In this document: positions 1 to 64,000 of the stretch, piece by piece | Layout: every line of letters starts with the position of its first letter | How positions within the stretch are numbered: the stretch's first letter is position 1 | The notes under the pieces: generated by a model | Databases searched by the model: none | Seen by the model: the letters and a program-made list of their open reading frames with translations, nothing else | What the model was told of the DNA's origin: nothing | NCBI RefSeq assembly: GCF_014651915.1 | Contig: NZ_BMXU01000001.1 | Coordinates: forward strand, 1,054,001 to 1,118,000 | Source of the DNA: Parvularcula lutaonensis | GTDB lineage: Bacteria; Pseudomonadota; Alphaproteobacteria; Caulobacterales; Parvularculaceae | DNA length: 64,000 nucleotides | Reading direction: 5' to 3' | Translations under genes and position numbers: made by a program

Positions 1-2
1 GC

Positions 3-1397
3 ATCATCAGGAACCAGGTCCTGCTCGCCGTACCGCTCTTTGTGCTGATGGGCGTGATCCTCGAACGCGCCAAGGTGGCCGAGGAGCTGCTCGAGACCAC
101 GGCCCGCCTGTTCGGCCCGATGCCGGGGGGCCTCGGCATCGGCGTGATGCTCGTCGGTGCTCTGCTGGCCGCCTCCACCGGCATTGTCGGCGCGACGGTC
201 GTCACCATGGGCCTTCTCAGCCTGCCAACGATGCTCCAGCGCGGCTATTCGCCAGCCCTCTCGTCAGGGTCGATCGCAGCGGCGGGCACGCTGGGCCAGG
301 TCATCCCGCCGTCGATCGTCCTCATCCTCCTGGGCGACGTGATGTCAAACGCCTATCAGGAAGCACAGATCAGCCAGGGCATCTTCTCGCCCGAGCCGAT
401 CTCCGTGGGCGACCTTTTTGCAGGCGCTCTCATTCCGGGGCTCGTCCTTGTCGTCCTCTATCTTGCCTATCTGGGCATTGTTGCGGTGGTGAAGCCGTCA
501 GCCAGCCCTGCCGTGCCGAGCGAGGACCGCTATGATTTCCGCGAGGGCGTGGCAGCGGCAATCAAGACCCTGCCCGCGCCGCTCCTCCTCATCATCGCTG
601 TGCTCGGCTCGATCCTGACAGGGGCGGCGACCGCAACCGAAGCCTCCGCCATCGGCGCGGCGGGCGCGTTCCTCATTGCAGGCAGCAAGAAGCGCATCGC
701 CGACGGTCTGCCGCGAACGCTCGCCATCGCTGGCATCGGCGCCAGCGTCGTCCTCATCCTCCTGGCCGACAATTTCGACCTGCGCCTTGGACGGAAAGCC
801 TCTGCTGCTGATACCGCGGCGATCTGGGCCGCAATGGCCGCCACCGGCGTTCTCATGGCGGGCCTCGCAGCAAGCCTGTGGAGCGTCTCGAAAGAGCTTC
901 TCTGGCCGATGCTGAGCCGGACCACCGAAGTTACCTCCATGGTCTTCACCATTCTCATCGGCGCGGCGCTCTTCAGCCTCGTCTTCCGGGGGCTCGGCGG
1001 TGACGAGACCGTCGCGGCGGCGCTGCAATCCGCGCCGGGCGGGGTCTTCGGCGCTCTTGTCATGGTGATGGTCGTGATGTTCCTCCTCGGCTTCTTCCTT
1101 GATTTCATCGAGATCACGCTTGTCGTGGTGCCTTTGGTCGCCCCGCCGCTCTTGATGGCAGGGGTTGATCCGGTGTGGCTCGGCGTGCTGATGGCCGTGA
1201 ACCTGCAGACCAGCTTCCTAACGCCGCCCTTCGGCTTCGCGCTCTTCTACCTGCGCGGGGTGGCCCCGCCGGAGCTGCCGACAGCCGCGATCTACCGCGG
1301 CGCACTGCCCTTTGTGGCGATCCAGATCGCCATGCTAATTCTACTGGCGCTGCTGCCGAGCCTTGCGACGTGGCTACCGGAGCGCATCTACGGCTAG
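3..1397 (+). CDS. TRAP transporter large permease (DctM family), 5' partial
   Basis: Integral membrane subunit of a tripartite ATP-independent periplasmic transporter, which imports organic acids or similar solutes using a cation gradient. The frame is open from the left edge, so the N-terminus lies outside the window. The GTG at 42 is internal, because the codons before it already read as a DctM helix (IIRNQVLLAVPLF). About ten hydrophobic segments are visible, together with the family signature GTLGQVIPPSIVLILLGD near the start. A long central insertion (about codons 215-290) points to the mannitol/chloroaromatic-type subgroup of long large permeases. The substrate cannot be read from this subunit. 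The small permease and binding protein should lie upstream, outside the window. Confidence 0.93.
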   Translation: MIRNQVLLAVPLFVLMGVILERAKVAEELLETTARLFGPMPGGLGIGVMLVGALLAASTGIVGATVVTMGLLSLPTMLQRGYSPALSSGSIAAAGTLGQVIPPSIVLILLGDVMSNAYQEAQISQGIFSPEPISVGDLFAGALIPGLVLVVLYLAYLGIVAVVKPSASPAVPSEDRYDFREGVAAAIKTLPAPLLLIIAVLGSILTGAATATEASAIGAAGAFLIAGSKKRIADGLPRTLAIAGIGASVVLILLADNFDLRLGRKASAADTAAIWAAMAATGVLMAGLAASLWSVSKELLWPMLSRTTEVTSMVFTILIGAALFSLVFRGLGGDETVAAALQSAPGGVFGALVMVMVVMFLLGFFLDFIEITLVVVPLVAPPLLMAGVDPVWLGVLMAVNLQTSFLTPPFGFALFYLRGVAPPELPTAAIYRGALPFVAIQIAMLILLALLPSLATWLPERIYG

Positions 1398-1421
1398 CGC
1401 CAACCGACGCGGAGAGACCCG

Positions 1422-3242
1422 ATGTTCCAGACCTTTGATTCCGTTTCCGACAAGAGCTTCGGCGCGAAGCACCTGCCGCTCCTCCGTGCACGCCTCAAGG
1501 AGATCGGCCTCGACGGGTTCCTTGTTCCGCACGAGGACGAATATCTCAACGAGTACCTGCCGGACAATGCGGAGCGTCTTGCGTGGCTCACGGGCTTTTC
1601 CGGCTCGGCCGGGTCCGCGATTGTCCTCACCGACAAAGCGGCCGCCTTCTCCGACGGCCGCTATGCCGTCCAGCTCCCGCAGCAGGTGGACGAGGACCTC
1701 TTCGAGCTGAAGATGACCCATGAGACGAAGCCCGAGGACTGGCTTCGCGAGAACGCACCCGCCGGAACCAGGATCGGCTATGACCCGCTCCTCTTCTCCG
1801 AAAGCGCGCTCAAGCCCTTCCAGACCGCCGCGGTGAAAAAGGGCTTCACCCTGGTCCCAGTGCGTCCGAATCCGATCGACGAAGTCTGGAAAGACCGTCC
1901 AGACGCTCCCGCAGCCCTCATCCATCCGCACCCGATCGAATTCGCCGGGGAAGACCACGCCGCCAAGCGCGCACGCATCGGCAGGGACGTGGCGGAAGCG
2001 CAAGCCGACGTTGCGCTTCTCACCTCGCCGTCCTCCCTCGCATGGCTCTTCAACATCCGCGGCGGCGACGTGCACGCAGCGCCCCTTCCGCTCGGCCGAG
2101 CCCTGATCTTCGCTGACGGAAGAGCGGAACTCTTCGTGCATCCCGACAAGGTCTCGGCGGAGCTGCCTTCCCATCTTGGCGATGAGGTCGCGCTTCACGC
2201 CGAGGACGAGATCGACACCCGGCTCGAAGCGCTTGCGAAAGAGGGCAAGCGCGTCCTCGTCGATACCGGGCTGACCCCCGTCCATTACATCGACCTTGTC
2301 GAAAAGGCAGGAGGCTCGGTCGTACGCGATGTCGATCCCGTTGCCCTGCCCCGCGCCATCAAGAACGCCGCCGAGAAGGAAGGCGCACGCCAGGCCCATA
2401 TTCGTGACGGTGCGGCTGTCGTCCGTTTCCTCCGCTGGCTGAGCATCGAGGCTCCGAAAGGCACGGTCAGCGAGATCGACGCCGCGAAGAAGCTGGAAGG
2501 CTTCCGCATCGAAACCGGCAAGCTCAAGGATATCAGCTTCGATACCATCACCGGCTCTGGCCCCCATGGCGCCATGGCGCACTATCGCGTCACCACCGAG
2601 ACCGACCGCAAGCTCCAGCCGGGCGAGCTCTTCCTCGTCGATTCAGGTGGTCAGTACGAAGATGGAACCACCGACATCACCCGCGTCGCTGCCATCGGCA
2701 AGCCTTCCGAGGAGATGCGCGAGCGCTACACGCTCGTTCTCAAGGGCCATATCGCATTGGGCATGGCGCGCTTCCCCAAAGGCACTTCGGGCCATGCCCT
2801 CGACGCCATCGCGCGCCTTCCGATGTGGAAGGCCGGTTTCGACTACGACCACGGCACGGGCCACGGGGTCGGAAGCTTTCTCTCCGTCCACGAAGGGCCG
2901 ATGCGCATCTCGAAGGCACCCAACGCCGTGGCCCTGGAACCAGGGATGATCCTTTCGAACGAGCCCGGCTATTACAAGGCCGGCCATTACGGCATTCGGA
3001 TCGAGAATCTCGTGCTCGTCACCGAGGCCACCCCGATCGAGGGTGGCGAGCGCCCGATGATGGGCTTCGAGAACCTGACCATGTGCCCCTTAGAGCGTGA
3101 GCTGATTGTCACCGACATGCTCACCGCTGACGAGCGGCGCTGGGTCGATCAGTACCATGCCGAAGTCCTTGCGAAGCTGAAGCCCCTTCTCGGTGCTGAT
3201 GATGCAGCCTGGCTCGAGGGTCGTTGCGCTCCGCTCGACTGA
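1422..3242 (+). CDS. pepP: Xaa-Pro aminopeptidase, three-domain aminopeptidase P
   Basis: Cytoplasmic metallopeptidase that removes the N-terminal residue when proline is second. At 606 residues it matches the long, eukaryotic-like APP1 form (two creatinase-type N-terminal domains plus the pita-bread catalytic domain) rather than the 440-residue E. coli PepP. The catalytic domain fills about residues 310-560. Metal ligands are visible: two Asp in DSGGQYEDGTTDITR (about 407-420), His in GTGHGVG (about 482), Glu in SNEPGYY (about 513) and Glu in RIENL (about 528). The start ATG lies 24 bp after the TRAP permease stop and has a GGAGAG ribosome site. It may be co-transcribed with the transporter, although the functions have no obvious link. 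Confidence 0.95.
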   Translation: MFQTFDSVSDKSFGAKHLPLLRARLKEIGLDGFLVPHEDEYLNEYLPDNAERLAWLTGFSGSAGSAIVLTDKAAAFSDGRYAVQLPQQVDEDLFELKMTHETKPEDWLRENAPAGTRIGYDPLLFSESALKPFQTAAVKKGFTLVPVRPNPIDEVWKDRPDAPAALIHPHPIEFAGEDHAAKRARIGRDVAEAQADVALLTSPSSLAWLFNIRGGDVHAAPLPLGRALIFADGRAELFVHPDKVSAELPSHLGDEVALHAEDEIDTRLEALAKEGKRVLVDTGLTPVHYIDLVEKAGGSVVRDVDPVALPRAIKNAAEKEGARQAHIRDGAAVVRFLRWLSIEAPKGTVSEIDAAKKLEGFRIETGKLKDISFDTITGSGPHGAMAHYRVTTETDRKLQPGELFLVDSGGQYEDGTTDITRVAAIGKPSEEMRERYTLVLKGHIALGMARFPKGTSGHALDAIARLPMWKAGFDYDHGTGHGVGSFLSVHEGPMRISKAPNAVALEPGMILSNEPGYYKAGHYGIRIENLVLVTEATPIEGGERPMMGFENLTMCPLERELIVTDMLTADERRWVDQYHAEVLAKLKPLLGADDAAWLEGRCAPLD

Positions 3243-3636
3243 GCTCGGTTGTCGCCAGAAGACGTTTTCCGTCGCCATCATCGGCTGGGCTCTTCGTCAT
3301 CGTCGCGGCCATGACGAGACCGTAGAACGGGTCGAGCGCTCCAGCCCCGCGCAGGGCTGCCTGCCTTGGAGGTCATGACCAACACCGTGCGGCACCCTTT
3401 CGACGGAAGGGACACAGATCCGCCTGAGGCATCTTTCCGAAAGAGTGATACGCCGCGAAGTGATCGATGGCGGTGCCGGCTTCCGACAAAGGTCGGCTGG
3501 CCAAAGCGTAATGGGAGCGGCGCAACCATCGTGAACTCTCTGCTCGAGGGCGCAGAGGGCACAACGAACATCGCGTGAGGGGTTGCAGGAAAGACGGTCA
3601 ACGTCGATGTTCCCCTGACCGATCTGCGCGAGAAAC
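3243..3636. other. Intergenic region without a convincing gene
   Basis: These 394 bp separate pepP from the glutaminyl cyclotransferase gene. The longest open frame (3366-3578, 70 codons) is rich in Arg, Ser and Pro, has no ribosome site and resembles no family I know. No clear terminator hairpin was found. The region presumably holds the promoter of the next gene, but I could not pick a convincing -35/-10 pair. Confidence 0.5.
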
Positions 3637-4425
3637 ATGCCAATTAGCAAGCTCCTCATCACGCTCGCCCTCGCTGTCCAGGCCACCGATGCGCCCTCTC
3701 CCGCGCCGCTGACGCCTGAGATACTCGATGCCGAAGTCGTCCGCACCTACCCGCACGAAACCGATGCCTTCACCCAGGGCTTTCTCTTCGCCAACGGTGT
3801 CCTGATCGAGAGCACCGGGCTCGAAGGCGAATCGCGCCTTCGCAAGCTTAGCATCAAGACGGGCAAGCCAGTGCAGGAGATCCACCTGCCATCGGATGTC
3901 TTCGGCGAAGGCACTGCTCTCGTCGGCGACAGGCTCGTCACCCTCACCTGGAAAGCGGGACAGGGCTTTGTCTTCGATCTCGAAACCCTCGAACAGGTCG
4001 GCGCCTTCACTTATGAAGGCGAAGGCTGGGGCCTGACCTATGACGGCGAACGCCTGATCATGAGCGATGGATCGGACGAGCTGCGTTTCATCGACCCGGA
4101 GACTTTCGAAGAAACGGGCCGGGTCGCAGTCACGCTATCCGGCCAGCCGCTCAGGAACCTCAACGAGCTCGAATTCGTGGACGGAAAGGTCTGGGCGAAT
4201 ATCTACTTCCAGGACTTCCTTGTGCGGATTGATCCTGAAACAGGCGTCGTGGACCAGATCGCCGACCTGCGGGCGCTTTTCCCGCGGGACCTTCGCGAGG
4301 AGCCCTTCCGAGATGTCCTCAACGGCATCGCCTACGAAGAGAATTCGGGCCGTCTTTTCGTCACTGGCAAGAATTGGCCGCAGATTTACGAGATCAACCT
4401 CCGCCCACGGACGGGAGCAGAATAG
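3637..4425 (+). CDS. Glutaminyl-peptide cyclotransferase, plant/bacterial beta-propeller type
   Basis: Exported enzyme that cyclises N-terminal glutamine of proteins to pyroglutamate. The first 20 residues form a signal peptide (MPISKLLITLALAVQATDA). The mature part has the hallmarks of the papaya-type glutamine cyclotransferase family: TYPHETDAFTQGF at about 37, IESTGLEGESRLR, ERLIMSDGSDELRFIDPET, LNELEFVDGKVWANIY and NGIAYEENSGRLFVTGK. Its 262 residues match the family. The next gene starts on the base after its stop codon, so translation is probably coupled to the MaoC gene, but I know of no pathway joining the two. Confidence 0.92.
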   Translation: MPISKLLITLALAVQATDAPSPAPLTPEILDAEVVRTYPHETDAFTQGFLFANGVLIESTGLEGESRLRKLSIKTGKPVQEIHLPSDVFGEGTALVGDRLVTLTWKAGQGFVFDLETLEQVGAFTYEGEGWGLTYDGERLIMSDGSDELRFIDPETFEETGRVAVTLSGQPLRNLNELEFVDGKVWANIYFQDFLVRIDPETGVVDQIADLRALFPRDLREEPFRDVLNGIAYEENSGRLFVTGKNWPQIYEINLRPRTGAE

Positions 4426-4884
4426 ATGCCTGGACTTTGGTTTTCAGAGTTCGAAGAAGGACAGGTCTTCGAGCACGAATGGACGCGCACGGTCACAGAG
4501 AGCGACAATATGTGGTTCTCGATGATGACCATGAACACGCAGCCGCTGCATATCGACAGGCACAAGGCCGCGGAGACGGAATTCGGTCAGCCGCTGGTCA
4601 ATTCCCTGTTCTCGCTCGGTCTTCTTGTCGGCATGACGGTGAATGACACGACGCTGAACACCACGGTCGCGAACCTGGGCATGGAGAAGGTGCGCTTCCC
4701 GGCACCGCTGTTCCACGGCGATACCGTCCGTGCCAAGACAACCGTCATCGGTGTGCGCCCTTCGAAATCCCGGCCGGGCCAAGGCATCGTGACATTCCTG
4801 CATGAACTGTTCAAGCAGGACGGCACGCTGGTCGCGAGCTGCGAACGCGCGGCCCTGATGAAGGCGAAGCCCGAAGGCGCCTAG
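4426..4884 (+). CDS. MaoC-like hotdog dehydratase
   Basis: A 152-residue single-hotdog protein of the MaoC/(R)-enoyl-CoA hydratase family. Visible features are FEEGQVFEHEWTRTVTESD at the N-terminus, the hydratase-type segment MMTMNTQPLHIDRHKA and the central GLVNS-like helix region NSLFSLGLLVGM. The conserved Asp/His pair of hydratase 2 enzymes is partly present (D47-like and H45-like positions in LHIDRH). The likely substrate is an acyl-CoA, but which one cannot be told. Its start abuts the previous stop, and its stop shares a CTAG with the convergent gene at 4881, leaving no room for a terminator between them. Confidence 0.85.
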   Translation: MPGLWFSEFEEGQVFEHEWTRTVTESDNMWFSMMTMNTQPLHIDRHKAAETEFGQPLVNSLFSLGLLVGMTVNDTTLNTTVANLGMEKVRFPAPLFHGDTVRAKTTVIGVRPSKSRPGQGIVTFLHELFKQDGTLVASCERAALMKAKPEGA

Positions 4885-6329
4885 TGCGCAGGGGAAGCGA
4901 AGGCTTCGACAACTGCGTTAAGAAGAGCCTGGACGTCCATTTCGGCTGAGGCGTTCTCTCGGCGGGTCGCCGACGGGATCGCCTTTTGCGGCAGCGGGTC
5001 GACAGTAAAAGGCTGCGGCCAGGGCAGCTTCGGGTCGAGAAGGAGCGCCTCGCCCGGCTCGAGCCGCGAGCATTCCCGCGCGATATCCGCCTCGGCGCCC
5101 TGCCCTTCTCCGAGACGGGCGATGGTTGCTGCGTGGCGGTGAAGGATGCAAAGGCTGGAGGCTTCGGCACCGTACCCCGCGGAACGCACTACGGCAAAAC
5201 GTCCGTGGACCGCGCTCAGCTCATCACGCTCCGTAAAGAGATCATCGCAGCCATCAATGGCCAGCAGGACAGGCACCCTCCCGGCGGCCTGTTCACCCAG
5301 TGTCCGCGACAAGCGCAGGATGACGCGGGCAGCCACGGGCTTGAGCGCGTCATCGACATCGCCGAGCTGGCAGACTGCCATGGGCGGGCGACCGTCGGGC
5401 AGTCGGAAAAGACGCTGGAGGATTGCCTCCGGCGTCAGGTCCTCGGCGGCCTCGCCAAAGAACAGCGCGAGCCTCTCATCGTCCCGCGCATCGCGGAGCC
5501 GCCTGAGGAGGGAGGCATAGGCATCGTGGGAAGCTGCGCCCGCCTGGCCACGCTCGCGCTCGAACGCCGCGATGAGCTGCTTCAGCGAGCGTTCGCCGGC
5601 CACTTGCGCCATGCGCAGGAAGTACCATTCGTCATCCGTCAGCGGAGTATCGAAGGCTTCGAGGCAAGCCCGCATCTCCTCAGATGTCAGGAGACCGGCA
5701 GGCAGCAGGGCTTGGTTGCAATCTACGATTGACGCTGCCCGCCCGAAACTCGCCGTGAACCGACTGTCTGCATCGAGAAACACCAGGCGCGCGGGGAAAC
5801 GCTGCCTCAGCAGCGCACGGACCACCACCGCGAGCGTTTCGCCCGTGTCCTGATCACTGTCGCCAACAATTTCGAGGCCCTCGGCCAGGAGCCGCTGGGC
5901 GTCCAGTAGCAGGCTGGTATCGCAAGTGGCGGCACCGAGCGGCACGGGTGCAGCGAAGCGGCTCTGCCACTCGCCGAGCGCCGCTTCTCGATCGAGAATG
6001 GTGGCCCGCGCTCCGACTGCAGGGCAGCATGGCTGCGGCTGCGGAATTCCCTCACAGCTCAGCCTGCCCACAAGTTCAGCTTCGATGATGACGAGCTCAA
6101 AGCTATCTGCGTCGGCATCGGCGGCGGGAGTTTCGACGCCGCGGATCACCGCGATCGCCCGCGGGTCGCCTTCGATTTCGAGATAGGTGCCAACGGTCAC
6201 GCCGGCGTCCCGCGCCCTGTCCGCAGGCATGGCGACCAGCGTATGGACAGCTGATACGGCGGCGACGACGCCGGTGGCGGATGGGCTGCGTTCTTGATTG
6301 AACGATAGCGGCTGGGGGGCTGCGTTCAC
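4881..6329 (-). CDS. HerA/FtsK-like ATPase homologue with degenerate P-loop (pseudo-ATPase)
   Basis: A 482-residue protein that follows the plan of bacterial HerA-like (DUF87) ATPases but has lost the nucleotide-binding residues. Residues about 20-90 resemble the N-terminal HAS-barrel. At 152-166 the expected Walker A GxxxxGK(S/T) reads EIVGDSDQDTGETL, without Lys. RLVFLDADSRFTASFG (181-196) sits where active homologues have the LLDPHNEY segment. VLLAIDGCDDLF (354-365) is a degraded Walker B, and CSRLEPGEALLLD (420-432) matches the family's C-terminal strand. GTG start, overlapping the upstream kinase-like gene as GTGA. The fold assignment is my alignment from memory; loss of ATPase activity is inferred. 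It probably works as a partner of the gene upstream. Confidence 0.6.
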   Translation of the reverse strand: MNAAPQPLSFNQERSPSATGVVAAVSAVHTLVAMPADRARDAGVTVGTYLEIEGDPRAIAVIRGVETPAADADADSFELVIIEAELVGRLSCEGIPQPQPCCPAVGARATILDREAALGEWQSRFAAPVPLGAATCDTSLLLDAQRLLAEGLEIVGDSDQDTGETLAVVVRALLRQRFPARLVFLDADSRFTASFGRAASIVDCNQALLPAGLLTSEEMRACLEAFDTPLTDDEWYFLRMAQVAGERSLKQLIAAFERERGQAGAASHDAYASLLRRLRDARDDERLALFFGEAAEDLTPEAILQRLFRLPDGRPPMAVCQLGDVDDALKPVAARVILRLSRTLGEQAAGRVPVLLAIDGCDDLFTERDELSAVHGRFAVVRSAGYGAEASSLCILHRHAATIARLGEGQGAEADIARECSRLEPGEALLLDPKLPWPQPFTVDPLPQKAIPSATRRENASAEMDVQALLNAVVEAFASPAH

Positions 6330-7081
6330 GCGGCTTTCTCCTGAACGGTTCCGGGAAGCGCCAGCACCAGCGCAGGCCCATCATCGAGCTCGATTTCGTC
6401 AAGGCGCAGGTCGGCCCGCATCAGGTCAGTACGCAGCGACCGGAGGACTGAGAGCGGCAGCCCTGCACGACCCGAAAGAAGCTGAAAGGTAATAAGGACA
6501 TCGCTCCCATGCCGCCCGCCCGAAGTGACCGACAGGCCAACCGCGCGGCGTTCGCCGCCGTCGACACAGAAGGCAGCGAAGACGCGCTGCAGGGCCCGGT
6601 AGAGGTCTCGACTCGGCAGCGTGGTGGCGGGCAGCTCGTCGTCGATTTCGACGCGGCCGACGAACAGCGCGTTGGCATGCTCCTGCAGCAGGCGCCGGAG
6701 GATTGGCAGCGGGTCCGTCCCTGGCGCGCGCTCCTCGACGGGTCGTGGCGCGTACGCCGCCGCCTCGAGAATCGCGTCGATCTGCTCGCGTAGATTCTCC
6801 GCGGACTGAAGGACATGATCGAGATACTCTTTCGCCTTCTCGGCGGGAAGATCTGGGTTCTCACGGACCATCCCGGTGAAACCGGTGATGTGATTGAGCG
6901 GTGTACGGAGTTCGTGGTTGAGTCCGGAGAGGAACGCGGCCTTGGAAGCTTTCGCCTGTTCCGCATCGAGCTTGGCTGCGGCAGCCTCGCTCTGTGCCAG
7001 TCGCAGAGCCCGGCGCGCGGCATAGCTCTTCGCGTATTCGCGAAGGTAGCCCGCGCCGGAGGTGCCGATCGTGCGCCGCAT
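6326..7081 (-). CDS. Histidine kinase-like protein with intact H-box but no ATP-binding motifs
   Basis: A 251-residue soluble protein. Residues about 22-48 form an Ala-rich coiled coil, followed by a HisKA dimerisation/phosphotransfer helix with the H-box FLSGLNHELRTPLNHI (His56). The C-terminal half aligns by position with a HATPase_c domain and ends in the typical ALVLALPG strand, but the N-box asparagine reads AAF and the DxGxG and GxG boxes are absent. It should not bind ATP, so it may act as a phosphotransferase, phosphatase or scaffold. The ATG at 7081 has the ribosome site GAAAGGGG; an upstream TTG at 7132 is less likely. No membrane segment is present. It is translationally coupled to the HerA-like gene. 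Confidence 0.75.
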   Translation of the reverse strand: MRRTIGTSGAGYLREYAKSYAARRALRLAQSEAAAAKLDAEQAKASKAAFLSGLNHELRTPLNHITGFTGMVRENPDLPAEKAKEYLDHVLQSAENLREQIDAILEAAAYAPRPVEERAPGTDPLPILRRLLQEHANALFVGRVEIDDELPATTLPSRDLYRALQRVFAAFCVDGGERRAVGLSVTSGGRHGSDVLITFQLLSGRAGLPLSVLRSLRTDLMRADLRLDEIELDDGPALVLALPGTVQEKAA

Positions 7082-7145
7082 GCCGCCCCTTTCACATTCC
7101 CCGCGGGAACGCGTTAGGACTACGTGCGTCAAGCTTAACCGGTGG

Positions 7146-9041
7146 TTAATCCAAAGACTCGCCGACCTTATCCAGTGCCTCTTCCTTGGCTTTCTCGATC
7201 GCGTCCGGCTTTTCCTCCTTGGGCGTTTCGTCCCCTTTCGTCCGGTTCAGGACAGAAGGGGGCACATAAGCGAGGACCCGGTCTCCCGGCTTCAACTGGA
7301 AAGGCCGGTCGGAGCTCACGAACTGCAGTTGACCGTCGCGCTCGATCATGACGATGACACTTTCCTCGCCGATGGCTTCGAGGAACTCCTCCGGGCCGTA
7401 ACTGTCGGAGATCCGCGTCAACTGGAAGCCCCAGCCGTTGTAATGGCGCTGCATCAGCTCATCGAGGCTAAGCGGTTTCGACAGAAGCGGCCGCCCCTGC
7501 AGGGCATAGGACACCGCACGCCGGTGCTCGCCGACGCCTTTCGGAGAAGATAGCTGGAACGTCCGTGAACGGTCCATTTCATGGGCAAGGTCAGTGCAGA
7601 CCAGGGCATTGTGGCTTTCGTTCGGACCGACGGCGAGCAACGTGTTGTAGCGCCCGAACTCGATGTGATGATCGGAGACCTCGGACAGGATCTCGCCATA
7701 GAATGTGTCGAGCCCCCTGTTCCGCGCCGGCCGCAAGGCGCGGTAGCTCGAATCGGCGATCAGGACGGGAACGTCCAGTTCTCTGAGCTTCTCTCCCAAA
7801 GCTGCGGACCAGGCCGAGCCGCCAACGATCAGGACGCCGGGCCGGCCCGTATGGGCCAGGCCCATCCGCTTCGCCAAGGGCCCGATGGTAAAGCCGTGTG
7901 CCACCACTGTGGCGAAGACCATGGCGAAAGCCAGCGGGACCATCTTCTGGCCGTCCATGTAGCCAAGCTCCACCATTTTGGCCGCGAAGAGCCCGGAGAC
8001 GGCGACGGCGACGATACCCCGCGGCGCAATCCAGCCAATCAGCAACCGCTCCTTCCACGTGATCGGGGTGCCGATGAGGGACAGGATCACGGAAGCCGGG
8101 CGGACGATGAACAGCATGGCAATGACGTACAGCGCATCGGACCAGGTGAGGCTGAACAGGATTTCCGGCGTCAGGTTGGCCGTCAGCATGACGAAAACGC
8201 CGGAGACGAACATCACCGCGATGTTCTCCTTGAACTGACGAAGCTGGTTGATGCTTGGCAGCTTGGCATTGGCGATGGTGACACCCATCGCGGTCACCGC
8301 TAGCAGCCCGCCCTCTTCCTGCAGCGCATTGGCTAGCGCGAAACAGACCAGAACCGTCGACAGCAGCACCGGTGTCTTCAGGAATTCCGGCACCCAGCCA
8401 TTGCGGAAACTGCGGGCGATGAACAGGCCCAGGACAATGCCAAGAACCGTCGACAGGACTGATCCGAGAAGGAGGCTGCCCGTGACTTGGAAAGGCGAAA
8501 GCCCGCCTGCTGCCGGATCGGTGAGGTGCAGCACCTCGAAGACAAAAACAGCGAGCAGCGCGCCGATCGGATCGTTGACGATGCCCTCCCACCGAAGGAG
8601 CGTTGCAGGCCGGCTTGAAAGTTTGGCCTGACGCAGCAGCGGCATGATGACCGTCGGTCCGGTGACCACCATGATGCCCGAGAAGAGAAGCGCCGTGGGC
8701 GCACTGAGCCCCGCGATCTTGTGGGCGGCGAGATAGCCGAAGATCCAGGCGAGGAAGACCCCAGGCACCACGAGGCGGCGCACGCCCTTGCCGACCTCGC
8801 GCAGCTCATCGAACCGGAGCTGCAGGCCACCTTCGAACAGGATGATACCGACCGCGATGGAGATCAGTGGACTGTAGACATCGCCGAGGATTTCCTCGGG
8901 TTTCAAAACCCCCATCACGGGACCAAGAATGATCCCCGCGATCGCCATCAGCACGATGGCAGGAAGGTTCAGCCGCCAGGCCAACCATTGGGCGCCGATC
9001 CCGGCGAAGCCGATCAGCGTGACCGCGAAGACGATATCCAT
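7146..9041 (-). CDS. CPA1-family Na+(K+)/H+ antiporter with RCK/TrkA-C tail
   Basis: Inner-membrane cation/proton antiporter for pH and salt homeostasis. Residues 1-390 hold about 12-13 membrane helices with GIILFEGGLQL and the antiporter core GPTVIMPLLRQ...EGIVNDPIGALL, in which the ND pair is the expected ion-binding site. A Rossmann-like RCK_N domain follows (VLIVGGSAWSAALGEKL, about 405), then a TrkA-C domain (about 520-595) and a charged tail rich in Glu and Lys. The RCK glycine motif is loose (GGSAWS), which I believe is normal in this subgroup, so NAD binding is uncertain. Start ATG with GGAGAGG six bases upstream. Confidence 0.93.
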   Translation of the reverse strand: MDIVFAVTLIGFAGIGAQWLAWRLNLPAIVLMAIAGIILGPVMGVLKPEEILGDVYSPLISIAVGIILFEGGLQLRFDELREVGKGVRRLVVPGVFLAWIFGYLAAHKIAGLSAPTALLFSGIMVVTGPTVIMPLLRQAKLSSRPATLLRWEGIVNDPIGALLAVFVFEVLHLTDPAAGGLSPFQVTGSLLLGSVLSTVLGIVLGLFIARSFRNGWVPEFLKTPVLLSTVLVCFALANALQEEGGLLAVTAMGVTIANAKLPSINQLRQFKENIAVMFVSGVFVMLTANLTPEILFSLTWSDALYVIAMLFIVRPASVILSLIGTPITWKERLLIGWIAPRGIVAVAVSGLFAAKMVELGYMDGQKMVPLAFAMVFATVVAHGFTIGPLAKRMGLAHTGRPGVLIVGGSAWSAALGEKLRELDVPVLIADSSYRALRPARNRGLDTFYGEILSEVSDHHIEFGRYNTLLAVGPNESHNALVCTDLAHEMDRSRTFQLSSPKGVGEHRRAVSYALQGRPLLSKPLSLDELMQRHYNGWGFQLTRISDSYGPEEFLEAIGEESVIVMIERDGQLQFVSSDRPFQLKPGDRVLAYVPPSVLNRTKGDETPKEEKPDAIEKAKEEALDKVGESLD

Positions 9042-9086
9042 GGCCTCTCCAGGTTAGCCCGCGAGCGTGGACTGGCCTCTCAACAG

Positions 9087-9863
9087 TCAGGCGTCCTTGA
9101 AGTTCGGCTCTCTCTTTTCGATGAACGCCTTCATGCCTTCTTTCTGGTCCTCGGTGGCGAAGACCGAGTAGAAAAGGCGACGCTCGAAAAGGACACCTTC
9201 GGCCAGGGTCGTTTCGAAGGCGCGGTTCACGGCTTCCTTGACCATCATGGAGACAGGGCGCGAGTAGCCCGCGATCTTCTTCGCGACCTCGATGGCCGTA
9301 TCCATCAGCTCGGCCTTCGGCACGACGCGGGAGACGAGGCCGCAGCGTTCGGCTTCCTCGGCCCCCATCATCCGGCCGGTCAGGCACATGTCCATGGCCT
9401 TTGACTTGCCGATGAACCTGGCCAGGCGCTGGGTGCCGCCTGCACCCGGGATGGCGCCGATGGTGATTTCCGGCTGGCCAAACTTGGCATTGTCCGCCGC
9501 GATGATGAAGTCGCACATCATCGCCAGCTCGCAACCGCCACCCAGGGCATAGCCCGCAACCGCCGCGATGACCGGCTTGCGGGTACGGGTGACCTGTTCC
9601 CAGTTCGAGGTGATGAAGTCTTCGAGATAGGCCTCGGTGGCCGTCTTGTCGGCCATTTCCTTGATGTCCGCACCTGCGGCGAACGCTTTCTCGGAGCCGG
9701 TGATGATGATGCAGCTGATCTTCGGATCCGCATCGGCAGCCTTCAGCGCGTCGGTCAGCTCGTTCATGAGTTCGTTATTGAACGCATTGAGCGCTTCGGG
9801 CCGTGACAGGCGGATGATCTGGACACGATCGTCGGTTTCGGTCTCTAGGCAGTTGTAAGCCAT
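9087..9863 (-). CDS. Enoyl-CoA hydratase (crotonase family)
   Basis: Soluble hydratase of short-chain trans-2-enoyl-CoA, a beta-oxidation step. The 258 residues match mitochondrial-type crotonase. The oxyanion segment [11 protein letters not shown] and both catalytic glutamates are visible: one in [11 protein letters not shown] and one in [19 protein letters not shown]. The ATG at 9863 ([10 protein letters not shown]) is preferred; an open frame upstream to 10022 is Arg/Ser-rich, unlike the family, and overlaps a strong hairpin. The gene stands alone on the minus strand. Confidence 0.94.
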
Positions 9864-9898
9864 AGGAAATTCGCTCGTCTTTCTGCCGTCCACGGGAG

Positions 9899-9938
9899 CG
9901 GGACAAGAGGCCCCAATAGACCTCTCATTACTGTCCCG
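9899..9938. promoter_or_regulatory. Nested inverted repeat in the divergent ech / small-ORF spacer
   Basis: CGGGACA (9899-9905) pairs with TGTCCCG (9932-9938), and directly inside it AGAGG (9906-9910) pairs with CCTCT (9921-9925), giving a 12-bp stem with a 6-nt bulge on one side and a 10-nt loop. It lies 36 bp upstream of the enoyl-CoA hydratase start, in its likely leader. A second small stem, GCGGAC/GTCCGC, follows at 9951-9967. It could be an operator or an RNA structure; the sequence alone does not decide. Confidence 0.4.
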
Positions 9939-10042
9939 CAACAGCCGTGGGCGGACGCTTTGTCCGCATCTTCGGGGGTGACGGGAGGCGTGAGCGTCGC
10001 TATCTGCGCTGCTCAAGATCATTTCCTCGTTCGGAGATCCGC

Positions 10043-10174
10043 ATGTTTTCGATCCTCGCCGCGTCGTCCGGCAACTTCTTCAGCATTTTTGCTGCGCCGT
10101 CCCTGCAGGCGATCATTCTCTTTTTTGCAGCCTTCTTTGCGCTGAACGTCCTCGAGAAAGGCCGTTGGGACTGA
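10043..10174 (+). CDS. Small single-span membrane protein, 43 residues
   Basis: The ATG at 10043 follows a GGAG ribosome site (10033-10036), and the frame encodes 43 residues: a Ser/Ala/Phe-rich start, one hydrophobic helix ([17 protein letters not shown]) and a short charged end, EKGRWD. The stop is 10 bp before the start of the calcium/sodium antiporter gene, so the peptide is probably made from the same transcript and could be a small accessory subunit. I do not recognise a family. The longer frame from 9947 is Arg-rich and unlikely. Confidence 0.5.
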
Positions 10175-10184
10175 TCTTAGCTCC

Positions 10185-11138
10185 ATGATCGAAGCGATCC
10201 TTTTCCTGCTCCTCGGGCTGGTCATCCTGCTGGCCGCGGGTGAGAGCCTCGTGCGCGGGGCAGCCAGCCTTGCCAAGCTCGCCAACGTGCCACCGCTCGT
10301 CATCGGCCTGACGGTGGTTGCCTTCGGCACGTCGGCGCCCGAGCTCGTGGTCACGGTAAACGCCGTTCTGGGCGGCGCGGCAGGGATCGCGATGGGCAAC
10401 ATCGTCGGCTCGAATATCGCCAATGTGATGCTCGTGCTCGGCCTGCCTGCAATCCTGACTCCGATCTCGATGGCGGTGCCGCGGCTGCGTCGTCATGCCT
10501 TGGCGCTGATCCTCGCGACAGCCGTTTTTTGCGGGATGGTCTACTGGAACCGGGAGATCGCCCTGACCGAGGCGCTCGTCTTTGCTGGCGGCATGGTCCT
10601 TTATTTCGCCCTGATGGCCTATGAGGCCCGGACGGGAGAGGCGGACATCGCTCTCGAGGCCGAAGGGCTGGTCGAGGCGAGGCCTCATCTTGGAAAGACC
10701 CTCGCCCTCACCATCATCGGGCTCGTGGGCCTTCCGATCGGTGCGACGCTCCTGGTAAACCATGGTGAGCATCTGGCAAAGATGCTGGGCGTGCGCGACG
10801 AGATCATCGGCCTGACAGTCGTTGCCTTCGGCACGTCGCTGCCGGAGCTCGCCACCGTCCTCGCCGCCGCGATCCGGCGGGAGGCCAGCGTGTCCGCCGG
10901 CACGATTATCGGCTCCAACATCTTCAACATGCTGTTTGTCGGGGCAGCGGCAGGCTTCGCTGGGACCAGCCGGTTCAGCGATGAAGCCGTGACGTACGAC
11001 CTGCCCATGATGATCCTCGCGACGGCGCTTGTGGCGGTCCTGATCTTCACGCGTCGGAAGTTCGGCCGGATGCTCGGAATCTTCAGCCTCACGGTCTACG
11101 TTGCCTACATCGTGTTCCTGGGAACTGGCTCTGTCTGA
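10185..11138 (+). CDS. Calcium/sodium antiporter, CaCA superfamily (YrbG type)
   Basis: Inner-membrane exchanger of Ca2+ against Na+ or H+. The 317 residues contain about ten membrane helices in two inverted halves. The duplicated alpha repeats are clear: VAFGTSAPELVV...GSNIANVMLVLG in the first half and VAFGTSLPELATV...GSNIFNMLFVG in the second, both with the ion-binding Glu and Asn/Ser residues. The stop overlaps the next ATG (ATGA), so the exchanger is translated with the pterin cassette downstream, although a functional link is not obvious. Confidence 0.94.
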   Translation: MIEAILFLLLGLVILLAAGESLVRGAASLAKLANVPPLVIGLTVVAFGTSAPELVVTVNAVLGGAAGIAMGNIVGSNIANVMLVLGLPAILTPISMAVPRLRRHALALILATAVFCGMVYWNREIALTEALVFAGGMVLYFALMAYEARTGEADIALEAEGLVEARPHLGKTLALTIIGLVGLPIGATLLVNHGEHLAKMLGVRDEIIGLTVVAFGTSLPELATVLAAAIRREASVSAGTIIGSNIFNMLFVGAAAGFAGTSRFSDEAVTYDLPMMILATALVAVLIFTRRKFGRMLGIFSLTVYVAYIVFLGTGSV

Positions 11139-11875
11139 TGACTCGAACGGTGCTCGTGACTGGCGGCGGCAAGAGGCTCGGCCGCGTGATCGCGCTGACC
11201 TGCGCCAAGGTCGGCTGGCGCCCGGTCGTCCACTACAACACCTCCGCTGACGAAGCCGAAGAGGTCGCCAAGGAGACAGGCGGCGTTGCGATCGGCCATG
11301 ATCTCGCCCTCGACGGTGCAGGCCACGCGGTCATCGAGAAGGCTCGCCAAGCCGCGGGCTGCCGCATCGACGCGCTCGTCAATTCAGCATCGATCTTCCC
11401 CTTCGACGAGGCCCGCGACGCGACCGAGGACAGCCTTCTTGAGAACTTCCGGATCAACGCCATGGCGCCGATCATGCTGGCCCAGGCGTTTGCCCACCAG
11501 GCCGAAGACGGCGGGGTCGTGGTCAACATGCTCGACCAGAAGCTTTTCAACCTGAACCCGGACCATTTCAGTTACACCGTCTCGAAACAGGCCCTGCACG
11601 GCGCCACCATCACCATGGCCCAGGCCTTCGCGCCCAAGGTCCGGGTCGTTGGCGTCGCGCCCGGCTACAACCTCCCCTCGCCCGGCCAGGACGAGAAGAC
11701 ATTCGAACGCCTCGCCCCCACGGTCAACGTGTTGCACAAACGCCTGCAACCTGAGCAGGTGGCGGACACGGTGCTCTTCTGCATGCAGAACACATCGATC
11801 ACCGGGCAAGTCATCATCGCCGATAATGGCGAGCACCTCAAAGCGGCGGCGCGGGACGTCGCCTTCGCGGACTAA
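11138..11875 (+). CDS. SDR oxidoreductase, FolM/pteridine-reductase-like
   Basis: NAD(P)H-dependent short-chain dehydrogenase of 245 residues. The nucleotide-binding loop reads TGGGKRLG, the form with Arg typical of FolM (dihydromonapterin reductase) and protozoan pteridine reductases. The NNAG motif is replaced by VNSASIF, and the active-site pair is YTVSKQAL. The context strongly supports a pterin substrate, since a FolB-like aldolase/epimerase and a QueD-like protein follow within 6 bp and 0 bp. The role inferred is reduction of a dihydropterin to the tetrahydro form; the exact pterin is unknown. Confidence 0.82.
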   Translation: MTRTVLVTGGGKRLGRVIALTCAKVGWRPVVHYNTSADEAEEVAKETGGVAIGHDLALDGAGHAVIEKARQAAGCRIDALVNSASIFPFDEARDATEDSLLENFRINAMAPIMLAQAFAHQAEDGGVVVNMLDQKLFNLNPDHFSYTVSKQALHGATITMAQAFAPKVRVVGVAPGYNLPSPGQDEKTFERLAPTVNVLHKRLQPEQVADTVLFCMQNTSITGQVIIADNGEHLKAAARDVAFAD

Positions 11876-11880
11876 AGACC

Positions 11881-12264
11881 ATGCGCCTGCCCAACCTAGC
11901 CGAAGGCTACTATGCCGTCTTCCTCGAAGACCTCCGGGCCCACGTGAAGCTCGGTGTGCTCGAGCACGAAACTCGTCCGCAGGCGGTCAGTTTCCAGGTC
12001 GGCGCGATCGTCACCCGCGTCGGCAAGGGCGACGGCATCGAGGATGTCGTTGACTATGACCACCTCCGCCAGACCGTGCTCGACGTGACCGAGGGCGAGC
12101 ATTTCGGCCTGCAAGAATCACTCTGCGAGGCCATCATCAAGACGCTCCGGACACACGGCAATGTCCACGGCGTCGTGGTCGAGACCCGCAAACTCGCTGT
12201 CTACGACGATGCGCAAGCCGTCGGCTGCCGCATGGCCTCTATCGACCGGGAGGCGCTGCTTTAG
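11881..12264 (+). CDS. folB: Dihydroneopterin aldolase/epimerase-like protein (FolB/FolX family)
   Basis: A 127-residue T-fold enzyme acting on 7,8-dihydroneopterin or its triphosphate. The conserved N-terminal pattern VFLEDLRAHVKLGVLEHETRPQ includes the substrate-anchoring Glu. VDYDHLRQTVLDVTEGEHFGLQE and VVETRKLAVYDDAQAVG match the family, with Lys in the catalytic C-terminal position. FolB (aldolase) and FolX (epimerase) cannot be separated by eye; with a FolM-like reductase next door, a role in monapterin synthesis is as likely as folate synthesis. The start is 6 bp after the SDR stop and its own stop abuts the next ATG. Confidence 0.82.
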   Translation: MRLPNLAEGYYAVFLEDLRAHVKLGVLEHETRPQAVSFQVGAIVTRVGKGDGIEDVVDYDHLRQTVLDVTEGEHFGLQESLCEAIIKTLRTHGNVHGVVVETRKLAVYDDAQAVGCRMASIDREALL

Positions 12265-12630
12265 ATGTTCGAACAGCGTTACCGCTTCCACTTCGAAGCC
12301 GCCCACCAGCTTGGCGTCAATGTCGACACCAAGGACCACCCCTATGCCCATGTCCATGGCCACAGCTTCGAGGTGTTCCTGATCCTGCGCGGCAAGGAGC
12401 TTGGCCCGAAGGGCTGGCTCACCGATTTCGGCCGTGTGCGGAAGACGGCGGAGGAGATCCACGACCTCCTCGACCACCGCTACCTCAACGACATCGAAGG
12501 GCTGGAGGTCCCGACGCTCGAAAACATCGCGAAGTTTATCTTCGACAAAGCAAGCGCGTCACTCGAAAAGCTCGCAGCCGTCGAGGTCAACCGCCCGTCG
12601 CTCGGCGAACAGGTCCGCTACGAAGCGTAG
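12265..12630 (+). CDS. 6-pyruvoyl-tetrahydropterin synthase/QueD family protein lacking the catalytic cysteine
   Basis: A 121-residue T-fold protein with the family's zinc ligands His14, His31 and His33 (FEAAH and HVHGHSF) and the DH pair in LLDHRYLND. At position 27, where QueD and most bacterial homologues carry the catalytic Cys (CxxxHGH), the sequence has Tyr (HPYAHVHGH). The C-terminal pterin-anchoring Glu of the VxxxET strand is also not visible (VEVNRPSLGEQ). Ordinary 6-carboxytetrahydropterin synthase activity is therefore doubtful. Its place as the last gene of a pterin cassette suggests another reaction or a binding role with dihydroneopterin derivatives. Confidence 0.8.
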   Translation: MFEQRYRFHFEAAHQLGVNVDTKDHPYAHVHGHSFEVFLILRGKELGPKGWLTDFGRVRKTAEEIHDLLDHRYLNDIEGLEVPTLENIAKFIFDKASASLEKLAAVEVNRPSLGEQVRYEA

Positions 12631-12728
12631 CTGCTAACCCGAGGCCGCTCAACGTAGCCCAAGACTCACACGGCGCTTCGTACGGCTTCCCTGCCCGCTC
12701 TACGAGCCTCCCGGACTAATGGGGGAAC

Positions 12729-13511
12729 TTAGCTGAAGACCACGATCGTCTGCCGTGCCGCCGCCAGCGGCCGCCCGTCCCGCGCCCAGACGCCCATGTC
12801 CTGCGCGGACCATCCGTCCCCTGCCGAATTGGCATGGCTGTGGATGAGGTACCAGCCGTCCTGCGACGACAGGTCTTCGGACAGGATGTCGATGTGCCAG
12901 TTCACGGAACTCACCGGCGCAAAGGTCTTCATCAGCGGTGCTGCCGCCGGTGGGGTCAGGTCCCCGATCGCGACCAGCCCTTCCTCCGTGCCCCGTGCGG
13001 CCTCGTCGCGGTGGCGCGCCCACCACGTCATGTGATGCTCGTTCGTCCCCATGAACGGCAAGCCGCCAGCCGCCGGAGCGATCTCGAAATTGCTCAGGAA
13101 CTTGGGATGGAAAGGCGTTATCTCCATCCGCTCAAGACCCTCAGGACCCGGAACTTCGGGCATGGGCATGTCGGTCAGGGACACCGCACTCTCCCTGCCC
13201 GAGCCGTAGACCAGCGACCCCCGGCTTGCGATGCCCTTCTCCGCCGTCACGTCGAACTCGACGAAAGTCGTCGACTTGCCCTGCCGGAGGACCCGGCTCG
13301 TCGCGGTCACCGAGCCAGCGGCAGGCCCGATGAAAGCAACCTGCACGGAGCGAAGCGGCGGCAGGTCCGAGGTGCCCCGCCGTGCTGCCACCAAACCGAT
13401 CGCGGCGGTCAGTCCGCCGTAAGCGGTCCGGCCCTGCGCCCAGCTCTCCGGGATCTCGACCATGAGGTCACCCTCGGCCGCTTTGCCTTTCAGGAGATCG
13501 GAGAAAATCAT
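12729..13511 (-). CDS. Double-hotdog acyl-CoA thioesterase (TesB-like)
   Basis: A 260-residue thioesterase-superfamily protein built from two hotdog halves: residues about 8-105 ([20 protein letters not shown], then [21 protein letters not shown]) and about 140-260 ([36 protein letters not shown]). The C-terminal segment with Asp and Gln resembles the TesB active-site half. It should hydrolyse acyl-CoA of unknown chain length. The ATG at 13511 has the ribosome site GAAAGGG; the extra codons to 13547 are not needed. It diverges from engB with about 47 bp between starts. Confidence 0.85.
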
Positions 13512-13558
13512 CACGCTACCCTTTCGCCTTCGCCCGCACGGTGCCAAAGCCCGCAGCC

Positions 13559-14182
13559 ATGAGTGCTCCTAGCGGCAAGATCTTCTCCGGCGAAGCGACC
13601 TTTATGCTCGGCGCCGTCAACATGGCGGGCCTGCCGCCGGCTGACCTCGGCGAATTCGCCTTCGCCGGACGGTCCAATGTCGGCAAGTCGTCGCTTCTCA
13701 ACGCGCTGATGAACCGCAAGGGCCTCGCGCGCACTTCCAACACCCCCGGCCGCACGCAGGAGGTCAACTTCTTTGACATTGGCGGAGAGTTCAGGCTGGT
13801 CGACCTGCCGGGCTATGGCTACGCCCGCGCCTCGCGGTCCAAGGTCGATGCGTGGACGCAGCTCATCTTCGACTACCTGCGCGGCCGTCCGAACCTCTTG
13901 CGCGTCTTCGTGCTGATCGATAGCCGCCATGGCATAAAGCCGGTGGATGAGGAAGGCATGGCCCTCCTCGACGAGGCGGCGGTCAGCTACCAGATCGTCC
14001 TGACGAAGCTCGACAAGATCAAGGAGACCAAGGCGGCGTTTCGCATCAATGAAGTGACCGAGCAGCTTGCCAAACGCCCTGCCGCCCACCCACGGGTCCT
14101 CGCCACGTCCTCGGAGAAAGGCATCGGCATCAAGGAGGTCCGGGGAGAGATGCTCGAGGCCCTGCGGAACTGGAACGGCTGA
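13559..14182 (+). CDS. engB: Ribosome-biogenesis GTPase EngB (YihA/YsxC)
   Basis: Essential small GTPase of the TrmE-Era-EngA family needed for large-subunit assembly. All G motifs are present: G1 [10 protein letters not shown]2 around [10 protein letters not shown]3 DLPGYG, G4 TKLDK and G5 ATSSEKG. The length of about 207 residues is normal. Both an ATG at 13559 and an in-frame GTG at 13541 could start the protein; neither has a good ribosome site, and I prefer the ATG. A strong intrinsic terminator follows 14 bp after the stop. Confidence 0.95.
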
Positions 14183-14195
14183 GGCTCCCGGCAAC

Positions 14196-14234
14196 GAAAA
14201 AGGCCGCCCAGCGGGCGGCCTTCTCTGTTTTTTC
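14196..14234 (+). terminator. Intrinsic terminator after engB
   Basis: GGCCGCCC (14202-14209), a 3-nt AGC loop and GGGCGGCC (14213-14220) form a perfect 8-bp GC stem, extended by A-U pairs on both sides and followed by TTCTCTGTTTTTT. The A-run on the left makes it usable from both strands, so it may also end the minus-strand gene at 14244. Confidence 0.9.
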
Positions 14235-14243
14235 GAAACAGGA

Positions 14244-14750
14244 TCAGCGGAACTTCACCGACTGACGCGCGCCCACATCCGGCGTCTTCTCGTCAATCAA
14301 ATTCGCCTTGGCGATCTCCCAGCCGAACTTCACCGAGCTATCGGTCGAGCCCCAGACCGTTGCGGTCTCGAGGTCGAACTGCAGCAGCACCAGCGTCGGG
14401 TCGTCCTTTCCGCTCTCGTACCAAGCCGCGACAACGGGGTTCCAGAGCTGCTCGACCTTCTCTCGCACTGTGTTCTCGCGGATGTGACCCGTGGCGCAGG
14501 CATGGAAGTCATGGTTCTTGCCGACGACGCAGAAATGGGCGGTGTTGTGGCCGCTCCGGATTTCGGAGACGAGATCGCTGTCGCTCTTGGCGAAGATCCA
14601 GAGGGTGTTCGTTCCCTCTTCGCGAGTCGCAGCCATTGGCTGGGCGTGGAGCGACGAGCCCTCGAGGTAGAGCATGCCCGCGGGCACGTCATCGAGCTGT
14701 TCGAAGAACTGCTTGTCGGGGTGGTTCTTGGTCTCGTTCAGGTCAACCAT
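14244..14750 (-). CDS. General stress protein 26-like pyridoxamine 5'-phosphate oxidase-fold protein
   Basis: A 168-residue split-barrel flavin-fold protein of the stress protein 26 family. Visible features are FFEQLDDVPAGML at the N-terminus, LHAQPMAATREEGTNTLWIFAKSDS, the strand VVGKNHDFHACATGHI and NPVVAAWYESGKDDPTLVLLQ followed by ATVW near the end. Such proteins bind FMN, FAD or F420-like cofactors; the physiological substrate is unknown. GGAGG lies five bases before the second of two adjacent ATGs (14750), which I take as the start. An EcfG-type promoter motif lies just upstream, consistent with a stress role. Confidence 0.85.
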   Translation of the reverse strand: MVDLNETKNHPDKQFFEQLDDVPAGMLYLEGSSLHAQPMAATREEGTNTLWIFAKSDSDLVSEIRSGHNTAHFCVVGKNHDFHACATGHIRENTVREKVEQLWNPVVAAWYESGKDDPTLVLLQFDLETATVWGSTDSSVKFGWEIAKANLIDEKTPDVGARQSVKFR

Positions 14751-14777
14751 CATGTCCTCCAAATCGTTTGCCCCCCG

Positions 14778-14803
14778 AACAGGGAGGCGGCGGAGGCGGT
14801 TCC
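14778..14803 (-). promoter_or_regulatory. Candidate EcfG (general stress sigma) promoter for the stress protein 26-like gene
   Basis: On the minus strand GGAAC (14803-14799) is followed by a 17-nt spacer and TGTT (14781-14778). The alphaproteobacterial general stress sigma factor recognises GGAAC-N16/17-CGTT, so one base of the -10 differs. The predicted transcript would start near 14771 and carry the GGAGG ribosome site used for the start at 14750. Confidence 0.45.
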
Positions 14804-14815
14804 GGGCTGCGGCAG

Positions 14816-14840
14816 TGTAACCTGTCGCTGGGTCATCGAG
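14816..14840 (+). promoter_or_regulatory. Candidate SigF (ECF16-type) autoregulated promoter of the sigF operon
   Basis: TGTAACC (14816-14822) and CGAG (14837-14840), 14 bases apart, lie 33 bp before the sigF ATG. Caulobacter SigF promoters carry a GTAACC -35 and a CGAA-type -10, so the -35 matches fully and the -10 differs at one base. ECF sigma factors usually activate their own operons. Spacing and -10 need testing. Confidence 0.45.
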
Positions 14841-14872
14841 AACAAGGGCCCAGAGACACGGGGAGCACCGGC

Positions 14873-15457
14873 ATGACCGGCACGCCGCAACTGAGAGTGA
14901 TCGACGGGAAGACCGCATCGTCGCGTCCTGTCACCGACCTTTCCGGTCTCGGCCGGTTGATGGCCGAGGCCCAGGCTGGCGACAAGCGGGCCTATAACCA
15001 GGTCCTCAAAGCCTGCGACGCATGGCTGCGGGTCTTCCTCGCTCGCCGCGTCGCGCCGGAGTCGGTCGAAGACATCGCGCAGGAGGCCCTGATGGCTCTT
15101 CACCGCAAGCGCCACACCTACGACCCGGACAAGCCGTTCGCGCCGTGGTTCGTGGCCATCGCGCGCTACAAGTGGCTCGACCGGCTGCGCCAGCACTATC
15201 GCGCCGAAGAAGTCGAACTCGAGGACCAGGCCTCGGTCGGGGGCCATGAAAGCGCCGTGATGTCGAGGATCGTCCTCGAACGCCTCCTCGCCCACATTCC
15301 GGAGAACCAGGCCCAAGCCATCAGGCTTGCGAAGATCGACGGGTACGCCCTCGACGAGATCGCCCAGATGACCGGTCAGTCCCTGTCCTCGGTCAAGGTC
15401 AGAATTCACCGCGGCATGAAGCGGATGATGAAGAAGCTGGAAGAATCCCATGCGTGA
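14873..15457 (+). CDS. sigF: ECF RNA polymerase sigma factor, SigF-like
   Basis: A 194-residue sigma-70 family factor with region 2 at about 25-95 (AYNQVLKACDAWLRVFLARR, EDIAQEALMALHRKRHTYDP, PFAPWFVAIARYKWLDRLRQH) and region 4 at about 130-185 (IPENQAQAIRLAKIDGY, EIAQMTGQSLSSVKVRIHRG). The ATG at 14873 has GGGGAG at 14860. The next gene overlaps it by 8 bp and encodes a DUF1109/NrsF anti-sigma factor, which identifies the group: in Caulobacter SigF responds to heavy metals and oxidative stress. Here the operon continues into two patatin genes. Confidence 0.9.
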   Translation: MTGTPQLRVIDGKTASSRPVTDLSGLGRLMAEAQAGDKRAYNQVLKACDAWLRVFLARRVAPESVEDIAQEALMALHRKRHTYDPDKPFAPWFVAIARYKWLDRLRQHYRAEEVELEDQASVGGHESAVMSRIVLERLLAHIPENQAQAIRLAKIDGYALDEIAQMTGQSLSSVKVRIHRGMKRMMKKLEESHA

Positions 15458-16103
15458 GCATCAAACCTCAAGCAGCACCCAGTCGCTGATCGACGGCCTG
15501 ACCGAGAGCATGGCTCCGGTGGCGCGCCGCAACCCGCGCCGCGAAGCGCTCGTGCTAGGCGGCATCCTGTTCCTGCAGCTCGCGGGCACGATAGCCCTGA
15601 TGGGCACCAATGCCGTTGCGGTTTTCACGCATGATTTCTGGGGCTCTGCCGCGAAGGCTGTGATGTTTGCAGGCTTCGCCCTCGGTTTCGCGCTGCTCGC
15701 TTTCAGGAGCTTCGATCCCACCGCGCCGCGGCAGAAGAACCTCGCCATTGCCATGGCCGGCGCCCTTGTCGGGTTCGGTGTCCTGACACTCGACCGGAAT
15801 TTCGGTGGCGGTGCGCTCAATGTCCTTCGCCCGGCCAATGGTATCCAGTGCCTCATCAGCTCGATCAGCTTCGCCATCCCGATGTTCATTGCGCTGACCG
15901 TTTTCATGCGCGGCGCGGCACCGACCCAGCCAAGGATGACGGCCCTGTTCATCGGTATTGCATCCGGCGCTTGGGGCACCTTCATCTACGCCCTGCAATG
16001 CCCCTTCACCAATATCGGGTACCTTGCAGCCTGGTATGGCGGCGCCATCGCCATCACGACACTGGTCGCGGCAGTTCTCCTGCCGCGCCTTGCGCGTTGG
16101 TGA
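15450..16103 (+). CDS. nrsF: Anti-sigma factor NrsF (DUF1109), six-helix membrane protein
   Basis: A 217-residue inner-membrane protein with a 30-residue cytoplasmic N-terminus that should hold the sigma factor, then six hydrophobic helices. Two cysteines, Cys134 (NGIQCLIS) and Cys184 (ALQCPFTN), sit close to the positions of the two conserved NrsF cysteines reported to sense metals such as chromate and cadmium. The ATG overlaps the end of sigF, so the two are translated together in a fixed ratio. Release of SigF on thiol modification is inferred from the family. Confidence 0.9.
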   Translation: MREHQTSSSTQSLIDGLTESMAPVARRNPRREALVLGGILFLQLAGTIALMGTNAVAVFTHDFWGSAAKAVMFAGFALGFALLAFRSFDPTAPRQKNLAIAMAGALVGFGVLTLDRNFGGGALNVLRPANGIQCLISSISFAIPMFIALTVFMRGAAPTQPRMTALFIGIASGAWGTFIYALQCPFTNIGYLAAWYGGAIAITTLVAAVLLPRLARW

Positions 16104-16168
16104 CCTGGCCGCTGAGCAAGGCAACGCCCTGAGCGAACCGCCGCGCCTTGAGCGCTGTTCATGGTCCC

Positions 16169-17041
16169 ATGACGGTCGGGTGCACGAAGTTTCAGCAGCT
16201 TGTCCTTTCCGGTGGCGGCACGCGCTGCTACTGGCAGGGCGGCTTTCTGCACGCGGTCGGAAATGAGATCGGTCTTGGCAGCATTGAGCGCATCTCCGCG
16301 GTCAGCGGCGGCGCCCTGACCGCCTGCGGCCACGTCGCCCATATTGGCGAGCGCATTCTCGAGAAAACCCTCGAAGTCTTCGAGCGCGAGACCTCCAACC
16401 TCGATCCGTCGAGCGAAGAAGGCGGCCCCACCCCTCACGAAGAGGCGTACCGAGAGATAGTCGAGGCGGTTTTCGACGAGCCGGCCATCCGCTCGGTGGC
16501 GGAAGGCCCGGAGATCGAGATCGTCCTGACTGGCCTGCCGGAGAAACTATGGGACGAGCTTTCGATCGCCGCCACTTTCGGCCTCTATCTGGTGGACCGC
16601 CTTGCCAGGGGCTCGACGACCAAGACACTGACCAAGCTGGCCGGGATCGAGGAAGTCCGCGTCAGCGCGAGAAAGGCCGCGCGCGACGGTCGCCTCGTGG
16701 ATCTTGTCACCACCGCCGCCCGTATCCCGCCCGTGTTCGACGTCGATAGCTGGAACGGCCAGCACGTGATCGACGGCGGTTCGATCAGCGACGCTCCCTT
16801 TCCCAGCGAAGACAAAGGCAACAGCCTTATCCTTCTTGCCTCCGACTTCAGGCATGTTCCGCACAAGGAAGGCCGTATCTTCGTCATGCCTTCCCAGACA
16901 GTCCCCACCGACAAGATCGACTTCACCGATCCCACGGAGGTCCGCGACGCCTGGGATCTCGGGCAGAAGGACGGCTTGGCCTTTCTCGAGGCATGGAGGA
17001 TGGGACCCATGGACTGGCAAAAGGTCTACACACCCTCATGA
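16169..17041 (+). CDS. Patatin-like phospholipase
   Basis: A 290-residue patatin-family acyl hydrolase. The glycine-rich oxyanion loop is LSGGGTRCYWQGG (13-25), the nucleophile Ser46 lies in SAVSGGALT (a GxSxG variant with Ala first) and the catalytic Asp202 is in the DGG motif VIDGGSISDAP. There is no signal peptide, so it should act in the cytoplasm or at the inner membrane. It lies 65 bp after nrsF on the same strand and overlaps the next, paralogous gene as ATGA. The start is uncertain: ATG at 16169 or TTG at 16148, neither with a clear ribosome site. Confidence 0.87.
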   Translation: MTVGCTKFQQLVLSGGGTRCYWQGGFLHAVGNEIGLGSIERISAVSGGALTACGHVAHIGERILEKTLEVFERETSNLDPSSEEGGPTPHEEAYREIVEAVFDEPAIRSVAEGPEIEIVLTGLPEKLWDELSIAATFGLYLVDRLARGSTTKTLTKLAGIEEVRVSARKAARDGRLVDLVTTAARIPPVFDVDSWNGQHVIDGGSISDAPFPSEDKGNSLILLASDFRHVPHKEGRIFVMPSQTVPTDKIDFTDPTEVRDAWDLGQKDGLAFLEAWRMGPMDWQKVYTPS

Positions 17042-18675
17042 GCACGACGCTTGCAAAAAGCTCCGCCCACGCCCCGGATGCTGGCCAGCCGCTCAGGTTC
17101 GACCAGCTCGTCCTGTCGGGCGGCGGCACCCGCTGCTTCTGGCAGGCGGGTTTCCTCCACCGGGTCCGCGACGAGATCGGGCTGGAACCGTCGCGCATTT
17201 CGACGGTCTCGGGCGGTGCCATGGTCGGGGCTGGCTTTGTCGCCCGGCTTGGTCCCGACCTCTTGCGCCTCACGAAGATCAGCTTCCGCCACGCGCGCAA
17301 CTTCCACTGGCCCACGAGCTATCTCGGCTTCCTTCCGCATGAGGAACAATACCGCCGCGTCATGGAGAAGGTGTTCGACGATGAAGCCTTAGAAAAAATC
17401 AAGAACGGTCCCCCGATCGAGGTGGTCCTGACCGAGCTTAACGCGCGCATGCCCGACGGTCTGTCGGCCGCTGCCGGGCTCGTCACCTATCTGATCGAGC
17501 GTGCGTGGAAGGATTCCACGGACAAACACTGGACCAAAAAGCTCGGGCTCAAAGAATACCGTGCCTGCGCCCGTGAGGCTGCGGCAGAAGGCAGGCTGCC
17601 GGAGCTGATCCTCACCGCGGCGCGCATCCCACCGATCTTCCAGTTCGAACATTGGGACGGACGCCCGGTGATGGACGGCGGTTCGATCTCCGATGCGCCC
17701 ATGCCGAGCGAGGAGACAGGCAACACGCTTTGCCTGCTGGCGAGCTATTTCAGCTTCCTGCCCCACCGCAAGGGCCGCTACTTCATCATGCCTTCGCGCA
17801 CGATCCCCACGGGCAAGATCGACCTCACCGAGTCCAAGGAAATCCAGGAGGCATGGGACCTTGGCGAGGAGGATGGCGAGGCGTTCCTCGAGATGTGGCG
17901 CAAGGGCGAACTCGACTGGCGGCGACCGCAAGTGGCGTCCAGACACCTAGGGCGCTACGTTTGCATGATGGTCCATCCGATGAACATCGTCGTCCTGACA
18001 GGCGCAGGCATCTCTGCCGACTCTGGGGTCGATACCTTCCGCGATCCCGACGGCGCGTGGGTGAAGAACGACCCGATGAAAGTCGCAACGCCAGAGGGCT
18101 TCGCCGAGGATCCCGCGCGGGTTCATGCCTTCTACAACGCAAGGCGCGCACAACTCCCGACTGTCGATCCGAACCCGGCGCATTTCGCGCTGGCCGAACT
18201 GGAGGCCGAGCTGGTCAAGGCAGGCGGCAGTTTCACCCTCGTGACCCAGAACGTCGACAACCTGCACCAGCGCGCAGGGTCGAAGCGGGTCCTCCCGATT
18301 CACGGATCGCTCGACAAGGCGGAATGCTCGGCCTGCGGACATGTGACCGTGTGGAAGGACGACCTCTCGACAGAGACGCCCTGCCCCGCCTGCGGGACCA
18401 CGGCCATGCGACCCTATATCGTCTGGTTTGGAGAGATCCCCCGCCATTTCGACGAGGTCGAGGACGCGATGATGGATGCTGATCTCTTTGCCGCGATCGG
18501 GACGTCGGGCAGCGTCTATCCTGCTGCGGGCCTCGTCGCCTTCGCGCGGGAGCGCGGCATTCCCCGGATCGAGCTCAATCTCGAACCTTCGGACAATGCT
18601 GCGCTCTTCACGGAGAACCACTACGGCAAGGCGAGTGAGATCGTGCCCGCCTGGGTGAAGACCGTGCTCGGATAA
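17038..18675 (+). CDS. Fusion of a patatin-like phospholipase and a Sir2/CobB deacylase
   Basis: One uninterrupted 545-codon frame. Residues 1-300 are a patatin closely similar to the preceding protein: GGGTRC (28-33), nucleophile Ser58 in STVSGGAMV, Asp213 in MDGGSISD. After a linker of about 12 residues, residues 315-545 are a complete sirtuin: VVLTGAGISADSG, FRDPDGAW, TQNVDNLHQRAG, the active His in IHGS, four zinc cysteines in CSAC and CPAC, and GTSGSVYPAA. FYNARRAQL gives the Tyr-x-x-Arg pair typical of CobB-type desuccinylases. An internal ATG at 17965 could also yield free sirtuin. The fusion is direct observation; its role is unknown. Confidence 0.85.
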   Translation: MSTTLAKSSAHAPDAGQPLRFDQLVLSGGGTRCFWQAGFLHRVRDEIGLEPSRISTVSGGAMVGAGFVARLGPDLLRLTKISFRHARNFHWPTSYLGFLPHEEQYRRVMEKVFDDEALEKIKNGPPIEVVLTELNARMPDGLSAAAGLVTYLIERAWKDSTDKHWTKKLGLKEYRACAREAAAEGRLPELILTAARIPPIFQFEHWDGRPVMDGGSISDAPMPSEETGNTLCLLASYFSFLPHRKGRYFIMPSRTIPTGKIDLTESKEIQEAWDLGEEDGEAFLEMWRKGELDWRRPQVASRHLGRYVCMMVHPMNIVVLTGAGISADSGVDTFRDPDGAWVKNDPMKVATPEGFAEDPARVHAFYNARRAQLPTVDPNPAHFALAELEAELVKAGGSFTLVTQNVDNLHQRAGSKRVLPIHGSLDKAECSACGHVTVWKDDLSTETPCPACGTTAMRPYIVWFGEIPRHFDEVEDAMMDADLFAAIGTSGSVYPAAGLVAFARERGIPRIELNLEPSDNAALFTENHYGKASEIVPAWVKTVLG

Positions 18676-19311
18676 TCAGGCGTCGAATGCGGCCTTGGTC
18701 GTCTGGCGCAGAAGATCGAGATCGACACCCGGCGCCATCTCCACGAGCTTCAGCCGCTTCGAATCCTTGTCGACGTCGAAGACCGCATGGCTCGAAATCA
18801 CCCGGTCCACGACCTGCACGCCGGTCAGCGGCAGGGTGCATTCGGGCAGCAGCTTCGGATCGCCCGACTTGGAGACGTGATCCATCAGAACGACCACGCG
18901 CTTCACCCCGGCGACGAGGTCCATCGCGCCGCCCATGCCCTTGACCATCTTGCCCGGAATCATCCAGTTGGCGAGGTCGCCAGCCTGGGACACTTCCATC
19001 GCACCGAGGATGGAGAGGTCGATATGACCCCCACGGATCATCGCGAAGCTGTCGGCGGAGCTGAAATAACTTGTCTTGTCGAGCTCGGTGATCGTCTGCT
19101 TGCCGGCATTGATGAGGTCGGCATCGACCTCGTCCTCGGTCGGGAAAGGCCCCATGCCGAGCATGCCGTTCTCCGACTGCAGCGTCACCTCCATCCCTTC
19201 AGGAATGTAGTTCGCCACCAGCGTCGGAATGCCGATGCCGAGGTTCACATAGAAGCCGTCTTTGAGTTCAGTCGCGGCCTTCTCGGCCATCTGTTCACGG
19301 GTCCAGGGCAT
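18676..19311 (-). CDS. scoB: 3-oxoacid CoA-transferase subunit B
   Basis: Beta half of succinyl-CoA:3-ketoacid CoA-transferase, which activates acetoacetate for entry into acetyl-CoA metabolism. The 211 residues show [19 protein letters not shown] and the catalytic Glu in [14 protein letters not shown], then [15 protein letters not shown] and [10 protein letters not shown]. Ribosome site AGGAG lies just upstream of the start. It lies downstream of subunit A with about 34 bp between them. Its stop directly abuts the stop of the convergent patatin-sirtuin gene, so no terminator fits in between. Confidence 0.95.
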
Positions 19312-19345
19312 GTGATGCTCCTTTCATTATCTGCTGACGGAGAGC

Positions 19346-20044
19346 TCAGGCGGCACGCACGGTCCGCTGCTCGATCCGCTTCTCCTGATCGGCCTGGATG
19401 ATCCGGTCGACATAGATCCCCGGCGTATGGATATGATCCGGGTCCAGATCACCTGTTTCGACCAGCTCCTCCACCTCGGCAACGCAGACCTTGCCAGCCG
19501 TTGCCATCATCGGGTTGAAGTTGCGCGCGGTTTTTCGATAGACGAGGTTGCCCTCCCTGTCGCCCTTCCATGCACGGACGATCGAGAGGTCGGCCTTCAG
19601 GCCCGTCTCCATGATGTAGCGCTCCCCGTCGAATTCGCGCTCCTCCTTGCCCTCGGCAATCAGCGTACCGACGCCTGTCTTGGTGAAGAAGGCCGGGATG
19701 CCCGCGCCACCAGCACGGATGCGCTCGGCCAGGGTGCCTTGCGGGTTGAATTCAAGCTCCAGCTCGCCTGCAAGATATTGCTTTTCGAAAGTCTTGTTCT
19801 CGCCCACGTAAGAGCTGACCATCTTCTTGATCTGCCGGGTCTGCAGAAGAAGACCGAGCCCCCAGTCATCGACGCCGGCATTGTTCGAAATGACCGTGAT
19901 GTCCTTCACGCCCGAATCGCGCAGCGCGATGATGAGCTGCTCGGGGATCCCGCAGAGGCCGAAGCCCCCGGCCATCACTGTCATGCCGTCGAAAGTCAGA
20001 CCGTCCAGCGCTTCCCTCGCGCTGGAGAACACCTTGTTGGCCAT
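19346..20044 (-). CDS. scoA: 3-oxoacid CoA-transferase subunit A
   Basis: Alpha half of the same CoA-transferase, 232 residues. Visible are the CoA-binding region MAGGFGLCGIPEQLI near the start, NNAGVDDWGLGLLL, YVGENKTFEKQYL and ELEFNPQGTLAERIRAGGAGIPAFFT. The ATG at 20044 follows a GGGAGAAA ribosome site; an upstream in-frame ATG at 20077 lacks one. Together with the enoyl-CoA hydratase, the thioesterase and the complete OGDH/SucCD locus nearby, it supports growth on ketone bodies or polyhydroxybutyrate-derived acetoacetate. Confidence 0.95.
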   Translation of the reverse strand: MANKVFSSAREALDGLTFDGMTVMAGGFGLCGIPEQLIIALRDSGVKDITVISNNAGVDDWGLGLLLQTRQIKKMVSSYVGENKTFEKQYLAGELELEFNPQGTLAERIRAGGAGIPAFFTKTGVGTLIAEGKEEREFDGERYIMETGLKADLSIVRAWKGDREGNLVYRKTARNFNPMMATAGKVCVAEVEELVETGDLDPDHIHTPGIYVDRIIQADQEKRIEQRTVRAA

Positions 20045-20140
20045 CGCGTTTCTCCCGTGAAAGCTCGTTTCGGCCACGTGTTGCCGAGCCCACGGGATTC
20101 CGCAAGGGCGGGTTCCATCATGTGATTGAGCGAAATGGTC

Positions 20141-20746
20141 CTACCAGGCCGGCGGGACTTCCATGATCCGGAAGGTGGTTGCCTCGACGGCTTCCGCCGC
20201 CTCGCGCTGGGCCGCGAGCTGACCGGGGAAACGCGGCGCCGCAGGGCTGTCGCAGCCCATGGCGAAGCCGACACCCTTCAAGTAGCTGCGGCGCAGGCGG
20301 CCATTGCGATAGGCTTCTCTGATTGCCCGGTCATGGGCATTCGCCCCGGTCGCGCGGCGAACCACGGAGCGGAAGGGAATGAGGTCGGTCGTCAGGTCAC
20401 TGACGAGCTTGTAGGCCTGGTCGTCGGCGAGGTCGGAAACCTGCCCACGCAGGGATGTCGTCTCTTCGATATCGAGTGCATCAATATCCGAGCCGACATA
20501 GGCTTCCAGGTCGAGAATCTCGATCTCGATCCCGGCGCAGCTCGTCGGAACCGGTTTCTCGTAGACGTTCAGGTCGCGCAGGATCGGCGGGATTTCCTCG
20601 CGACGGACATTGAGGTCCGCCAGCGGGGCGAGCACGCCCTCGGTAATCCCCCCCGTGACGCCATCATCGGCATCATGGGGCCGGGTATGACACCCGGAGA
20701 CCGCCATCACCACTGATGCGAGCGTCAGACACTTCCACCAACCCAT
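20141..20746 (-). CDS. Lipoprotein of unknown function
   Basis: A 201-residue predicted lipoprotein: signal peptide with the lipobox AVSGC (Cys18) right after MGWWKCLTLASVVM. The mature part is acidic and helical, with DLEAYVGSDIDALDIEE, DQAYKLVSDLTTDLIPFRSVVRRATGA and a C-terminal RRSYLKGVGFAMGCD. I do not recognise the family. The start is the ATG at 20746; the open frame extends upstream without a plausible protein. It diverges from the acidic PRC-barrel gene across a 170-bp spacer with two inverted repeats. Confidence 0.7.
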   Translation of the reverse strand: MGWWKCLTLASVVMAVSGCHTRPHDADDGVTGGITEGVLAPLADLNVRREEIPPILRDLNVYEKPVPTSCAGIEIEILDLEAYVGSDIDALDIEETTSLRGQVSDLADDQAYKLVSDLTTDLIPFRSVVRRATGANAHDRAIREAYRNGRLRRSYLKGVGFAMGCDSPAAPRFPGQLAAQREAAEAVEATTFRIMEVPPAW

Positions 20747-20808
20747 GGTTTCACCGTACCACGAAGACCCTTCAAAGTCACAACTACCATTCAGAAAACG
20801 CAACAATC

Positions 20809-20879
20809 CTGCCGAAGTTCGCTGCTGATCGGCAGGAGTGTTCACGCCTGCGTGCACTGGGGACAGTTCGATCTGTCCC
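20809..20879. promoter_or_regulatory. Two inverted repeats in the divergent lipoprotein / PRC-protein spacer
   Basis: CTGCCGA (20809-20815) and TCGGCAG (20829-20835) form one perfect 7-bp inverted repeat. GGGACAG (20860-20866) and CTGTCCC (20873-20879) form a second with a 6-nt TTCGAT loop, 37 bp before the PRC-protein ATG. They could be operators or leader hairpins. No promoter boxes could be assigned with confidence. Confidence 0.4.
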
Positions 20880-20916
20880 GTGTTGGGAAAGGTGTAGCCA
20901 ATCTGAGGGCCGACTT

Positions 20917-22473
20917 ATGAAGTTTCTGCTTTCCACCACCGCAATCTCCACTCTCCTGTTGACCACGACGGCCTTTGCCCATCTTGGCCAGGACACGCAG
21001 GAGACGGAGGCAAAAGACGTCGAGAAGTACGTTGAGGACTCGGCGGAGCAGCCGATCACGCCGACTGATCTCGACCAGGATGCGTTGGATCGCGTCGAGG
21101 ATGCCGAGACCCTGAACAAGATCGTTCTCGACGCCACGACCGAGGCCGGCGACGGTAAGGTTATCGTCGAAACAGGTGATGATGAACGGAAACAGGTCGT
21201 CGCTGATGCTTCGACCACGCCTGACCGTCCGTCCCAGAATGAAACGGACGATGGCGATGACAATGAGTTGAATGAAACCCAACGTCGCCAGCAGGCCGCA
21301 ATCAACGCGATCCTCGCAAAGACCTCCGACGAAACCCGCACCGCAAGCAGCGACGTCGATAGTGACGAGAACAACGCCGAGCCGGAGAAAGTCGCAACCA
21401 ACGCAGAGGTCAAAGAGGACGAAACCTACGAAAAGCAGGCCAAGCCCGAGGCCGAGTCGCCGATGATGAGCGCGGCCATGCAGGACAAGCATCGGAAGAT
21501 GATGACAGAGCAAGCGGAGATGCGCTCCGACGATGTCTTCATCACGACCACCTCCGTCCGCCTGCGCCCCGATGCGATCAACGCCAACCGCTTGCTGGGC
21601 GAGGACATCGACAGCATCGAAGGCGATGACGATATCGCAGAACTTGATGACCTCATTATCGACAAGGACGGCCGGGTAACCGAGGTTGTCCTGAAGGCCG
21701 GCGGCGTGCTCGGCCTTGGCGAGAAGACCTATGTGTCGACCTTCGACAAGCTGACATTCCGGCCTGAGGAGGACGACGACGAGGACGAACTCGACATCAT
21801 CATGAACGCGGACAAGGACACGATCAAAGCGCTTGCGCCGTGGTCGCGGGATGAGTTCGCCATCGGTGAGAACGGAATGACGCTGCTCACCGAACTCAAG
21901 GGCGCCGAGCTACGCATTCCTGGCGTCGATGAGGAGGTCGAGGTCCAAGACGTGATCATCAGCCCAAGTGGCCTCGTCCGTTCTCTGATCATCGAGCGTG
22001 ACGGCCAGCGATTTGCCCTCGACTACGACCGCATCTCGGTCAGCGAAGGCAGTGCTGATGACGATGCAGGCTATACGGTCAACCTGACCCCTGCCGAACT
22101 CGCAGCGCTCCCGGTCCTGATCGTCGATATCGAGGACAACCCGCTCCGCCGGGTGGGAACGGCCATCGAGAATGCCGCCGAGAACACAGCGGAAAAAGCC
22201 AAGAAGGCCACCCGTGCCCTGCGTTCGGAGGGCCGTGAGGCCGCCGAAGAGGCAGACGAAGCCGCTGGAAACGCCAAGCAGGAACTCGAAGAGACCGGCA
22301 ATGAGGTGGAAGCCGAAGCCGAAGAGACCTGGAACGAAACCAAGGAAGCCGCCGAGGCCGCCGAAGAGGAAGCCGAGGAAACCACGAACGAAGCTGCTGA
22401 TGCAGTCGAGGACGCAGGCGACGATTTCAAAGAAGGCGTTGAAGAAGCGACCGACGGTCGTCCAAACCGCTAA
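20917..22473 (+). CDS. Exported acidic protein with two PRC-barrel-like domains and a helical LEA-like tail
   Basis: A 518-residue secreted protein with signal peptide MKFLLSTTAISTLLLTTTAFA. Residues 25-200 are a very acidic, low-complexity stretch. Two PRC-barrel-like domains follow, at about 222-282 (NRLLGEDIDSIEG, IDKDGRVTEVVLKAGGVLGL) and 322-378 (LTELKGAELRIPG, SPSGLVRSLIIERDGQRFAL). Residues 410-518 are a charged helical repeat of A, E, K and T (AENTAEKAKKATRALR, EEADEAAGNAKQELEETG) like LEA or apolipoprotein proteins. It probably acts in the periplasm or at the envelope; function unknown. The ATG at 20917 has GAGGG upstream. A UUCG-loop terminator follows. Confidence 0.85.
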   Translation: MKFLLSTTAISTLLLTTTAFAHLGQDTQETEAKDVEKYVEDSAEQPITPTDLDQDALDRVEDAETLNKIVLDATTEAGDGKVIVETGDDERKQVVADASTTPDRPSQNETDDGDDNELNETQRRQQAAINAILAKTSDETRTASSDVDSDENNAEPEKVATNAEVKEDETYEKQAKPEAESPMMSAAMQDKHRKMMTEQAEMRSDDVFITTTSVRLRPDAINANRLLGEDIDSIEGDDDIAELDDLIIDKDGRVTEVVLKAGGVLGLGEKTYVSTFDKLTFRPEEDDDEDELDIIMNADKDTIKALAPWSRDEFAIGENGMTLLTELKGAELRIPGVDEEVEVQDVIISPSGLVRSLIIERDGQRFALDYDRISVSEGSADDDAGYTVNLTPAELAALPVLIVDIEDNPLRRVGTAIENAAENTAEKAKKATRALRSEGREAAEEADEAAGNAKQELEETGNEVEAEAEETWNETKEAAEAAEEEAEETTNEAADAVEDAGDDFKEGVEEATDGRPNR

Positions 22474-22497
22474 AACCGATCATCGGTTCAAAAAAGA

Positions 22498-22524
22498 AAG
22501 GCCGGGGTTCGCCCCGGCCTTTTT
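22498..22524. terminator. Bidirectional intrinsic terminator between the PRC gene and odhB
   Basis: AAGGCCGGGG (22498-22507) pairs with CCCCGGCCTT (22512-22521) around a TTCG tetraloop, followed by a T-run on the plus strand and preceded by A-rich sequence that gives a U-run on the minus strand. It serves the convergent genes ending at 22473 and 22546. Confidence 0.92.
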
Positions 22525-22545
22525 CGTCTCCGTTTGCGGCGGGCC

Positions 22546-24105
22546 TTAGAGGTCCAGCAGCAGGCGTTGCGGATCCTCGAGGTTCTCCTTGATCCGCACC
22601 AGGAACGTCACGGCGCCTTTGCCGTCCACGATCCGGTGGTCGTAAGTCAGCGCGAGGTACATCATCGGGCGGATCTTGATTTCGTCATTGATGACCACCG
22701 GACGCTTCTCGATACGGTGCATCCCGAGAATACCCGACTGCGGCATGTTCAGGATCGGCGTCGACATCAGCGAGCCGTAGACACCGCCATTGGTGATGGT
22801 GAACGTGCCGCCCTGCATTTCTTCGAGCTTGAGCTGGCCGTCACGGGCCCGGCGACCGAAGTCTCCGATCTCCTTCTCGATCTGCGCCAGGTTCTTCTCG
22901 TCGGCATCACGCACGACAGGAACAACGAGCCCTTTGTCCGTACCCACCGCAATACCGATATCGTAGTGGTTCTTGTAGATGATATCGGTCCCGTCGATCT
23001 CGGCATTGACCTCGGGCACTTCCTTGAGAGCCTGGATAGCCGCTTTCACGAAGAAACTCATGAAGCCGAGCTTCACGCCGTGCTTCTTCTCGAAGAGGTC
23101 CTTATATTTGGAGCGCGCCTGCATGACGGCTGTCATGTCCACGTCGTTGAAGGTGGTCAGCTGCGCTGCCGTTTCCTGGCTTTCCTTCAGGCGGCGGGCG
23201 ATGGTCTGGCGCAGGCGGGACATCTTCACGCGCTCTTCGCGCTCTCCCAGCTCACGCGGAGCGACCGGTGCCTTGGCCTTGGCCGGTTCCGACGAAGCGG
23301 CACCCGCCTTCTCGAGGGCTTTGAGGGCATCCCCCTTGGTGATGCGCCCGCCGCGGCCCGTGCCTTCGATGTTCGACGGGTCGAGACGGTTCTGCTCGAC
23401 GATGCGGCGCGGTGCGGGCGAAAGTTCCGTATTCGTCTGCTGGACCTGGCTCGCGGCAGCCTGAGGCTTGGTTTCCTTGGCAGTGCTGCCGGCAGCAGCT
23501 TCCCCGGACGTGATGATGCCGAGAACTGCGCCGACGGAAACCGTCTCGCCTTCCTTCGCGACAATCTCCTTGAGGACGCCCGACACAGGGGCGGGCACAT
23601 CGACCGCCGCCTTGTCCGTCTCGAGGGTGACGACCGGCTCGTCGATTTTCACGTAGTCGCCGACCTTGACAAGCCATTCGCCGACATCGGCTTCCGTCAC
23701 GCTCTCGCCGGAGGACGGCGCGAGGATTTCGACCTCTTCGCCCTCAGCCGTCGCGCTCTCCTTGATGGTGCCTTCGCCCGGAGAAGCTGCGGCGGTCGTC
23801 AGTTGTTCGTCCGTAGGCTGCACACCGCCGCCTTCGTCGCCTGCAGCATTGCCGTTCACCGCAGCGCCAGAGCTCTCGCCGATTTCGCCAAGCAGAGCGC
23901 CTAGCTCGACCGTGTCGCCTTCCTTGGCGGCGATCTTGCTCAGCACACCCGCGGCAGGTGCGGGCACCTCCACGGAGACCTTGTCAGTCTCGAGTTCAAC
24001 CACAGGCTCGTCGGCGGCGACCTGGTCGCCTTCCTTTTTCAGCCATCGGCCAATGGTGGCCTCGGTGACGCTTTCTCCGAGGGTGGGGACGCGGATCTCT
24101 ACCAT
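22546..24105 (-). CDS. odhB: 2-oxoglutarate dehydrogenase E2, dihydrolipoyl succinyltransferase with two lipoyl domains
   Basis: Core subunit of the 2-oxoglutarate dehydrogenase complex, transferring succinyl groups from lipoate to CoA. The 519 residues contain two lipoyl domains, with lipoylated Lys42 ([14 protein letters not shown]) and Lys165 ([14 protein letters not shown]), separated by an Ala/Gly/Glu-rich linker. A peripheral-subunit-binding domain lies at about 235-275 ([20 protein letters not shown]) and the catalytic domain at about 290-519, with the active-site [10 protein letters not shown]. Most OGDH E2 proteins have a single lipoyl domain and about 400 residues. It starts 5 bp after the odhA stop. 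Confidence 0.96.
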
Positions 24106-24110
24106 GATGC

Positions 24111-27083
24111 TTAACCTAGGGCTTCTTCGAGGAGGGCCTCGAGTTCGTTCTTGTGTTGCTGGGCGTGGCCGGTGGCCGGCGAAGCGGCGGCGGGACGACC
24201 TGCGTAGCGGGCGCGGCGGTGCTTGGCATCAATCTGCTCGAGCACCCATTCAAGGTTCGGATCCATGAAGAACCACGCCCCCATGTTCTTCGGCTCTTCC
24301 TGGCACCAGACCATCTCTGCATCCTTGAAGCGGCGCAGCTCCTTGATGAGCGAGCCTGCGGGAAGCGGATAGAACTGTTCCACACGGAGAAGGTAGATGT
24401 CGTCGGCGCCGCGCCTCTCGCGATCCTCGAGCAGGTCGTAATAGACCTTGCCCGAACAGAGCACGACGCGCTTGATCTCGTTGTCCGGTTTCAGCGTGAG
24501 CGTCGAACCCGGATTATACTCCGCATCATCCCAGAGAAGGCGGTGGAAGGTCGAACCGGGGCCCATCTCCTCGTAGGTCGAGACCGCTTTCTTGTGCCGC
24601 AGCAACGACTTTGGCGTCATCAGCACGAGCGGCTTGCGGAAGTCGCGCTTCATCTGACGGCGGAGAATATGGAAATAGTTCGCAGGCGTCGTGCAGTTCG
24701 CGACCTGGATGTTGTCCTGTGCACAGGCCTGCAGGTAGCGCTCGAGACGAGCGGAAGAGTGCTCCGGACCCTGACCTTCGTAGCCGTGCGGCAGGAGAAG
24801 CGTCAGGCCGGACATCCGCAGCCATTTGCGTTCGGCCGAGGAGATGAACTGGTCAAAGATGATCTGTGCGCCATTGGCGAAGTCGCCGAACTGCGCCTCC
24901 CACAGGACTAGCGTTGTCGGGTCGGCCAGTGAGTAGCCGTACTCAAAGCCCTGCACCGCGAACTCGGAAAGGTTGGAATCGATGACCTCGAACTCCGCCT
25001 GGTCGTCCGAAAGGTGACGAAGAGGCGTCCAGCGTTTTTCCGTCTTCTGATCGACAAAGCTTGCATGGCGCTGGGAGAATGTTCCGCGTACGGAGTCCTG
25101 TCCCGAAAGGCGGACACGGTAGCCCTCGGTGAGCAGGCTACCGAACGCCAGTGCTTCAGCGGTCGCCCAGTCGATGTTCTTGCCGGTCTCGAGGGTCTTC
25201 TTCTTGGCGTTCAGGATCCGGCCAAGGGTCTTGTGGATGGTGAAGCCCTCGGGAACGTAGGTCAGCTTTTCGCCAATGCCCCTGAGCTTCTCGACGTCGA
25301 CAGCCGTGTCGCCCTTGCGCTCGTCATCCTGTGGCGGCCGGAAGCCCTTCCAGCGTGCATCGAGCCAGTCGGCCTTCGTCGGTTCATACGCCTTGCCCTT
25401 CTCGAACTCGCTTTCAAGGAAGGCGCGGAAGTCCGAAATCTCTTTCTCGACCTCCTGTTCCGTGACCAGCCCTTCCTGCACGAGGCGGTCGGCGTAGAGC
25501 TCACGGGTCGTCCGCCGGTTGCGGATCTTCGCGTACATCAGCGGCTGGGTGAATGCAGGCTCGTCACCCTCATTGTGGCCGTAGCGGCGATAGCACCACA
25601 TATCGATGACCACGTCGTGGCCGAACTCCATGCGGAACTCGGTCGCAACCTTGGCGGCGAAAACAACCGCCTCCGGATCATCACCGTTGACGTGGAAGAT
25701 CGGCGCCTCGACCATCTTGGCGACATCTGACGGATACGGAGAGCTTCGCGAGAAGCGCGGACTCGTGGTAAAACCGATCTGGTTGTTGACGATGAAATGG
25801 ATCGTCCCGCCGGTGCGGTAACCCTTGAGCTGGGTAAAGCCGAAGCATTCCGCAACGACGCCCTGCCCGGCGAAGGCCGCATCACCATGCAGGAGGAGCG
25901 GAAGCACGTGGGTCCGCGCGACCTTGATCCTCTCGCTCGGCTTGGTCATGTCCTGCTTCGCGCGGCACTTGCCGAGAACGACCGGGTCCACGGCTTCAAG
26001 GTGCGAAGGGTTGGCCGCGAGCGACAGGTGGACTTTGTTGCCGTCGAACTCACGGTCAGAGGACGCGCCGAGGTGATATTTCACGTCACCCGATCCGCCC
26101 ACGGAGGAAGGAATGGCGGCACCTCCCTGGAACTCGTGAAAAATCTGGTGGTAGGGCTTGCCCATCACTGCAGCGAGGACGTTGAGCCGGCCGCGGTGCG
26201 GCATTCCGAGATCAATCTCCTCGACACCGAGCGCGCCGCCGCGCTTGATGATCTGCTCGAGCGCAGGAACCATCGACTCGCCGCCGTCGATACCAAAACG
26301 CTTCGTGCCCTGATATTTCACATGGAGGTAGTTCTCGAAGCCTTCCGCCTGGATCAGCTTGCTGAGGATCGCCTTCTTGCCCTCGGGGGTGAACTTGATC
26401 TCCTTGTCCATGCCCTCAATCCGGCTCTGAAGCCATTGCTTCTGGTCCGGGTCGGTGATGTGCATGAACTCAATGGCGAAGGTGCCGCAATAGGTCCGGC
26501 GCAGGATCTCGAGGATCGTCCGCAGGCTGCCGGTTTCGAGGCCGAGCACGTTGTCGAGGAAGATCTCGCGATCATAATCCTTTTCGGTGAAACCATAGCT
26601 CGCAGGATCGAGTTCGGGATGCACCTCGACCTCGCGGAGCCCGATCGGATCGAGATTGGCGATGAAATGGCCCCGCACACGGTAAGCGCGGATCAGCATC
26701 AGCGCCCGGACGCTGTCCCGGACAGCGGCCTGCACGTCAGCAGTCGAAACACCTGCGGGCTGTTTCTCTGCAATCTTCTTGGCCAGCTTGTCGGCGACAC
26801 CTGCCCAGTCACCGCTAAGGGCGGCTGTCAGATCGTCACCAGGCCGTCTGGGCCAGTCGTTGCGGCGCCAGCTGGGACTCTGGGCATTCTGCTTGGCAAT
26901 ATCCTTACCGTCGCCAAATGCATCGAAATAGGCGCGCAGGGCGGGGTCGACGCTGTTCGGATCTTCCGCATACCGCGCATATTGCTGCTCGAGATAGACA
27001 GCGTTTGCACCGGACAGGAACGAGATGTCGTCTGCAGCCTTCCGGTCATCAAAGTCGGAGCCTGGGCTTCCGTCGTGAGCCAT
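24111..27083 (-). CDS. odhA: 2-oxoglutarate dehydrogenase E1 (thiamine diphosphate-dependent)
   Basis: Decarboxylates 2-oxoglutarate and succinylates E2. At 990 residues it is of full length. The N-terminal segment [17 protein letters not shown] is the E2/E3-binding type. Visible catalytic features include [42 protein letters not shown] and [27 protein letters not shown], the ThDP motif region [14 protein letters not shown], and C-terminal [20 protein letters not shown] and EEPKNMGAW. The ATG at 27083 is chosen over a frame extension to 27125. It runs as an operon with odhB. Confidence 0.97.
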
Positions 27084-27233
27084 TTTTTGGCCGTACCTTC
27101 GGTCGACTGCGGCGGTGCCGGCCACCGCAGAAAGTCAATCATACAGAATGGGCCCGGAGCCCACGCCCTACATAGAGGGCAAGTGTCGAGACGCAACAGC
27201 CTGCGACCTAGGCTGCCGCGTCCCAATATTGCG

Positions 27234-28145
27234 TTACAGTTGCCCCTGTTCCTTGAGCAGTTCGACCAGCGTCGTGCCAAGGCTGGCTGGCGTTGGCGCA
27301 ACGCGGATACCCGCTTCCTTCATGGCCGCGATCTTCGATTCGGCTGTATCCTCGCCGCCTGACACAATGGCGCCGGCATGGCCCATGCGGCGGCCCGGAG
27401 GCGCGGTGATACCGGCGATGAAGCCAACGGTCGGCTTCTTGATCTTGTGCCCTGCAAGGAAGCGCGCAGCATCCGCCTCGGCGGAGCCGCCAATTTCACC
27501 GATCATGATGATCGACTTGGTCTCGTCGTCGTTCAGGAACAGCTCAAGGACATCGATGAAATCCATGCCCTTGACCGGGTCGCCGCCGATGCCAACGCAG
27601 GTCGACTGGCCAAGGCCCGCATTCGTGGTCTGGTGCACCGCCTCATAGGTCAGCGTGCCCGAACGCGAGACGATGCCGACCGAGCCGCGGCGGTGGATGT
27701 GGCCCGGCATGATACCGATCTTGCACTCGTCAGGGGTGATGACTCCGGGGCAGTTCGGGCCGATAAGCCGGGTCTTCGAGCCATTGAGCGCGTCCTTCAC
27801 CCGCACCATGTCGAGGACCGGGATGCCTTCCGTGATCGTGACCACCAGCGGCATCTCCGCCTCGATCGCCTCGATCATCGACGCAGCGGCGAATTTCGGT
27901 GGCACGTAGATCACCGAGGCATTGGCGCCGGTTTCGGCCATGGCCTCGGCCACCTTGTCATAGACGGGGAGTGTCGCGCCTTCGGCCACACCGCTGCCGA
28001 CCCAGGTCTGGCCGCCTTTGCCCGGCACCACGCCGCCGACCATTTTCGTGCCGTAGGCGATCGCCTGCTCGGTGTGGAAGGTCGCGGTCTTGCCGGTCAG
28101 GCCCTGGCAGAGGACTTTCGTGTTCTTGTCGACGAGAATGGCCAT
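27234..28145 (-). CDS. sucD: Succinyl-CoA ligase alpha subunit
   Basis: Catalytic alpha subunit of succinyl-CoA synthetase, 303 residues. Features: CoA-binding Rossmann domain starting [20 protein letters not shown], then [28 protein letters not shown], and the phosphorylated His in [11 protein letters not shown]. The start ATG at 28145 has AGGAG 12 bp upstream; the frame runs open to 28307 but without family similarity. Usually sucC directly precedes sucD; here the two are 538 bp apart, with csbD in the opposite direction between them, so sucD must have its own promoter or depend on readthrough. Confidence 0.97.
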
Positions 28146-28358
28146 CGGTGCGGTTTGCTCCTTCGAGGGAATTTGCTCGCTCGATAAGGAACGCCGGGCC
28201 GTTGGGCAACAGGGCAAAAGACAAGCAACAGACGAATTCGGATCTGGAACTATCCCGATCCCTTGAGTGGACCCGACGGCAGCGCTCTCGACGGGCTGCA
28301 GGGACAATCCTATGGCGCACCGTGCTCAGCCCGATCGGCCTTGTCATCCGCCGGGAGC

Positions 28359-28383
28359 GGAACAGGACCCGAACCAGCGTGTT
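28359..28383 (+). promoter_or_regulatory. Candidate EcfG-type promoter of csbD
   Basis: GGAAC (28359-28363) is followed by 16 bases and TGTT (28380-28383), close to the alphaproteobacterial general stress consensus GGAAC-N16/17-CGTT. Transcription would begin near 28390, and GGAGG (28405-28409) then precedes the csbD ATG at 28416. CsbD homologues are common members of general stress regulons. Confidence 0.5.
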
Positions 28384-28415
28384 GGTCAGGTAGCAAGCTA
28401 ATTTGGAGGCTAGCT

Positions 28416-28610
28416 ATGGCACATCAATCCGCAACCGAGACCAAGGCCGAAGGCGCCGGCGACAAGCTGAAGGGCCAGATCAAGGAAGGCATCGGCGAAG
28501 CGACCGGCGATGATGACCTGAAACGCCAGGGCAAGCGCGAGCAATCGCAAGGTGCCCTGAAGAAAGCCTGGGGCAACATCAAGGAAGCGTTCTCAGGCTC
28601 CAAGCACTGA
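28416..28610 (+). CDS. CsbD-family stress protein
   Basis: A 64-residue hydrophilic protein with the CsbD signature: [42 protein letters not shown] (split here by family pattern: [17 protein letters not shown], then GKREQ). CsbD proteins are abundant, possibly disordered stress proteins of unknown mechanism. It has a perfect GGAGG six bases before the ATG and an EcfG-like promoter upstream. It interrupts the sucC-sucD pair on the opposite strand and ends in a stable hairpin. Confidence 0.93.
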
Positions 28611-28628
28611 CAGCCGGTGTAAAGACAA

Positions 28629-28658
28629 AAGGGCCGGAAGCGGATGCTTCCGGCCCTT
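28629..28658. terminator. Hairpin terminator between csbD and sucC
   Basis: A perfect 13-bp stem with arms 28629-28641 and 28646-28658 (sequence AAGGGCCGGAAGC and its complement) and a GGAT loop. The trailing sequence TTCTCGATTCTCG is only moderately T-rich, so termination may be partial. It lies between the convergent csbD and sucC stops and could act on both transcripts. Confidence 0.8.
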
Positions 28659-28683
28659 CTCGATTCTCGCCAGATGAAGGGCC

Positions 28684-29877
28684 TCAGCCCTTCACCGCTT
28701 TCACGATCTTTTGCGCCGCATCTTCGAGATCGTCAGCACTGATTACGTCGAGATCGGAGTTGTTGATGATCTCCTTGCCCTTCTCGACATTCGTGCCTTC
28801 GAGGCGAACGACGAGCGGGACGGAGAGACCGACTTCCTTCACCGCGGCGAGGACGCCCTCAGCGATGACGTCGCATTTCATGATCCCTCCGAAGATGTTG
28901 ACGAGAATGCCTTCGACACCGGGGTCGGAGGTGATGATCTTGAAGGCCTCGGTCACCTTCTCCTTGGTCGCGCCGCCGCCGACATCGAGGAAGTTCGCAG
29001 GTTCCGCGCCATAGTGCTTGATGATGTCCATCGTCGCCATGGCAAGGCCGGCACCGTTGACCATGCAGCCGATATTGCCATCGAGTTTCACGTAGGAAAG
29101 ATCGTGCTCGGACGCCCTGATCTCGAGCGGGTCCTCCTCTGACAGGTCGCGCAGTTCGAGGATGTCCGGGTGCCGGAAGAGCGCGTTCGGATCGAAGCTG
29201 ACCTTTGCATCGAGGACACGGATGTGATTGTCGGGCATGACGATCAGCGGGTTGATCTCCAGCATCGCCATGTCCTTCTCGGTGAAAGCTTTGTACAGCG
29301 CGCGGACGAGCTTCTTGCCTTCCTCGGCAGCGGTGCCTTCGAGCTTCAGGCCCTGGACGATCTTCTCGGCGACCTCGTCAGTGACGCCCTGGGAGGGCTC
29401 GACCGGCACGGTGACGATTTTCTCGGGGGTCTCCTCGGCGACGGCTTCGATGTCCATGCCGCCTTCGGTCGAAGCGATGAAGGCCACCTTGCCCAAGGCG
29501 CGATCGACGAGGACCGAGAGGTAGAGTTCCTTCTCGATGTCGGCGCCCTCTTCGATGTAGACGCGACCGACCTGCTTGCCTTCTTCGCCGGTCTGGACCG
29601 TCACGAGCGTCTTGCCGAGCATCGCCCGTGCCTGCTCGGCAGCTTCCTCGGCGGACCTTGCCAGGCGCACGCCGCCGCCCTCTCCGGCTTCTGGCTCTTT
29701 GAAGTGGCCCTTGCCGCGGCCGCCTGCATGGATCTGCGCCTTGACGACCCAGAGCGGTCCGGGCAGCTCCTTCGCCTTCGCTTCGGCTTCGTCAGCATTC
29801 AGAACGATGACGCCGTTCGCCACCGGTGCGCCGTAGGACTTCAGGAGTTCTTTCGCCTGGTACTCATGGATGTTCAT
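28684..29877 (-). CDS. sucC: Succinyl-CoA ligase beta subunit
   Basis: ATP-grasp beta subunit of succinyl-CoA synthetase, 397 residues: [70 protein letters not shown], and the phosphohistidine-interacting region [12 protein letters not shown]. The ATG at 29877 fits the family start. It is the first suc gene on this strand, but a hairpin and the opposed csbD gene lie between it and sucD. Malate dehydrogenase, often next to sucC in alphaproteobacteria, is not in the window. Confidence 0.97.
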
Positions 29878-30070
29878 CGCGCGTCCGTCTCTTTCCTTGG
29901 CCTCGATCAAGGCCGCTCGCATTCGCGGCGCTTATGGCAGTGGTCAGGCGAGGCATCAACGGCTGTCTCGCGGCGAAATGACGGGTTCTTGAGGCCGGTT
30001 GTGACGCAATCACTCTTGCACCCATCGCGTGTTCCTGATGGGATTGGACAGGGGTAGGAGGGAATTGAAA

Positions 30071-30385
30071 ATGCCTGAAAATGAAAGAGATGCCGTCTCG
30101 AGCCTGACAGAAACAACGCTCGATACCTACGCGCAGCTTTTCACCCTCGCCTGCAACGTCTTGAAGCTGCCATTCACCTTGCCCGGCGATGCGGAACATT
30201 CGGGGACAGAGGACGGGGGGCCTGCGGGCTCGCACCTGACCGGACCCGAGGTTGCGCCGGAATTCAACGCCCGAGGGCGCGAAGCGTTGGCTCGTTACCA
30301 GGACGGCCACCAAGGCTCCTGCGACATTCCGACCTTCAACGACATCGACCCCGACTGCGACGCCCCCGCGAATTTCGGCGTTTGA
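30071..30385 (+). CDS. Small protein of unknown function, 104 residues
   Basis: The ATG at 30071 has a strong AGGAGG nine bases upstream. The protein begins with an amphipathic helix, ETTLDTYAQLFTLACNVLKLPFTLPG (described in two parts: residues 11-24 and 25-36), and continues as a polar, Gly/Pro/Asp-rich tail with two Cys near the end (SCDIPTFNDIDPDCD). No signal peptide is obvious. I do not recognise a family. The next small gene, 95 bp downstream, has a similar plan (amphipathic start, disordered tail), so the two may work together. Confidence 0.55.
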   Translation: MPENERDAVSSLTETTLDTYAQLFTLACNVLKLPFTLPGDAEHSGTEDGGPAGSHLTGPEVAPEFNARGREALARYQDGHQGSCDIPTFNDIDPDCDAPANFGV

Positions 30386-30479
30386 GCCGGCGGGATCACG
30401 TCTGCGCGCGCGATCCGCATTTCCCCGGCACTTCTGGGCCGCGAGGTGTTTCCCGGACAACCGTCGAAGGAAGCACGCA

Positions 30480-30770
30480 ATGAACCCGTTCAGCCTGTGG
30501 ATCAAAAGCATCGAGCTGACCCAAACTTGGTTCAAGGCCAGCTTTGACATGGCGCAATCGGTTGTCGGCACGGGACTTGGCGGGGCCGGAACGCTGCAGC
30601 CAGCCCGCAGCCAGCACCAGCTGCCCGGTCACGCTTCGCATGCTGACATCCTGAACGAGGCATCCAACAGGGCACTCGCCACGCGAAACCTCGACCCAAA
30701 AGTCGAAGTCACGGACATTCCGCAGGCTCCGCCCGGGCTTGAGATCAAGAACGGAAGCTCAGCTCGCTGA
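30480..30770 (+). CDS. Small protein of unknown function, 96 residues
   Basis: The ATG at 30480 follows a GAAGGAAG ribosome site. The N-terminal 35 residues are a mixed hydrophobic/amphipathic helix ([20 protein letters not shown], then [11 protein letters not shown]), faintly reminiscent of a phasin start; the remaining 60 are polar and probably disordered. Family unknown. The stop overlaps the convergent mnmA gene by 12 bp. It probably forms a transcript with the gene at 30071. Confidence 0.5.
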
Positions 30771-31925
30771 CCGAAGCGCATCGCGCGCTGCAATGGTGCG
30801 TTCGATCCATCCGCCGCCGAGCACCCGACTCGATTCAGGCTCATAGAAGACACAAGCCTGACCCGGCGCGACGCCCGCCTCGGGCTCACCGAGATCGACG
30901 AAAACGCCCTGGTCGTCCCGGCCCAGGGTCGCCGGCCCTGGCTGTCGGGTCGACCGGAGTTTCACGCGCACCGGCTTGCCCGTCGGCACTTCCGTGCCGT
31001 CGCCAATCCAGTTCACCTCCTTGAGGCGGACACGGGAAGTCAGGAGCGACGCCTGCGGGCCGACAACGACCTGTTTCTTCTCCGCATCTAGGCGGACGAC
31101 GTAAAGAGGCTCCTCGAGACCGCCGACACCCAGCCCGCGCCTCTGGCCCACAGTGTAATGAATCACGCCTGCATGGCGACCCAGCACGTCGCCGTCTTCG
31201 GTGACGATCTCTCCGGGCTCTGCCGCACCGGGGCGCAGGCGCTCGACCACCGAGGTGTACTTGCCCTCTGGCACGAAGCAGATGTCCTGGCTGTCCGGCT
31301 TGTCGGCGACCTCGAGCCCCATTTCCTCGGCGAGCGCACGGGTCTGCGCCTTCGGAAAACCGCCCAGGGGAAAGCGCAGGAAGTCGAGCTGCTCGCGGGT
31401 CGTCGCGAACAGGAAATAGCTCTGGTCCTTGCCTGCATCCTCGGCCCGGTGCAGCTCCGCTCCGTTCGGGCCTTCGACGCGGCTGATGTAATGGCCTGTC
31501 GCCATCGCCTCAGCGCCCAGTTCCCGCGCGGTGGTCAGGAGGTCCTTGAACTTCACGGTCTGGTTGCAACGAACACACGGGATCGGCGTCGCGCCGGCCA
31601 GGTAGGTGTCCGCGAAGTCTTCCATCACGCTCTCGGAGAAGCGGTCTTCGTAATCGAGCACGTAGTGCGGGATGCCGATCTGCTCGGCCACGGCCCGCGC
31701 ATCGGCGATGTCCTGCCCGGCACAGCAGGCCCCCTTCTTCTGGACCGCCACGCCATGATCGTAGAGCTGCAGCGTGATGCCCACGGCGTCATAGCCCGCT
31801 GCCTTGACGAGAGCGGCGGTCACCGAGCTGTCGACACCGCCGGACATCGCCACCACCACCCGGCTGCCTTTCGGCACACCGAGATCAAGGCGATCGGCCA
31901 CTTCGCTGAGGGTGAGCATGGTCAT
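30759..31925 (-). CDS. mnmA: tRNA-specific 2-thiouridylase MnmA
   Basis: Transfers sulfur to U34 of tRNA-Lys, -Glu and -Gln. PP-loop [13 protein letters not shown] at the N-terminus, the catalytic cysteines in [13 protein letters not shown] and [10 protein letters not shown], the tRNA-recognition block MATGHYISR, and the C-terminal beta-barrel with [11 protein letters not shown]. About 388 residues, normal for the family. The start is uncertain: ATG at 31925, 31919 or 31943, none with a clear ribosome site; all give the same core. Confidence 0.96.
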
Positions 31926-32121
31926 GGCGGCCAGATAAGCCATCCCGATCACGAACGGTAGAGGCGGGATCGCGCGTCTTTGGCCACAAGATTGCAGGGA
32001 ATCCGCGGATCGCGGGCGAGGTTGGGGATTTTACATCACTTCTTTGTGGAAGAGCCCCCTCACCTGTGGTTGAGACAAACGAGAACAAACAGGGGCGGCC
32101 TCTCGCGGTCGCGCAGGGATT

Positions 32122-32859
32122 ATGCGTAACAAGCTTTCGAAACTGGCCATTGGCCTCCTTGCAGCAACGGCGATCAGCGCCGCAGGCATCTCCGGCGCGC
32201 AGGCAGGCGACGCCGAAGGCCGCTATGCCGTCAAAGGCATCGGGCTGATGCCCTGCCAGACCTTCGTCCAGGCCGCCCAGGCAGGCCAAGGCCCGGAAGT
32301 TGCCCTCGCGATGTCCTGGCTTTCTGGCTACCTCACGGCCGCCAACATGCTCCTCGATGGCACCTATGACCTCGTGAGCTGGCAGAACGAGGCGATCCTC
32401 GCCAACGCGCTGGTCCAGACCTGCGCTGCGCTTCCGGACCAGCCGCTCGCCGTCGCCGCGACGCAGGTCATCCGGACCCTAGGCCCGGACCGGGTAGCGA
32501 CGGCAGAGCAGCCCGAGCGGATCGTCGTGGGTGATAACCAGACCGCGCTCTACCCTTCGGTCGTCCGCAAGCTCCAGCAGGCCCTCAAGGATGCCGGACA
32601 GAACGTCACCGTCGACGGGGATTTCGGCCCGGGCACCCGCACGGCCATCACGGCGTACCAGAACGCCCGCGGGATCGAGGCCACCGGCTTCCCGGATCCC
32701 GTCACACTCATCAGCCTCTTCGCAGGCCAGCTCCCGCCGCAGCAGGCGGCCGCCCAGCCGCGTCCGCAGCAGCCCCTGCCCCAACCCCAGCCCCAGCCGC
32801 AACCGCAGCCGCTGGACATGGAGCCGGTGAAGCCGGCCCTTGGCGGACCGGGCCGCTAG
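32122..32859 (+). CDS. Exported HdeA-like / peptidoglycan-binding domain protein
   Basis: A 245-residue secreted protein. After a signal peptide cut near GAQAGDAEG, residues 35-105 resemble HdeA-like domains: YAVKGIGLMPCQTFVQAA, SWLSGYLTAANMLLDGTYD and a second Cys in VQTCAALPDQPL that could form a disulfide. Residues about 145-195 are a PG_binding_1 domain (VRKLQQALKDAG, VDGDFGPGTRTAITAYQ). The tail is a Pro-Gln repeat (about 205-235). It should bind the cell wall in the periplasm; an enzymatic domain is not seen. Confidence 0.85.
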   Translation: MRNKLSKLAIGLLAATAISAAGISGAQAGDAEGRYAVKGIGLMPCQTFVQAAQAGQGPEVALAMSWLSGYLTAANMLLDGTYDLVSWQNEAILANALVQTCAALPDQPLAVAATQVIRTLGPDRVATAEQPERIVVGDNQTALYPSVVRKLQQALKDAGQNVTVDGDFGPGTRTAITAYQNARGIEATGFPDPVTLISLFAGQLPPQQAAAQPRPQQPLPQPQPQPQPQPLDMEPVKPALGGPGR

Positions 32860-32862
32860 GAC

Positions 32863-33753
32863 TTAGCTCAGGCCGATTTCCCGGAGGCGTTCCGCTAGGA
32901 ATTCGCCTCCGGTGATGTCGTCCATCTCCGTCCCGTCACGGAACTGCGGGAAGACCGACAGCACCGCCTCGGGCTTCGGGTGCAAGAAGAACGGCATCGA
33001 ATAGCGCGAGATATTGGGTCCTTCGGGGTTCACGACCCGATGGGTCGTCGCAGGGATCCTCTGATTGGTGATCCGCGCCAGCATGTCCCCCGCGTCGGCG
33101 ATGATCGCATTCGCAGGCGCCTCAACGGCGCGCCAGTTGCCGTCCCGGTCGAGAAGCTCCAACCCTGCCGACGATGCCGAAACCAGGAGGGTGATCAGGT
33201 TGATGTCCTCATGCGCCGCCGCCCGCACGGCCTTGGGATCCGCATCCTCCGCAACCGGAGGATAGTGAAGAAGCCGCAGCACCGAGTTGCCCCCGGCCGC
33301 CATCCTGTCAAAGGTATCCTCGGCCACATCGAGCGGCTTCGTTAGCGCACGGAGGATGTCCAGCCCCACCCGATCGAGCTCGTCATAGAGCCACGCCACC
33401 TCGCGCTCGAAAGCTTCGGGTCTCTCCGGCCACACATTTGGTGCGATCGACTCGCGACCGACATGCCAGAATTCCTTGAGGTCCGGGACATCGTTGCCCT
33501 TGGCATTCTCCCGGCCGAAGGCGGTGTAGCCCCGCTGGCCATCCTTGCCGACGACGTATTTCTCCTTCTCCTCGGTGGGGAGCGCGAAGAAGTCCTCGAC
33601 GGCCCTGTACGCGTCCTCGAGCCGCGACAGGTCGATCCCGTGATCGGTGATCACGACAAAGCCGGTATCGGTCAGGGCCTTGTAAAGCGCATCAGCGTCA
33701 ATGCCGTCCCTGATCGACAGGACGGGAACGGCGGGTGTGTTCTGCGAATCCAT
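32863..33753 (-). CDS. 2-oxoglutarate/Fe(II) oxygenase, isopenicillin N synthase family
   Basis: A 296-residue non-haem iron oxygenase. The N-terminal DIOX_N part (ALTDTGFVVITDHGID) is followed by the jelly-roll with Fe ligands His and Asp in AAHEDINLITLL, His in TTHRVVNP and the 2-oxoglutarate-binding RYSMPFF. The substrate is not predictable; bacterial members are often annotated from similarity alone. The ATG at 33753 fits the family better than the frame extension. It diverges from cysK across about 110 bp. Confidence 0.92.
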   Translation of the reverse strand: MDSQNTPAVPVLSIRDGIDADALYKALTDTGFVVITDHGIDLSRLEDAYRAVEDFFALPTEEKEKYVVGKDGQRGYTAFGRENAKGNDVPDLKEFWHVGRESIAPNVWPERPEAFEREVAWLYDELDRVGLDILRALTKPLDVAEDTFDRMAAGGNSVLRLLHYPPVAEDADPKAVRAAAHEDINLITLLVSASSAGLELLDRDGNWRAVEAPANAIIADAGDMLARITNQRIPATTHRVVNPEGPNISRYSMPFFLHPKPEAVLSVFPQFRDGTEMDDITGGEFLAERLREIGLS

Positions 33754-33865
33754 GCGCCCCGCTAGCGCCCGCAAGGCACCCTCGTAAAGTCTCACAAGGG
33801 TCAGCAAAAATCCTTACAGCGCCGCGGTCTTCTCACTTTCCCCGGCGTCACTTAAGTCCCCCGGC

Positions 33866-34852
33866 ATGACAATCCACAGTTCCGTTCTCGGTGCCATCGG
33901 GAACACGCCCCTCATCAAGCTCCGCCGCGCCTCGGAGGAGACCGGCTGCACCATCCTCGGCAAGGCGGAGTTCCTGAACCCCGGCCAGTCGGTGAAAGAC
34001 CGCGCCGCCCTGAAGATCGTGGAGACGGCGGAGGCCGACGGCAGCCTCAAGCCGGGCGGCACCATTGTCGAAGGCACGGCGGGCAACACCGGTATCGGCC
34101 TCTGCTTGGTGGGCAAGGCCAAGGGCTACTCGGTCAAGATCGTGATGCCCCGCACCCAGTCCAAGGAGAAGAAGGACGCCATCCGCTTGCTCGGCGGCGA
34201 GCTGATCGAGGTCGACGCGAAGCCTTACGCCGACCCCGGCAACTACATCCACGTCTCCGAGCGCCTCGCGAAGGAGACCGAGAACGCGATCTGGGCCAAC
34301 CAGTTCGACAACACCGCCAACCGTCAGGCCCATGTCCAGACGACCGGCCCCGAGATCTGGCGCGACACCGAAGGCAAGATCGACGGCTTCATCTGCGCCG
34401 TCGGCTCCGGCGGCACCCTCGCAGGGGTCGCGCAGGCCCTGCGCGCGAAAAAGCCGGATGTGGTCATCGGTCTCGCCGACCCCTACGGCGCCAAGCTCTT
34501 CGATTATTACACCAAGGGAGAACTCACCACGGAGGGCGGCTCGGTCATGGAAGGCATCGGCCAGGGCCGCATCACCGCCAATCTCGAAGGCCTCGAAATC
34601 GACAGGCCCTTCCGTGTCGCTGACGCCGAAGCCCTCGAAACGATATTTCAGCTCTCGGAAGAAGAAGGCATGTGCCTCGGCGGATCGGCCGGGATCAACG
34701 TGGCTGGCGCCGTCAAGCTCGCCAAGGACATGGGACCGGGGCACACCATCGTCACGGTGCTCTGCGATTACGGCAACCGCTACCAGTCGAAGCTCTTCAA
34801 CCCTGAATGGCTCCGCGAACGCGACCTGCCTGTTCCGAAATGGTTGGTGTAA
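33866..34852 (+). CDS. cysK: Cysteine synthase A (PLP-dependent)
   Basis: Condenses O-acetylserine and sulfide to cysteine. 328 residues with the PLP lysine Lys44 in NPGQSVKDRAAL, the phosphate loop GTAGNTGIGL, the substrate loop GNTPLIKLRR and FICAVGSGGTLAGVAQAL. The C-terminal CDYGNRYQSKLF is typical of the alphaproteobacterial subgroup. It is followed on the same strand by GNAT and metC genes, forming a sulfur amino-acid neighbourhood. A weak hairpin (CCGGAT/ATCCGG, 34890-34907) lies in the spacer after the gene. Confidence 0.95.
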   Translation: MTIHSSVLGAIGNTPLIKLRRASEETGCTILGKAEFLNPGQSVKDRAALKIVETAEADGSLKPGGTIVEGTAGNTGIGLCLVGKAKGYSVKIVMPRTQSKEKKDAIRLLGGELIEVDAKPYADPGNYIHVSERLAKETENAIWANQFDNTANRQAHVQTTGPEIWRDTEGKIDGFICAVGSGGTLAGVAQALRAKKPDVVIGLADPYGAKLFDYYTKGELTTEGGSVMEGIGQGRITANLEGLEIDRPFRVADAEALETIFQLSEEEGMCLGGSAGINVAGAVKLAKDMGPGHTIVTVLCDYGNRYQSKLFNPEWLRERDLPVPKWLV

Positions 34853-34970
34853 GGATGGATCAAACCGATATTCCTTGGTCGACGCAGCCGGATTCCGGGA
34901 TCCGGACGGCACCTTCCATGGGTTTCCGGCGCGCTCCCCGACTCCCTTGGAAAGGCAAGGCAACCAATCC

Positions 34971-35510
34971 ATGAGTGCCGCCCCCAACACCCCCTGCGAG
35001 CGCCACGAGGTCACGATCCACTACCTCGAACAGCGGGAGCCCAAGGCCCACCCGCCGCTGCCGACCCCTGCCCGCAAGCTTGCCATCATGCGCGCCGAGA
35101 AGCCGCCCGTCGGGTTCTACCGCTTCCTCTTCGACGGCATTGGTGAGCAGCACCGCTGGGTGTCCCGCCGTTACCTTTCAGATGAAGACCTCAAGCGCCT
35201 CATTCACGACCCTGAGACATATATCTATGTGCTGTATGCGGAGGGCTCGCCCGTGGGCTTCGGTGAGATCGACGGCCGCGAGCGCGACCACGCCGCGATC
35301 AAGTTCTTCGGCCTCCTGCCGGAGGCGCAAGGACAGGGCCTTGGCCGCTGGTTTTTCCGGGAGATCACCGAGCTCGCTTGGCAGCTTCGCCGGGGGCGCG
35401 TGATTATCGAGACCTGCAGCCTCGACAATCCCCGGGCACTGCAGATCTACCAGCTCGAAGGCTTCACGCTCTACGATCAGGCAACCGGCATCATCGAGTG
35501 GCGCGGATGA
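34971..35510 (+). CDS. GNAT-family N-acetyltransferase
   Basis: A 179-residue acetyltransferase. The acetyl-CoA-binding motif A is PEAQGQGLGRWFF (R/Q-x-x-G-x-G/A form) and motif B is TCSLDNPRALQIYQLEGFTLYD. FDGIGEQHRWVSRRYLSDEDL and AEGSPVGFGEIDGR are further matches to this subgroup. Substrate unknown. Its stop overlaps the metC start as ATGA, so expression is tied to sulfur amino-acid metabolism; an S-containing amino acid substrate is possible but unproven. Confidence 0.88.
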   Translation: MSAAPNTPCERHEVTIHYLEQREPKAHPPLPTPARKLAIMRAEKPPVGFYRFLFDGIGEQHRWVSRRYLSDEDLKRLIHDPETYIYVLYAEGSPVGFGEIDGRERDHAAIKFFGLLPEAQGQGLGRWFFREITELAWQLRRGRVIIETCSLDNPRALQIYQLEGFTLYDQATGIIEWRG

Positions 35511-36661
35511 AGGAAGACACCAAGCTCTGTCACGTCGGCCGGCCGCGCGAAGGCGTACGGATGGTCAATCCGCCCGTGGAGCGCGGCTCGACCGTCATGT
35601 TCCCGGATTATGACACCTTCCGTGAACGCAAGCGCCCGCGCTATTACGGCCGTCACGGCACCGATACCCATGATGCGCTGAAGGAGGCTGTCGCCGAGCT
35701 GGAAAGCGCGGCCTCGGTGACGCTGACCAGCTCGGGCCTCTCGGCTGTCTGCCTCGCAATCCTCGCCTTCGCCGAGCCGGGTACGGACATTCTGGTCACG
35801 GATACGACCTATGACCCCGTGCGCAGCTTCTGCGAGCAGTTCCTGAAACCCCGCGGGGTCAGCGTGCGCTATTACGACCCGCTGGTCGGCACCGGCATCA
35901 AGGATCTCATCAGGCGAGAGACCGCCCTCATTCATACCGAGAGCCCCGGCTCCCTGACGTTCGAGGTGCAGGACCTGCCTGCGATCTGCGAAGCGGCGGG
36001 CAACATTCCCGTCACGGTCGACAACACTTGGGGGGGGGGCGTTTTCCTGAAACCGCTAGAGTTCGGCGCGGCGATCTCGATCCAGGCGGCGACGAAATAC
36101 ATGGGCGGGCACTCCGACGTTTTCCTCGGCACCATCGCCAGCCGGACCGAGAAGGTCGGCCAGAAGATCTTCAAGACCGCCCAGCTTCTCGGCAACGCGA
36201 CCTCGCCCGACGACGTCTACACCGTCCTGCGAGGCCTCCGCACCCTGCCCCTGCGCCTGCGCGAGCATGAGCGCCAGGGCCTTGCCCTCGCCCGCTGGCT
36301 CGAGGCCCGTCCGGAGGTTGCGAAGGTCCTTCACCCCGGCCTTGAGAGCCATCCGCAGCATGCTCTCTGGAAGCGCGATTTCTCCGGCGCGTCAGGGCTC
36401 TTTTCCGTTATCCTCGAGCGCGGGGACGAAGGTTTTGTCCGCAAGTTTATCGACAGCCTTAATCTCTATGGCCTCGGATACAGCTGGGGCGGGTATGAGA
36501 GTTTGTGCCTTCCCGCGTGGCCAAAATCCTGTAGGAGCGCGACATCCTGGGACGTCGATGGCCAACTCCTCCGTTTTCACGCGGGGCTTGAGGCCATTGA
36601 CGACTTAACCAACGATTTAGCACAGGCGTTCGATAAGGCGTCTGTGGAGGCGAGACCGTGA
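35507..36661 (+). CDS. metC: Cystathionine beta-lyase
   Basis: PLP enzyme of the Cys/Met metabolism family that cleaves cystathionine to homocysteine, pyruvate and ammonia. 384 residues. Matches include NPPVERGSTVMFPDY, YYGRHGTDTH, LTSSGLSAVCLAILA, VDNTWGGGVFLKPLEFGA, and the PLP lysine Lys197 in AATKYMGGHSD. Residues 175-178 (WGGG) are encoded by a run of ten G, prone to slippage. The gene overlaps both neighbours by 4 bp (ATGA in, GTGA out). Confidence 0.93.
   Translation: MKEDTKLCHVGRPREGVRMVNPPVERGSTVMFPDYDTFRERKRPRYYGRHGTDTHDALKEAVAELESAASVTLTSSGLSAVCLAILAFAEPGTDILVTDTTYDPVRSFCEQFLKPRGVSVRYYDPLVGTGIKDLIRRETALIHTESPGSLTFEVQDLPAICEAAGNIPVTVDNTWGGGVFLKPLEFGAAISIQAATKYMGGHSDVFLGTIASRTEKVGQKIFKTAQLLGNATSPDDVYTVLRGLRTLPLRLREHERQGLALARWLEARPEVAKVLHPGLESHPQHALWKRDFSGASGLFSVILERGDEGFVRKFIDSLNLYGLGYSWGGYESLCLPAWPKSCRSATSWDVDGQLLRFHAGLEAIDDLTNDLAQAFDKASVEARP
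36030..36039 (+). repeat. Run of ten G inside metC
   Basis: A homopolymer of ten G at codons 175-178 of metC (TGG GGG GGG GGC). Loss or gain of one G would shift the frame before the PLP lysine and inactivate the enzyme. The frame is intact as given. Whether it varies in the population cannot be seen here. Confidence 0.9.
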
Positions 36662-36996
36662 GAAGCATTGGTATTGCCGCTGTGCTGGTGTTGCTCGCCG
36701 CGTGCGAGACCACAGGGCTGCCCGAAGGTCTCGCGATCGCCCGACCCAACCGGAACGCCGCGCCCGGAACCATCATCCAGACAATTCCCAGCGGTGCCAC
36801 ACTGATTTATCCTGACGGCGAATGCCTGACCCCGTGCCGCGTGGATTACAGCCGGGAGATCGAGGTCATCCTCGGCAAGGCCGGCTACAAGCCGCTGGCG
36901 CTGACGATTCCGGTCGGCGCGGCCGATGCCGAGTTCGAGCTCGAGCCCGTGGGCCGCAGCACCGCCGTCCAGGAGGAGAGCTTGCCCGAGCTATGA
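36658..36996 (+). CDS. Small lipoprotein with PEGA-like domain
   Basis: GTG start overlapping the metC stop. 112 residues: signal peptide with lipobox VLLAAC (Cys15), then a short PEGA-like beta domain (IIQTIPSGATLIYPDGECLTPC, with the common PSGA and TPC elements, and ILGKAGYKPLALTIP). Two further Cys may form a disulfide. PEGA domains are thought to bind surface layers or carbohydrates; the role here is unknown. ATGA overlap with ygfZ. Confidence 0.78.
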   Translation: MRSIGIAAVLVLLAACETTGLPEGLAIARPNRNAAPGTIIQTIPSGATLIYPDGECLTPCRVDYSREIEVILGKAGYKPLALTIPVGAADAEFELEPVGRSTAVQEESLPEL

Positions 36997-37793
36997 GCTT
37001 CAAACCGACGGCTCTGGCGCGGGACCTCATCAACGCGGAAGGGCCAGATGCGGAGCAGCTGCTCAACAGCGTGCTCAGTGCAGACGTCTCGGGCAAGAAG
37101 CCCGGCGACATCGTCTATGCCTGTCTCCTGACACCCCAGGGGAAGGTGCTCGATGTCATGTACCTGCACCGGCTCACCAATGGCTTCCTGATCGACGTCT
37201 TCCAGGGCCGCGGCGCGCCGCTGGCCAAACAGCTCAACATGTACAAGATGCGCGCCCGCGCGACCTTCGAAAAGGTCCCCGGCGGTGTCTTCGTGGCGCC
37301 TGACCACCTCGCACCGGAAGATGCAGGCAGCGACCCCAGAATGGAGGGGCTAGGCAAACGCTGGTACACCCTAGGCCCCCTCGTGGAAGGCCCGAAAAAC
37401 CCCAGCTTCTTCCAGCTCATGCGCCGCCTCGGCATCCCCGAGTTCGGCCTCGACTATCATTCAGGGGATGTCTTCCCGATGGACGTCAATCTCGACGCCC
37501 TCGGCGCCGTCGACTACAAGAAAGGCTGCTTTGTCGGTCAGGAAGTGGCAAGCCGCATGTTCAGGAAGGGCGAGATCAGGAAGCGCACGCTAAAGGTCTA
37601 CGGCGACGCCGACCTCCCCCGCGGCACCACCCTGCGCCAGCGCGGCAACATCGTCGGCACCGTCACCTCGATGATCGGCGGCGAAGGCCTCGCCATCATG
37701 CGTCTCGACCGCATTCAGGGTGCGGAATGCTTCGCCCTCCACAACGGCTTCGACCTGCAGCTGAAGATCCGGAAGCCGGCTTATCTTGCGTGA
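36993..37793 (+). CDS. ygfZ: Folate-binding protein YgfZ (iron-sulfur cluster assembly/repair)
   Basis: A 266-residue GcvT-like protein that supports Fe-S enzymes such as MiaB in a folate-dependent manner. The diagnostic motif is KGCFVGQEVASRM at about 178-190, with the conserved Cys. N-terminal GPDAEQLLNSVLSADVSG and LTPQGKVLDVMYLHR match the family. It overlaps the lipoprotein gene by 4 bp and has AGGAGGAG upstream. Fe-S proteins in the window that could benefit include NadA. Confidence 0.93.
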   Translation: MSFKPTALARDLINAEGPDAEQLLNSVLSADVSGKKPGDIVYACLLTPQGKVLDVMYLHRLTNGFLIDVFQGRGAPLAKQLNMYKMRARATFEKVPGGVFVAPDHLAPEDAGSDPRMEGLGKRWYTLGPLVEGPKNPSFFQLMRRLGIPEFGLDYHSGDVFPMDVNLDALGAVDYKKGCFVGQEVASRMFRKGEIRKRTLKVYGDADLPRGTTLRQRGNIVGTVTSMIGGEGLAIMRLDRIQGAECFALHNGFDLQLKIRKPAYLA

Positions 37794-37800
37794 GCGGACA

Positions 37801-38193
37801 GTGCACCCTCCGATCTGGCGGCAGGTCCTAGTCGCCATCGTCATTGCCACGAACGTAGCCAACGTCCCTTTTTTCGTTCTTTTCGGTCCCTTCGCGATCG
37901 TCGCTTGGGTATTTTCCTGGCCCGGCGCGTTTCTGATCGGCGCACCGCTCCTTCTACTGATCCTGAGAAAGCGTGACCTGCTCTATGTCGACGGACTCAT
38001 TATCGGCTGTCTTGCGGCGCTTCCCGCATTTCCGATTGCAATGTTCGCTTCAGAGGTGCCCGAACCCATCACTTGGCAACGTTTCATATCGCTCCCTGTC
38101 GCCGCCCTCAGTGCAGTGAGCGGGTCCCTGGGCGGTATCGTGGCGGTCTACTACAGGCGTCTCGGGCTTAAGCGCAGAAGGGGCGAGCGATGA
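37801..38193 (+). CDS. Membrane protein of unknown function with four predicted helices
   Basis: About 130 residues with four hydrophobic segments (VLVAIVIATNVANVPFFVLF, FAIVAWVFSWPGAFLIGAPL, IIGCLAALPAFPIAMFA, VAALSAVSGSLGGIVAVYY) and a basic C-terminus. No family recognised. The start is uncertain: GTG at 37801, or TTG at 37786 which overlaps ygfZ. Codons are somewhat less GC-rich than in the neighbours. ATGA overlap with tag. Confidence 0.65.
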   Translation: MHPPIWRQVLVAIVIATNVANVPFFVLFGPFAIVAWVFSWPGAFLIGAPLLLLILRKRDLLYVDGLIIGCLAALPAFPIAMFASEVPEPITWQRFISLPVAALSAVSGSLGGIVAVYYRRLGLKRRRGER

Positions 38194-38759
38194 CTGACCC
38201 CACCCGCTGCCCCTGGCCCACGCCCGGCGACGCGCTTTACGAGCACTACCACGACACTGAATGGGGCGTGCCCGAATATGACGACCGCGCGCTCTTCGAG
38301 AAGCTCATCCTCGACGGCTTCCAGGCGGGTCTCTCCTGGCGCACCATCCTCCACAAGCGCGAGAATTTCCGCGAGGCTTTCGACGGCTTCGACCCGGAGA
38401 AGATCGCCCGCTACGACGAGGCCAAGATCGAGGAACTGCTCGGCAATGCCGGCATCATCCGCTCCCGCCTCAAGATCGAGGGCGCCCGCAAGAACGCCCG
38501 GAGCTGGCTCGCGGTCATGGAGAAGGAGAGCTTCTCCGAATGGCTCTGGAGCTACTGGGGCGGCAGCCCGGTCCAGACCAATCTCGAACGCATCGAGGAC
38601 ATGCCCGCCAAGACCCCCGTCTCTGAACAGATGGCGAAAGACCTCAAGAAACGAGGCTTCACCTTCTGCGGCCCCGTCATCGTCTACGCCTTCGCCCAGG
38701 CGGTCGGCATGGTGAACGACCACCTCACCTGCTGCTTCCGGCACGAAGAGCTCAGCTAA
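38190..38759 (+). CDS. tag: DNA-3-methyladenine glycosylase I
   Basis: Base-excision repair glycosylase removing 3-methyladenine. 189 residues: RCPWPTPGD at the N-terminus with zinc-ligand Cys7, YHDTEWGVPEYDDRALFEKL with the catalytic-site Glu and zinc-ligand His, LILDGFQAGLSWRTIL, and the C-terminal zinc motif NDHLTCCFRH. It starts within the stop of the preceding gene (ATGA), ending a run of six tightly overlapped genes. Confidence 0.96.
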   Translation: MTDPTRCPWPTPGDALYEHYHDTEWGVPEYDDRALFEKLILDGFQAGLSWRTILHKRENFREAFDGFDPEKIARYDEAKIEELLGNAGIIRSRLKIEGARKNARSWLAVMEKESFSEWLWSYWGGSPVQTNLERIEDMPAKTPVSEQMAKDLKKRGFTFCGPVIVYAFAQAVGMVNDHLTCCFRHEELS

Positions 38760-38863
38760 CCGCCTCCACAATCCGTAACCCGTTGAGACCCACTCCCGGT
38801 TGATCCCTCCCGCGCACAGGCGCACAAAGTCGGGACATCAGAACACCACCCCCGTGAGGTCCC

Positions 38864-39982
38864 ATGAAGCCCGCCATCGCCCGCATCCTCTCGACCGGCC
38901 TCTTCACGCCGGAGCAATCGATCTCGAACGAGGAGCTGGTCGAGGCCTACAACGCCTTCGTCGCCAAGTGGAACGCCGAGAACCCGGACGGCGAACAGCT
39001 CGAGCCCTCCTCCGCCGAGTTCATCGAGAAGGCCTCGGGCATCAAGAGCCGCTACGTCCTCGACAAGAAGGGCCCCCTCGACCCCGAGCGCATGCGCCCG
39101 ATCCTCAAGAGCCGCCCGAATGACGAGATTTCGATCATGGCCGAGATGGGCGTGAAGGCCGCGAAGGACGCGATGGAGCGCGGCGGCTTCACGGCGGAAG
39201 ACATCGACGCGGTCATCTGCGCCGCCTCGAACATGCAGCGGCAATACCCGGCCATGGCGGTGGAGATCCAGAGCGCCCTCGGCATCGACGGCTACGGCTT
39301 CGACATGAACGTCGCCTGCGCGTCGGCCAGCTTCGGCATCCAGACCGCCGTCGGCCTCCTCGAGACCGGCGCGCGCCGTGTGCTGATGGTCAATCCGGAG
39401 ATCTGCACCGCGCATATCAACTTCAAGGACCGCGATGGCCACTTCATCTTCGGCGATGTCGCGACCGCGGTCATCATCGGCAAGCCCGAAGGCGAAGCCC
39501 CGAAAGGCGCCTTCGACATCCTCGGCACGCGGCTGAAGACCCAGTTCTCGAATAACATTCGCAACAATTTCGGCTTCCTCAACCCGAGCGAAGACGAAGT
39601 GATCGACACGGACGATCCGAAGACGGACAAGCTGTTCAAGCAGAACGGTCGCTCGGTCTTCAAGGAGGTCGTCCCCATGGTCGCCGCCATGATCGGCGAG
39701 CATCTCGAGGACGAAGGCATCGACAAGGCCGAAGTCAGCCGCTTCTGGCTCCACCAGGCCAACCTCAACATGAACGTCCTGATCGCCAAGAAACTCCTGG
39801 GTCGCGATCCGTCCCCGGAAGAAGCTCCTGTGATTTTGGATGAGTACGCGAACACGAGTTCGGCGGGGTCGATCATCGCCTTCCATAAGCATAAGGACGA
39901 TATGGAGAGTGGTGCGCTGGGTGTGATCTCAGGGTTCGGTGCGGGGTACAGCGCTGGCTCGATTATTGTGCGGGCTTGTTAA
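38864..39982 (+). CDS. fabH: Beta-ketoacyl-ACP synthase III, FabH2 (PA3286-like)
   Basis: Thiolase-fold ketosynthase that starts fatty-acid elongation from acyl-CoA. 372 residues, longer than E. coli FabH and like the Pseudomonas PA3286 form that shunts medium-chain acyl-CoA from beta-oxidation into synthesis. The Cys-His-Asn triad is visible: Cys in [10 protein letters not shown], His in [10 protein letters not shown], Asn in [10 protein letters not shown]. It stands alone, away from fab genes, which supports the shunt role rather than the main FabH role. Confidence 0.93.
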
Positions 39983-39983
39983 G

Positions 39984-40199
39984 GTGCAACCCCTGTCCAA
40001 AATCGGCATCCTCTGCATAGCTGCAGCCATTGTTCTGGCGGTGATGGCTTTCGGAACACTATTCGGCGTTCTATTTCCGATCCCAGACAACCCGGACTCG
40101 CAGTTCTCTCTCTTCGTCTTGTTCGGCGTCGGCGCAGGCGCAGCGACGTTCACTTCCATCATAGCATTTTTCGCCCAAGGTTTCCTGGACAAACGCTAG
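39984..40199 (+). CDS. Small two-helix membrane protein, 71 residues
   Basis: GTG start two bases after the fabH stop (in-frame sequence before it overlaps fabH). Two hydrophobic segments (IGILCIAAAIVLAVMAFGTL and FVLFGVGAGAATFTSIIAFF) joined by a short Pro/Asp-rich loop, then a charged end. No family recognised. Just after its stop begins the palindromic repeat at 40204. Confidence 0.5.
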   Translation: MQPLSKIGILCIAAAIVLAVMAFGTLFGVLFPIPDNPDSQFSLFVLFGVGAGAATFTSIIAFFAQGFLDKR

Positions 40200-40203
40200 G
40201 TAC

Positions 40204-40296
40204 TGTCATCCCGGGGCAGGCGGAGCCTGAGCCCGGGACCCATACAGGGTCGCTCTATGGGTTCCGGGCTTGCTCTTCGAGCGCCCCGGAATGACA
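40204..40296. repeat. Palindromic repeat, copy 1 (93 bp)
   Basis: Imperfect long palindrome: outer arms TGTCATCCCGGGGC and GCCCCGGAATGACA, inner arms GAGCCCGGGACC and GGTTCCGGGCTTG. The copy at 40661 is its direct repeat with several differences in the loops. The last 13 codons and the stop of the GIY-YIG gene are encoded inside this copy. It resembles extragenic palindromes found near GIY-YIG genes in alphaproteobacteria. Confidence 0.9.
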
Positions 40297-40611
40297 GGTG
40301 TTGAATTGGCGCTGGGTCATTCCGAAGAGTGACGGGTAGAGATCATTCCAGTCGAGATTGCGCTCTTCGATCAGGTTGATCTTCCATTGTCGGCGCCATT
40401 TCTTGATCGCTTTCTCACGCGCGATGGCGGCTTGGATGTCGGAGTGCATTTCGAACCAGACCAGTCGGTGTACCGCATACTTGCTGGTGAAACCCTCGCG
40501 GTAATCGGTGCGATGCTCCCAAACTCGCCGCTTCAGATCGCGCGTCACGCCTACGTAAAGGGTGCCGCTGTGGCGCGATGCCATGAGGTAAACGGCATAG
40601 TTTTGGTCCAT
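40255..40611 (-). CDS. GIY-YIG nuclease domain protein
   Basis: A 118-residue single-domain nuclease homologue. The GIY-YIG signature reads AVY (6-8) and YVG (19-21), followed by Arg24 (TRDLKRRVWEH), and the metal-ligand Glu66 lies in IAREKAIKKWRRQWK. This matches the YhbQ/UPF0213-like subgroup. The final residues (CHSGALEEQARNP) come from the flanking palindromic repeat. A second copy of the repeat lies just beyond the start codon, so the gene is bracketed by it. Role unknown; a link to mobilising or processing the repeat is a fair hypothesis. Confidence 0.88.
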   Translation of the reverse strand: MDQNYAVYLMASRHSGTLYVGVTRDLKRRVWEHRTDYREGFTSKYAVHRLVWFEMHSDIQAAIAREKAIKKWRRQWKINLIEERNLDWNDLYPSLFGMTQRQFNTCHSGALEEQARNP

Positions 40612-40629
40612 TTGTTCACTGTGAACAAA
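40611..40629. promoter_or_regulatory. Perfect palindrome at the start codon of the GIY-YIG gene
   Basis: TTTGTTCACTGTGAACAAA has two 9-bp arms around a single T. Its left base is the first base of the GIY-YIG initiation codon (minus strand), so it lies exactly at the ribosome-site/leader position. It could be an operator or a hairpin that blocks translation. Confidence 0.55.
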
Positions 40630-40660
40630 ACAGGAACTCCTGTCGAGCGTTCTCAGCAGC

Positions 40661-40750
40661 TGTCATCCCGGGGCCGCGCAGCGGAGCCCGGGACCCAAAC
40701 GTCGCGCTGTATCGGTTCCGGGCTCGCTCTCCGAGCGCCCCGGAATGACA
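40661..40750. repeat. Palindromic repeat, copy 2 (90 bp)
   Basis: Same orientation as the copy at 40204, with identical outer ends (TGTCATCCCGGGGC and GCCCCGGAATGACA) and inner GAGCCCGGGACC / GGTTCCGGGCTCG. Differences fall mainly in the loop regions. Together the two copies bracket the GIY-YIG gene. Confidence 0.9.
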
Positions 40751-41251
40751 AAGCAACTTATCCCCGCCCGCACCCCATCTCCTAAACTCCCCCCATCGAA
40801 CAGACTGCGGGAGGTCAGGATCCGTCGTCTGGTGCTCTGTTCGTGTCGGGACTGTCCGTCTTCGGCCCTACCGATCTCGTCGCTATGCACCGCCGACGCG
40901 AAAGCGTCAGCACGCGCTCAAAGAGCGAACGAGAGCGAGCGAGAGCGAGCGAGAGCGAGCGGTAGCGCCAAAAAGAAGAAGCACGGACGTTCAAGGGCGT
41001 GAGCTGATGTTCGGCCGTCCGAGAACTGAGGCAGACCCGGCCTCGCGCGCGGTCGGCCCTGGAAAGCCTCATGCCGCGGCACAGAACAAATACGATCCTC
41101 CGCTGCGACAGCCGCGCGCGAGTTTCCCAACCGCCCACGGGCGGCTCCTCGTGCTGCCTATCGCCCGTCTCCTTGGCTCTTCGCCGCGCTGCGATCGAGA
41201 CGTGGAAAGCCCGGTCGTGACGCCGCCATCATGCCTCGCTAAACGACCTGA
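40751..41251. other. Non-coding stretch of about 500 bp with short repeats
   Basis: Frames here (40745-41002 plus, 40815-41138 minus) are low-complexity Arg/Ser-rich and lack ribosome sites, so I call no gene. A small perfect hairpin GACGC-GAAA-GCGTC lies at 40895-40908, followed by a 10-bp tandem repeat at 40923-40962. It does not match RNase P RNA, SRP RNA or tmRNA by eye. It may contain an unrecognised RNA or decayed sequence. Confidence 0.45.
40923..40962. repeat. Short tandem repeat, 10-bp unit, about four copies
   Basis: Four units of GAGCGAGCGA-type sequence in a row, the first with GAAC in place of GAGC and the last ending in GG. Directly follows a GAAA-loop hairpin. Confidence 0.85.
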
Positions 41252-41833
41252 ATGACCAAGAACCCGCCCCGCGCATGGCAGCGGATGCTGTCCGGCCGAC
41301 GTCTCGACATTCTCGATCCCTCGCCGCTCGACGTCGAGATCGAGGATATCGCCCACGGCCTTGCGAGGGTCGCGCGCTGGAATGGCCAGACCATCGGTAC
41401 ACAGCCTTTCAACGTGGCCCAGCACTCGGTCGTCGTGCTCGACATGTGCATGCAGATGAAACCCAGCTGGCCACGGGAGTGGCAGCTGGCCGCCCTCCTC
41501 CACGACGCGCCGGAATACGTCATCGGTGACATGATCTCGCCCTTCAAGGCGGTGCTCGGCGGCAACTACAAGAAGGTGGAGCACGGCCTCCACCGGGCCA
41601 TCCATATCCGCTTTGGCCTGCCGCCTGAGCTGCCTGCCGAAGTCGAGAAGCTCATCAAGAAAGCCGACCGCGCCTGCGCCTATTTCGAGGCGACCCAGCT
41701 CGCAGGCTTCTCGGTCGAGGAGGCCGAAAAACTCTTCCCCGTACCGAAGAAAGTCGAGCCCCTGACACTCGAGATCCTGTCCACCGAGGAGAGCCAGACG
41801 CTCTACCTCCAGCGGTTCGCGGAGCTGCAATGA
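41252..41833 (+). CDS. HD-domain phosphohydrolase (YfbR-like)
   Basis: A 193-residue metal-dependent HD hydrolase. The ligands are in AQHSVVVLDM (His), ALLHDAPEYVIGD (HD plus Glu) and KADRACAYFEATQLAG (Asp). YfbR-type enzymes hydrolyse deoxynucleoside 5'-monophosphates; this one starts RMLSGRRLDILDPSPLDVEIEDIA, a form often annotated as a phosphohydrolase in alphaproteobacteria. It lies 45 bp before nrtR on the same strand, so a role in nucleotide salvage tied to NAD turnover is possible. Confidence 0.9.
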   Translation: MTKNPPRAWQRMLSGRRLDILDPSPLDVEIEDIAHGLARVARWNGQTIGTQPFNVAQHSVVVLDMCMQMKPSWPREWQLAALLHDAPEYVIGDMISPFKAVLGGNYKKVEHGLHRAIHIRFGLPPELPAEVEKLIKKADRACAYFEATQLAGFSVEEAEKLFPVPKKVEPLTLEILSTEESQTLYLQRFAELQ

Positions 41834-41878
41834 GGCGCGCCCCTTGAAGCGCTCCTCCAAAACGCTCACACGCAACCG

Positions 41879-42862
41879 GTGGAACACAGGCTTGTCATCG
41901 GTCTCAACATCGCGCTCACCGCCCTGCGTGACGGCGAGCCCCATGTCCTGTGCGTCAAGCGGCCCGGTGGCTGGGGCCTGCCGTTTGGCCGTTTCGACCC
42001 CGATGAGCACCGCACCTTCGAGCTTGCCCTGCGCGATTTCGTCGAGCGCCAGACCGCCGTGCCCCTTGGCTATGTCGAGCAGCTCTACACTTTTGGCGAC
42101 AAGGGCCGTGAGGCTCCCCGTGCTTCGCTCGTCTCCGGCGACGAAGCGGACCGTATCGTCTCGGTCGGCTATCTCGCCCTCTCCCCCGAAGCGACGGAGC
42201 CTAGCCTTGAAAGCGCCGCGTGGCTGCCCTGGTACCGCTTTTTCCCATGGGAGGATCAGCGTGCGGAGGGCCAGGACCTGCGGCAGGTGATTGCCGGACA
42301 GCTTTACCGGTGGGCAGGCGATCATGAAGACCGGCAGGAGCGGCTGCGCAGCACATTCTTCAGCGCTGATGACTGCTGGGAGGAAGAACGCGCCCTCGAC
42401 CGATACGAGCTGATGTACGAAGCCCGCCTCGTGGCCGAGGCCCACCGGGACCGTGACGGGGTCGAGGGGCCCGAGCTCTTCGGCGAGGCGATGATTTCCG
42501 ACCACAGACGGATCCTGGCGACTGCGATCGGGCGCCTGCGCGGCAAGCTGCGCTACCGCCCGGTGATCTTCAAACTCATTCCCGAAACCTTCACCTTGAG
42601 CACGCTGCAGAGCGCCGTGGAGGCACTGCTCGGTTTCTCCGTCCACAAGCAGAACTTCCGCCGCTCCGTGGAGTCAGCAGGGCTCGTGGAGAAGACATCG
42701 CAGACGGCGCAGCAGACCAAGGGAAGGCCCGCCGCGCTTTACCGCGCCGGTCCCCTCGCCGATGTCGCCACCGCAACAGGGCTGACCCTGCCGAGGCTCA
42801 AGATCCCGGCGCGTCAGGTCGTGTCGTCGCCAGAGCCGTCAAAAGGTTCTTCGACCAAATGA
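41879..42862 (+). CDS. nrtR: NrtR, Nudix-related transcriptional regulator of NAD metabolism
   Basis: A 327-residue regulator: N-terminal Nudix-like domain (about 1-150), a helical middle, and a C-terminal winged helix (about 220-300, FKLIPETFTLSTLQSAVEA, NFRRSVESAGLVEKT, KGRPAALYRA). The Nudix box is degraded (GRFDPDE then LRDFVERQTA, with Asp for Glu and Arg and Thr for the last Glu and Gly), as expected for NrtR, which senses ADP-ribose without strong catalysis. GTG start. It precedes nadABC by 220 bp, matching its known role as a repressor of NAD synthesis genes. Confidence 0.88.
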   Translation: MEHRLVIGLNIALTALRDGEPHVLCVKRPGGWGLPFGRFDPDEHRTFELALRDFVERQTAVPLGYVEQLYTFGDKGREAPRASLVSGDEADRIVSVGYLALSPEATEPSLESAAWLPWYRFFPWEDQRAEGQDLRQVIAGQLYRWAGDHEDRQERLRSTFFSADDCWEEERALDRYELMYEARLVAEAHRDRDGVEGPELFGEAMISDHRRILATAIGRLRGKLRYRPVIFKLIPETFTLSTLQSAVEALLGFSVHKQNFRRSVESAGLVEKTSQTAQQTKGRPAALYRAGPLADVATATGLTLPRLKIPARQVVSSPEPSKGSSTK

Positions 42863-42974
42863 CCCGACGGCACCGCTAACGTGAACAGGCTCGGCGACGG
42901 GGCTGGTCGGTCCCCGGCCGCATTGAACAAGATTGAGCTCGGCGTGAGCCGCTTCTCGCGCCCCCAACCGGGTC

Positions 42975-43006
42975 GGTGAAACTATCTTGATTTCAAGGGG
43001 TTCACC
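42975..43006. promoter_or_regulatory. Nested dyad upstream of nadA, candidate NrtR operator
   Basis: GGTGAA (42975-42980) and TTCACC (43001-43006) form an outer inverted repeat; inside it CTTGATTTCAAG (42986-42997) is a second palindrome with nearly the same centre. The element is 77-108 bp before the nadA ATG, in the only sizeable spacer of the nrtR-nadABC locus. Assignment to NrtR rests on position and symmetry. Confidence 0.45.
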
Positions 43007-43082
43007 TGCGCTGAAAAAGCCCTTGCCCCGATGTGACCGGGACGCCATATACTCGCAGTGAGCAAAAGTCGGAGCCAAGCCC

Positions 43083-44174
43083 ATGGCAGCCTTTGAGAAC
43101 GGAATGGAAGAGCTGTCGCCGGAACAGGTCCGGGCCATGACAGATCACCTCTACCCACTCGTTTCCGCCAAGATTCCGCGTTTCGAATGGGATTTGATGG
43201 CTCCTGTGATCGCCCGCATCAACCAGCTCAAGGAAGAGCGCAACGCGGTCATTCTTGCGCACAACTACATGACCCCGGAGATTTTTGCCTGCGTCGGCGA
43301 CATCCGTGGCGACAGCCTGCAACTGGCACGCGAGGCGGCAAAGACGGACGCATCGGTGATCGTGCAGGCCGGTGTTCACTTCATGGCCGAGACCTCGAAG
43401 ATCCTCGCGCCCGGGAAAACAGTCCTGATTCCGTCGATGGAAGCGGGTTGCTCCCTCGCCTCGTCGATCACGGGCGCGGATGTGCGCCTTCTCAAGGAGC
43501 GCTATCCCGGCGTGCCGGTCGTCACCTATGTGAACACCACGGCGGACGTGAAGGCGGAGACCGACATCTGCTGCACCTCGTCCAACGCCGTGCAAGTGGT
43601 CGAACACATCTGCCATGAGTTCGGCACGGACGAGGTCATTCTGATCCCTGACCAATATCTTGCGAAGAACGTCGCCCGCATGACCGACAAGAAGGTCATC
43701 ACCTGGGCTGGCTCCTGCGAGGTGCATGAGCGTTTCACCGCCGACGACATCAGGGAGATGCGGGCCGCCAATCCCGGCGTCGTGGTTCTCGCCCATCCCG
43801 AATGCCCGCCGGATGTCCTCGCCGAGGCTGACTATGCCGGTTCCACCGCGGCCATGTCTGGCTACGTTGCAAAGGAACAGCCGCGCCAAGTGGTCCTCAT
43901 CACCGAATGTTCGATGTCGGACAATGTCGCGCTGGAGAATCCGGGCGTCGACTTCGTCAGGCCCTGCAATCTGTGCCCACACATGAAGCGGATCACCCTC
44001 GAAGGCATCCAGATGGCACTCGAGACCATGACCCACGAAGTCACGGTCGATCCGGTCATCGCTGCCCGCGCCCGTGAAGCCGTGGAGCGCATGATCGAAC
44101 TGCCGAACCCGTCCTCACCTGCTGCCTTCACCAGAGGACATGGCGGCGACGTGATCTCGGTCGAGCACCGCTAG
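43083..44174 (+). CDS. nadA: Quinolinate synthase
   Basis: [4Fe-4S] enzyme that condenses iminoaspartate and dihydroxyacetone phosphate to quinolinate. 363 residues; the three cluster cysteines lie in [23 protein letters not shown]/ and [11 protein letters not shown] regions, with [12 protein letters not shown] and [13 protein letters not shown] as further signatures. The ATG at 43083 begins the nadABC operon: nadB starts 6 bp after its stop. Confidence 0.96.
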
Positions 44175-44180
44175 ACCACG

Positions 44181-45719
44181 GTGGACGTCACCGGGGCGCG
44201 GGGAAGCGTTCTCATCATCGGAGGAGGCATCGCCGGGCTCTGGACCGCACTCAGGCTTGCGCCACATCCGGTCACTGTCGTCACCGCCGGTGCGCTCGGG
44301 CATGGAAGCTCCTCTTGGGCGCAGGGTGGGCTCGCTGCCGCGATCGGACCTGACGACAGCCCCGCCCTTCACGCTGAAGACACCCTCACCGCAGGCGCAG
44401 GCCTCTGTGATCGCGAGGCTGTCCGGGTCCTGACCGAGGGCGGGCCCGACGCAGTGCAGTCACTGGCCGAGCTGGGCGTCCCGTTCGACCGTATGGAGGA
44501 CGGCTCATTCAGGCTCGGGCGCGAGGCTGCCCACGGCCGCGAGCGCATCGTCCATGTCGGCGGTGACGAGGCCGGTGCCGCCATCATGAACTGCCTTGTC
44601 GAGGCCGCGCGCTCCGCCGGGCACATCGAACTTCGTGAACGGATCATCGCGGAAAGGCTGATTACGGATGCCGACGGCGTCTGCGGCGCAGAGCTCTGGG
44701 ACATCGAAGGGCAGCGGCCCCTCTTCCTGACGGCCGGTGCCGTGATCCTCGCCACGGGCGGGCTCGGCGGTCTCTACGCTGTGACCACCAATCCACTCTT
44801 CAGCCAGGGACAAGGCATCGCGCTTGCGGCGGAGGCTGGTGCGACCCTGCGCGATCTCGAATTCGTCCAGTTTCACCCCACCGGGCTCGATGTCGGTCGC
44901 GATCCGGCTCCCCTCGCCACCGAAGCGATCAGGGGCGAAGGCGCGCATCTTCTCGACGGGGATGGCGACCGCTTCATGCTCAGGCATCATCCGCAGGCCG
45001 AACTTGCGCCGCGGGACGTCGTCGCGCGGGGTGTGGCGCAGGCCATTGCTGAAACCGGCGGCGCTTTCCTGGACGTTCGGGAAGCGATTGGCGAAGCATT
45101 CGCGGAGCGCTTCCCCACTGTCGACGCGGCCTGCCGGGAAGCCGGCATCGACCCGGCGAAGGACCTGCTTCCCATCGCGCCAGCCGCTCACTATCACATG
45201 GGCGGTGTACGGACGAATATCAACGGTCAGACCAGCATCAAGGGCCTCTTCGCTGTCGGCGAATGCGCCAGCACAGGAGTCCACGGCGCCAATCGCCTTG
45301 CCTCCAATTCGCTGCTGGAAGCCATTGTGTTCGGTACACGCATTGCCGAGGCCCTGAGAAGCCGCGACATCAGGAAGCCGGGGATCAAGGACGTCGCACC
45401 GGAAACCCTGGGCCACGGTCGGCCCGATAACCTGAAACCGCTGCGACGCACGATGGCGGACAAGGCAGGCCTGCTTCGCAACCGGACGGGACTCTGTGCT
45501 GCGCTCGACTTCATCGAAGCACAGCACCCGGATACGGTGGGCCACAGGCTGGCCCTCCTGACGGCCAAGCTCGTGCTATCCTCTGCCCTCGCGCGCGAAG
45601 AGAGCCGAGGGGCTCATCAGCGGACAGACCATATCGAACTTGCGGCCAAGGCACGGCACAGCCTGATGACGCTTCGCGGCTCGGACATCGTGACAGAATG
45701 GGAGGACGTGAACGCATGA
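44181..45719 (+). CDS. nadB: L-aspartate oxidase
   Basis: FAD enzyme oxidising aspartate to iminoaspartate for NadA. 512 residues with the FAD motif VLIIGGGIAGLWTAL, SSWAQGGLAAAIGPDDS, LATGGLGGLYAVTTNP, EFVQFHPTGL, the catalytic region RGEGAHLLDGDGDRFM, and HYHMGGVRTNINGQTS. GTG start six bases after nadA; its stop overlaps the nadC start. Confidence 0.96.
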   Translation: MDVTGARGSVLIIGGGIAGLWTALRLAPHPVTVVTAGALGHGSSSWAQGGLAAAIGPDDSPALHAEDTLTAGAGLCDREAVRVLTEGGPDAVQSLAELGVPFDRMEDGSFRLGREAAHGRERIVHVGGDEAGAAIMNCLVEAARSAGHIELRERIIAERLITDADGVCGAELWDIEGQRPLFLTAGAVILATGGLGGLYAVTTNPLFSQGQGIALAAEAGATLRDLEFVQFHPTGLDVGRDPAPLATEAIRGEGAHLLDGDGDRFMLRHHPQAELAPRDVVARGVAQAIAETGGAFLDVREAIGEAFAERFPTVDAACREAGIDPAKDLLPIAPAAHYHMGGVRTNINGQTSIKGLFAVGECASTGVHGANRLASNSLLEAIVFGTRIAEALRSRDIRKPGIKDVAPETLGHGRPDNLKPLRRTMADKAGLLRNRTGLCAALDFIEAQHPDTVGHRLALLTAKLVLSSALAREESRGAHQRTDHIELAAKARHSLMTLRGSDIVTEWEDVNA

Positions 45720-46561
45720 ACCCGATCCCTGATGAACTGCTGAAGCCGCTCATCCTTCGCAGCCTTGAAGAAGATCTCGCGCAGGGCGGTGACCTGACAA
45801 CCCTTGCGACGATTGATCCGAAGACGGAAGCCATGGCCACGCTGAACGCCAGGTCCGAGGGGTGCGCTGCCGGTGTCGGCGTTGCCGTTCTTGTCTTCCG
45901 CATGGTCGATCCCACCCTCGAGGTAACCGCCAGAGCCACGGACGGCGATCCCTTCGCGGCGGGGGCGACACTCCTTGAAGCGAGAGGCTCGGCCGCCTCG
46001 CTCCTGACGGCAGAGCGAACCGCTCTCAACATCCTCAGCCATATGTGCGGCATCGCTGCGCTGACTGCGGACTATGTTGGCAGGGTCCAGGGCACGAAGG
46101 CGCGCATCGCTGCCACGCGGAAGACGCTTCCCGGCCTTCGGTTGGTCCAGAAGCACGCGGTGCGCTGCGGCGGCGGGATGACCCACAGGATGAGCCTCAC
46201 CGACGCGGTGATGATCAAGGACAACCACATCGCCGCTGCGGGATCGATCGCTCAGGCCATCGCCAAGGCGCGCGCCTTTGCGGGGCACACGGTGAAGATC
46301 GAGGTCGAAGTCGACACGCTCGACCAGCTTGCCACTGCACTTGAAGCAAAACCTGACATCATTCTTCTCGACAACATGACCGCCGATACGCTCCGTGAAG
46401 CGGTGACCATCACGAAGGGGCGTTGCGTGCTCGAAGCATCAGGAGGAGTGAACCTCGACACCGTCCGCACCATCGCGGCAACAGGCGTCGATGTGATCTC
46501 GGTCGGCGCTCTCACGCACTCGGCGACGGCGCTCGATATCGGGATGGAGCTCGTCGCCTAG
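45716..46561 (+). CDS. nadC: Quinolinate phosphoribosyltransferase
   Basis: Converts quinolinate and PRPP to nicotinate mononucleotide. 281 residues: EDLAQGGDLTTLATI, TALNILSHMCGIAALTADYV, ATRKTLPGLRLVQKHAVRCGGG, DAVMIKDNHI, EVEVDTLDQL, LLDNMT and EASGGVNLDTV. The ATG at 45716 has GGGAGG upstream; an in-frame ATG at 45698 lacks a site. Its stop shares CTAG with the convergent gene at 46558. Confidence 0.97.
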   Translation: MNPIPDELLKPLILRSLEEDLAQGGDLTTLATIDPKTEAMATLNARSEGCAAGVGVAVLVFRMVDPTLEVTARATDGDPFAAGATLLEARGSAASLLTAERTALNILSHMCGIAALTADYVGRVQGTKARIAATRKTLPGLRLVQKHAVRCGGGMTHRMSLTDAVMIKDNHIAAAGSIAQAIAKARAFAGHTVKIEVEVDTLDQLATALEAKPDIILLDNMTADTLREAVTITKGRCVLEASGGVNLDTVRTIAATGVDVISVGALTHSATALDIGMELVA

Positions 46562-47361
46562 CTCGACAACTCCTCGAGATCGATGCCGAGCCGGTTCGCG
46601 GCAAGCTTCAGCGTCCCCGGTGGGCGGAAGAAGATGTGGTCGCCGATCACCCGCGTCTGGTCGAATGCCTTTGCCCAGTAAGGATCGACATAATCGGCAT
46701 GGTAGAACGTCGCGAAATTCGTCAGCGGCGGGCGGAAACCCCGGTAGATCACATCGGCCAGTGCCTCGGCCCTGTCCCACGCCCGCGGTTCACGCGGCCT
46801 GTTCAGGCTGCCGTCACAGGCAAAGCTGAACTGACAGCCGTAGCTCTTGCCCTGCCCCTGGAACACCACGCCGCAGATGGTCGAGGGGAAGCGCCGGTCG
46901 GCAACACGGTTGAGGACGACATCGGCAACGGCGATCCGGCCCAGAACGGGCTGGTTCCGCGCTTCGTAATAGATCGCCTGCGCAAGACAGTTCCGCTCTT
47001 TCTTCTGCTCCTCGGAAAGCTCGAACGGAGAATAGTTCGGCAGGGAGAAGAGGTTTGAAGGAACCCCAGCGAGCAACAGATCGGTGGAGATCGCGCGGCC
47101 GTCAAAACCGGCTTCATCGAGCAAATCGATTGCGCTCACGACAACCGCGTCGGGGACCTCCGCGCGCTCGAGCGCGGCTTGCTCGAAAATATCCGAAGCC
47201 CAGACCTCGACCGAAGCGACGACCTCGTCCTGACGCGACATCAGCATCGTCGCTGAAATGACAGCGACGATAACCAGAATCAGCGAAAGGCTTCGTTTGA
47301 GCCCCTTGATTTTCGTCGGCTTTCGGGCCTGCAAGAGTTCGGTCTCCCCTTCCCCAGTCAT
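46558..47361 (-). CDS. Membrane-anchored SleB-type cell-wall hydrolase
   Basis: A 267-residue protein with a short cytoplasmic N-terminus, one membrane helix (about 22-40, SLSLILVIVAVISATMLM) and a periplasmic C-terminal SleB/hydrolase-2 domain. The catalytic Glu lies in CLAQAIYYEARNQP, followed by GRIAVADVVLNRV, YGCQFSFACDG and TNFATFYHADYVDPYW. It is expected to cleave peptidoglycan glycan strands. The start is uncertain: ATG at 47361, or a frame extension to 47460 that would overlap ppdK. Confidence 0.88.
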   Translation of the reverse strand: MTGEGETELLQARKPTKIKGLKRSLSLILVIVAVISATMLMSRQDEVVASVEVWASDIFEQAALERAEVPDAVVVSAIDLLDEAGFDGRAISTDLLLAGVPSNLFSLPNYSPFELSEEQKKERNCLAQAIYYEARNQPVLGRIAVADVVLNRVADRRFPSTICGVVFQGQGKSYGCQFSFACDGSLNRPREPRAWDRAEALADVIYRGFRPPLTNFATFYHADYVDPYWAKAFDQTRVIGDHIFFRPPGTLKLAANRLGIDLEELSS

Positions 47362-47431
47362 GGAGAAGTCGTGATCAGCGCTGAGCAATGCAACAGCAAG
47401 GTTGCACCGCTCAACATAAGAACACGTTAGG

Positions 47432-50125
47432 TCAGCCTTCCGCTCTTTTTTTCGCAGCAAGCGATGCCTGTGCAGCGGCCAGCCGTGCTATCGGCACGCG
47501 GTATGGCGAGCAGCTGACATAATCGAGGCCGATTCCCTCGCAGAAGGAGATCGAGGCCGGATCACCGCCATGCTCGCCGCAGATACCGAGCTTGATGAGC
47601 GAGCGGGTCTCCCGCCCTTTCTGCGCCCCGATCGCGACGAGCTGGCCGACGCCTTCCTGGTCGAGGCTGACGAAAGGGTCCTGGTCCAGGATGTTGTGGC
47701 GCAGGTAGTTCGGCAGGAACGAGCCGGCATCGTCACGGCTGAGGCCGAAGGTCGTCTGCGTCAGGTCATTCGTGCCGAAAGAGAAGAACTCGGCCGAGTG
47801 CGCGATCTTGTCTGCGGTGAGCGCGGCACGCGGCAGTTCGATCATCGTGCCGACGGTGTAGACGAGCTTCTCGCCTGCCTCGGCGAACACCTTCTGGGCC
47901 ACCGCGTCGATGCGGTCCTTGACGAGGTCCAATTCCTTCTTGGTGCTGACGAGTGGCACCATGATCTCCGGCTGGACCGGGTCGCCGGTTTCCTTGCCGA
48001 TGGCGATGGCGGCCTCGAAGATGGCGCGCGCCTGCATCTCGGCGATTTCGGGATAGCTGACCGCAAGGCGGCAACCGCGATGGCCGAGCATCGGGTTTTG
48101 CTCATGGAGCTGGCTGAGGCGGTCCTTCACGTCCTTGACGTCGCGGCCAAGGGCGTTGGCCACCTCTCCGATTTCTTTCTCTCCGTGCGGAAGGAATTCG
48201 TGTAGCGGCGGATCGAGGAGACGGATCGTGACCGGAAGGCCTTTCATCTCCCTGAACAGCTGCTCGAAATCGCCGCGCTGGAAGGGCAGCAGCCTGTCGA
48301 GGGCCGCGCGGCGCCCCTGTTCATTGTCGGCGAGGATCATCTCGCGGACGACGTTGATCCTGTCTGCGTCGAAGAACATGTGCTCGGTGCGGCAAAGGCC
48401 GATGCCCTCGGCGCCGAAGCCGCGGGCGGTCTTGGCGTCGAGCGGGGTTTCCGCATTGGCGCGAACCCGCATGCGGCGATGTTTGTCGGCCCACTCCATC
48501 AGCTTGCCGAAGTCGCCGGAAAGTTCAGGTTCGATGGTGGCAACGGCGCCAAAGAAGATCTCGCCGGTCGAGCCATCGATGGTGATCTGGTCGCCCTTCT
48601 TCACCTCACGTCCGTGCACGGTGAATTTGGAGCCGTCCTTCTCGATCTTGAGGTCGCCAGCGCCGCAGACACAGGCCCGTCCCATGCCGCGGGCCACCAC
48701 GGCGGCGTGGGAGGTCATGCCGCCGCGGGCAGTGACGATCCCCGCCGCAGCGTGCATGCCGTGGATGTCTTCAGGGCTCGTCTCCACCCGGACGAGCATG
48801 ACGCGCCTGCCTTCCTGCGCCAGGCGCTCGGCTTCGTCGGCGGTGAAGACCACCTCGCCGGAGGCAGCGCCCGGACTGGCCGGCAGGCCCTTGGCGATGA
48901 GGTCGCGCTCCGCATTCGGATCGAGCGATGGATGGAGGAGCTGGTCGAGCGCTGCGGGATCGACGCGCATGACAGCTTCGTCTTCGGAGATCTTGCCCTC
49001 GGCACAGAGATCGACAGCGATCTTGAGAGCCGCCTTCGCAGTCCGCTTTCCGTTGCGGGTCTGCAGCATGTAGAGCTTGCCCTGCTCGATCGTGAACTCG
49101 ATGTCCTGCATGTCGCGATAGTGGTCTTCGAGCTTCTGGAAGACCGCCGCGAGTTCCTTGTAGGTCTCGGGCATCGCCTCTTCGAGGGAGGGTTCGTCCG
49201 AGCCCTGCTCCTCACGGGACTGCTTGGTCAGGCTCTGCGGCGTGCGGATACCGGCAACGACGTCCTCGCCCTGCGCATTGATGAGGAACTCGCCATAGAC
49301 CCGCTTCTCGCCGGTCGAAGGGTTACGGGTGAAGGCCACGCCGGTCGCGGAGGTCTCGCCCATATTGCCAAAGACCATGGCTTGCACGTTGACCGCCGTG
49401 CCCCACTCCGCGGGGATGTTGTTCAGTCGGCGGTAGGTCTTCGAACGCTCGTTCATCCACGAACCGAAGACCGCGTCAATCGCGCCCCAGAGCTGCTCCT
49501 GCGGATCTTGGGGGAAGGGTTTGCCGAGGGCGCTCTCGACGGCTTCCTTGTACTCCGCAATCACAGCCTGCCAGTCCTCGGCGGTCATCGACGTGTCGAG
49601 AACGTAGTCGCGATCGTCCTTATACGTATCGAGGATTTCCTCGAACGTGTGGTGCGCCACGCCAAGGACCACGTCCGAATACATCTGGATGAAGCGGCGG
49701 TAGCTGTCATAGGCGAAGCGTTCGTCGCCCGAAAGCTTGGCGAGACCCGCGACAGTGTCGTCGTTGAGGCCGAGGTTGAGGACCGTGTCCATCATGCCCG
49801 GCATCGAAGCCCGAGCACCGGAGCGGACCGAGACGAGGAGAGGGTTGGAGGGATCACCGAATTTCTTCCCGGTGATCCTTTCGACTTCGCCCAGCGCCTT
49901 CTCGACTTCCTCTTTCAGGCCCTCGGGGTACTGACGGTCGTTGGCGTAGTAGGCCGTGCAGACCTCTGTGGTGATCGTGAAGCCCGGCGGGACCGGCAGC
50001 CCCAAATTGGCCATCTCGGCGAGGTTCGCACCTTTCCCGCCGAGGAGGTTCTTCATCCCCGACCGGCCTTCGGCTTTACCGCCGCCGAAGGCGTACACCA
50101 TCTTCTCAGGAGCTGCGCCGCTCAT
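47432..50125 (-). CDS. ppdK: Pyruvate, phosphate dikinase
   Basis: Interconverts pyruvate and phosphoenolpyruvate with ATP and Pi, useful for gluconeogenesis from C3/C4 acids. 897 residues: N-terminal ATP-grasp (NLLGGKGANLAEMANLG, VNVQAMVFGNMG), the phosphohistidine domain GGMTSHAAVVARGMG, and the C-terminal PEP barrel with EIMVPLV, FFSFGTNDLTQTTFG and the catalytic Cys in SISFCEGIGLDYVSCSPYR region. The ATG at 50125 is 17 bp after the glyS stop, so the two form an operon. Confidence 0.96.
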   Translation of the reverse strand: MSGAAPEKMVYAFGGGKAEGRSGMKNLLGGKGANLAEMANLGLPVPPGFTITTEVCTAYYANDRQYPEGLKEEVEKALGEVERITGKKFGDPSNPLLVSVRSGARASMPGMMDTVLNLGLNDDTVAGLAKLSGDERFAYDSYRRFIQMYSDVVLGVAHHTFEEILDTYKDDRDYVLDTSMTAEDWQAVIAEYKEAVESALGKPFPQDPQEQLWGAIDAVFGSWMNERSKTYRRLNNIPAEWGTAVNVQAMVFGNMGETSATGVAFTRNPSTGEKRVYGEFLINAQGEDVVAGIRTPQSLTKQSREEQGSDEPSLEEAMPETYKELAAVFQKLEDHYRDMQDIEFTIEQGKLYMLQTRNGKRTAKAALKIAVDLCAEGKISEDEAVMRVDPAALDQLLHPSLDPNAERDLIAKGLPASPGAASGEVVFTADEAERLAQEGRRVMLVRVETSPEDIHGMHAAAGIVTARGGMTSHAAVVARGMGRACVCGAGDLKIEKDGSKFTVHGREVKKGDQITIDGSTGEIFFGAVATIEPELSGDFGKLMEWADKHRRMRVRANAETPLDAKTARGFGAEGIGLCRTEHMFFDADRINVVREMILADNEQGRRAALDRLLPFQRGDFEQLFREMKGLPVTIRLLDPPLHEFLPHGEKEIGEVANALGRDVKDVKDRLSQLHEQNPMLGHRGCRLAVSYPEIAEMQARAIFEAAIAIGKETGDPVQPEIMVPLVSTKKELDLVKDRIDAVAQKVFAEAGEKLVYTVGTMIELPRAALTADKIAHSAEFFSFGTNDLTQTTFGLSRDDAGSFLPNYLRHNILDQDPFVSLDQEGVGQLVAIGAQKGRETRSLIKLGICGEHGGDPASISFCEGIGLDYVSCSPYRVPIARLAAAQASLAAKKRAEG

Positions 50126-50141
50126 TTGGATACCCCGTCTC

Positions 50142-52169
50142 TCAACCTTCGAGCCGATCGAAGTCGGCCACCAATTTGACAACATCCCGGAAACGCAAGA
50201 GTTGCGCCAAACGGTTCGCGCGCAATTCCTGCTTGTCCGAATTGACTGTGACCCCGTCAAAGAACGCATCCATGACAGGCCGCACGGCCGAGAGTGCGCG
50301 CATCGCGCTCGCGAAATCCTCGGCTTCCAGCGAGTCCCTAGCCTTAGTTTCCGCTTCATCGAGCGCGTCGTTGAGCGCGCGCTCTTGATCTTCTTCGAAG
50401 AGGGTCGGATCCGGCGAAGCCTCGGGCAGATCGCCCTTTTTCGCCTCGGCCTTCAGGATGTTCGCCGCGCGTTTGTACGCTGCGGAGAGGTTGGCGCCGT
50501 CCTCGGTGTCGAGGAAATCCGACAGCGCCTTCAGCTTTTTCTCGATCAGGACGAAATCATCCGCCCCTTCCTCCAGCACAGCCGCCACCCGGTCATGCCG
50601 GAAACCCTGGTCCCGGAAATAGACAGTCAGACGGTCGTGGAAGAAGGCGAGGAGGTCGGCAGAAAATTCGCCAGACACATATTCGCTCACGTTCAGGCGG
50701 AGATCGTTCTCGAGCACCATCCGGATCACCGCCAACGCAGCCCGCCTAAGCGCGAACGGGTCGCGTGAGCCTGTCGGCTTCTGGTCAATTCTCCAGAACG
50801 CCGCCAGCGTATCGAGCTTATCCGCCAAGCTCACCGCCACACCCACAGGGTTCGTAGGCAAATCATCCGACTGCCCCTGCGGCTTGTAGTGGTCGCGGAT
50901 AGCATCGGCGATCACGTCGCTCTCGCCTTGCGCCAGCGCATAGTAGCGGCCCATCAGGCCCTGCAGCTCGGGAAATTCGTAGACCATCTCCGAGGCGAGG
51001 TCCGCCTTAGCGAGGCGCGCCGCGCGCTCGGCTTGATCCGGGTCCGCACCACAGGCCGGGGCCAGCTCGCGGGCCAGCGCAGCGACGCGCTCGACCTTGT
51101 CAGCGATGGTGCCGAGGCCTTCGAAGAACGTCACACCACTGAGCTTCTCAGCGTGCTTCTCCAGCGGCTTCTTGAGGTCGTTGTTGTAGAGGAAGAGCGC
51201 ATCCGACAGCCGGGCCGTCAGCACACGTTCATAACCGGCAAGCATCCCCTCGCCCGACTCGATATCCGCCACGGTGACAAAGCGCGGCGCAAGGCGGCCG
51301 GCCTTCGGATCGCGTACGGAGAAATATTTCTGGTGCCCGCGCATCGCCGCTGTGATGACCTCATCGGGCAGCGCCAGGAACTTCTCGTCGAAGGTGCCTA
51401 GTTTCGGCGTCGGCCATTCGGCGAGGCCCGCCACTTCATTGAGCAGCCCTTGATCCTCGACCAGATCCAGCCCCTCATTCGCACAGAGAGCCTTGGCCCC
51501 CTCCATGATCCGCGCCTTGCGCTCCTCAGCGCGCAGGACCACCCGGCCTTCGTGCAGCACCTGTTCGTAGTCGGCAAAGGACGCGACCGTGGCTTCGCCA
51601 CCGCCCAGAACACGGTGAGTCTTCGTCGTCAGCCCCGCCTCGATCGGCTGGCTGCCATTCTCCAGCGAGAACGGAACGGGCTTGCCGCCAAGCGCCAGCA
51701 AGATGCCGCGAAGCGGCCTGACCCAGCGCAGGTCGCCATCGCCCCAGCGCTGGGACTTCGGCCAAGGGAAATCGGTGATCGTCCCGCGCAGGGCCTCGGT
51801 CACGACCTCGCTGGTCGGGCGTCCCTTCGTCTCGATGACCGCGACGTAAACTGGGCCCTTTTTCGTCTCCTGAATTTGCGCCTCGGAGATGTCCGAAAGA
51901 CCCGCGCCGCGCAGGAAACCCTGGATCGCCTTCTCCGGCGCACCGACCTTCGGACCCTTGCGTTCTTCACGGGTGTCCGGCGAGGCATCAGGCAAGCCGT
52001 CCATGGTCAGGGTCAGCCGACGGGGACCATAGAAGGTTTCAACTCTCTCCCAGCTGAGCCCTGCGTCCTCGAGCTTGCCCGTCAGCAGGCGTTCGAGGTC
52101 AGCAGCGGCCTTCGCCTGAAGGCGCGCGGGGATTTCTTCGGAGAACAGCTCAAGGAGAAGACTCGGCAT
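50142..52169 (-). CDS. glyS: Glycyl-tRNA synthetase beta subunit
   Basis: tRNA-binding subunit of the heterotetrameric bacterial GlyRS, 675 residues. Matches: MPSLLLELFSEEIPARLQ, FYGPRRLTL, SQRWGDGDLRWVRPLRGIL, VITAAMRGHQKYFSV, and an HD-like middle plus C-terminal DALR anticodon domain (DPFALRRAALAVIRM). The alpha subunit gene glyQ, usually just upstream, is not here: the next gene in that direction reads away on the plus strand. No clear ribosome site was found for the start. Confidence 0.95.
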   Translation of the reverse strand: MPSLLLELFSEEIPARLQAKAAADLERLLTGKLEDAGLSWERVETFYGPRRLTLTMDGLPDASPDTREERKGPKVGAPEKAIQGFLRGAGLSDISEAQIQETKKGPVYVAVIETKGRPTSEVVTEALRGTITDFPWPKSQRWGDGDLRWVRPLRGILLALGGKPVPFSLENGSQPIEAGLTTKTHRVLGGGEATVASFADYEQVLHEGRVVLRAEERKARIMEGAKALCANEGLDLVEDQGLLNEVAGLAEWPTPKLGTFDEKFLALPDEVITAAMRGHQKYFSVRDPKAGRLAPRFVTVADIESGEGMLAGYERVLTARLSDALFLYNNDLKKPLEKHAEKLSGVTFFEGLGTIADKVERVAALARELAPACGADPDQAERAARLAKADLASEMVYEFPELQGLMGRYYALAQGESDVIADAIRDHYKPQGQSDDLPTNPVGVAVSLADKLDTLAAFWRIDQKPTGSRDPFALRRAALAVIRMVLENDLRLNVSEYVSGEFSADLLAFFHDRLTVYFRDQGFRHDRVAAVLEEGADDFVLIEKKLKALSDFLDTEDGANLSAAYKRAANILKAEAKKGDLPEASPDPTLFEEDQERALNDALDEAETKARDSLEAEDFASAMRALSAVRPVMDAFFDGVTVNSDKQELRANRLAQLLRFRDVVKLVADFDRLEG

Positions 52170-52232
52170 AACGCCGCGCCATAGAACGCGTTCTTTCGCG
52201 CTGCAACCAACACGGCCCAGAGAGTTGTGAAA

Positions 52233-52258
52233 GGAACCAGCGCGCCGGCTCCTGCGTT
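52233..52258 (+). promoter_or_regulatory. Candidate EcfG promoter, full consensus match
   Basis: GGAAC (52233-52237), a 17-nt spacer and CGTT (52255-52258) match the general stress consensus exactly. The predicted start of transcription, near 52265, is only a few bases before the ATG at 52268, which suggests a leaderless mRNA. Confidence 0.6.
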
Positions 52259-52267
52259 CTCGTCAAC

Positions 52268-52555
52268 ATGAGCTTCGGTGAAAAGATCAGGCGGGTTGCG
52301 ACGCTGGTCGGAGGCGGGGTTCTCGTCCTGTTCGGCGTGCTGTTGGCTATCTCGCCACTGCCGATGGGCATCCTGCTGGTTGCCATTGGCATGGGTCTCC
52401 TGGTGATGGGCAGCCCGCGCATCGCCGCTTGGCTCCGGTTCAACCGGACCTACAACGACACCCTCGACAAGCAGGCCGCCATCGCGACCAAACACGCACC
52501 CAAGAAGATCGCGGAGGCTCTGGAGAAGACAGACCCCCGCAGGCGCTACGACTAG
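52268..52555 (+). CDS. Small membrane protein, PGPGW-like
   Basis: A 95-residue protein with two close hydrophobic helices (VATLVGGGVLVLFGVLLAI and MGILLVAIGMGLLVMG) separated by SPLP, then a basic/charged tail ending in TDPRRRYD. The helix-PLP-helix layout resembles small PGPGW-family membrane proteins; this is a tentative match. It lies behind a perfect EcfG promoter motif and converges on dps with a shared CTAG stop, so both ends of the locus point to stress. Confidence 0.65.
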   Translation: MSFGEKIRRVATLVGGGVLVLFGVLLAISPLPMGILLVAIGMGLLVMGSPRIAAWLRFNRTYNDTLDKQAAIATKHAPKKIAEALEKTDPRRRYD

Positions 52556-52998
52556 CGCTCGAGGCTCGAACGCAGCATCCAGGCCATTTTTTCATGCGCC
52601 GTGATGAGGTCGGCCAAGAGTCCCTCCGTCGCCGGATCACCAGCCTCTTGGGCAATGTCGAGCGCCTTCTTTGCGCCTTCAAGGAAGGTTTCGTGGCCGC
52701 TGACGAGGTTCTGCACCATCGCATTGGCTGACGGGACGCTGTTATCCGTGCTGTCGATGGCGGCAAGCTGGGCAAGCTCCGCACCCATCGGGGCATAGAC
52801 GCCAAGGGCGCGGATGCGCTCGGCGATCTCGTCCATGCTCTGCCACATCTGCGTGTAGTTCAGTTCAAAAAGCTCGTGCAGGCTCTTGAAGTTCGGGCCC
52901 TCCACATTCCAGTGGTAACCGTGCGTCTTGAGATACAGCGCGTAGGTGTCCCCCAGAACGCGCTTCAGGGCTTCAGCGGTTTTGGTCGTGTCCGTCAT
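52552..52998 (-). CDS. dps: Dps ferritin-like DNA-protecting protein
   Basis: Dodecameric iron-storage and DNA-binding protein protecting against peroxide. 148 residues with the ferroxidase residues in KTHGYHWNVEGP (His29), LHELFE and SMDEIAERIRALG (Asp56, Glu60). There is no long basic N-terminal tail. GGGAG lies seven bases before the ATG at 52998; the ATG at 53004 is too close to it. Upstream, GGAAC (minus strand, 53057-53053) lacks a proper -10, so an EcfG promoter is not claimed. Confidence 0.95.
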   Translation of the reverse strand: MTDTTKTAEALKRVLGDTYALYLKTHGYHWNVEGPNFKSLHELFELNYTQMWQSMDEIAERIRALGVYAPMGAELAQLAAIDSTDNSVPSANAMVQNLVSGHETFLEGAKKALDIAQEAGDPATEGLLADLITAHEKMAWMLRSSLER

Positions 52999-53090
52999 GG
53001 TCATTCTCCCTTTCAACCGGGATATAGAAATGGCGGGCCTATCCGCAAAATGAAAGGTTCCGCTAAGACCCATCGATCCTGTCGATAGGG

Positions 53091-54299
53091 CTAGCGCTCC
53101 ACCCGCTCACAGAATCTGGTGATGCGTTTGCCGGCTTCTTCGAGTTCCTCCATCGAGGCGGCGTAGGACAGGCGCAGGAACGGCGCCTTGCCGAATGCCG
53201 TTCCCGACACCAGCGCGACCAGTTCCTCCTCAAGAAGCGCTTCTGCGACTTCGAGATCGGTTTCGAGAATCCTCTCTCCAACCTTGCCGCCAAGCAGGCC
53301 CTCGCAACTGAAGAAGAGATAGAAGGCCCCCTCGGGCTTGTTCACGCTCAAACCGGGCGCCTTGCCGAGGACGTCGAGGAGATGGTCCCGCCGCGCGCGG
53401 AACGCCTTGTTCCGCTCGGCAAGGAAGCCGTGGTCGCCATTGAGCGCCGCCACAGCCGCCCACTGGCTGATCGAACAGGGATTGGTGGTGGTCTGGCTCG
53501 CCAGCTTGCGCATCGCCGCGATCAGGGAGGACGGGCCGCCGACATAGCCAATGCGCCAGCCGGTCATGGAATAGGCCTTGGACGCACCATTCATTGTCAG
53601 TGTGCGTTCTTTTAGCTTCCGCTCGACCTGGGCAATCGTCGCGAAGGTCGCATCATAGATGACATGCTCGTAAATATCATCCGTCAGCACCCAGACTTTC
53701 GGATGCTTGAGCAGCACGTCCGCAATTGCGCGCAAATGCGGCTCCTCCATCACGCTTCCGGTCGGGTTGCCGGGCGAGTTGAGGATCAGCCAGCGAGTCT
53801 TGGGCGTGATCGCTGCCTCCAGCGCCTGCGGGTCGAGCCTGAAACCGTCTTCGGGCTTCATCTCGACGATCACAGGCTTTGCGCCGCAGAGTTTCACAAT
53901 GTCCGGATAGCTGACCCAATAAGGAGCCGGGACGATCACCTCGTCGCCGGGATTCAGCGTCGCCATCATCGCAGCGTAGATCGCGAACTTGCCGCCGGAG
54001 GTGACGGCAATCTCCGTGCCCGCGTCATAAGTGAGGTTGTTGTCGCGCGCAAACTTCGCGGCCACTGCGTCCTTGAGCTCAGGAATGCCGTCGACCGCCG
54101 TGTAGCCGGTATGGCCGTCGCGGATCGCCTTGATCCCAGCCTCGGCAATATGTTCAGGCGTCGGAAAGTCCGGCTCTCCTGCAGCGAGGGCAATGACATC
54201 ACAGCCTTTGGCCTTGAGGTCCCTTGCCTTCTGGCTGACGGCGATGGTCGGCGACGGCGCGACCCTGCCAAGGGCTTCGGAGACGATGAGGTTGGTCAT
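53091..54299 (-). CDS. Class I pyridoxal-phosphate aminotransferase (aspartate aminotransferase-like)
   Basis: A 402-residue fold-type I aminotransferase. PLP lysine in MNGASKAYSMTGWRIGY, substrate-binding ILNSPGNPTGSV, PAPYWVSYPDIV, LTDDIYEHVIYD and FLRLSYAASMEELEEA. This subgroup (I-gamma, AspAT/prephenate aminotransferase) is typical of alphaproteobacteria. The ATG at 54299 has GGAGAAGG upstream. It diverges from the mscS gene across a spacer with a 10-bp inverted repeat. Confidence 0.95.
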   Translation of the reverse strand: MTNLIVSEALGRVAPSPTIAVSQKARDLKAKGCDVIALAAGEPDFPTPEHIAEAGIKAIRDGHTGYTAVDGIPELKDAVAAKFARDNNLTYDAGTEIAVTSGGKFAIYAAMMATLNPGDEVIVPAPYWVSYPDIVKLCGAKPVIVEMKPEDGFRLDPQALEAAITPKTRWLILNSPGNPTGSVMEEPHLRAIADVLLKHPKVWVLTDDIYEHVIYDATFATIAQVERKLKERTLTMNGASKAYSMTGWRIGYVGGPSSLIAAMRKLASQTTTNPCSISQWAAVAALNGDHGFLAERNKAFRARRDHLLDVLGKAPGLSVNKPEGAFYLFFSCEGLLGGKVGERILETDLEVAEALLEEELVALVSGTAFGKAPFLRLSYAASMEELEEAGKRITRFCERVER

Positions 54300-54322
54300 T
54301 GCGCGGCCTTCTCCGGACAAGG

Positions 54323-54375
54323 CAGCATTGGGAATCGCGGGCGAATCTTGACCTAAAGCAACAAGCCCAATGCTG
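54323..54375. promoter_or_regulatory. Widely spaced 10-bp inverted repeat between the aminotransferase and mscS genes
   Basis: CAGCATTGGG (54323-54332) and CCCAATGCTG (54366-54375) are perfect complements 33 bp apart, in a 105-bp divergent promoter region. A CTTGAC box lies between them. The spacing (43 bp centre to centre, about four helical turns) would suit two bound dimers or a shared regulator. Confidence 0.45.
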
Positions 54376-54404
54376 GGGGCGAAACAGACAATCAAGGGCA
54401 GACC

Positions 54405-55313
54405 ATGCTGACGACAAATTCAACACCGACCGGCAGCGGCCCGGTGGGCAACACCATCGAAGAGGCCCAGTCCTGGCTCGGCAACTTCCTGCGGCCAGAG
54501 ACGATCTCCTCGATGACGGAAACCGCCATCGGCTGGGGCCTCAAGGCCGTCGGCGCACTCATCGTCTTTGCCATCGGCGTCTGGATCGCCGGTCGCTTGC
54601 GCAACGCCGTGACGTCAGCGGTGGAGCGCGCGCCGAATCTCGATGTCACCCTCGCCCGTTTCTTCGGATCGATCGTCTACTGGCTGGTCTTCGCCTTCGT
54701 GGTCATCGCCGTCCTGTCGATGTTCGGCATCCAGACCACGGGCCTCGCCGCGGTCATCGGCGCCGCGGGTCTCGCCATCGGCCTCGCGCTGCAGGGCACG
54801 CTCAGCCACGTTGCTTCCGGCGTGATGCTCCTTGCGTTCCGGCCTTTCAAATACGGCGACTTTGTCGAAGCGGGCGGCGTTTCGGGTACGGTGAAGGGCA
54901 TCAACCTCTTCACCACAGAACTCGCCACGCCCGACAACAAGAAGGTTATCGTGCCGAACGGCGACATCTACTCGACGTCGATCACAAACTATTCGGCCTA
55001 TGACACCCGCCGCGTCGATATCGTCATGGGAATTTCCTACGACGACGACATCGACAAGGCGATGGCCACCCTGCGCGGCGAGATCGCCAAGGATGACAGG
55101 GTCTTGGCCGATCCCGAGCCCTTTCTCGCCGTCAAGGAACTGGGCGACAGCTCGGTGAACATCGTCTGCCGGATGTGGGTCGCGAAGGACAATTTCTGGC
55201 CGGTGACGTTCGACCTGACCAAAGCGTTCAAACAGGCTCTCGACCGCGACGACATCACGATCCCGTTCCCCACCCGCACAATCTATACCCACGAGGTGGC
55301 CAAAAGCACCTGA
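54405..55313 (+). CDS. Small-conductance mechanosensitive channel (MscS family)
   Basis: Osmotic safety valve of the inner membrane. 302 residues: three helices in the first 130 residues, the Gly/Ala-rich pore helix GAAGLAIGLALQGTLSHVAS, then the beta domain (FRPFKYGDFVEAGGVSGTV) and cytoplasmic vestibule (LATPDNKKVIVPNGDI). Length and layout match E. coli MscS. It is followed 54 bp on by a second, longer MscS-type gene. Confidence 0.95.
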   Translation: MLTTNSTPTGSGPVGNTIEEAQSWLGNFLRPETISSMTETAIGWGLKAVGALIVFAIGVWIAGRLRNAVTSAVERAPNLDVTLARFFGSIVYWLVFAFVVIAVLSMFGIQTTGLAAVIGAAGLAIGLALQGTLSHVASGVMLLAFRPFKYGDFVEAGGVSGTVKGINLFTTELATPDNKKVIVPNGDIYSTSITNYSAYDTRRVDIVMGISYDDDIDKAMATLRGEIAKDDRVLADPEPFLAVKELGDSSVNIVCRMWVAKDNFWPVTFDLTKAFKQALDRDDITIPFPTRTIYTHEVAKST

Positions 55314-55366
55314 GCGGGACATTTTCCCGGCTGGCAGAGATGGAAGTCAGTCGGGGCAAGAAAAGC

Positions 55367-56551
55367 ATGATGCATCAAGACGATCAGCCGACACCTGTCG
55401 ACGAGATGCTTGCCGAGAGCCGGGATTTTGCAGGCGAAGCGATGACCCTGGTCGAACAGGGCCTTGCCTGGCTCGAAGCCAGTGGGATCCAATGGGGCCT
55501 GGCCGCATCCATCGTCATCGGCCTCTTCATTCTGTTCCGCATTCTCAGGTCGGCCGTCTACGGCGTCCTCCACCGCAGGAAGAAGTCCGAAACCACCGTC
55601 AGGAACATCGTCGCGGAAATCGTCGGCGCGACGAACAGCGTTTTCCTTCTCCTGCTCGCCGCCATGCTGGTCATACCGTTCTTCTTCGAGCTGACCGAGC
55701 GTCAGGATGCTTGGCTTTCCCGCGTCTTTACCATCGTCTTTGCCTTCCAGATGGCGTTCTGGGTACGGGTCGTCGTCACCGCCTTTCTCGAGCGGGCAGC
55801 GAGCCGCCATGCGACCCACGACGACAGCAGCCTCGCCAATGCGCTGGGCCTGCTGAACGTCTTTGCGAACGTCCTGGTCTTCGCCGTCGCGCTCCTGTTC
55901 ATCATCGACAATCTCGGCGGAGACGTCACCGCGCTGATCGCAGGTCTCGGCGTTGGCGGCATCGCTGTCGGCCTTGCGGCCCAGAGCCTGTTCGAGGACC
56001 TCTTCGCCGGGCTCGCGATCGTCCTCGACAAGCCCTTCGTCCGCGGTGACTTCATCATCTTCGGTGACAACATGGGCACGGTGGAGAGGGTCGGGCTCAA
56101 ATCCACCCGGATCACGACGCTCCAGGGCCAGCAGCTGACCGTGAAGAACGCCAAGCTGCTCGACTACGAGATCAACAACTACCGCCGGATGGCCGAGCGC
56201 CGTGTCGTCGTGAAGATCGGCGTCATCTACCAGACCCCGCGCCAGAAACTCGCCATGATCCCCGGCGCTATCAAGGACATTGTCGAAGCGCAGCACGGCG
56301 TCCGCTTCGACCGATGCCACCTTGCGGGATACGGTGACTTCGCGGTGCTCTTCGAACTCGTCTTCTGGGTGCAGGACCGGGATTACACCGTCTATATGGA
56401 CAAGCAGCAGGCGATCCTGCTCGCCATCCACGACCTCTTCGAGCGCAACGGCATCGAGTTCGCCTACCCGACCCAGAGCCTTCACATCGAAAGCTGGCCC
56501 GATGCCGGCGGCCCGGCTCAGGGCATGCCGAGGATGGAACGCGCGCGCTAA
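55367..56551 (+). CDS. Mechanosensitive channel-like protein, longer MscS-type
   Basis: About 394 residues with an N-terminal helical part and around five membrane helices, then the pore/beta signature (LGVGGIAVGLAAQSLFEDL, KPFVRGDFIIFGDNMGTVE) and LKSTRITTLQGQQLTVKNAKL. This is the YbdG/YnaI-like architecture rather than the short MscS. Start uncertain: ATG at 55367, 55370 or 55340. Function as an osmotic or lipid-sensing channel is inferred from the family. Confidence 0.9.
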   Translation: MMHQDDQPTPVDEMLAESRDFAGEAMTLVEQGLAWLEASGIQWGLAASIVIGLFILFRILRSAVYGVLHRRKKSETTVRNIVAEIVGATNSVFLLLLAAMLVIPFFFELTERQDAWLSRVFTIVFAFQMAFWVRVVVTAFLERAASRHATHDDSSLANALGLLNVFANVLVFAVALLFIIDNLGGDVTALIAGLGVGGIAVGLAAQSLFEDLFAGLAIVLDKPFVRGDFIIFGDNMGTVERVGLKSTRITTLQGQQLTVKNAKLLDYEINNYRRMAERRVVVKIGVIYQTPRQKLAMIPGAIKDIVEAQHGVRFDRCHLAGYGDFAVLFELVFWVQDRDYTVYMDKQQAILLAIHDLFERNGIEFAYPTQSLHIESWPDAGGPAQGMPRMERAR

Positions 56552-56619
56552 GGAGTTTTGCGGGCCGCAGGCGGTGTGCCGCTTTTGGCGTGACGGGCGA
56601 GCTCTGTTAACAGGAGGAC

Positions 56620-58002
56620 ATGATGGTCCTCAACTCGCTTGCCACCGCCCTCCTCCTGCAGACCGCACCGCCTTCGGAAGTGGCAAAGCTCTACGAGATC
56701 GCCGATGCGCCGCAGGCGGATCGCATCATGGCCGACATCCAGACGCTGGTCGATTTCGGCACGCGGCACACTCTGTCAGAGACAGAAAGCGACACCCAGG
56801 GCATCGGCGCGGCACGGCGATGGATCGCTGCCGAGTTCGAGGAGATCTCCCGCGACTGTGGCGGCTGCCTGGAAGTGCGCGTCATCTCCGGTGTCGTCGA
56901 GGGTGAACGCCGGATACCCGAAGCGACAGAGATCGTCAGCGTCCTCGCGTTCCAACGCGGCAAGCTCGACCCGAACCGCATGGTCATCATGTCAGGCGAC
57001 ATCGACAGCCGTGTCTCCGACGTCATGGATGCAACCTCCGAAAGCCCCGGCGCCAACGACAATGCAAGCGGCATGGCAGGTGTCATCGAAGCCGCACGGG
57101 TCCTGACCCAATACGAATTTCCGGGCACGATCGTTTACGCTGGCCTCTCCGGCGAGGAACAGGGCCTCTTCGGCGGGGAGATCGTGGCCGCTGTAGCGAC
57201 AGAGGAAGGCTGGAACATCAAGGCCGTCCTCAACAACGACATGATCGGCAATATCGCGGGAATCGATGGCGTGATCGCCAACAATACGATCCGTGTTTTC
57301 TCAGAAGGTACGCGTGCGGATGAAACACCCGAAGCCGCGCGCTACCGCAGGTTCCGGGGCGGAGAGGTCGATAGCCCCGCCCGCAATCTTGCCCGCTACA
57401 TCGACGACATGGCGGAGGCCTACCTGCCGAACCTCGACGCCGAGATGATCTACCGCCTCGACCGCTTCGGCAGAGGGGGGCACCAGACGCCCTTCTCGAA
57501 TGCCGGCTTCCCCGCTGTGCGCATCATGGAAACCCATGAGCACTATGACCGTCAGCATCAGGACCTTCGCAATGAAGAAGGAAGGCACTATGGCGACACG
57601 ATTGCGTACGTCGACGGCGCCTTCGCGGCCCGGGCCACCGCACTCAACGCCCTGACGATGGCAGGAATCGCGGGCGCCCCGCCCTTCCCCACCGACGTCG
57701 AACTCGGCGGCGCGGTCCAGCCTTCCGCAGTCCTGACCTGGAAAGATGGCGGCGAGGGCCGCAAGGCTCGCCGCAACCTGGCGGGATACCGGGTCTACTG
57801 GCGACGGACGACTGCGCCTCAGTGGACCAACAGCCGCTTCGTCGGGAAGGTCAACGAATGGACCTTCAGGAATCTCGTGGTCGACAACTACTTCTTCGGT
57901 GTCAGCGCCGTCGCCAAGGACGGCTCCGAGACCCCGGTTGTGTTCCCGGGGCCTCCTGGCCGCTTCGAACCGCTTGGCTTACCGCGCGATGAGGAGCGGT
58001 AG
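56620..58002 (+). CDS. M28-family metallopeptidase with C-terminal fibronectin-like domain
   Basis: A 460-residue exported aminopeptidase-type enzyme; the N-terminus (MMVLNSLATALLLQ) is a short signal-like segment. Zinc-site motifs: MSGDIDSRVSD (Asp in place of the usual first His, as in a known subgroup), SPGANDNASG, LSGEEQGLFGG (catalytic Glu-Glu), NNDMIGN and a C-terminal His in ETHEHYDRQHQ. Residues about 365-450 look like a fibronectin III domain (AVLTWKDGG, LAGYRVYWRRT). AGGAGG precedes the start. It overlaps the convergent usp gene by 24 bp. Confidence 0.9.
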   Translation: MMVLNSLATALLLQTAPPSEVAKLYEIADAPQADRIMADIQTLVDFGTRHTLSETESDTQGIGAARRWIAAEFEEISRDCGGCLEVRVISGVVEGERRIPEATEIVSVLAFQRGKLDPNRMVIMSGDIDSRVSDVMDATSESPGANDNASGMAGVIEAARVLTQYEFPGTIVYAGLSGEEQGLFGGEIVAAVATEEGWNIKAVLNNDMIGNIAGIDGVIANNTIRVFSEGTRADETPEAARYRRFRGGEVDSPARNLARYIDDMAEAYLPNLDAEMIYRLDRFGRGGHQTPFSNAGFPAVRIMETHEHYDRQHQDLRNEEGRHYGDTIAYVDGAFAARATALNALTMAGIAGAPPFPTDVELGGAVQPSAVLTWKDGGEGRKARRNLAGYRVYWRRTTAPQWTNSRFVGKVNEWTFRNLVVDNYFFGVSAVAKDGSETPVVFPGPPGRFEPLGLPRDEER

Positions 58003-58800
58003 AGGCGGCTCTTCGAGATAGGACTTGGTGACGCCGCCGAGGATGACCTCACGCAAGCGCGAACGGGAATAGGCGCCGAGAACCATCATCTTGGCCCCCG
58101 CCTCGATGGCGATGTCCGCGAGCATCTTGCCGTCAGATCCTCCCGGCTGCCCGCGCAAGACCTCCGCTTCGGTGCCGCAGTCGTTGAAATGCGCCGCCAT
58201 GTCTTCCGCTGACGGAGTACCGGTCTGCTCACGCCCGATCGTCACGACAAAGATCTTCTTTGCCTGACGCAGGAGAGGCTGGGCCAGCGCCACGGCGCGG
58301 GTGGCTTCAGCGCTGCCATTCCATGCCACCGCAAGAACATCAGGACGGGCACGAAGGCCAGACGGTGGCACGAGCACGAGCGGACGACCCGAGCGGAAGA
58401 GCAGCTCCTCGATCAGCATCGGGTCGAAGGCCTTCTTCTTCGCACCGCGGTGGCGGTAGAGGATTGCTTCGCAAAGGCGCGACGCCAGCGCCGCTGCACG
58501 CGGCATCTCCCCTTCTGCGCTTCGGAAGGTACACTGAACATTGCCGGGCAGTTTTGCTGCGGCGTCATCGAAGGCTGTGTGAAGCTCCTTCTCGAGGCGC
58601 CTCGCCAGGGTGCGCTGGGCCTCGACGATCTGGTTGAGGTTCACCGCATCCGCCATCGAAACTGGCGGGCGATAGTCATCCACGACAAAATGCGCTCGAA
58701 TCACGCCGGGACCATCGCCCAGCATGACCCCGGCATCCGCGACAGCCCCCGCAAGGGATCCTGCATCGAGAGCCGGAATGAAAAGACTGCGATAAGCCAT
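57979..58800 (-). CDS. Universal stress protein (UspA family, tandem)
   Basis: A 273-residue protein with two Usp-type halves; the second retains the nucleotide-binding signature VLGAYSRSRLREVILGGVTKSYL (Gly-x2-Gly-x9-Gly-Ser/Thr pattern, given in parts: VLGAYSRSRLRE and ILGGVTKS). The first half is degraded. GGAG lies upstream of the ATG. It probably supports stress survival; partners unknown. Confidence 0.9.
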   Translation of the reverse strand: MAYRSLFIPALDAGSLAGAVADAGVMLGDGPGVIRAHFVVDDYRPPVSMADAVNLNQIVEAQRTLARRLEKELHTAFDDAAAKLPGNVQCTFRSAEGEMPRAAALASRLCEAILYRHRGAKKKAFDPMLIEELLFRSGRPLVLVPPSGLRARPDVLAVAWNGSAEATRAVALAQPLLRQAKKIFVVTIGREQTGTPSAEDMAAHFNDCGTEAEVLRGQPGGSDGKMLADIAIEAGAKMMVLGAYSRSRLREVILGGVTKSYLEEPPLPLLIAR

Positions 58801-58877
58801 GACGCTGCGTTCTCCAGATGAGCAGGGTCAGGCTAGCAGCGGAAAACCGGCGCACCTTGCGCTCGATCAGACCTGGC

Positions 58878-59834
58878 TCATCCTCTCAGCGCGTCGCGCA
58901 TCACCGCGGCCGCACCATAAAGCGCCGCATAAGGATCCGTCACCAGCCGCACCGGTACATCGGCAAGATAGTCTCTCAGGATACCGGGGCGTGCGAAGGT
59001 GCCCGCGAAATTGGCATGCGGAAGAAGGTCCTTCAGCCGGGGCATGATCCCGCCTGACACCGCGACCCCGCCCCGCGCGCCCGTGCAGACACAGGCATCC
59101 GCTGCAGCACAGGCGAGATAATCGATGAACCAGAGGATCGCCTCGCGGGCGTGGCCGGGCCCTTCGAGCGCCGCCTTGGTCACCGCAGGCGGTTCGACCG
59201 GCTCTGGTGTCTCCCCGGCATCGAGCACGACCGCTTCGTAGATGTTGACGATGCCGCGACCCGAAAGGATGTCCTCGAGGATCGGCGGATGGCCCATTTT
59301 TTTCTTGAGACGTTCGTAGAGCCGCAACTCGCGCTCGTTTCGCACGGGGAGGAGGCGGTGCCCGCCTTCCGTCGCGATGACCTTGGGCGGATGGCCCGGG
59401 ATGAAGAGCGCCTGGCCGAAGCCCGTCCCCGGTCCGACCGTCAGCACCGGTGCACCCTCCATCGGGGTGCCCTCTTTGAGGGTGATGCCCGCATCCGGCG
59501 GCATCATCCCGGCGAACCGTGCCTGGGCCTGGAAATCGTTGATGAGCCGCACGGCTGAGAAGCCGAACTGGGTTGCAAGCGCGTTCTCCCCGAGGCTCCA
59601 CGGCGCATTGGTCAGGTGGATCGTGTCTCCCTTGATCGCCCCGGCAGAGGCAACGCAAAGGGTTTTCGGCACCTTGTCGAGCTGATCGACATAGGCCCTC
59701 AGCACGTCGTCGAAATTCTTGTGATCGGCCACGGCAAGGACCTGCACGTCCCGCAGGCTGCCGTCAGGACAGGAGATCGCAAAACGCGCATTCGTCCCGC
59801 CAATGTCTCCGACCAGAAGTTCTCCGTCAGCCAT
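58878..59834 (-). CDS. glk: Glucokinase
   Basis: ATP-dependent glucokinase of the bacterial Glk (not ROK) family, 318 residues: phosphate loop GDIGGTNARFAI, LTNAPWSLGE, INDFQAQARF, GPGTGFGQALFIPG and ATEGGHRLLPV with the catalytic residues. The ATG at 59834 overlaps the end of marC by 8 bp; the upstream frame to 59861 is not needed. Phosphorylates imported glucose, supplying glycolysis or the Entner-Doudoroff pathway. Confidence 0.95.
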   Translation of the reverse strand: MADGELLVGDIGGTNARFAISCPDGSLRDVQVLAVADHKNFDDVLRAYVDQLDKVPKTLCVASAGAIKGDTIHLTNAPWSLGENALATQFGFSAVRLINDFQAQARFAGMMPPDAGITLKEGTPMEGAPVLTVGPGTGFGQALFIPGHPPKVIATEGGHRLLPVRNERELRLYERLKKKMGHPPILEDILSGRGIVNIYEAVVLDAGETPEPVEPPAVTKAALEGPGHAREAILWFIDYLACAAADACVCTGARGGVAVSGGIMPRLKDLLPHANFAGTFARPGILRDYLADVPVRLVTDPYAALYGAAAVMRDALRG

Positions 59835-60489
59835 TGCCGACACGCTCCAGAATTCCAACACGTACGCCGTCGAAGATGTACTGCGTTGCCAGCGCCATGA
59901 GCAACATGCCCAGGAGGCGCGAAATCATATTCATGCCCGTCCGGCCCAGCGCCTTCGCGATCGATCCGGACGACATCATCACGGGTATCCCGATCAGCAG
60001 CACCAAGGCCAGCGCCAGCAGCACCGCGGCCTGCGCAACAAAGGCCTGGTCGCCGTATTCCTTCGCGCCGTCGTTCATCAACAGCATGACGGTGGCGATG
60101 GCCCCCGGTCCCGCCAGCATGGGCAGGGCAAGGGGGAAGAAGGCGACATTGTCCCGCGCGGACGCCTTGGGGCCCGGGCGCTTGGCTTCGACCTCCTCGT
60201 CGGGGTCAAAGAACATGCGGAAGCCGATCAGGAAGAGGAGAAGCCCGCCAGCCGCGCGGAACGCAGCCAGTTCGATGCCCAGGTGTTTCAGCATCCACGG
60301 GCCGAGCAGCGCGAAGAAGACGAGGACGCCGAGCGAGATCGCCGCAGCCTGGATAGCGATCCTTCGCCGCTCCTTCTGGGTGTTCTGGTGGGTAAGCGCC
60401 GCGAAGAGAGGTGCGACGAGGATCGGGTCGATGACAATGAAAAGAGTGACGAAAGCGGTGAAAAACGCCGCCAGGAAACTCTGATCCAT
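59827..60489 (-). CDS. marC: MarC-family membrane protein (UPF0056)
   Basis: A 220-residue protein with six hydrophobic helices. Family signatures: FVTLFIVIDPILVAPLF, IAIQAAAISLGVLVFFALLG (in two parts) and FFPLALPMLAGPGAIATVML. MarC proteins have no settled function despite the name. Coupled to glk by an 8-bp overlap. Confidence 0.92.
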   Translation of the reverse strand: MDQSFLAAFFTAFVTLFIVIDPILVAPLFAALTHQNTQKERRRIAIQAAAISLGVLVFFALLGPWMLKHLGIELAAFRAAGGLLLFLIGFRMFFDPDEEVEAKRPGPKASARDNVAFFPLALPMLAGPGAIATVMLLMNDGAKEYGDQAFVAQAAVLLALALVLLIGIPVMMSSGSIAKALGRTGMNMISRLLGMLLMALATQYIFDGVRVGILERVGNG

Positions 60490-60613
60490 GACCTTTCCGG
60501 CTCCTCTGTCCGCTCCCGAAGCATCGGGCGGTAACAGAGGTCACGCGCAAGGCCAAGGTTTGTGTTCGGTTCGGTGAACGCGGCCACTGCCATCCCCGGA
60601 GCGGTTGCGACGT

Positions 60614-62443
60614 TCAGCGCCGCCCGAACAGCCTCTCCACGTCCTTGAGCTTGAGCTCGACATAGGTCGGACGGCCGTGGTTGCACTGGCCCGAATGAGG
60701 GGTCGCTTCCATCTGGCGCAGGAGTGCATTCATCTCCTCCGTAGTCAGACGACGGCCTGCACGCACGGAGTTCCTGCACGCATGATTGCCAAGGGTCTCG
60801 GCAATCATGTCCTTGAGCGCCGTGTCCTGCCCCAACCCCGCAAGATCACAGGCGATGTTCTTGACCAGCCCCTTGATGTCAAACTCCCCGAGCACCGCAG
60901 GCACCTCGCGGACAAGCACGGCACCGCCGCCGAAATCCTCGATCACGAGGCCATAGGCCGAAAGCTCGTCCTTCCGCTCAAGGACCAAGGTCGCTTCATC
61001 CTCGGCCAGCTCGACCACTTCAGGCACGAGAAGCGCCTGCCGCTGGGGCTCCCGCCCCTCCCCTGCCTGCTTGATACGCTCGTAGACCAGCCGCTCATGG
61101 GCCGCATGCTGATCGACGATCACGAGCCCGTCACTGGTCTGTGCCACGATATAGGTGTCGTGAAGCTGCGCCATCGCCGTGCCGAGGGGATAATCCTCTG
61201 GCTGCGGAACCGGCGCCGGATAGGCATCCGGCTCCGGTTCGTAGCGTCTCGCACTCGGCGCCGAAACCGGGGCCAGCCGCGTCTGTCGTTCGGAAAATCC
61301 CAGGAAGGGGTTGGAAGGACGCGGCTCCGGCGGCGCGACCTGAGGCCGCCCGGTCTGCGCGGCGCGCATTGCCTGCGCTGCCACGGTGGTCGATGCCTTG
61401 TGACCTGCCTCGGCGATCGCAGTGCGCAGTCCACTGACGATCATCCCACGCACCAGCGCAGCATCACGGAACCGCACTTCCGTCTTTGCCGGGTGCACGT
61501 TCACATCGACGAGGTCCGAGGGCATGTCGAGGAAAAGGCAGAGGAGCGGATGACGGTCGCGCGCCAGGAAATCGGCATAGGCCCCACGCACGGCACCGAC
61601 CATCAGCTTGTCACGGACAGGTCGACCACGGACGAAGAGATACTGCTTGTCCGGAAGGCCCCGGTTGAAAGTCGGGACGCCAGCAAACCCGGATAGCGTC
61701 ATCCCTTCCCGCTCGAGCGCAACGGGCACGGCATTCTCGCCGAAGTCCCTGCCCATGATGGCAGAGAGCCGCGCAAGATGACCCTCAGGACCCGGAGGTT
61801 CGGCCCGGTAGGCAAAGCGCTGCCTGCCATCAACGGTCAGGGTGAAGGCGACATCGGGCCGGGCCATGGCTAGCCGCTTCACCGCATCGGCGCAGGCCGA
61901 ACCCTCCGCGCGCTCGCCCTTCATGAATTTGAGGCGCGCCGGGGTGGCAAAAAAGAGGTCCGCGACCTCCACCCTTGTGCCCGTCCCGGCAAACGGCGCC
62001 GGGCAAGGTTCCGCCATGACGCCCGCCTTCACAGACAACTGCCAGCCCTCGCCGCCTTCAACGCGCGACGTGATCGTCAGCCGCGCGACGGCGCCGATCG
62101 AGGGCAAGGCTTCACCGCGAAACCCCATCGTATCGATGGTCAGGAGGTCGACCTCCCCATCGCCCGTGGCGTTGAGCTTCGATGTGGCGTGTCGCTCGAG
62201 CGCGAGGGGTAGCTCCTCAGGCCCCATGCCGCAGCCATCATCGGTGACGGCGATCAGCTTGCGCCCGCCCTCTTCGATCTCGACCGCGATTCTGGTCGCC
62301 CCAGCATCGAGGGCGTTCTCGACAAGTTCCTTGACGGCAGCAGCGGGCCGCTCGATCACCTCACCCGCGGCGATCCTGTTCACCGCGCCGGCAGGCAGGC
62401 GGCGAATACGGGGGTGTAGACTCGCGCGTTCTGTTGGCGACAT
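60614..62443 (-). CDS. mutL: DNA mismatch repair protein MutL
   Basis: Couples MutS recognition to strand nicking. About 609 residues. GHKL ATPase motifs: [42 protein letters not shown]. The C-terminal dimer/endonuclease domain has the metal motif [22 protein letters not shown] and [12 protein letters not shown], so nuclease activity is expected, as in organisms without MutH. The middle is a Pro-rich linker (about 350-410). ATG at 62443, or GTG at 62449. Confidence 0.96.
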
Positions 62444-62585
62444 CCGCACTCGTTAACGCGACTCATGAAGCAGTCCCAACCACCGCGTTTTGCACAATCC
62501 CAAGCGCAGCTTGCTGTGCCCAACAGAGTGGTGCGCTGGACCGCGCGCCGTGATGACACTGCCTCCCGAGCTGCAATGCAGTTGG

Positions 62586-62613
62586 TTGCTCGCCAAGGAA
62601 AAAAATCTACACT
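62586..62613 (+). promoter_or_regulatory. Weak candidate sigma-70 promoter upstream of the 62682 lipoprotein
   Basis: TTGCTC (62586-62591), a 16-nt spacer and TACACT (62608-62613) in an AT-rich stretch that contrasts with the GC-rich surroundings. It is the best box pair I could find before the lipoprotein gene; the match is modest. Confidence 0.3.
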
Positions 62614-62681
62614 GCCATTACTTCTGACCTTTTGCCCTATTTTGATAAAGTCTCTAATTGATCAGACCTCATCCGGGACTC

Positions 62682-63638
62682 ATGATGCGTTATTATCTAC
62701 TTATTTCACTTATTTTCTCAGTTCTCCTTCTTTCGTCCTGCGGATCTGACGGCCAATCACTGGGACCAATTGAGAATTCGCAGTCAGCAAGCACGACGGT
62801 TCTTTCCACCGCGAGAAATACGGCATTCATCGTCCCCGCGCAGAGCGAGGATTTCTTCGGAAAGGTGACGAACGACCCTCTCTACGGCCCGCGCTATGCA
62901 CAGGTCGTCGTCAGGAAAGCCGACAACGTCATCGCGTCGAATGGGCCGTTCGCCTGCGACAGTAAATCGATCCTCAGCCAGTTCATGAAGGGCTTGGGCA
63001 TTCGCAGCGATGGTCAGGCTGCAGTCACCGTCAGTGTGCGGCATAGCCGGAATCCGACAGTCTATCTCGCAAAAGACCTTCCGATCTATGTGGCGACGAA
63101 AAGAGGTAACGAATGCAATGATTTCTACCTGACGAAGGCCATAACGCCCTTCGTCAAACCGCTCTCGCAGGAGACGGTCCTGCTCGAATTCGAAGTGCGC
63201 CACTCAAGGAAGGACCAGTCCAGCATCGGCGAAATCTTCTCGCTGGCCCAAGAAATATCTTCATTGGTGAGTCAGAACGCTACCGACGGTCTCGTCAGTG
63301 ACCTGACCAAATTCACCACGAGCGGCCTTGCGGAGAAAACCGAAGCGCTGCTGGCCCGCTTCAAGGATTCGACCGGCGTCATATCCGGTGCGGTCGAGAT
63401 GCCCCTCAGCCTCAACAGCCGCAACATCAGAAGCGATCGCTACACGTTTTCCCTCATCAAGCCGCAGGGTAGAAATGGCGGCATTTCCTTTGACCCCAGT
63501 CGGACCGAGGTGATCCCAATCATCCTCGAAGCGTCCTTCGCGCCCTCTATCTTCGCAGGCTGCCCGACCCACCGCATGGTGGCCGAGAACGCTGCCGATG
63601 CCGGGTCGATCACACAGCGCGCAGCTTCGATTCATTGA
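62682..63638 (+). CDS. Lipoprotein of unknown function
   Basis: A predicted 318-residue lipoprotein: signal peptide MMRYYLLISLIFSVLLLSSC (Cys20). The mature part has FIVPAQSEDFFGKVTNDPLYG, GPFACDSKSILSQFMKGLGI, IFSLAQEISSLVSQNATDG and a late Cys (IFAGCPTHRM). I do not recognise a family. The first 60 codons are less GC-rich than the window average, hinting at transfer. Its stop overlaps the TTG of the next frame (ATTGA). The end may in fact continue in that frame after a shift. Confidence 0.7.
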   Translation: MMRYYLLISLIFSVLLLSSCGSDGQSLGPIENSQSASTTVLSTARNTAFIVPAQSEDFFGKVTNDPLYGPRYAQVVVRKADNVIASNGPFACDSKSILSQFMKGLGIRSDGQAAVTVSVRHSRNPTVYLAKDLPIYVATKRGNECNDFYLTKAITPFVKPLSQETVLLEFEVRHSRKDQSSIGEIFSLAQEISSLVSQNATDGLVSDLTKFTTSGLAEKTEALLARFKDSTGVISGAVEMPLSLNSRNIRSDRYTFSLIKPQGRNGGISFDPSRTEVIPIILEASFAPSIFAGCPTHRMVAENAADAGSITQRAASIH

Positions 63639-64000
63639 GCGACGTTCTCGACAAGAAACTCGATGGCGAACCGATCATCACCCTGACCGAAGAAAGTCCG
63701 CAGGCGATCGGATACCGATTGAATATGCTCGACGGCAAGGCGCGCAGCGGCCAAGATATCCGTCCTGAGCTCAGCACACTTTGTGCCGAGATGCGGACCA
63801 GCTTCGAACCTTCCGCGGACCTCAACACGGTCGATCAGGAGATCATGCGCCTCGCAGTCTTGGACGAATATGTCAGCTATCGGAGCAAGCCCGAGGTGCG
63901 GCATCAGGAGTGCATCAATGATGATACGGAGCGAAAGCTCTCCCTTCTTTCCCCGTCTCAATACCGGTTGATCGGGGACAGGCCCAATGAGATCGTTGTC
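63635..64000 (+). CDS. Open frame overlapping the lipoprotein end, 3' partial
   Basis: From the TTG at 63635 the frame stays open for 122 codons to the window edge. It reads as normal protein (SDVLDKKLDGEPIITLTEES, GYRLNMLDGKARSGQDIRP, DQEIMRLAVLDEYVSYRSK) with natural codon use, unlike the other frames here. No ATG or GTG lies between the previous in-frame stop (63491-63493) and the TTG. Either a separate gene translationally coupled to the lipoprotein, or its continuation after a -1 frameshift. Function unknown. Confidence 0.6.
   Translation, partial: MSDVLDKKLDGEPIITLTEESPQAIGYRLNMLDGKARSGQDIRPELSTLCAEMRTSFEPSADLNTVDQEIMRLAVLDEYVSYRSKPEVRHQECINDDTERKLSLLSPSQYRLIGDRPNEIVV

Follow-up and report, generated by a model that had tools for sequence, protein, structure and literature searches.

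A coupled histidine kinase-like and HerA-like protein pair in Parvularculaceae that lacks the motifs of both ATP sites

Which parts of a histidine kinase does selection preserve after the loss of kinase activity, and what is the role of a HerA motor next to a kinase? Both questions can be asked of one gene pair in the window, the stretch of 64,000 nucleotides analyzed here (G000:C1:1054001–1118000, within a 2.95 Mb genome). The pair encodes a histidine kinase (HK)-like and a HerA-like protein, and both reading frames are intact and coupled despite the loss of the ATP-handling motifs.

The gene pair and its products

The HK-like gene (7081..6326, minus strand) runs from an ATG at 7081 to a TGA at 6326 and encodes 251 residues, laid out as an N-terminal helix, a DHp (HisKA) hairpin and a CA (GHKL) core. 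Pfam detects HisKA in the product (E 3.7e-12) and no HATPase_c. The H-box, LNHELRTPLNHI, includes His56, the phospho-acceptor in NHELRTP, whose codon lies at 6914..6916 (minus strand) and which is His in 60/60 family members. The H-box core, residues 48–68 (6878..6940, minus strand), is the best-conserved HK-like stretch in the degraded clade described below. The remnant of the CA domain, approximately residues 121–245 (6347..6721, minus strand), was delimited by alignment, motif table and the secondary structure of the predicted model. The alignment and the motif table place in it no N-box Asn, no G1 DxGxG, no F-box, no lid and no G2. A sequence-only reading of the locus had described an intact H-box without N, G1 and G2 boxes; the motifs and their coordinates are confirmed, and the F-box is absent as well. 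Of the features of a HisKA kinase, the DHp H-box with its His is present and the N, G1, F and G2 boxes of CA are absent. Deletion, and not just mutation, has removed the F-box, the ATP lid and G2 (251 residues versus 281–322).

The HerA-like gene (6329..4881, minus strand) starts with a GTG at 6329, stops at 4881 and encodes 482 residues, compared with 527–571 in complete relatives. Its product consists of an N-terminal beta barrel and a RecA-like core without catalytic motifs. At the former Walker A, GDSDQDTGET (residues 156–165; 5835..5864, minus strand), there is no lysine where relatives have GxxGxGK[ST]; at the aligned positions a sister species has GDAGTGKSAS, and other relatives have GTTGAGKSCA. 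At the former Walker B, LLAIDGCDDL (residues 354–363; 5241..5270, minus strand), Gly replaces the second acidic residue in the alignment. The two genes overlap in a GTGA start/stop (6326..6329, minus strand). The coupling and the lysine loss, both pointed out earlier from the letters alone, hold in the sequence and the alignment, and so does the weakened Walker B, AIDGCDDL in the window. A stop overlapping a possible start (ATGA, GTGA or TTGA) occurs in 9/9 same-genus pairs and in 16/60 pairs of the family.

The window protein belongs with HerA by fold and ancestry, and not by its Walker A (GxxGxGK[ST]) or Walker B. Pfam gives no credible HerA or DUF87 match to it, and for the protein alone only PADLOC returns a weak HerA match (E 5.8e-4); the assignment of ancestry is made mainly because its relatives are HerA homologues. 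No second HerA copy was found in the window genome, either with the window protein (E 0.001) or with an intact relative (1e-20) as query.

Predicted structures agree with the folds expected for a kinase and for HerA. The model of the HK-like protein (pLDDT 81, pTM 0.56) shows a long helix that continues into the DHp hairpin, together with a small, lid-less alpha/beta domain, and its best PDB matches are mostly DHp-CA structures of histidine kinases, DivL included. The AlphaFold2 model of the HerA-like protein is of moderate confidence (pLDDT 69, pTM 0.64), and 50 of the 50 PDB matches listed are HerA or HerA-complex entries. The alignments behind the models comprised the window protein and 51 (HK) or 45 (HerA) relatives at 18–29% identity, mostly HerA relatives in the second case; because they contained the window protein and related loci only, the relatives account for part of the fold match. 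The matched PDB titles include a HerA hexamer, SIR2/HerA and a HerA-DUF4297 complex. Given these rings and partner complexes, a complex between the HK-like and HerA-like proteins is a fair guess by analogy.

Distribution of the pair and order of the losses

The neighbors of the HerA-like gene in the window are, by Pfam, the HK, an antiporter and a MaoC-type hydratase. Upstream of the pair on the minus strand lie two syntenic markers, a cation/proton antiporter (7146..9041; PF00999, E 5.5e-40) and an enoyl-CoA hydratase (9087..10022; PF00378, E 1.4e-88), and the order enoyl-CoA hydratase, antiporter, HK, HerA is retained in many relatives, including the degraded-clade loci L039–L041. A HerA-like homologue is present in 62/62 Parvularculaceae genomes searched. 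An HK-like gene adjoins it in 60 of them; the remaining two are G058 and G061, where the contig ends at HerA. A genome scan (175 relatives) supplied a further set, its 80 best loci. Among these 80, by our own assignment, the HK is present at 38/38 Parvularculaceae loci; counted from the listing, it is present at 35/42 loci outside the family, mostly Hyphomicrobiales, and two (L173 and L184) of the 7 non-family loci without it are cut by a contig end. Three other families of the order were sampled at 13 loci, and at none of these does a short HK-like gene adjoin HerA; a large HK lies within the stretch at two of the 13, at L204 about 400 bases upstream of HerA. No HK was found within about 1.4 kb of HerA at L107–L112, nor beside the Sinorhizobium and Nitratireductor HerA homologues inspected, and a Pfam scan of neighbors revealed no common partner of HerA in six HK-less loci. 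An initial scan of genome contigs with the window HerA as query gave no match. An HK profile run over 289 genomes of the class matched mostly ordinary kinases, and only three short ORFs beside HerA (L206, L219 and L230) were taken from it.

In an aligned set of 22 loci, which includes the window and its three clade mates, DUF87 is matched by 19/22 HerAs, HisKA by 22/22 HKs and HATPase_c by 18/22. The window pair is an ortholog of a two-gene unit in which a soluble histidine kinase is coupled with a HerA ATPase, and its orthology and synteny rule out a chance motif or a wrong frame. Because of its occurrence throughout the family and in Hyphomicrobiales, the unit is old and mostly vertically inherited; HerA of this type is sometimes unpaired. 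In the literature searched, mainly open-access and judged from titles and the openings of abstracts, no report of an HK-HerA pair was found. One paper that surfaced in the search for HerA and kinase deals, in the part available, with BREX (PMC12839542).

Four species, which we call the degraded clade, carry the most reduced pairs: G000 (the window genome), G053, G054 and G056. Their HKs are 248–252 residues long, compared with 281–322 elsewhere, with the F-box, ATP lid and G2 deleted, and their HerAs are shortened to 465–482 residues from the 527–571 of complete ones. The Walker A lysine is absent in G000, G053 and G054, whereas the HerA of G056 retains GDAGTGKSAS, its second Walker B acid being replaced by Gln. 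The motif table also covers 58 HerAs and 56 HKs outside this clade. At the lysine site, 57 of the 58 genomes have K and G013 has T; at the site of the Walker B acid, 54 have E and two have D, with a gap in the remaining two. The 56 HKs have the His in all 56, the G1 Asp in 53 and the G2 glycines in 50–53; the N-box Asn is kept in only 9. By comparison, the Asn is kept in 38/38 HKs outside Parvularculaceae (from 40 rows, the other two being Parvularculaceae). G1 and G2 are partly eroded too in the five other HKs of the window's genus. Within the HELRTP box of the family, His, Arg, Thr (H+4) and Pro are each found in 60/60 and Glu (H+1) in 57/60. Two HerAs beyond the degraded clade stand out: G052 carries its HerA as two separate ORFs, and G013 is the genome whose HerA has no Walker A lysine.

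The history of the N-box was traced on a rooted HerA tree, built without HK sequences from a selection of 29 family members and 10 outgroups. On this tree the Asn was lost twice in the family (2 changes; 2–2 in bootstraps), on the Marinicaulis/Amphiplicatus side and in the window's genus. Various residues have since occupied the site (T, A, C, S, I, L, F, Y, H), in line with a position that has gone out of use. Only one clade has lost the P-loop, and the N-box was lost earlier. The likely order is N-box first, lid, G1 and G2 next, and the HerA P-loop last. What had been read from the window as two genes that both lost ATP handling is better described as this succession. Four states can be seen today: kinase and ATPase motifs complete in the Hyphomicrobiales pair; an N-box-less kinase with a P-loop HerA in most Parvularculaceae, through the two independent losses; a lid-less kinase with a P-loop HerA in G056; and both ATP sites gone in the window pair. 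Parvularculaceae is in this sense a natural experiment on the degradation of a kinase and of HerA.

The degraded four are monophyletic in the trees of the antiporter (100/100), the enoyl-CoA hydratase (100/99) and four markers (100/100). The HerA tree (100/98) and the HK+HerA tree (98/99) unite the P-loop-less trio, with weaker support in the four-marker tree (78/82). The antiporter tree alone disagrees, with G053 branching outside G056 at 90/88; in the enoyl-CoA hydratase tree G000 and G056 are not resolved. The trio uniquely shares 27 HerA residues, compared with 7–8 in triples that include G056, and 16 HK residues, compared with 8–12. A single origin of the P-loop loss is favored by these comparisons, although not proven. 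The loss of ATP motifs is lineage-specific and, provided that it had a single origin, old.

Selection in the degraded clade

For HK and HerA alike, pS between pairs within the degraded clade is 0.63–0.74, near saturation, so dN/dS is rough. Between G000 and G054, second positions are 73% identical in the HK and 69% in HerA, and fourfold sites are identical at 39/89 and 55/147. The frames are open in 4/4 species of the clade, with HerA at 465–482 codons. Conservation is uneven along the HK-like protein: residue identity of G000 with G054, G053 and G056 is 68, 72 and 49% in DHp and 48, 28 and 32% in the CA remnant. Residues 48–68 are invariant at 18/21 positions across 4/4 species (hypergeometric P 2e-12). 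At the level of these alignments, the comparison shows that purifying selection on the HK-like protein is focused on the H-box; some of this conservation may be older than the losses of ATP motifs. The near letter-for-letter retention around the His suggests that the pair has come to serve in relaying or sensing signals rather than burning ATP.

The branches of the pair are long. On the stem of the degraded clade the HK+HerA branch is 2.11, compared with 0.26 for the markers (ratio near 8), and on the genus stem 0.44 compared with 0.096 (ratio near 5). Tip branches are long too, at 1.34 versus 0.13 in G056 and 1.1 versus 0.14 in G053. The long stem and tips therefore indicate that constraint was relaxed or changed, and the stem would fit relaxed constraint and a new function equally well.

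These data bear on the question whether the pair is conserved with the same losses. The pair is, in 60/62 family genomes; the P-loop loss is not, being found in three species only. It had also been proposed that intact P-loops in sister species would speak for recent decay. Such P-loops exist, in G056 of the same clade and in G050, G051, G052, G055, G057 and G058 of the same genus, but recent decay does not follow from them, as three species share the loss with near-saturated synonymous sites and open HerA frames. Recent pseudogenes are disfavored on the same grounds, the loss being common to the clade. Because of this shared loss, the proposal of a purified scaffold or phosphotransfer system is plausible from the comparison of these genes.

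Possible roles and known systems

Our best explanation, by analogy with known degenerate kinases and with about an even chance of being right, is that the pair is the ATP-blind end stage of the alphaproteobacterial HK-HerA unit, a kinase-dead DHp dimer with a HerA-derived scaffold. The HK-like protein would no longer autophosphorylate and would still act through its DHp dimer, which would be the part kept by selection. His56 might take phosphate from an unlinked response regulator, donate phosphate to it or merely dock it, and the HerA-like protein would persist as a non-motor partner or scaffold of the dimer. Phosphotransfer, phosphatase activity or reverse transfer, and receiver docking are three uses that would fit by analogy, with dephosphorylation or reverse transfer as the natural first step; conservation of the H-box could also serve dimerization alone. 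No response regulator is linked to the pair, and the 43 receiver-domain matches in the window genome, 40 of them over the cut-off, are possible partners. A replacement of ChpT by the HK-like protein was rejected: the sole PF10090 match of the genome is a separate ChpT away from the pair (C1:630939–631277), and the HK-like protein has no PF10090 match at E up to 1. More tentatively, and with less than an even chance, an ATP-dead HerA-derived ring might carry kinase-dead DHp dimers as a static platform, the former motor and kinase now acting purely as a scaffold for relaying phosphate or sensing receivers. If this is true, the intact HK-HerA unit would be an unrecognized alphaproteobacterial machine joining two-component signaling and DNA translocation.

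One reading overlaps with the best explanation, and the two are not exclusive: the HK-like protein may be a response-regulator phosphatase acting through HExxT, its autophosphorylation lost. The Thr at H+4 (60/60) and the Glu at H+1 (57/60) are those of such a motif. EnvZ-N347D is reportedly, from a paper title, kinase-minus and phosphatase-plus with reverse phosphotransfer, and EnvZ is said in another title to be active without its kinase catalytic domain; N347 of EnvZ is the N-box Asn. In the three g8 genomes, however, the Glu following the His is lost and the His retained, which speaks for the His itself over HExxT as what is kept there, and loss of the nucleotide pocket would remove the usual control. 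We consider a dedicated phosphatase possible, on balance rather doubtful. Somewhat less probable still is slow decay, in which the unit has become functionless in the degraded Parvularcula clade and is eroding, with the H-box lagging behind. The long HK+HerA branches of the stem, G056 and G053 are what erosion would produce, and outside the clade the split HerA of G052 and the missing lysine of G013 point the same way. Erosion accords poorly with frames open in all four species despite near-saturated synonymous divergence, with second-position identity well above fourfold identity, with the 18/21 invariant H-box residues and with the 27 residues unique to the three P-loop-less HerAs.

Anti-phage defense, with the pair resembling Sir2-HerA or DUF4297-HerA, was set aside after PADLOC and NCBIfam tests and is very improbable. 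The intact relative L052 does match HerA in PADLOC (3.4e-115) and HerA_antiphage_2 in NCBIfam (7.6e-73), and the top PDB matches include SIR2/HerA and HerA-DUF4297 entries. The NCBIfam score of L052 is 246 bits, however, against a cut-off of 850, and the window has no nuclease or Sir2 partner adjoining, with Sir2, DUF4297 and NurA absent next door. Defense genes are usually patchily spread, so presence in 62/62 family genomes, syntenic in many, counts against this role.

The proposed kinase-dead DHp dimer with a HerA-derived scaffold has partial counterparts among known systems. Like DivL, the HK-like protein would be an alphaproteobacterial DHp-CA protein acting without kinase activity, and among PDB sequences matched by the HK profile DivL ranks second (4q20, E 9.5e-50). 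DivL, which senses DivK~P in Caulobacter, is, as described in the part of the source available (PMC4211667), a pseudokinase with Tyr instead of His and with PAS domains, and offers a precedent for receiver docking; the window protein has an invariant His and only a helix before DHp. It also differs from DivL in its deleted CA lid and in having HerA as the partner gene. ChpT, Spo0B and PhyT, according to the available part of another source (PMC5898713), combine a DHp-type His with a degenerate ATPase domain and pass phosphate on. The window protein resembles them in its degenerate ATPase domain and retained DHp His, and unlike ChpT, a separate gene with PF10090, it is a HisKA protein (PF00512) with a HELRTP box. 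The HerA-like protein shares fold and ancestry with HerA of HerA-NurA, Sir2-HerA and DUF4297-HerA. Unlike those HerAs, it has lost the Walker A lysine and has an altered Walker B, and its partner gene is an HK rather than a nuclease or Sir2. Degenerate kinases as such have been described before; the new elements are the HerA partner and the loss of ATP sites in both proteins.

Variation in the HerA-like genes

In the window, the 3' ends of the HerA-like gene and a convergent MaoC-type hydratase gene share four bases (4881-4884). In G052, a genome of the same genus, two ORFs of 435 and 116 aa occupy the place where HerA is read (locus L042, G052:C2:373000-387000), and the P-loop is intact in the first. 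This arrangement reflects either a truncation or a sequencing or assembly error. In G013, alone in genus g3, threonine replaces the Walker A lysine of HerA (locus L016), and its relatives keep the lysine. The substitution is either an independent loss or an error of the fragmented G013 assembly.

Kinase-like proteins of genus g8

The histidine-kinase-like proteins at three loci of genus g8 (L054, L057 and L080) carry HRLRTP or HALRTP, the Glu beside the phospho-acceptor His being gone, and also lack the N-box Asn. They represent a second route to a protein that is probably kinase-dead.

A plasmid-borne HerA homologue

On Nitratireductor plasmid pOM-1 (locus L290, 4061-7411), a HerA homologue occurs without the kinase-like gene and is directly followed by an annotated bifunctional diguanylate cyclase/phosphodiesterase, by annotation another signalling partner adjoining HerA.
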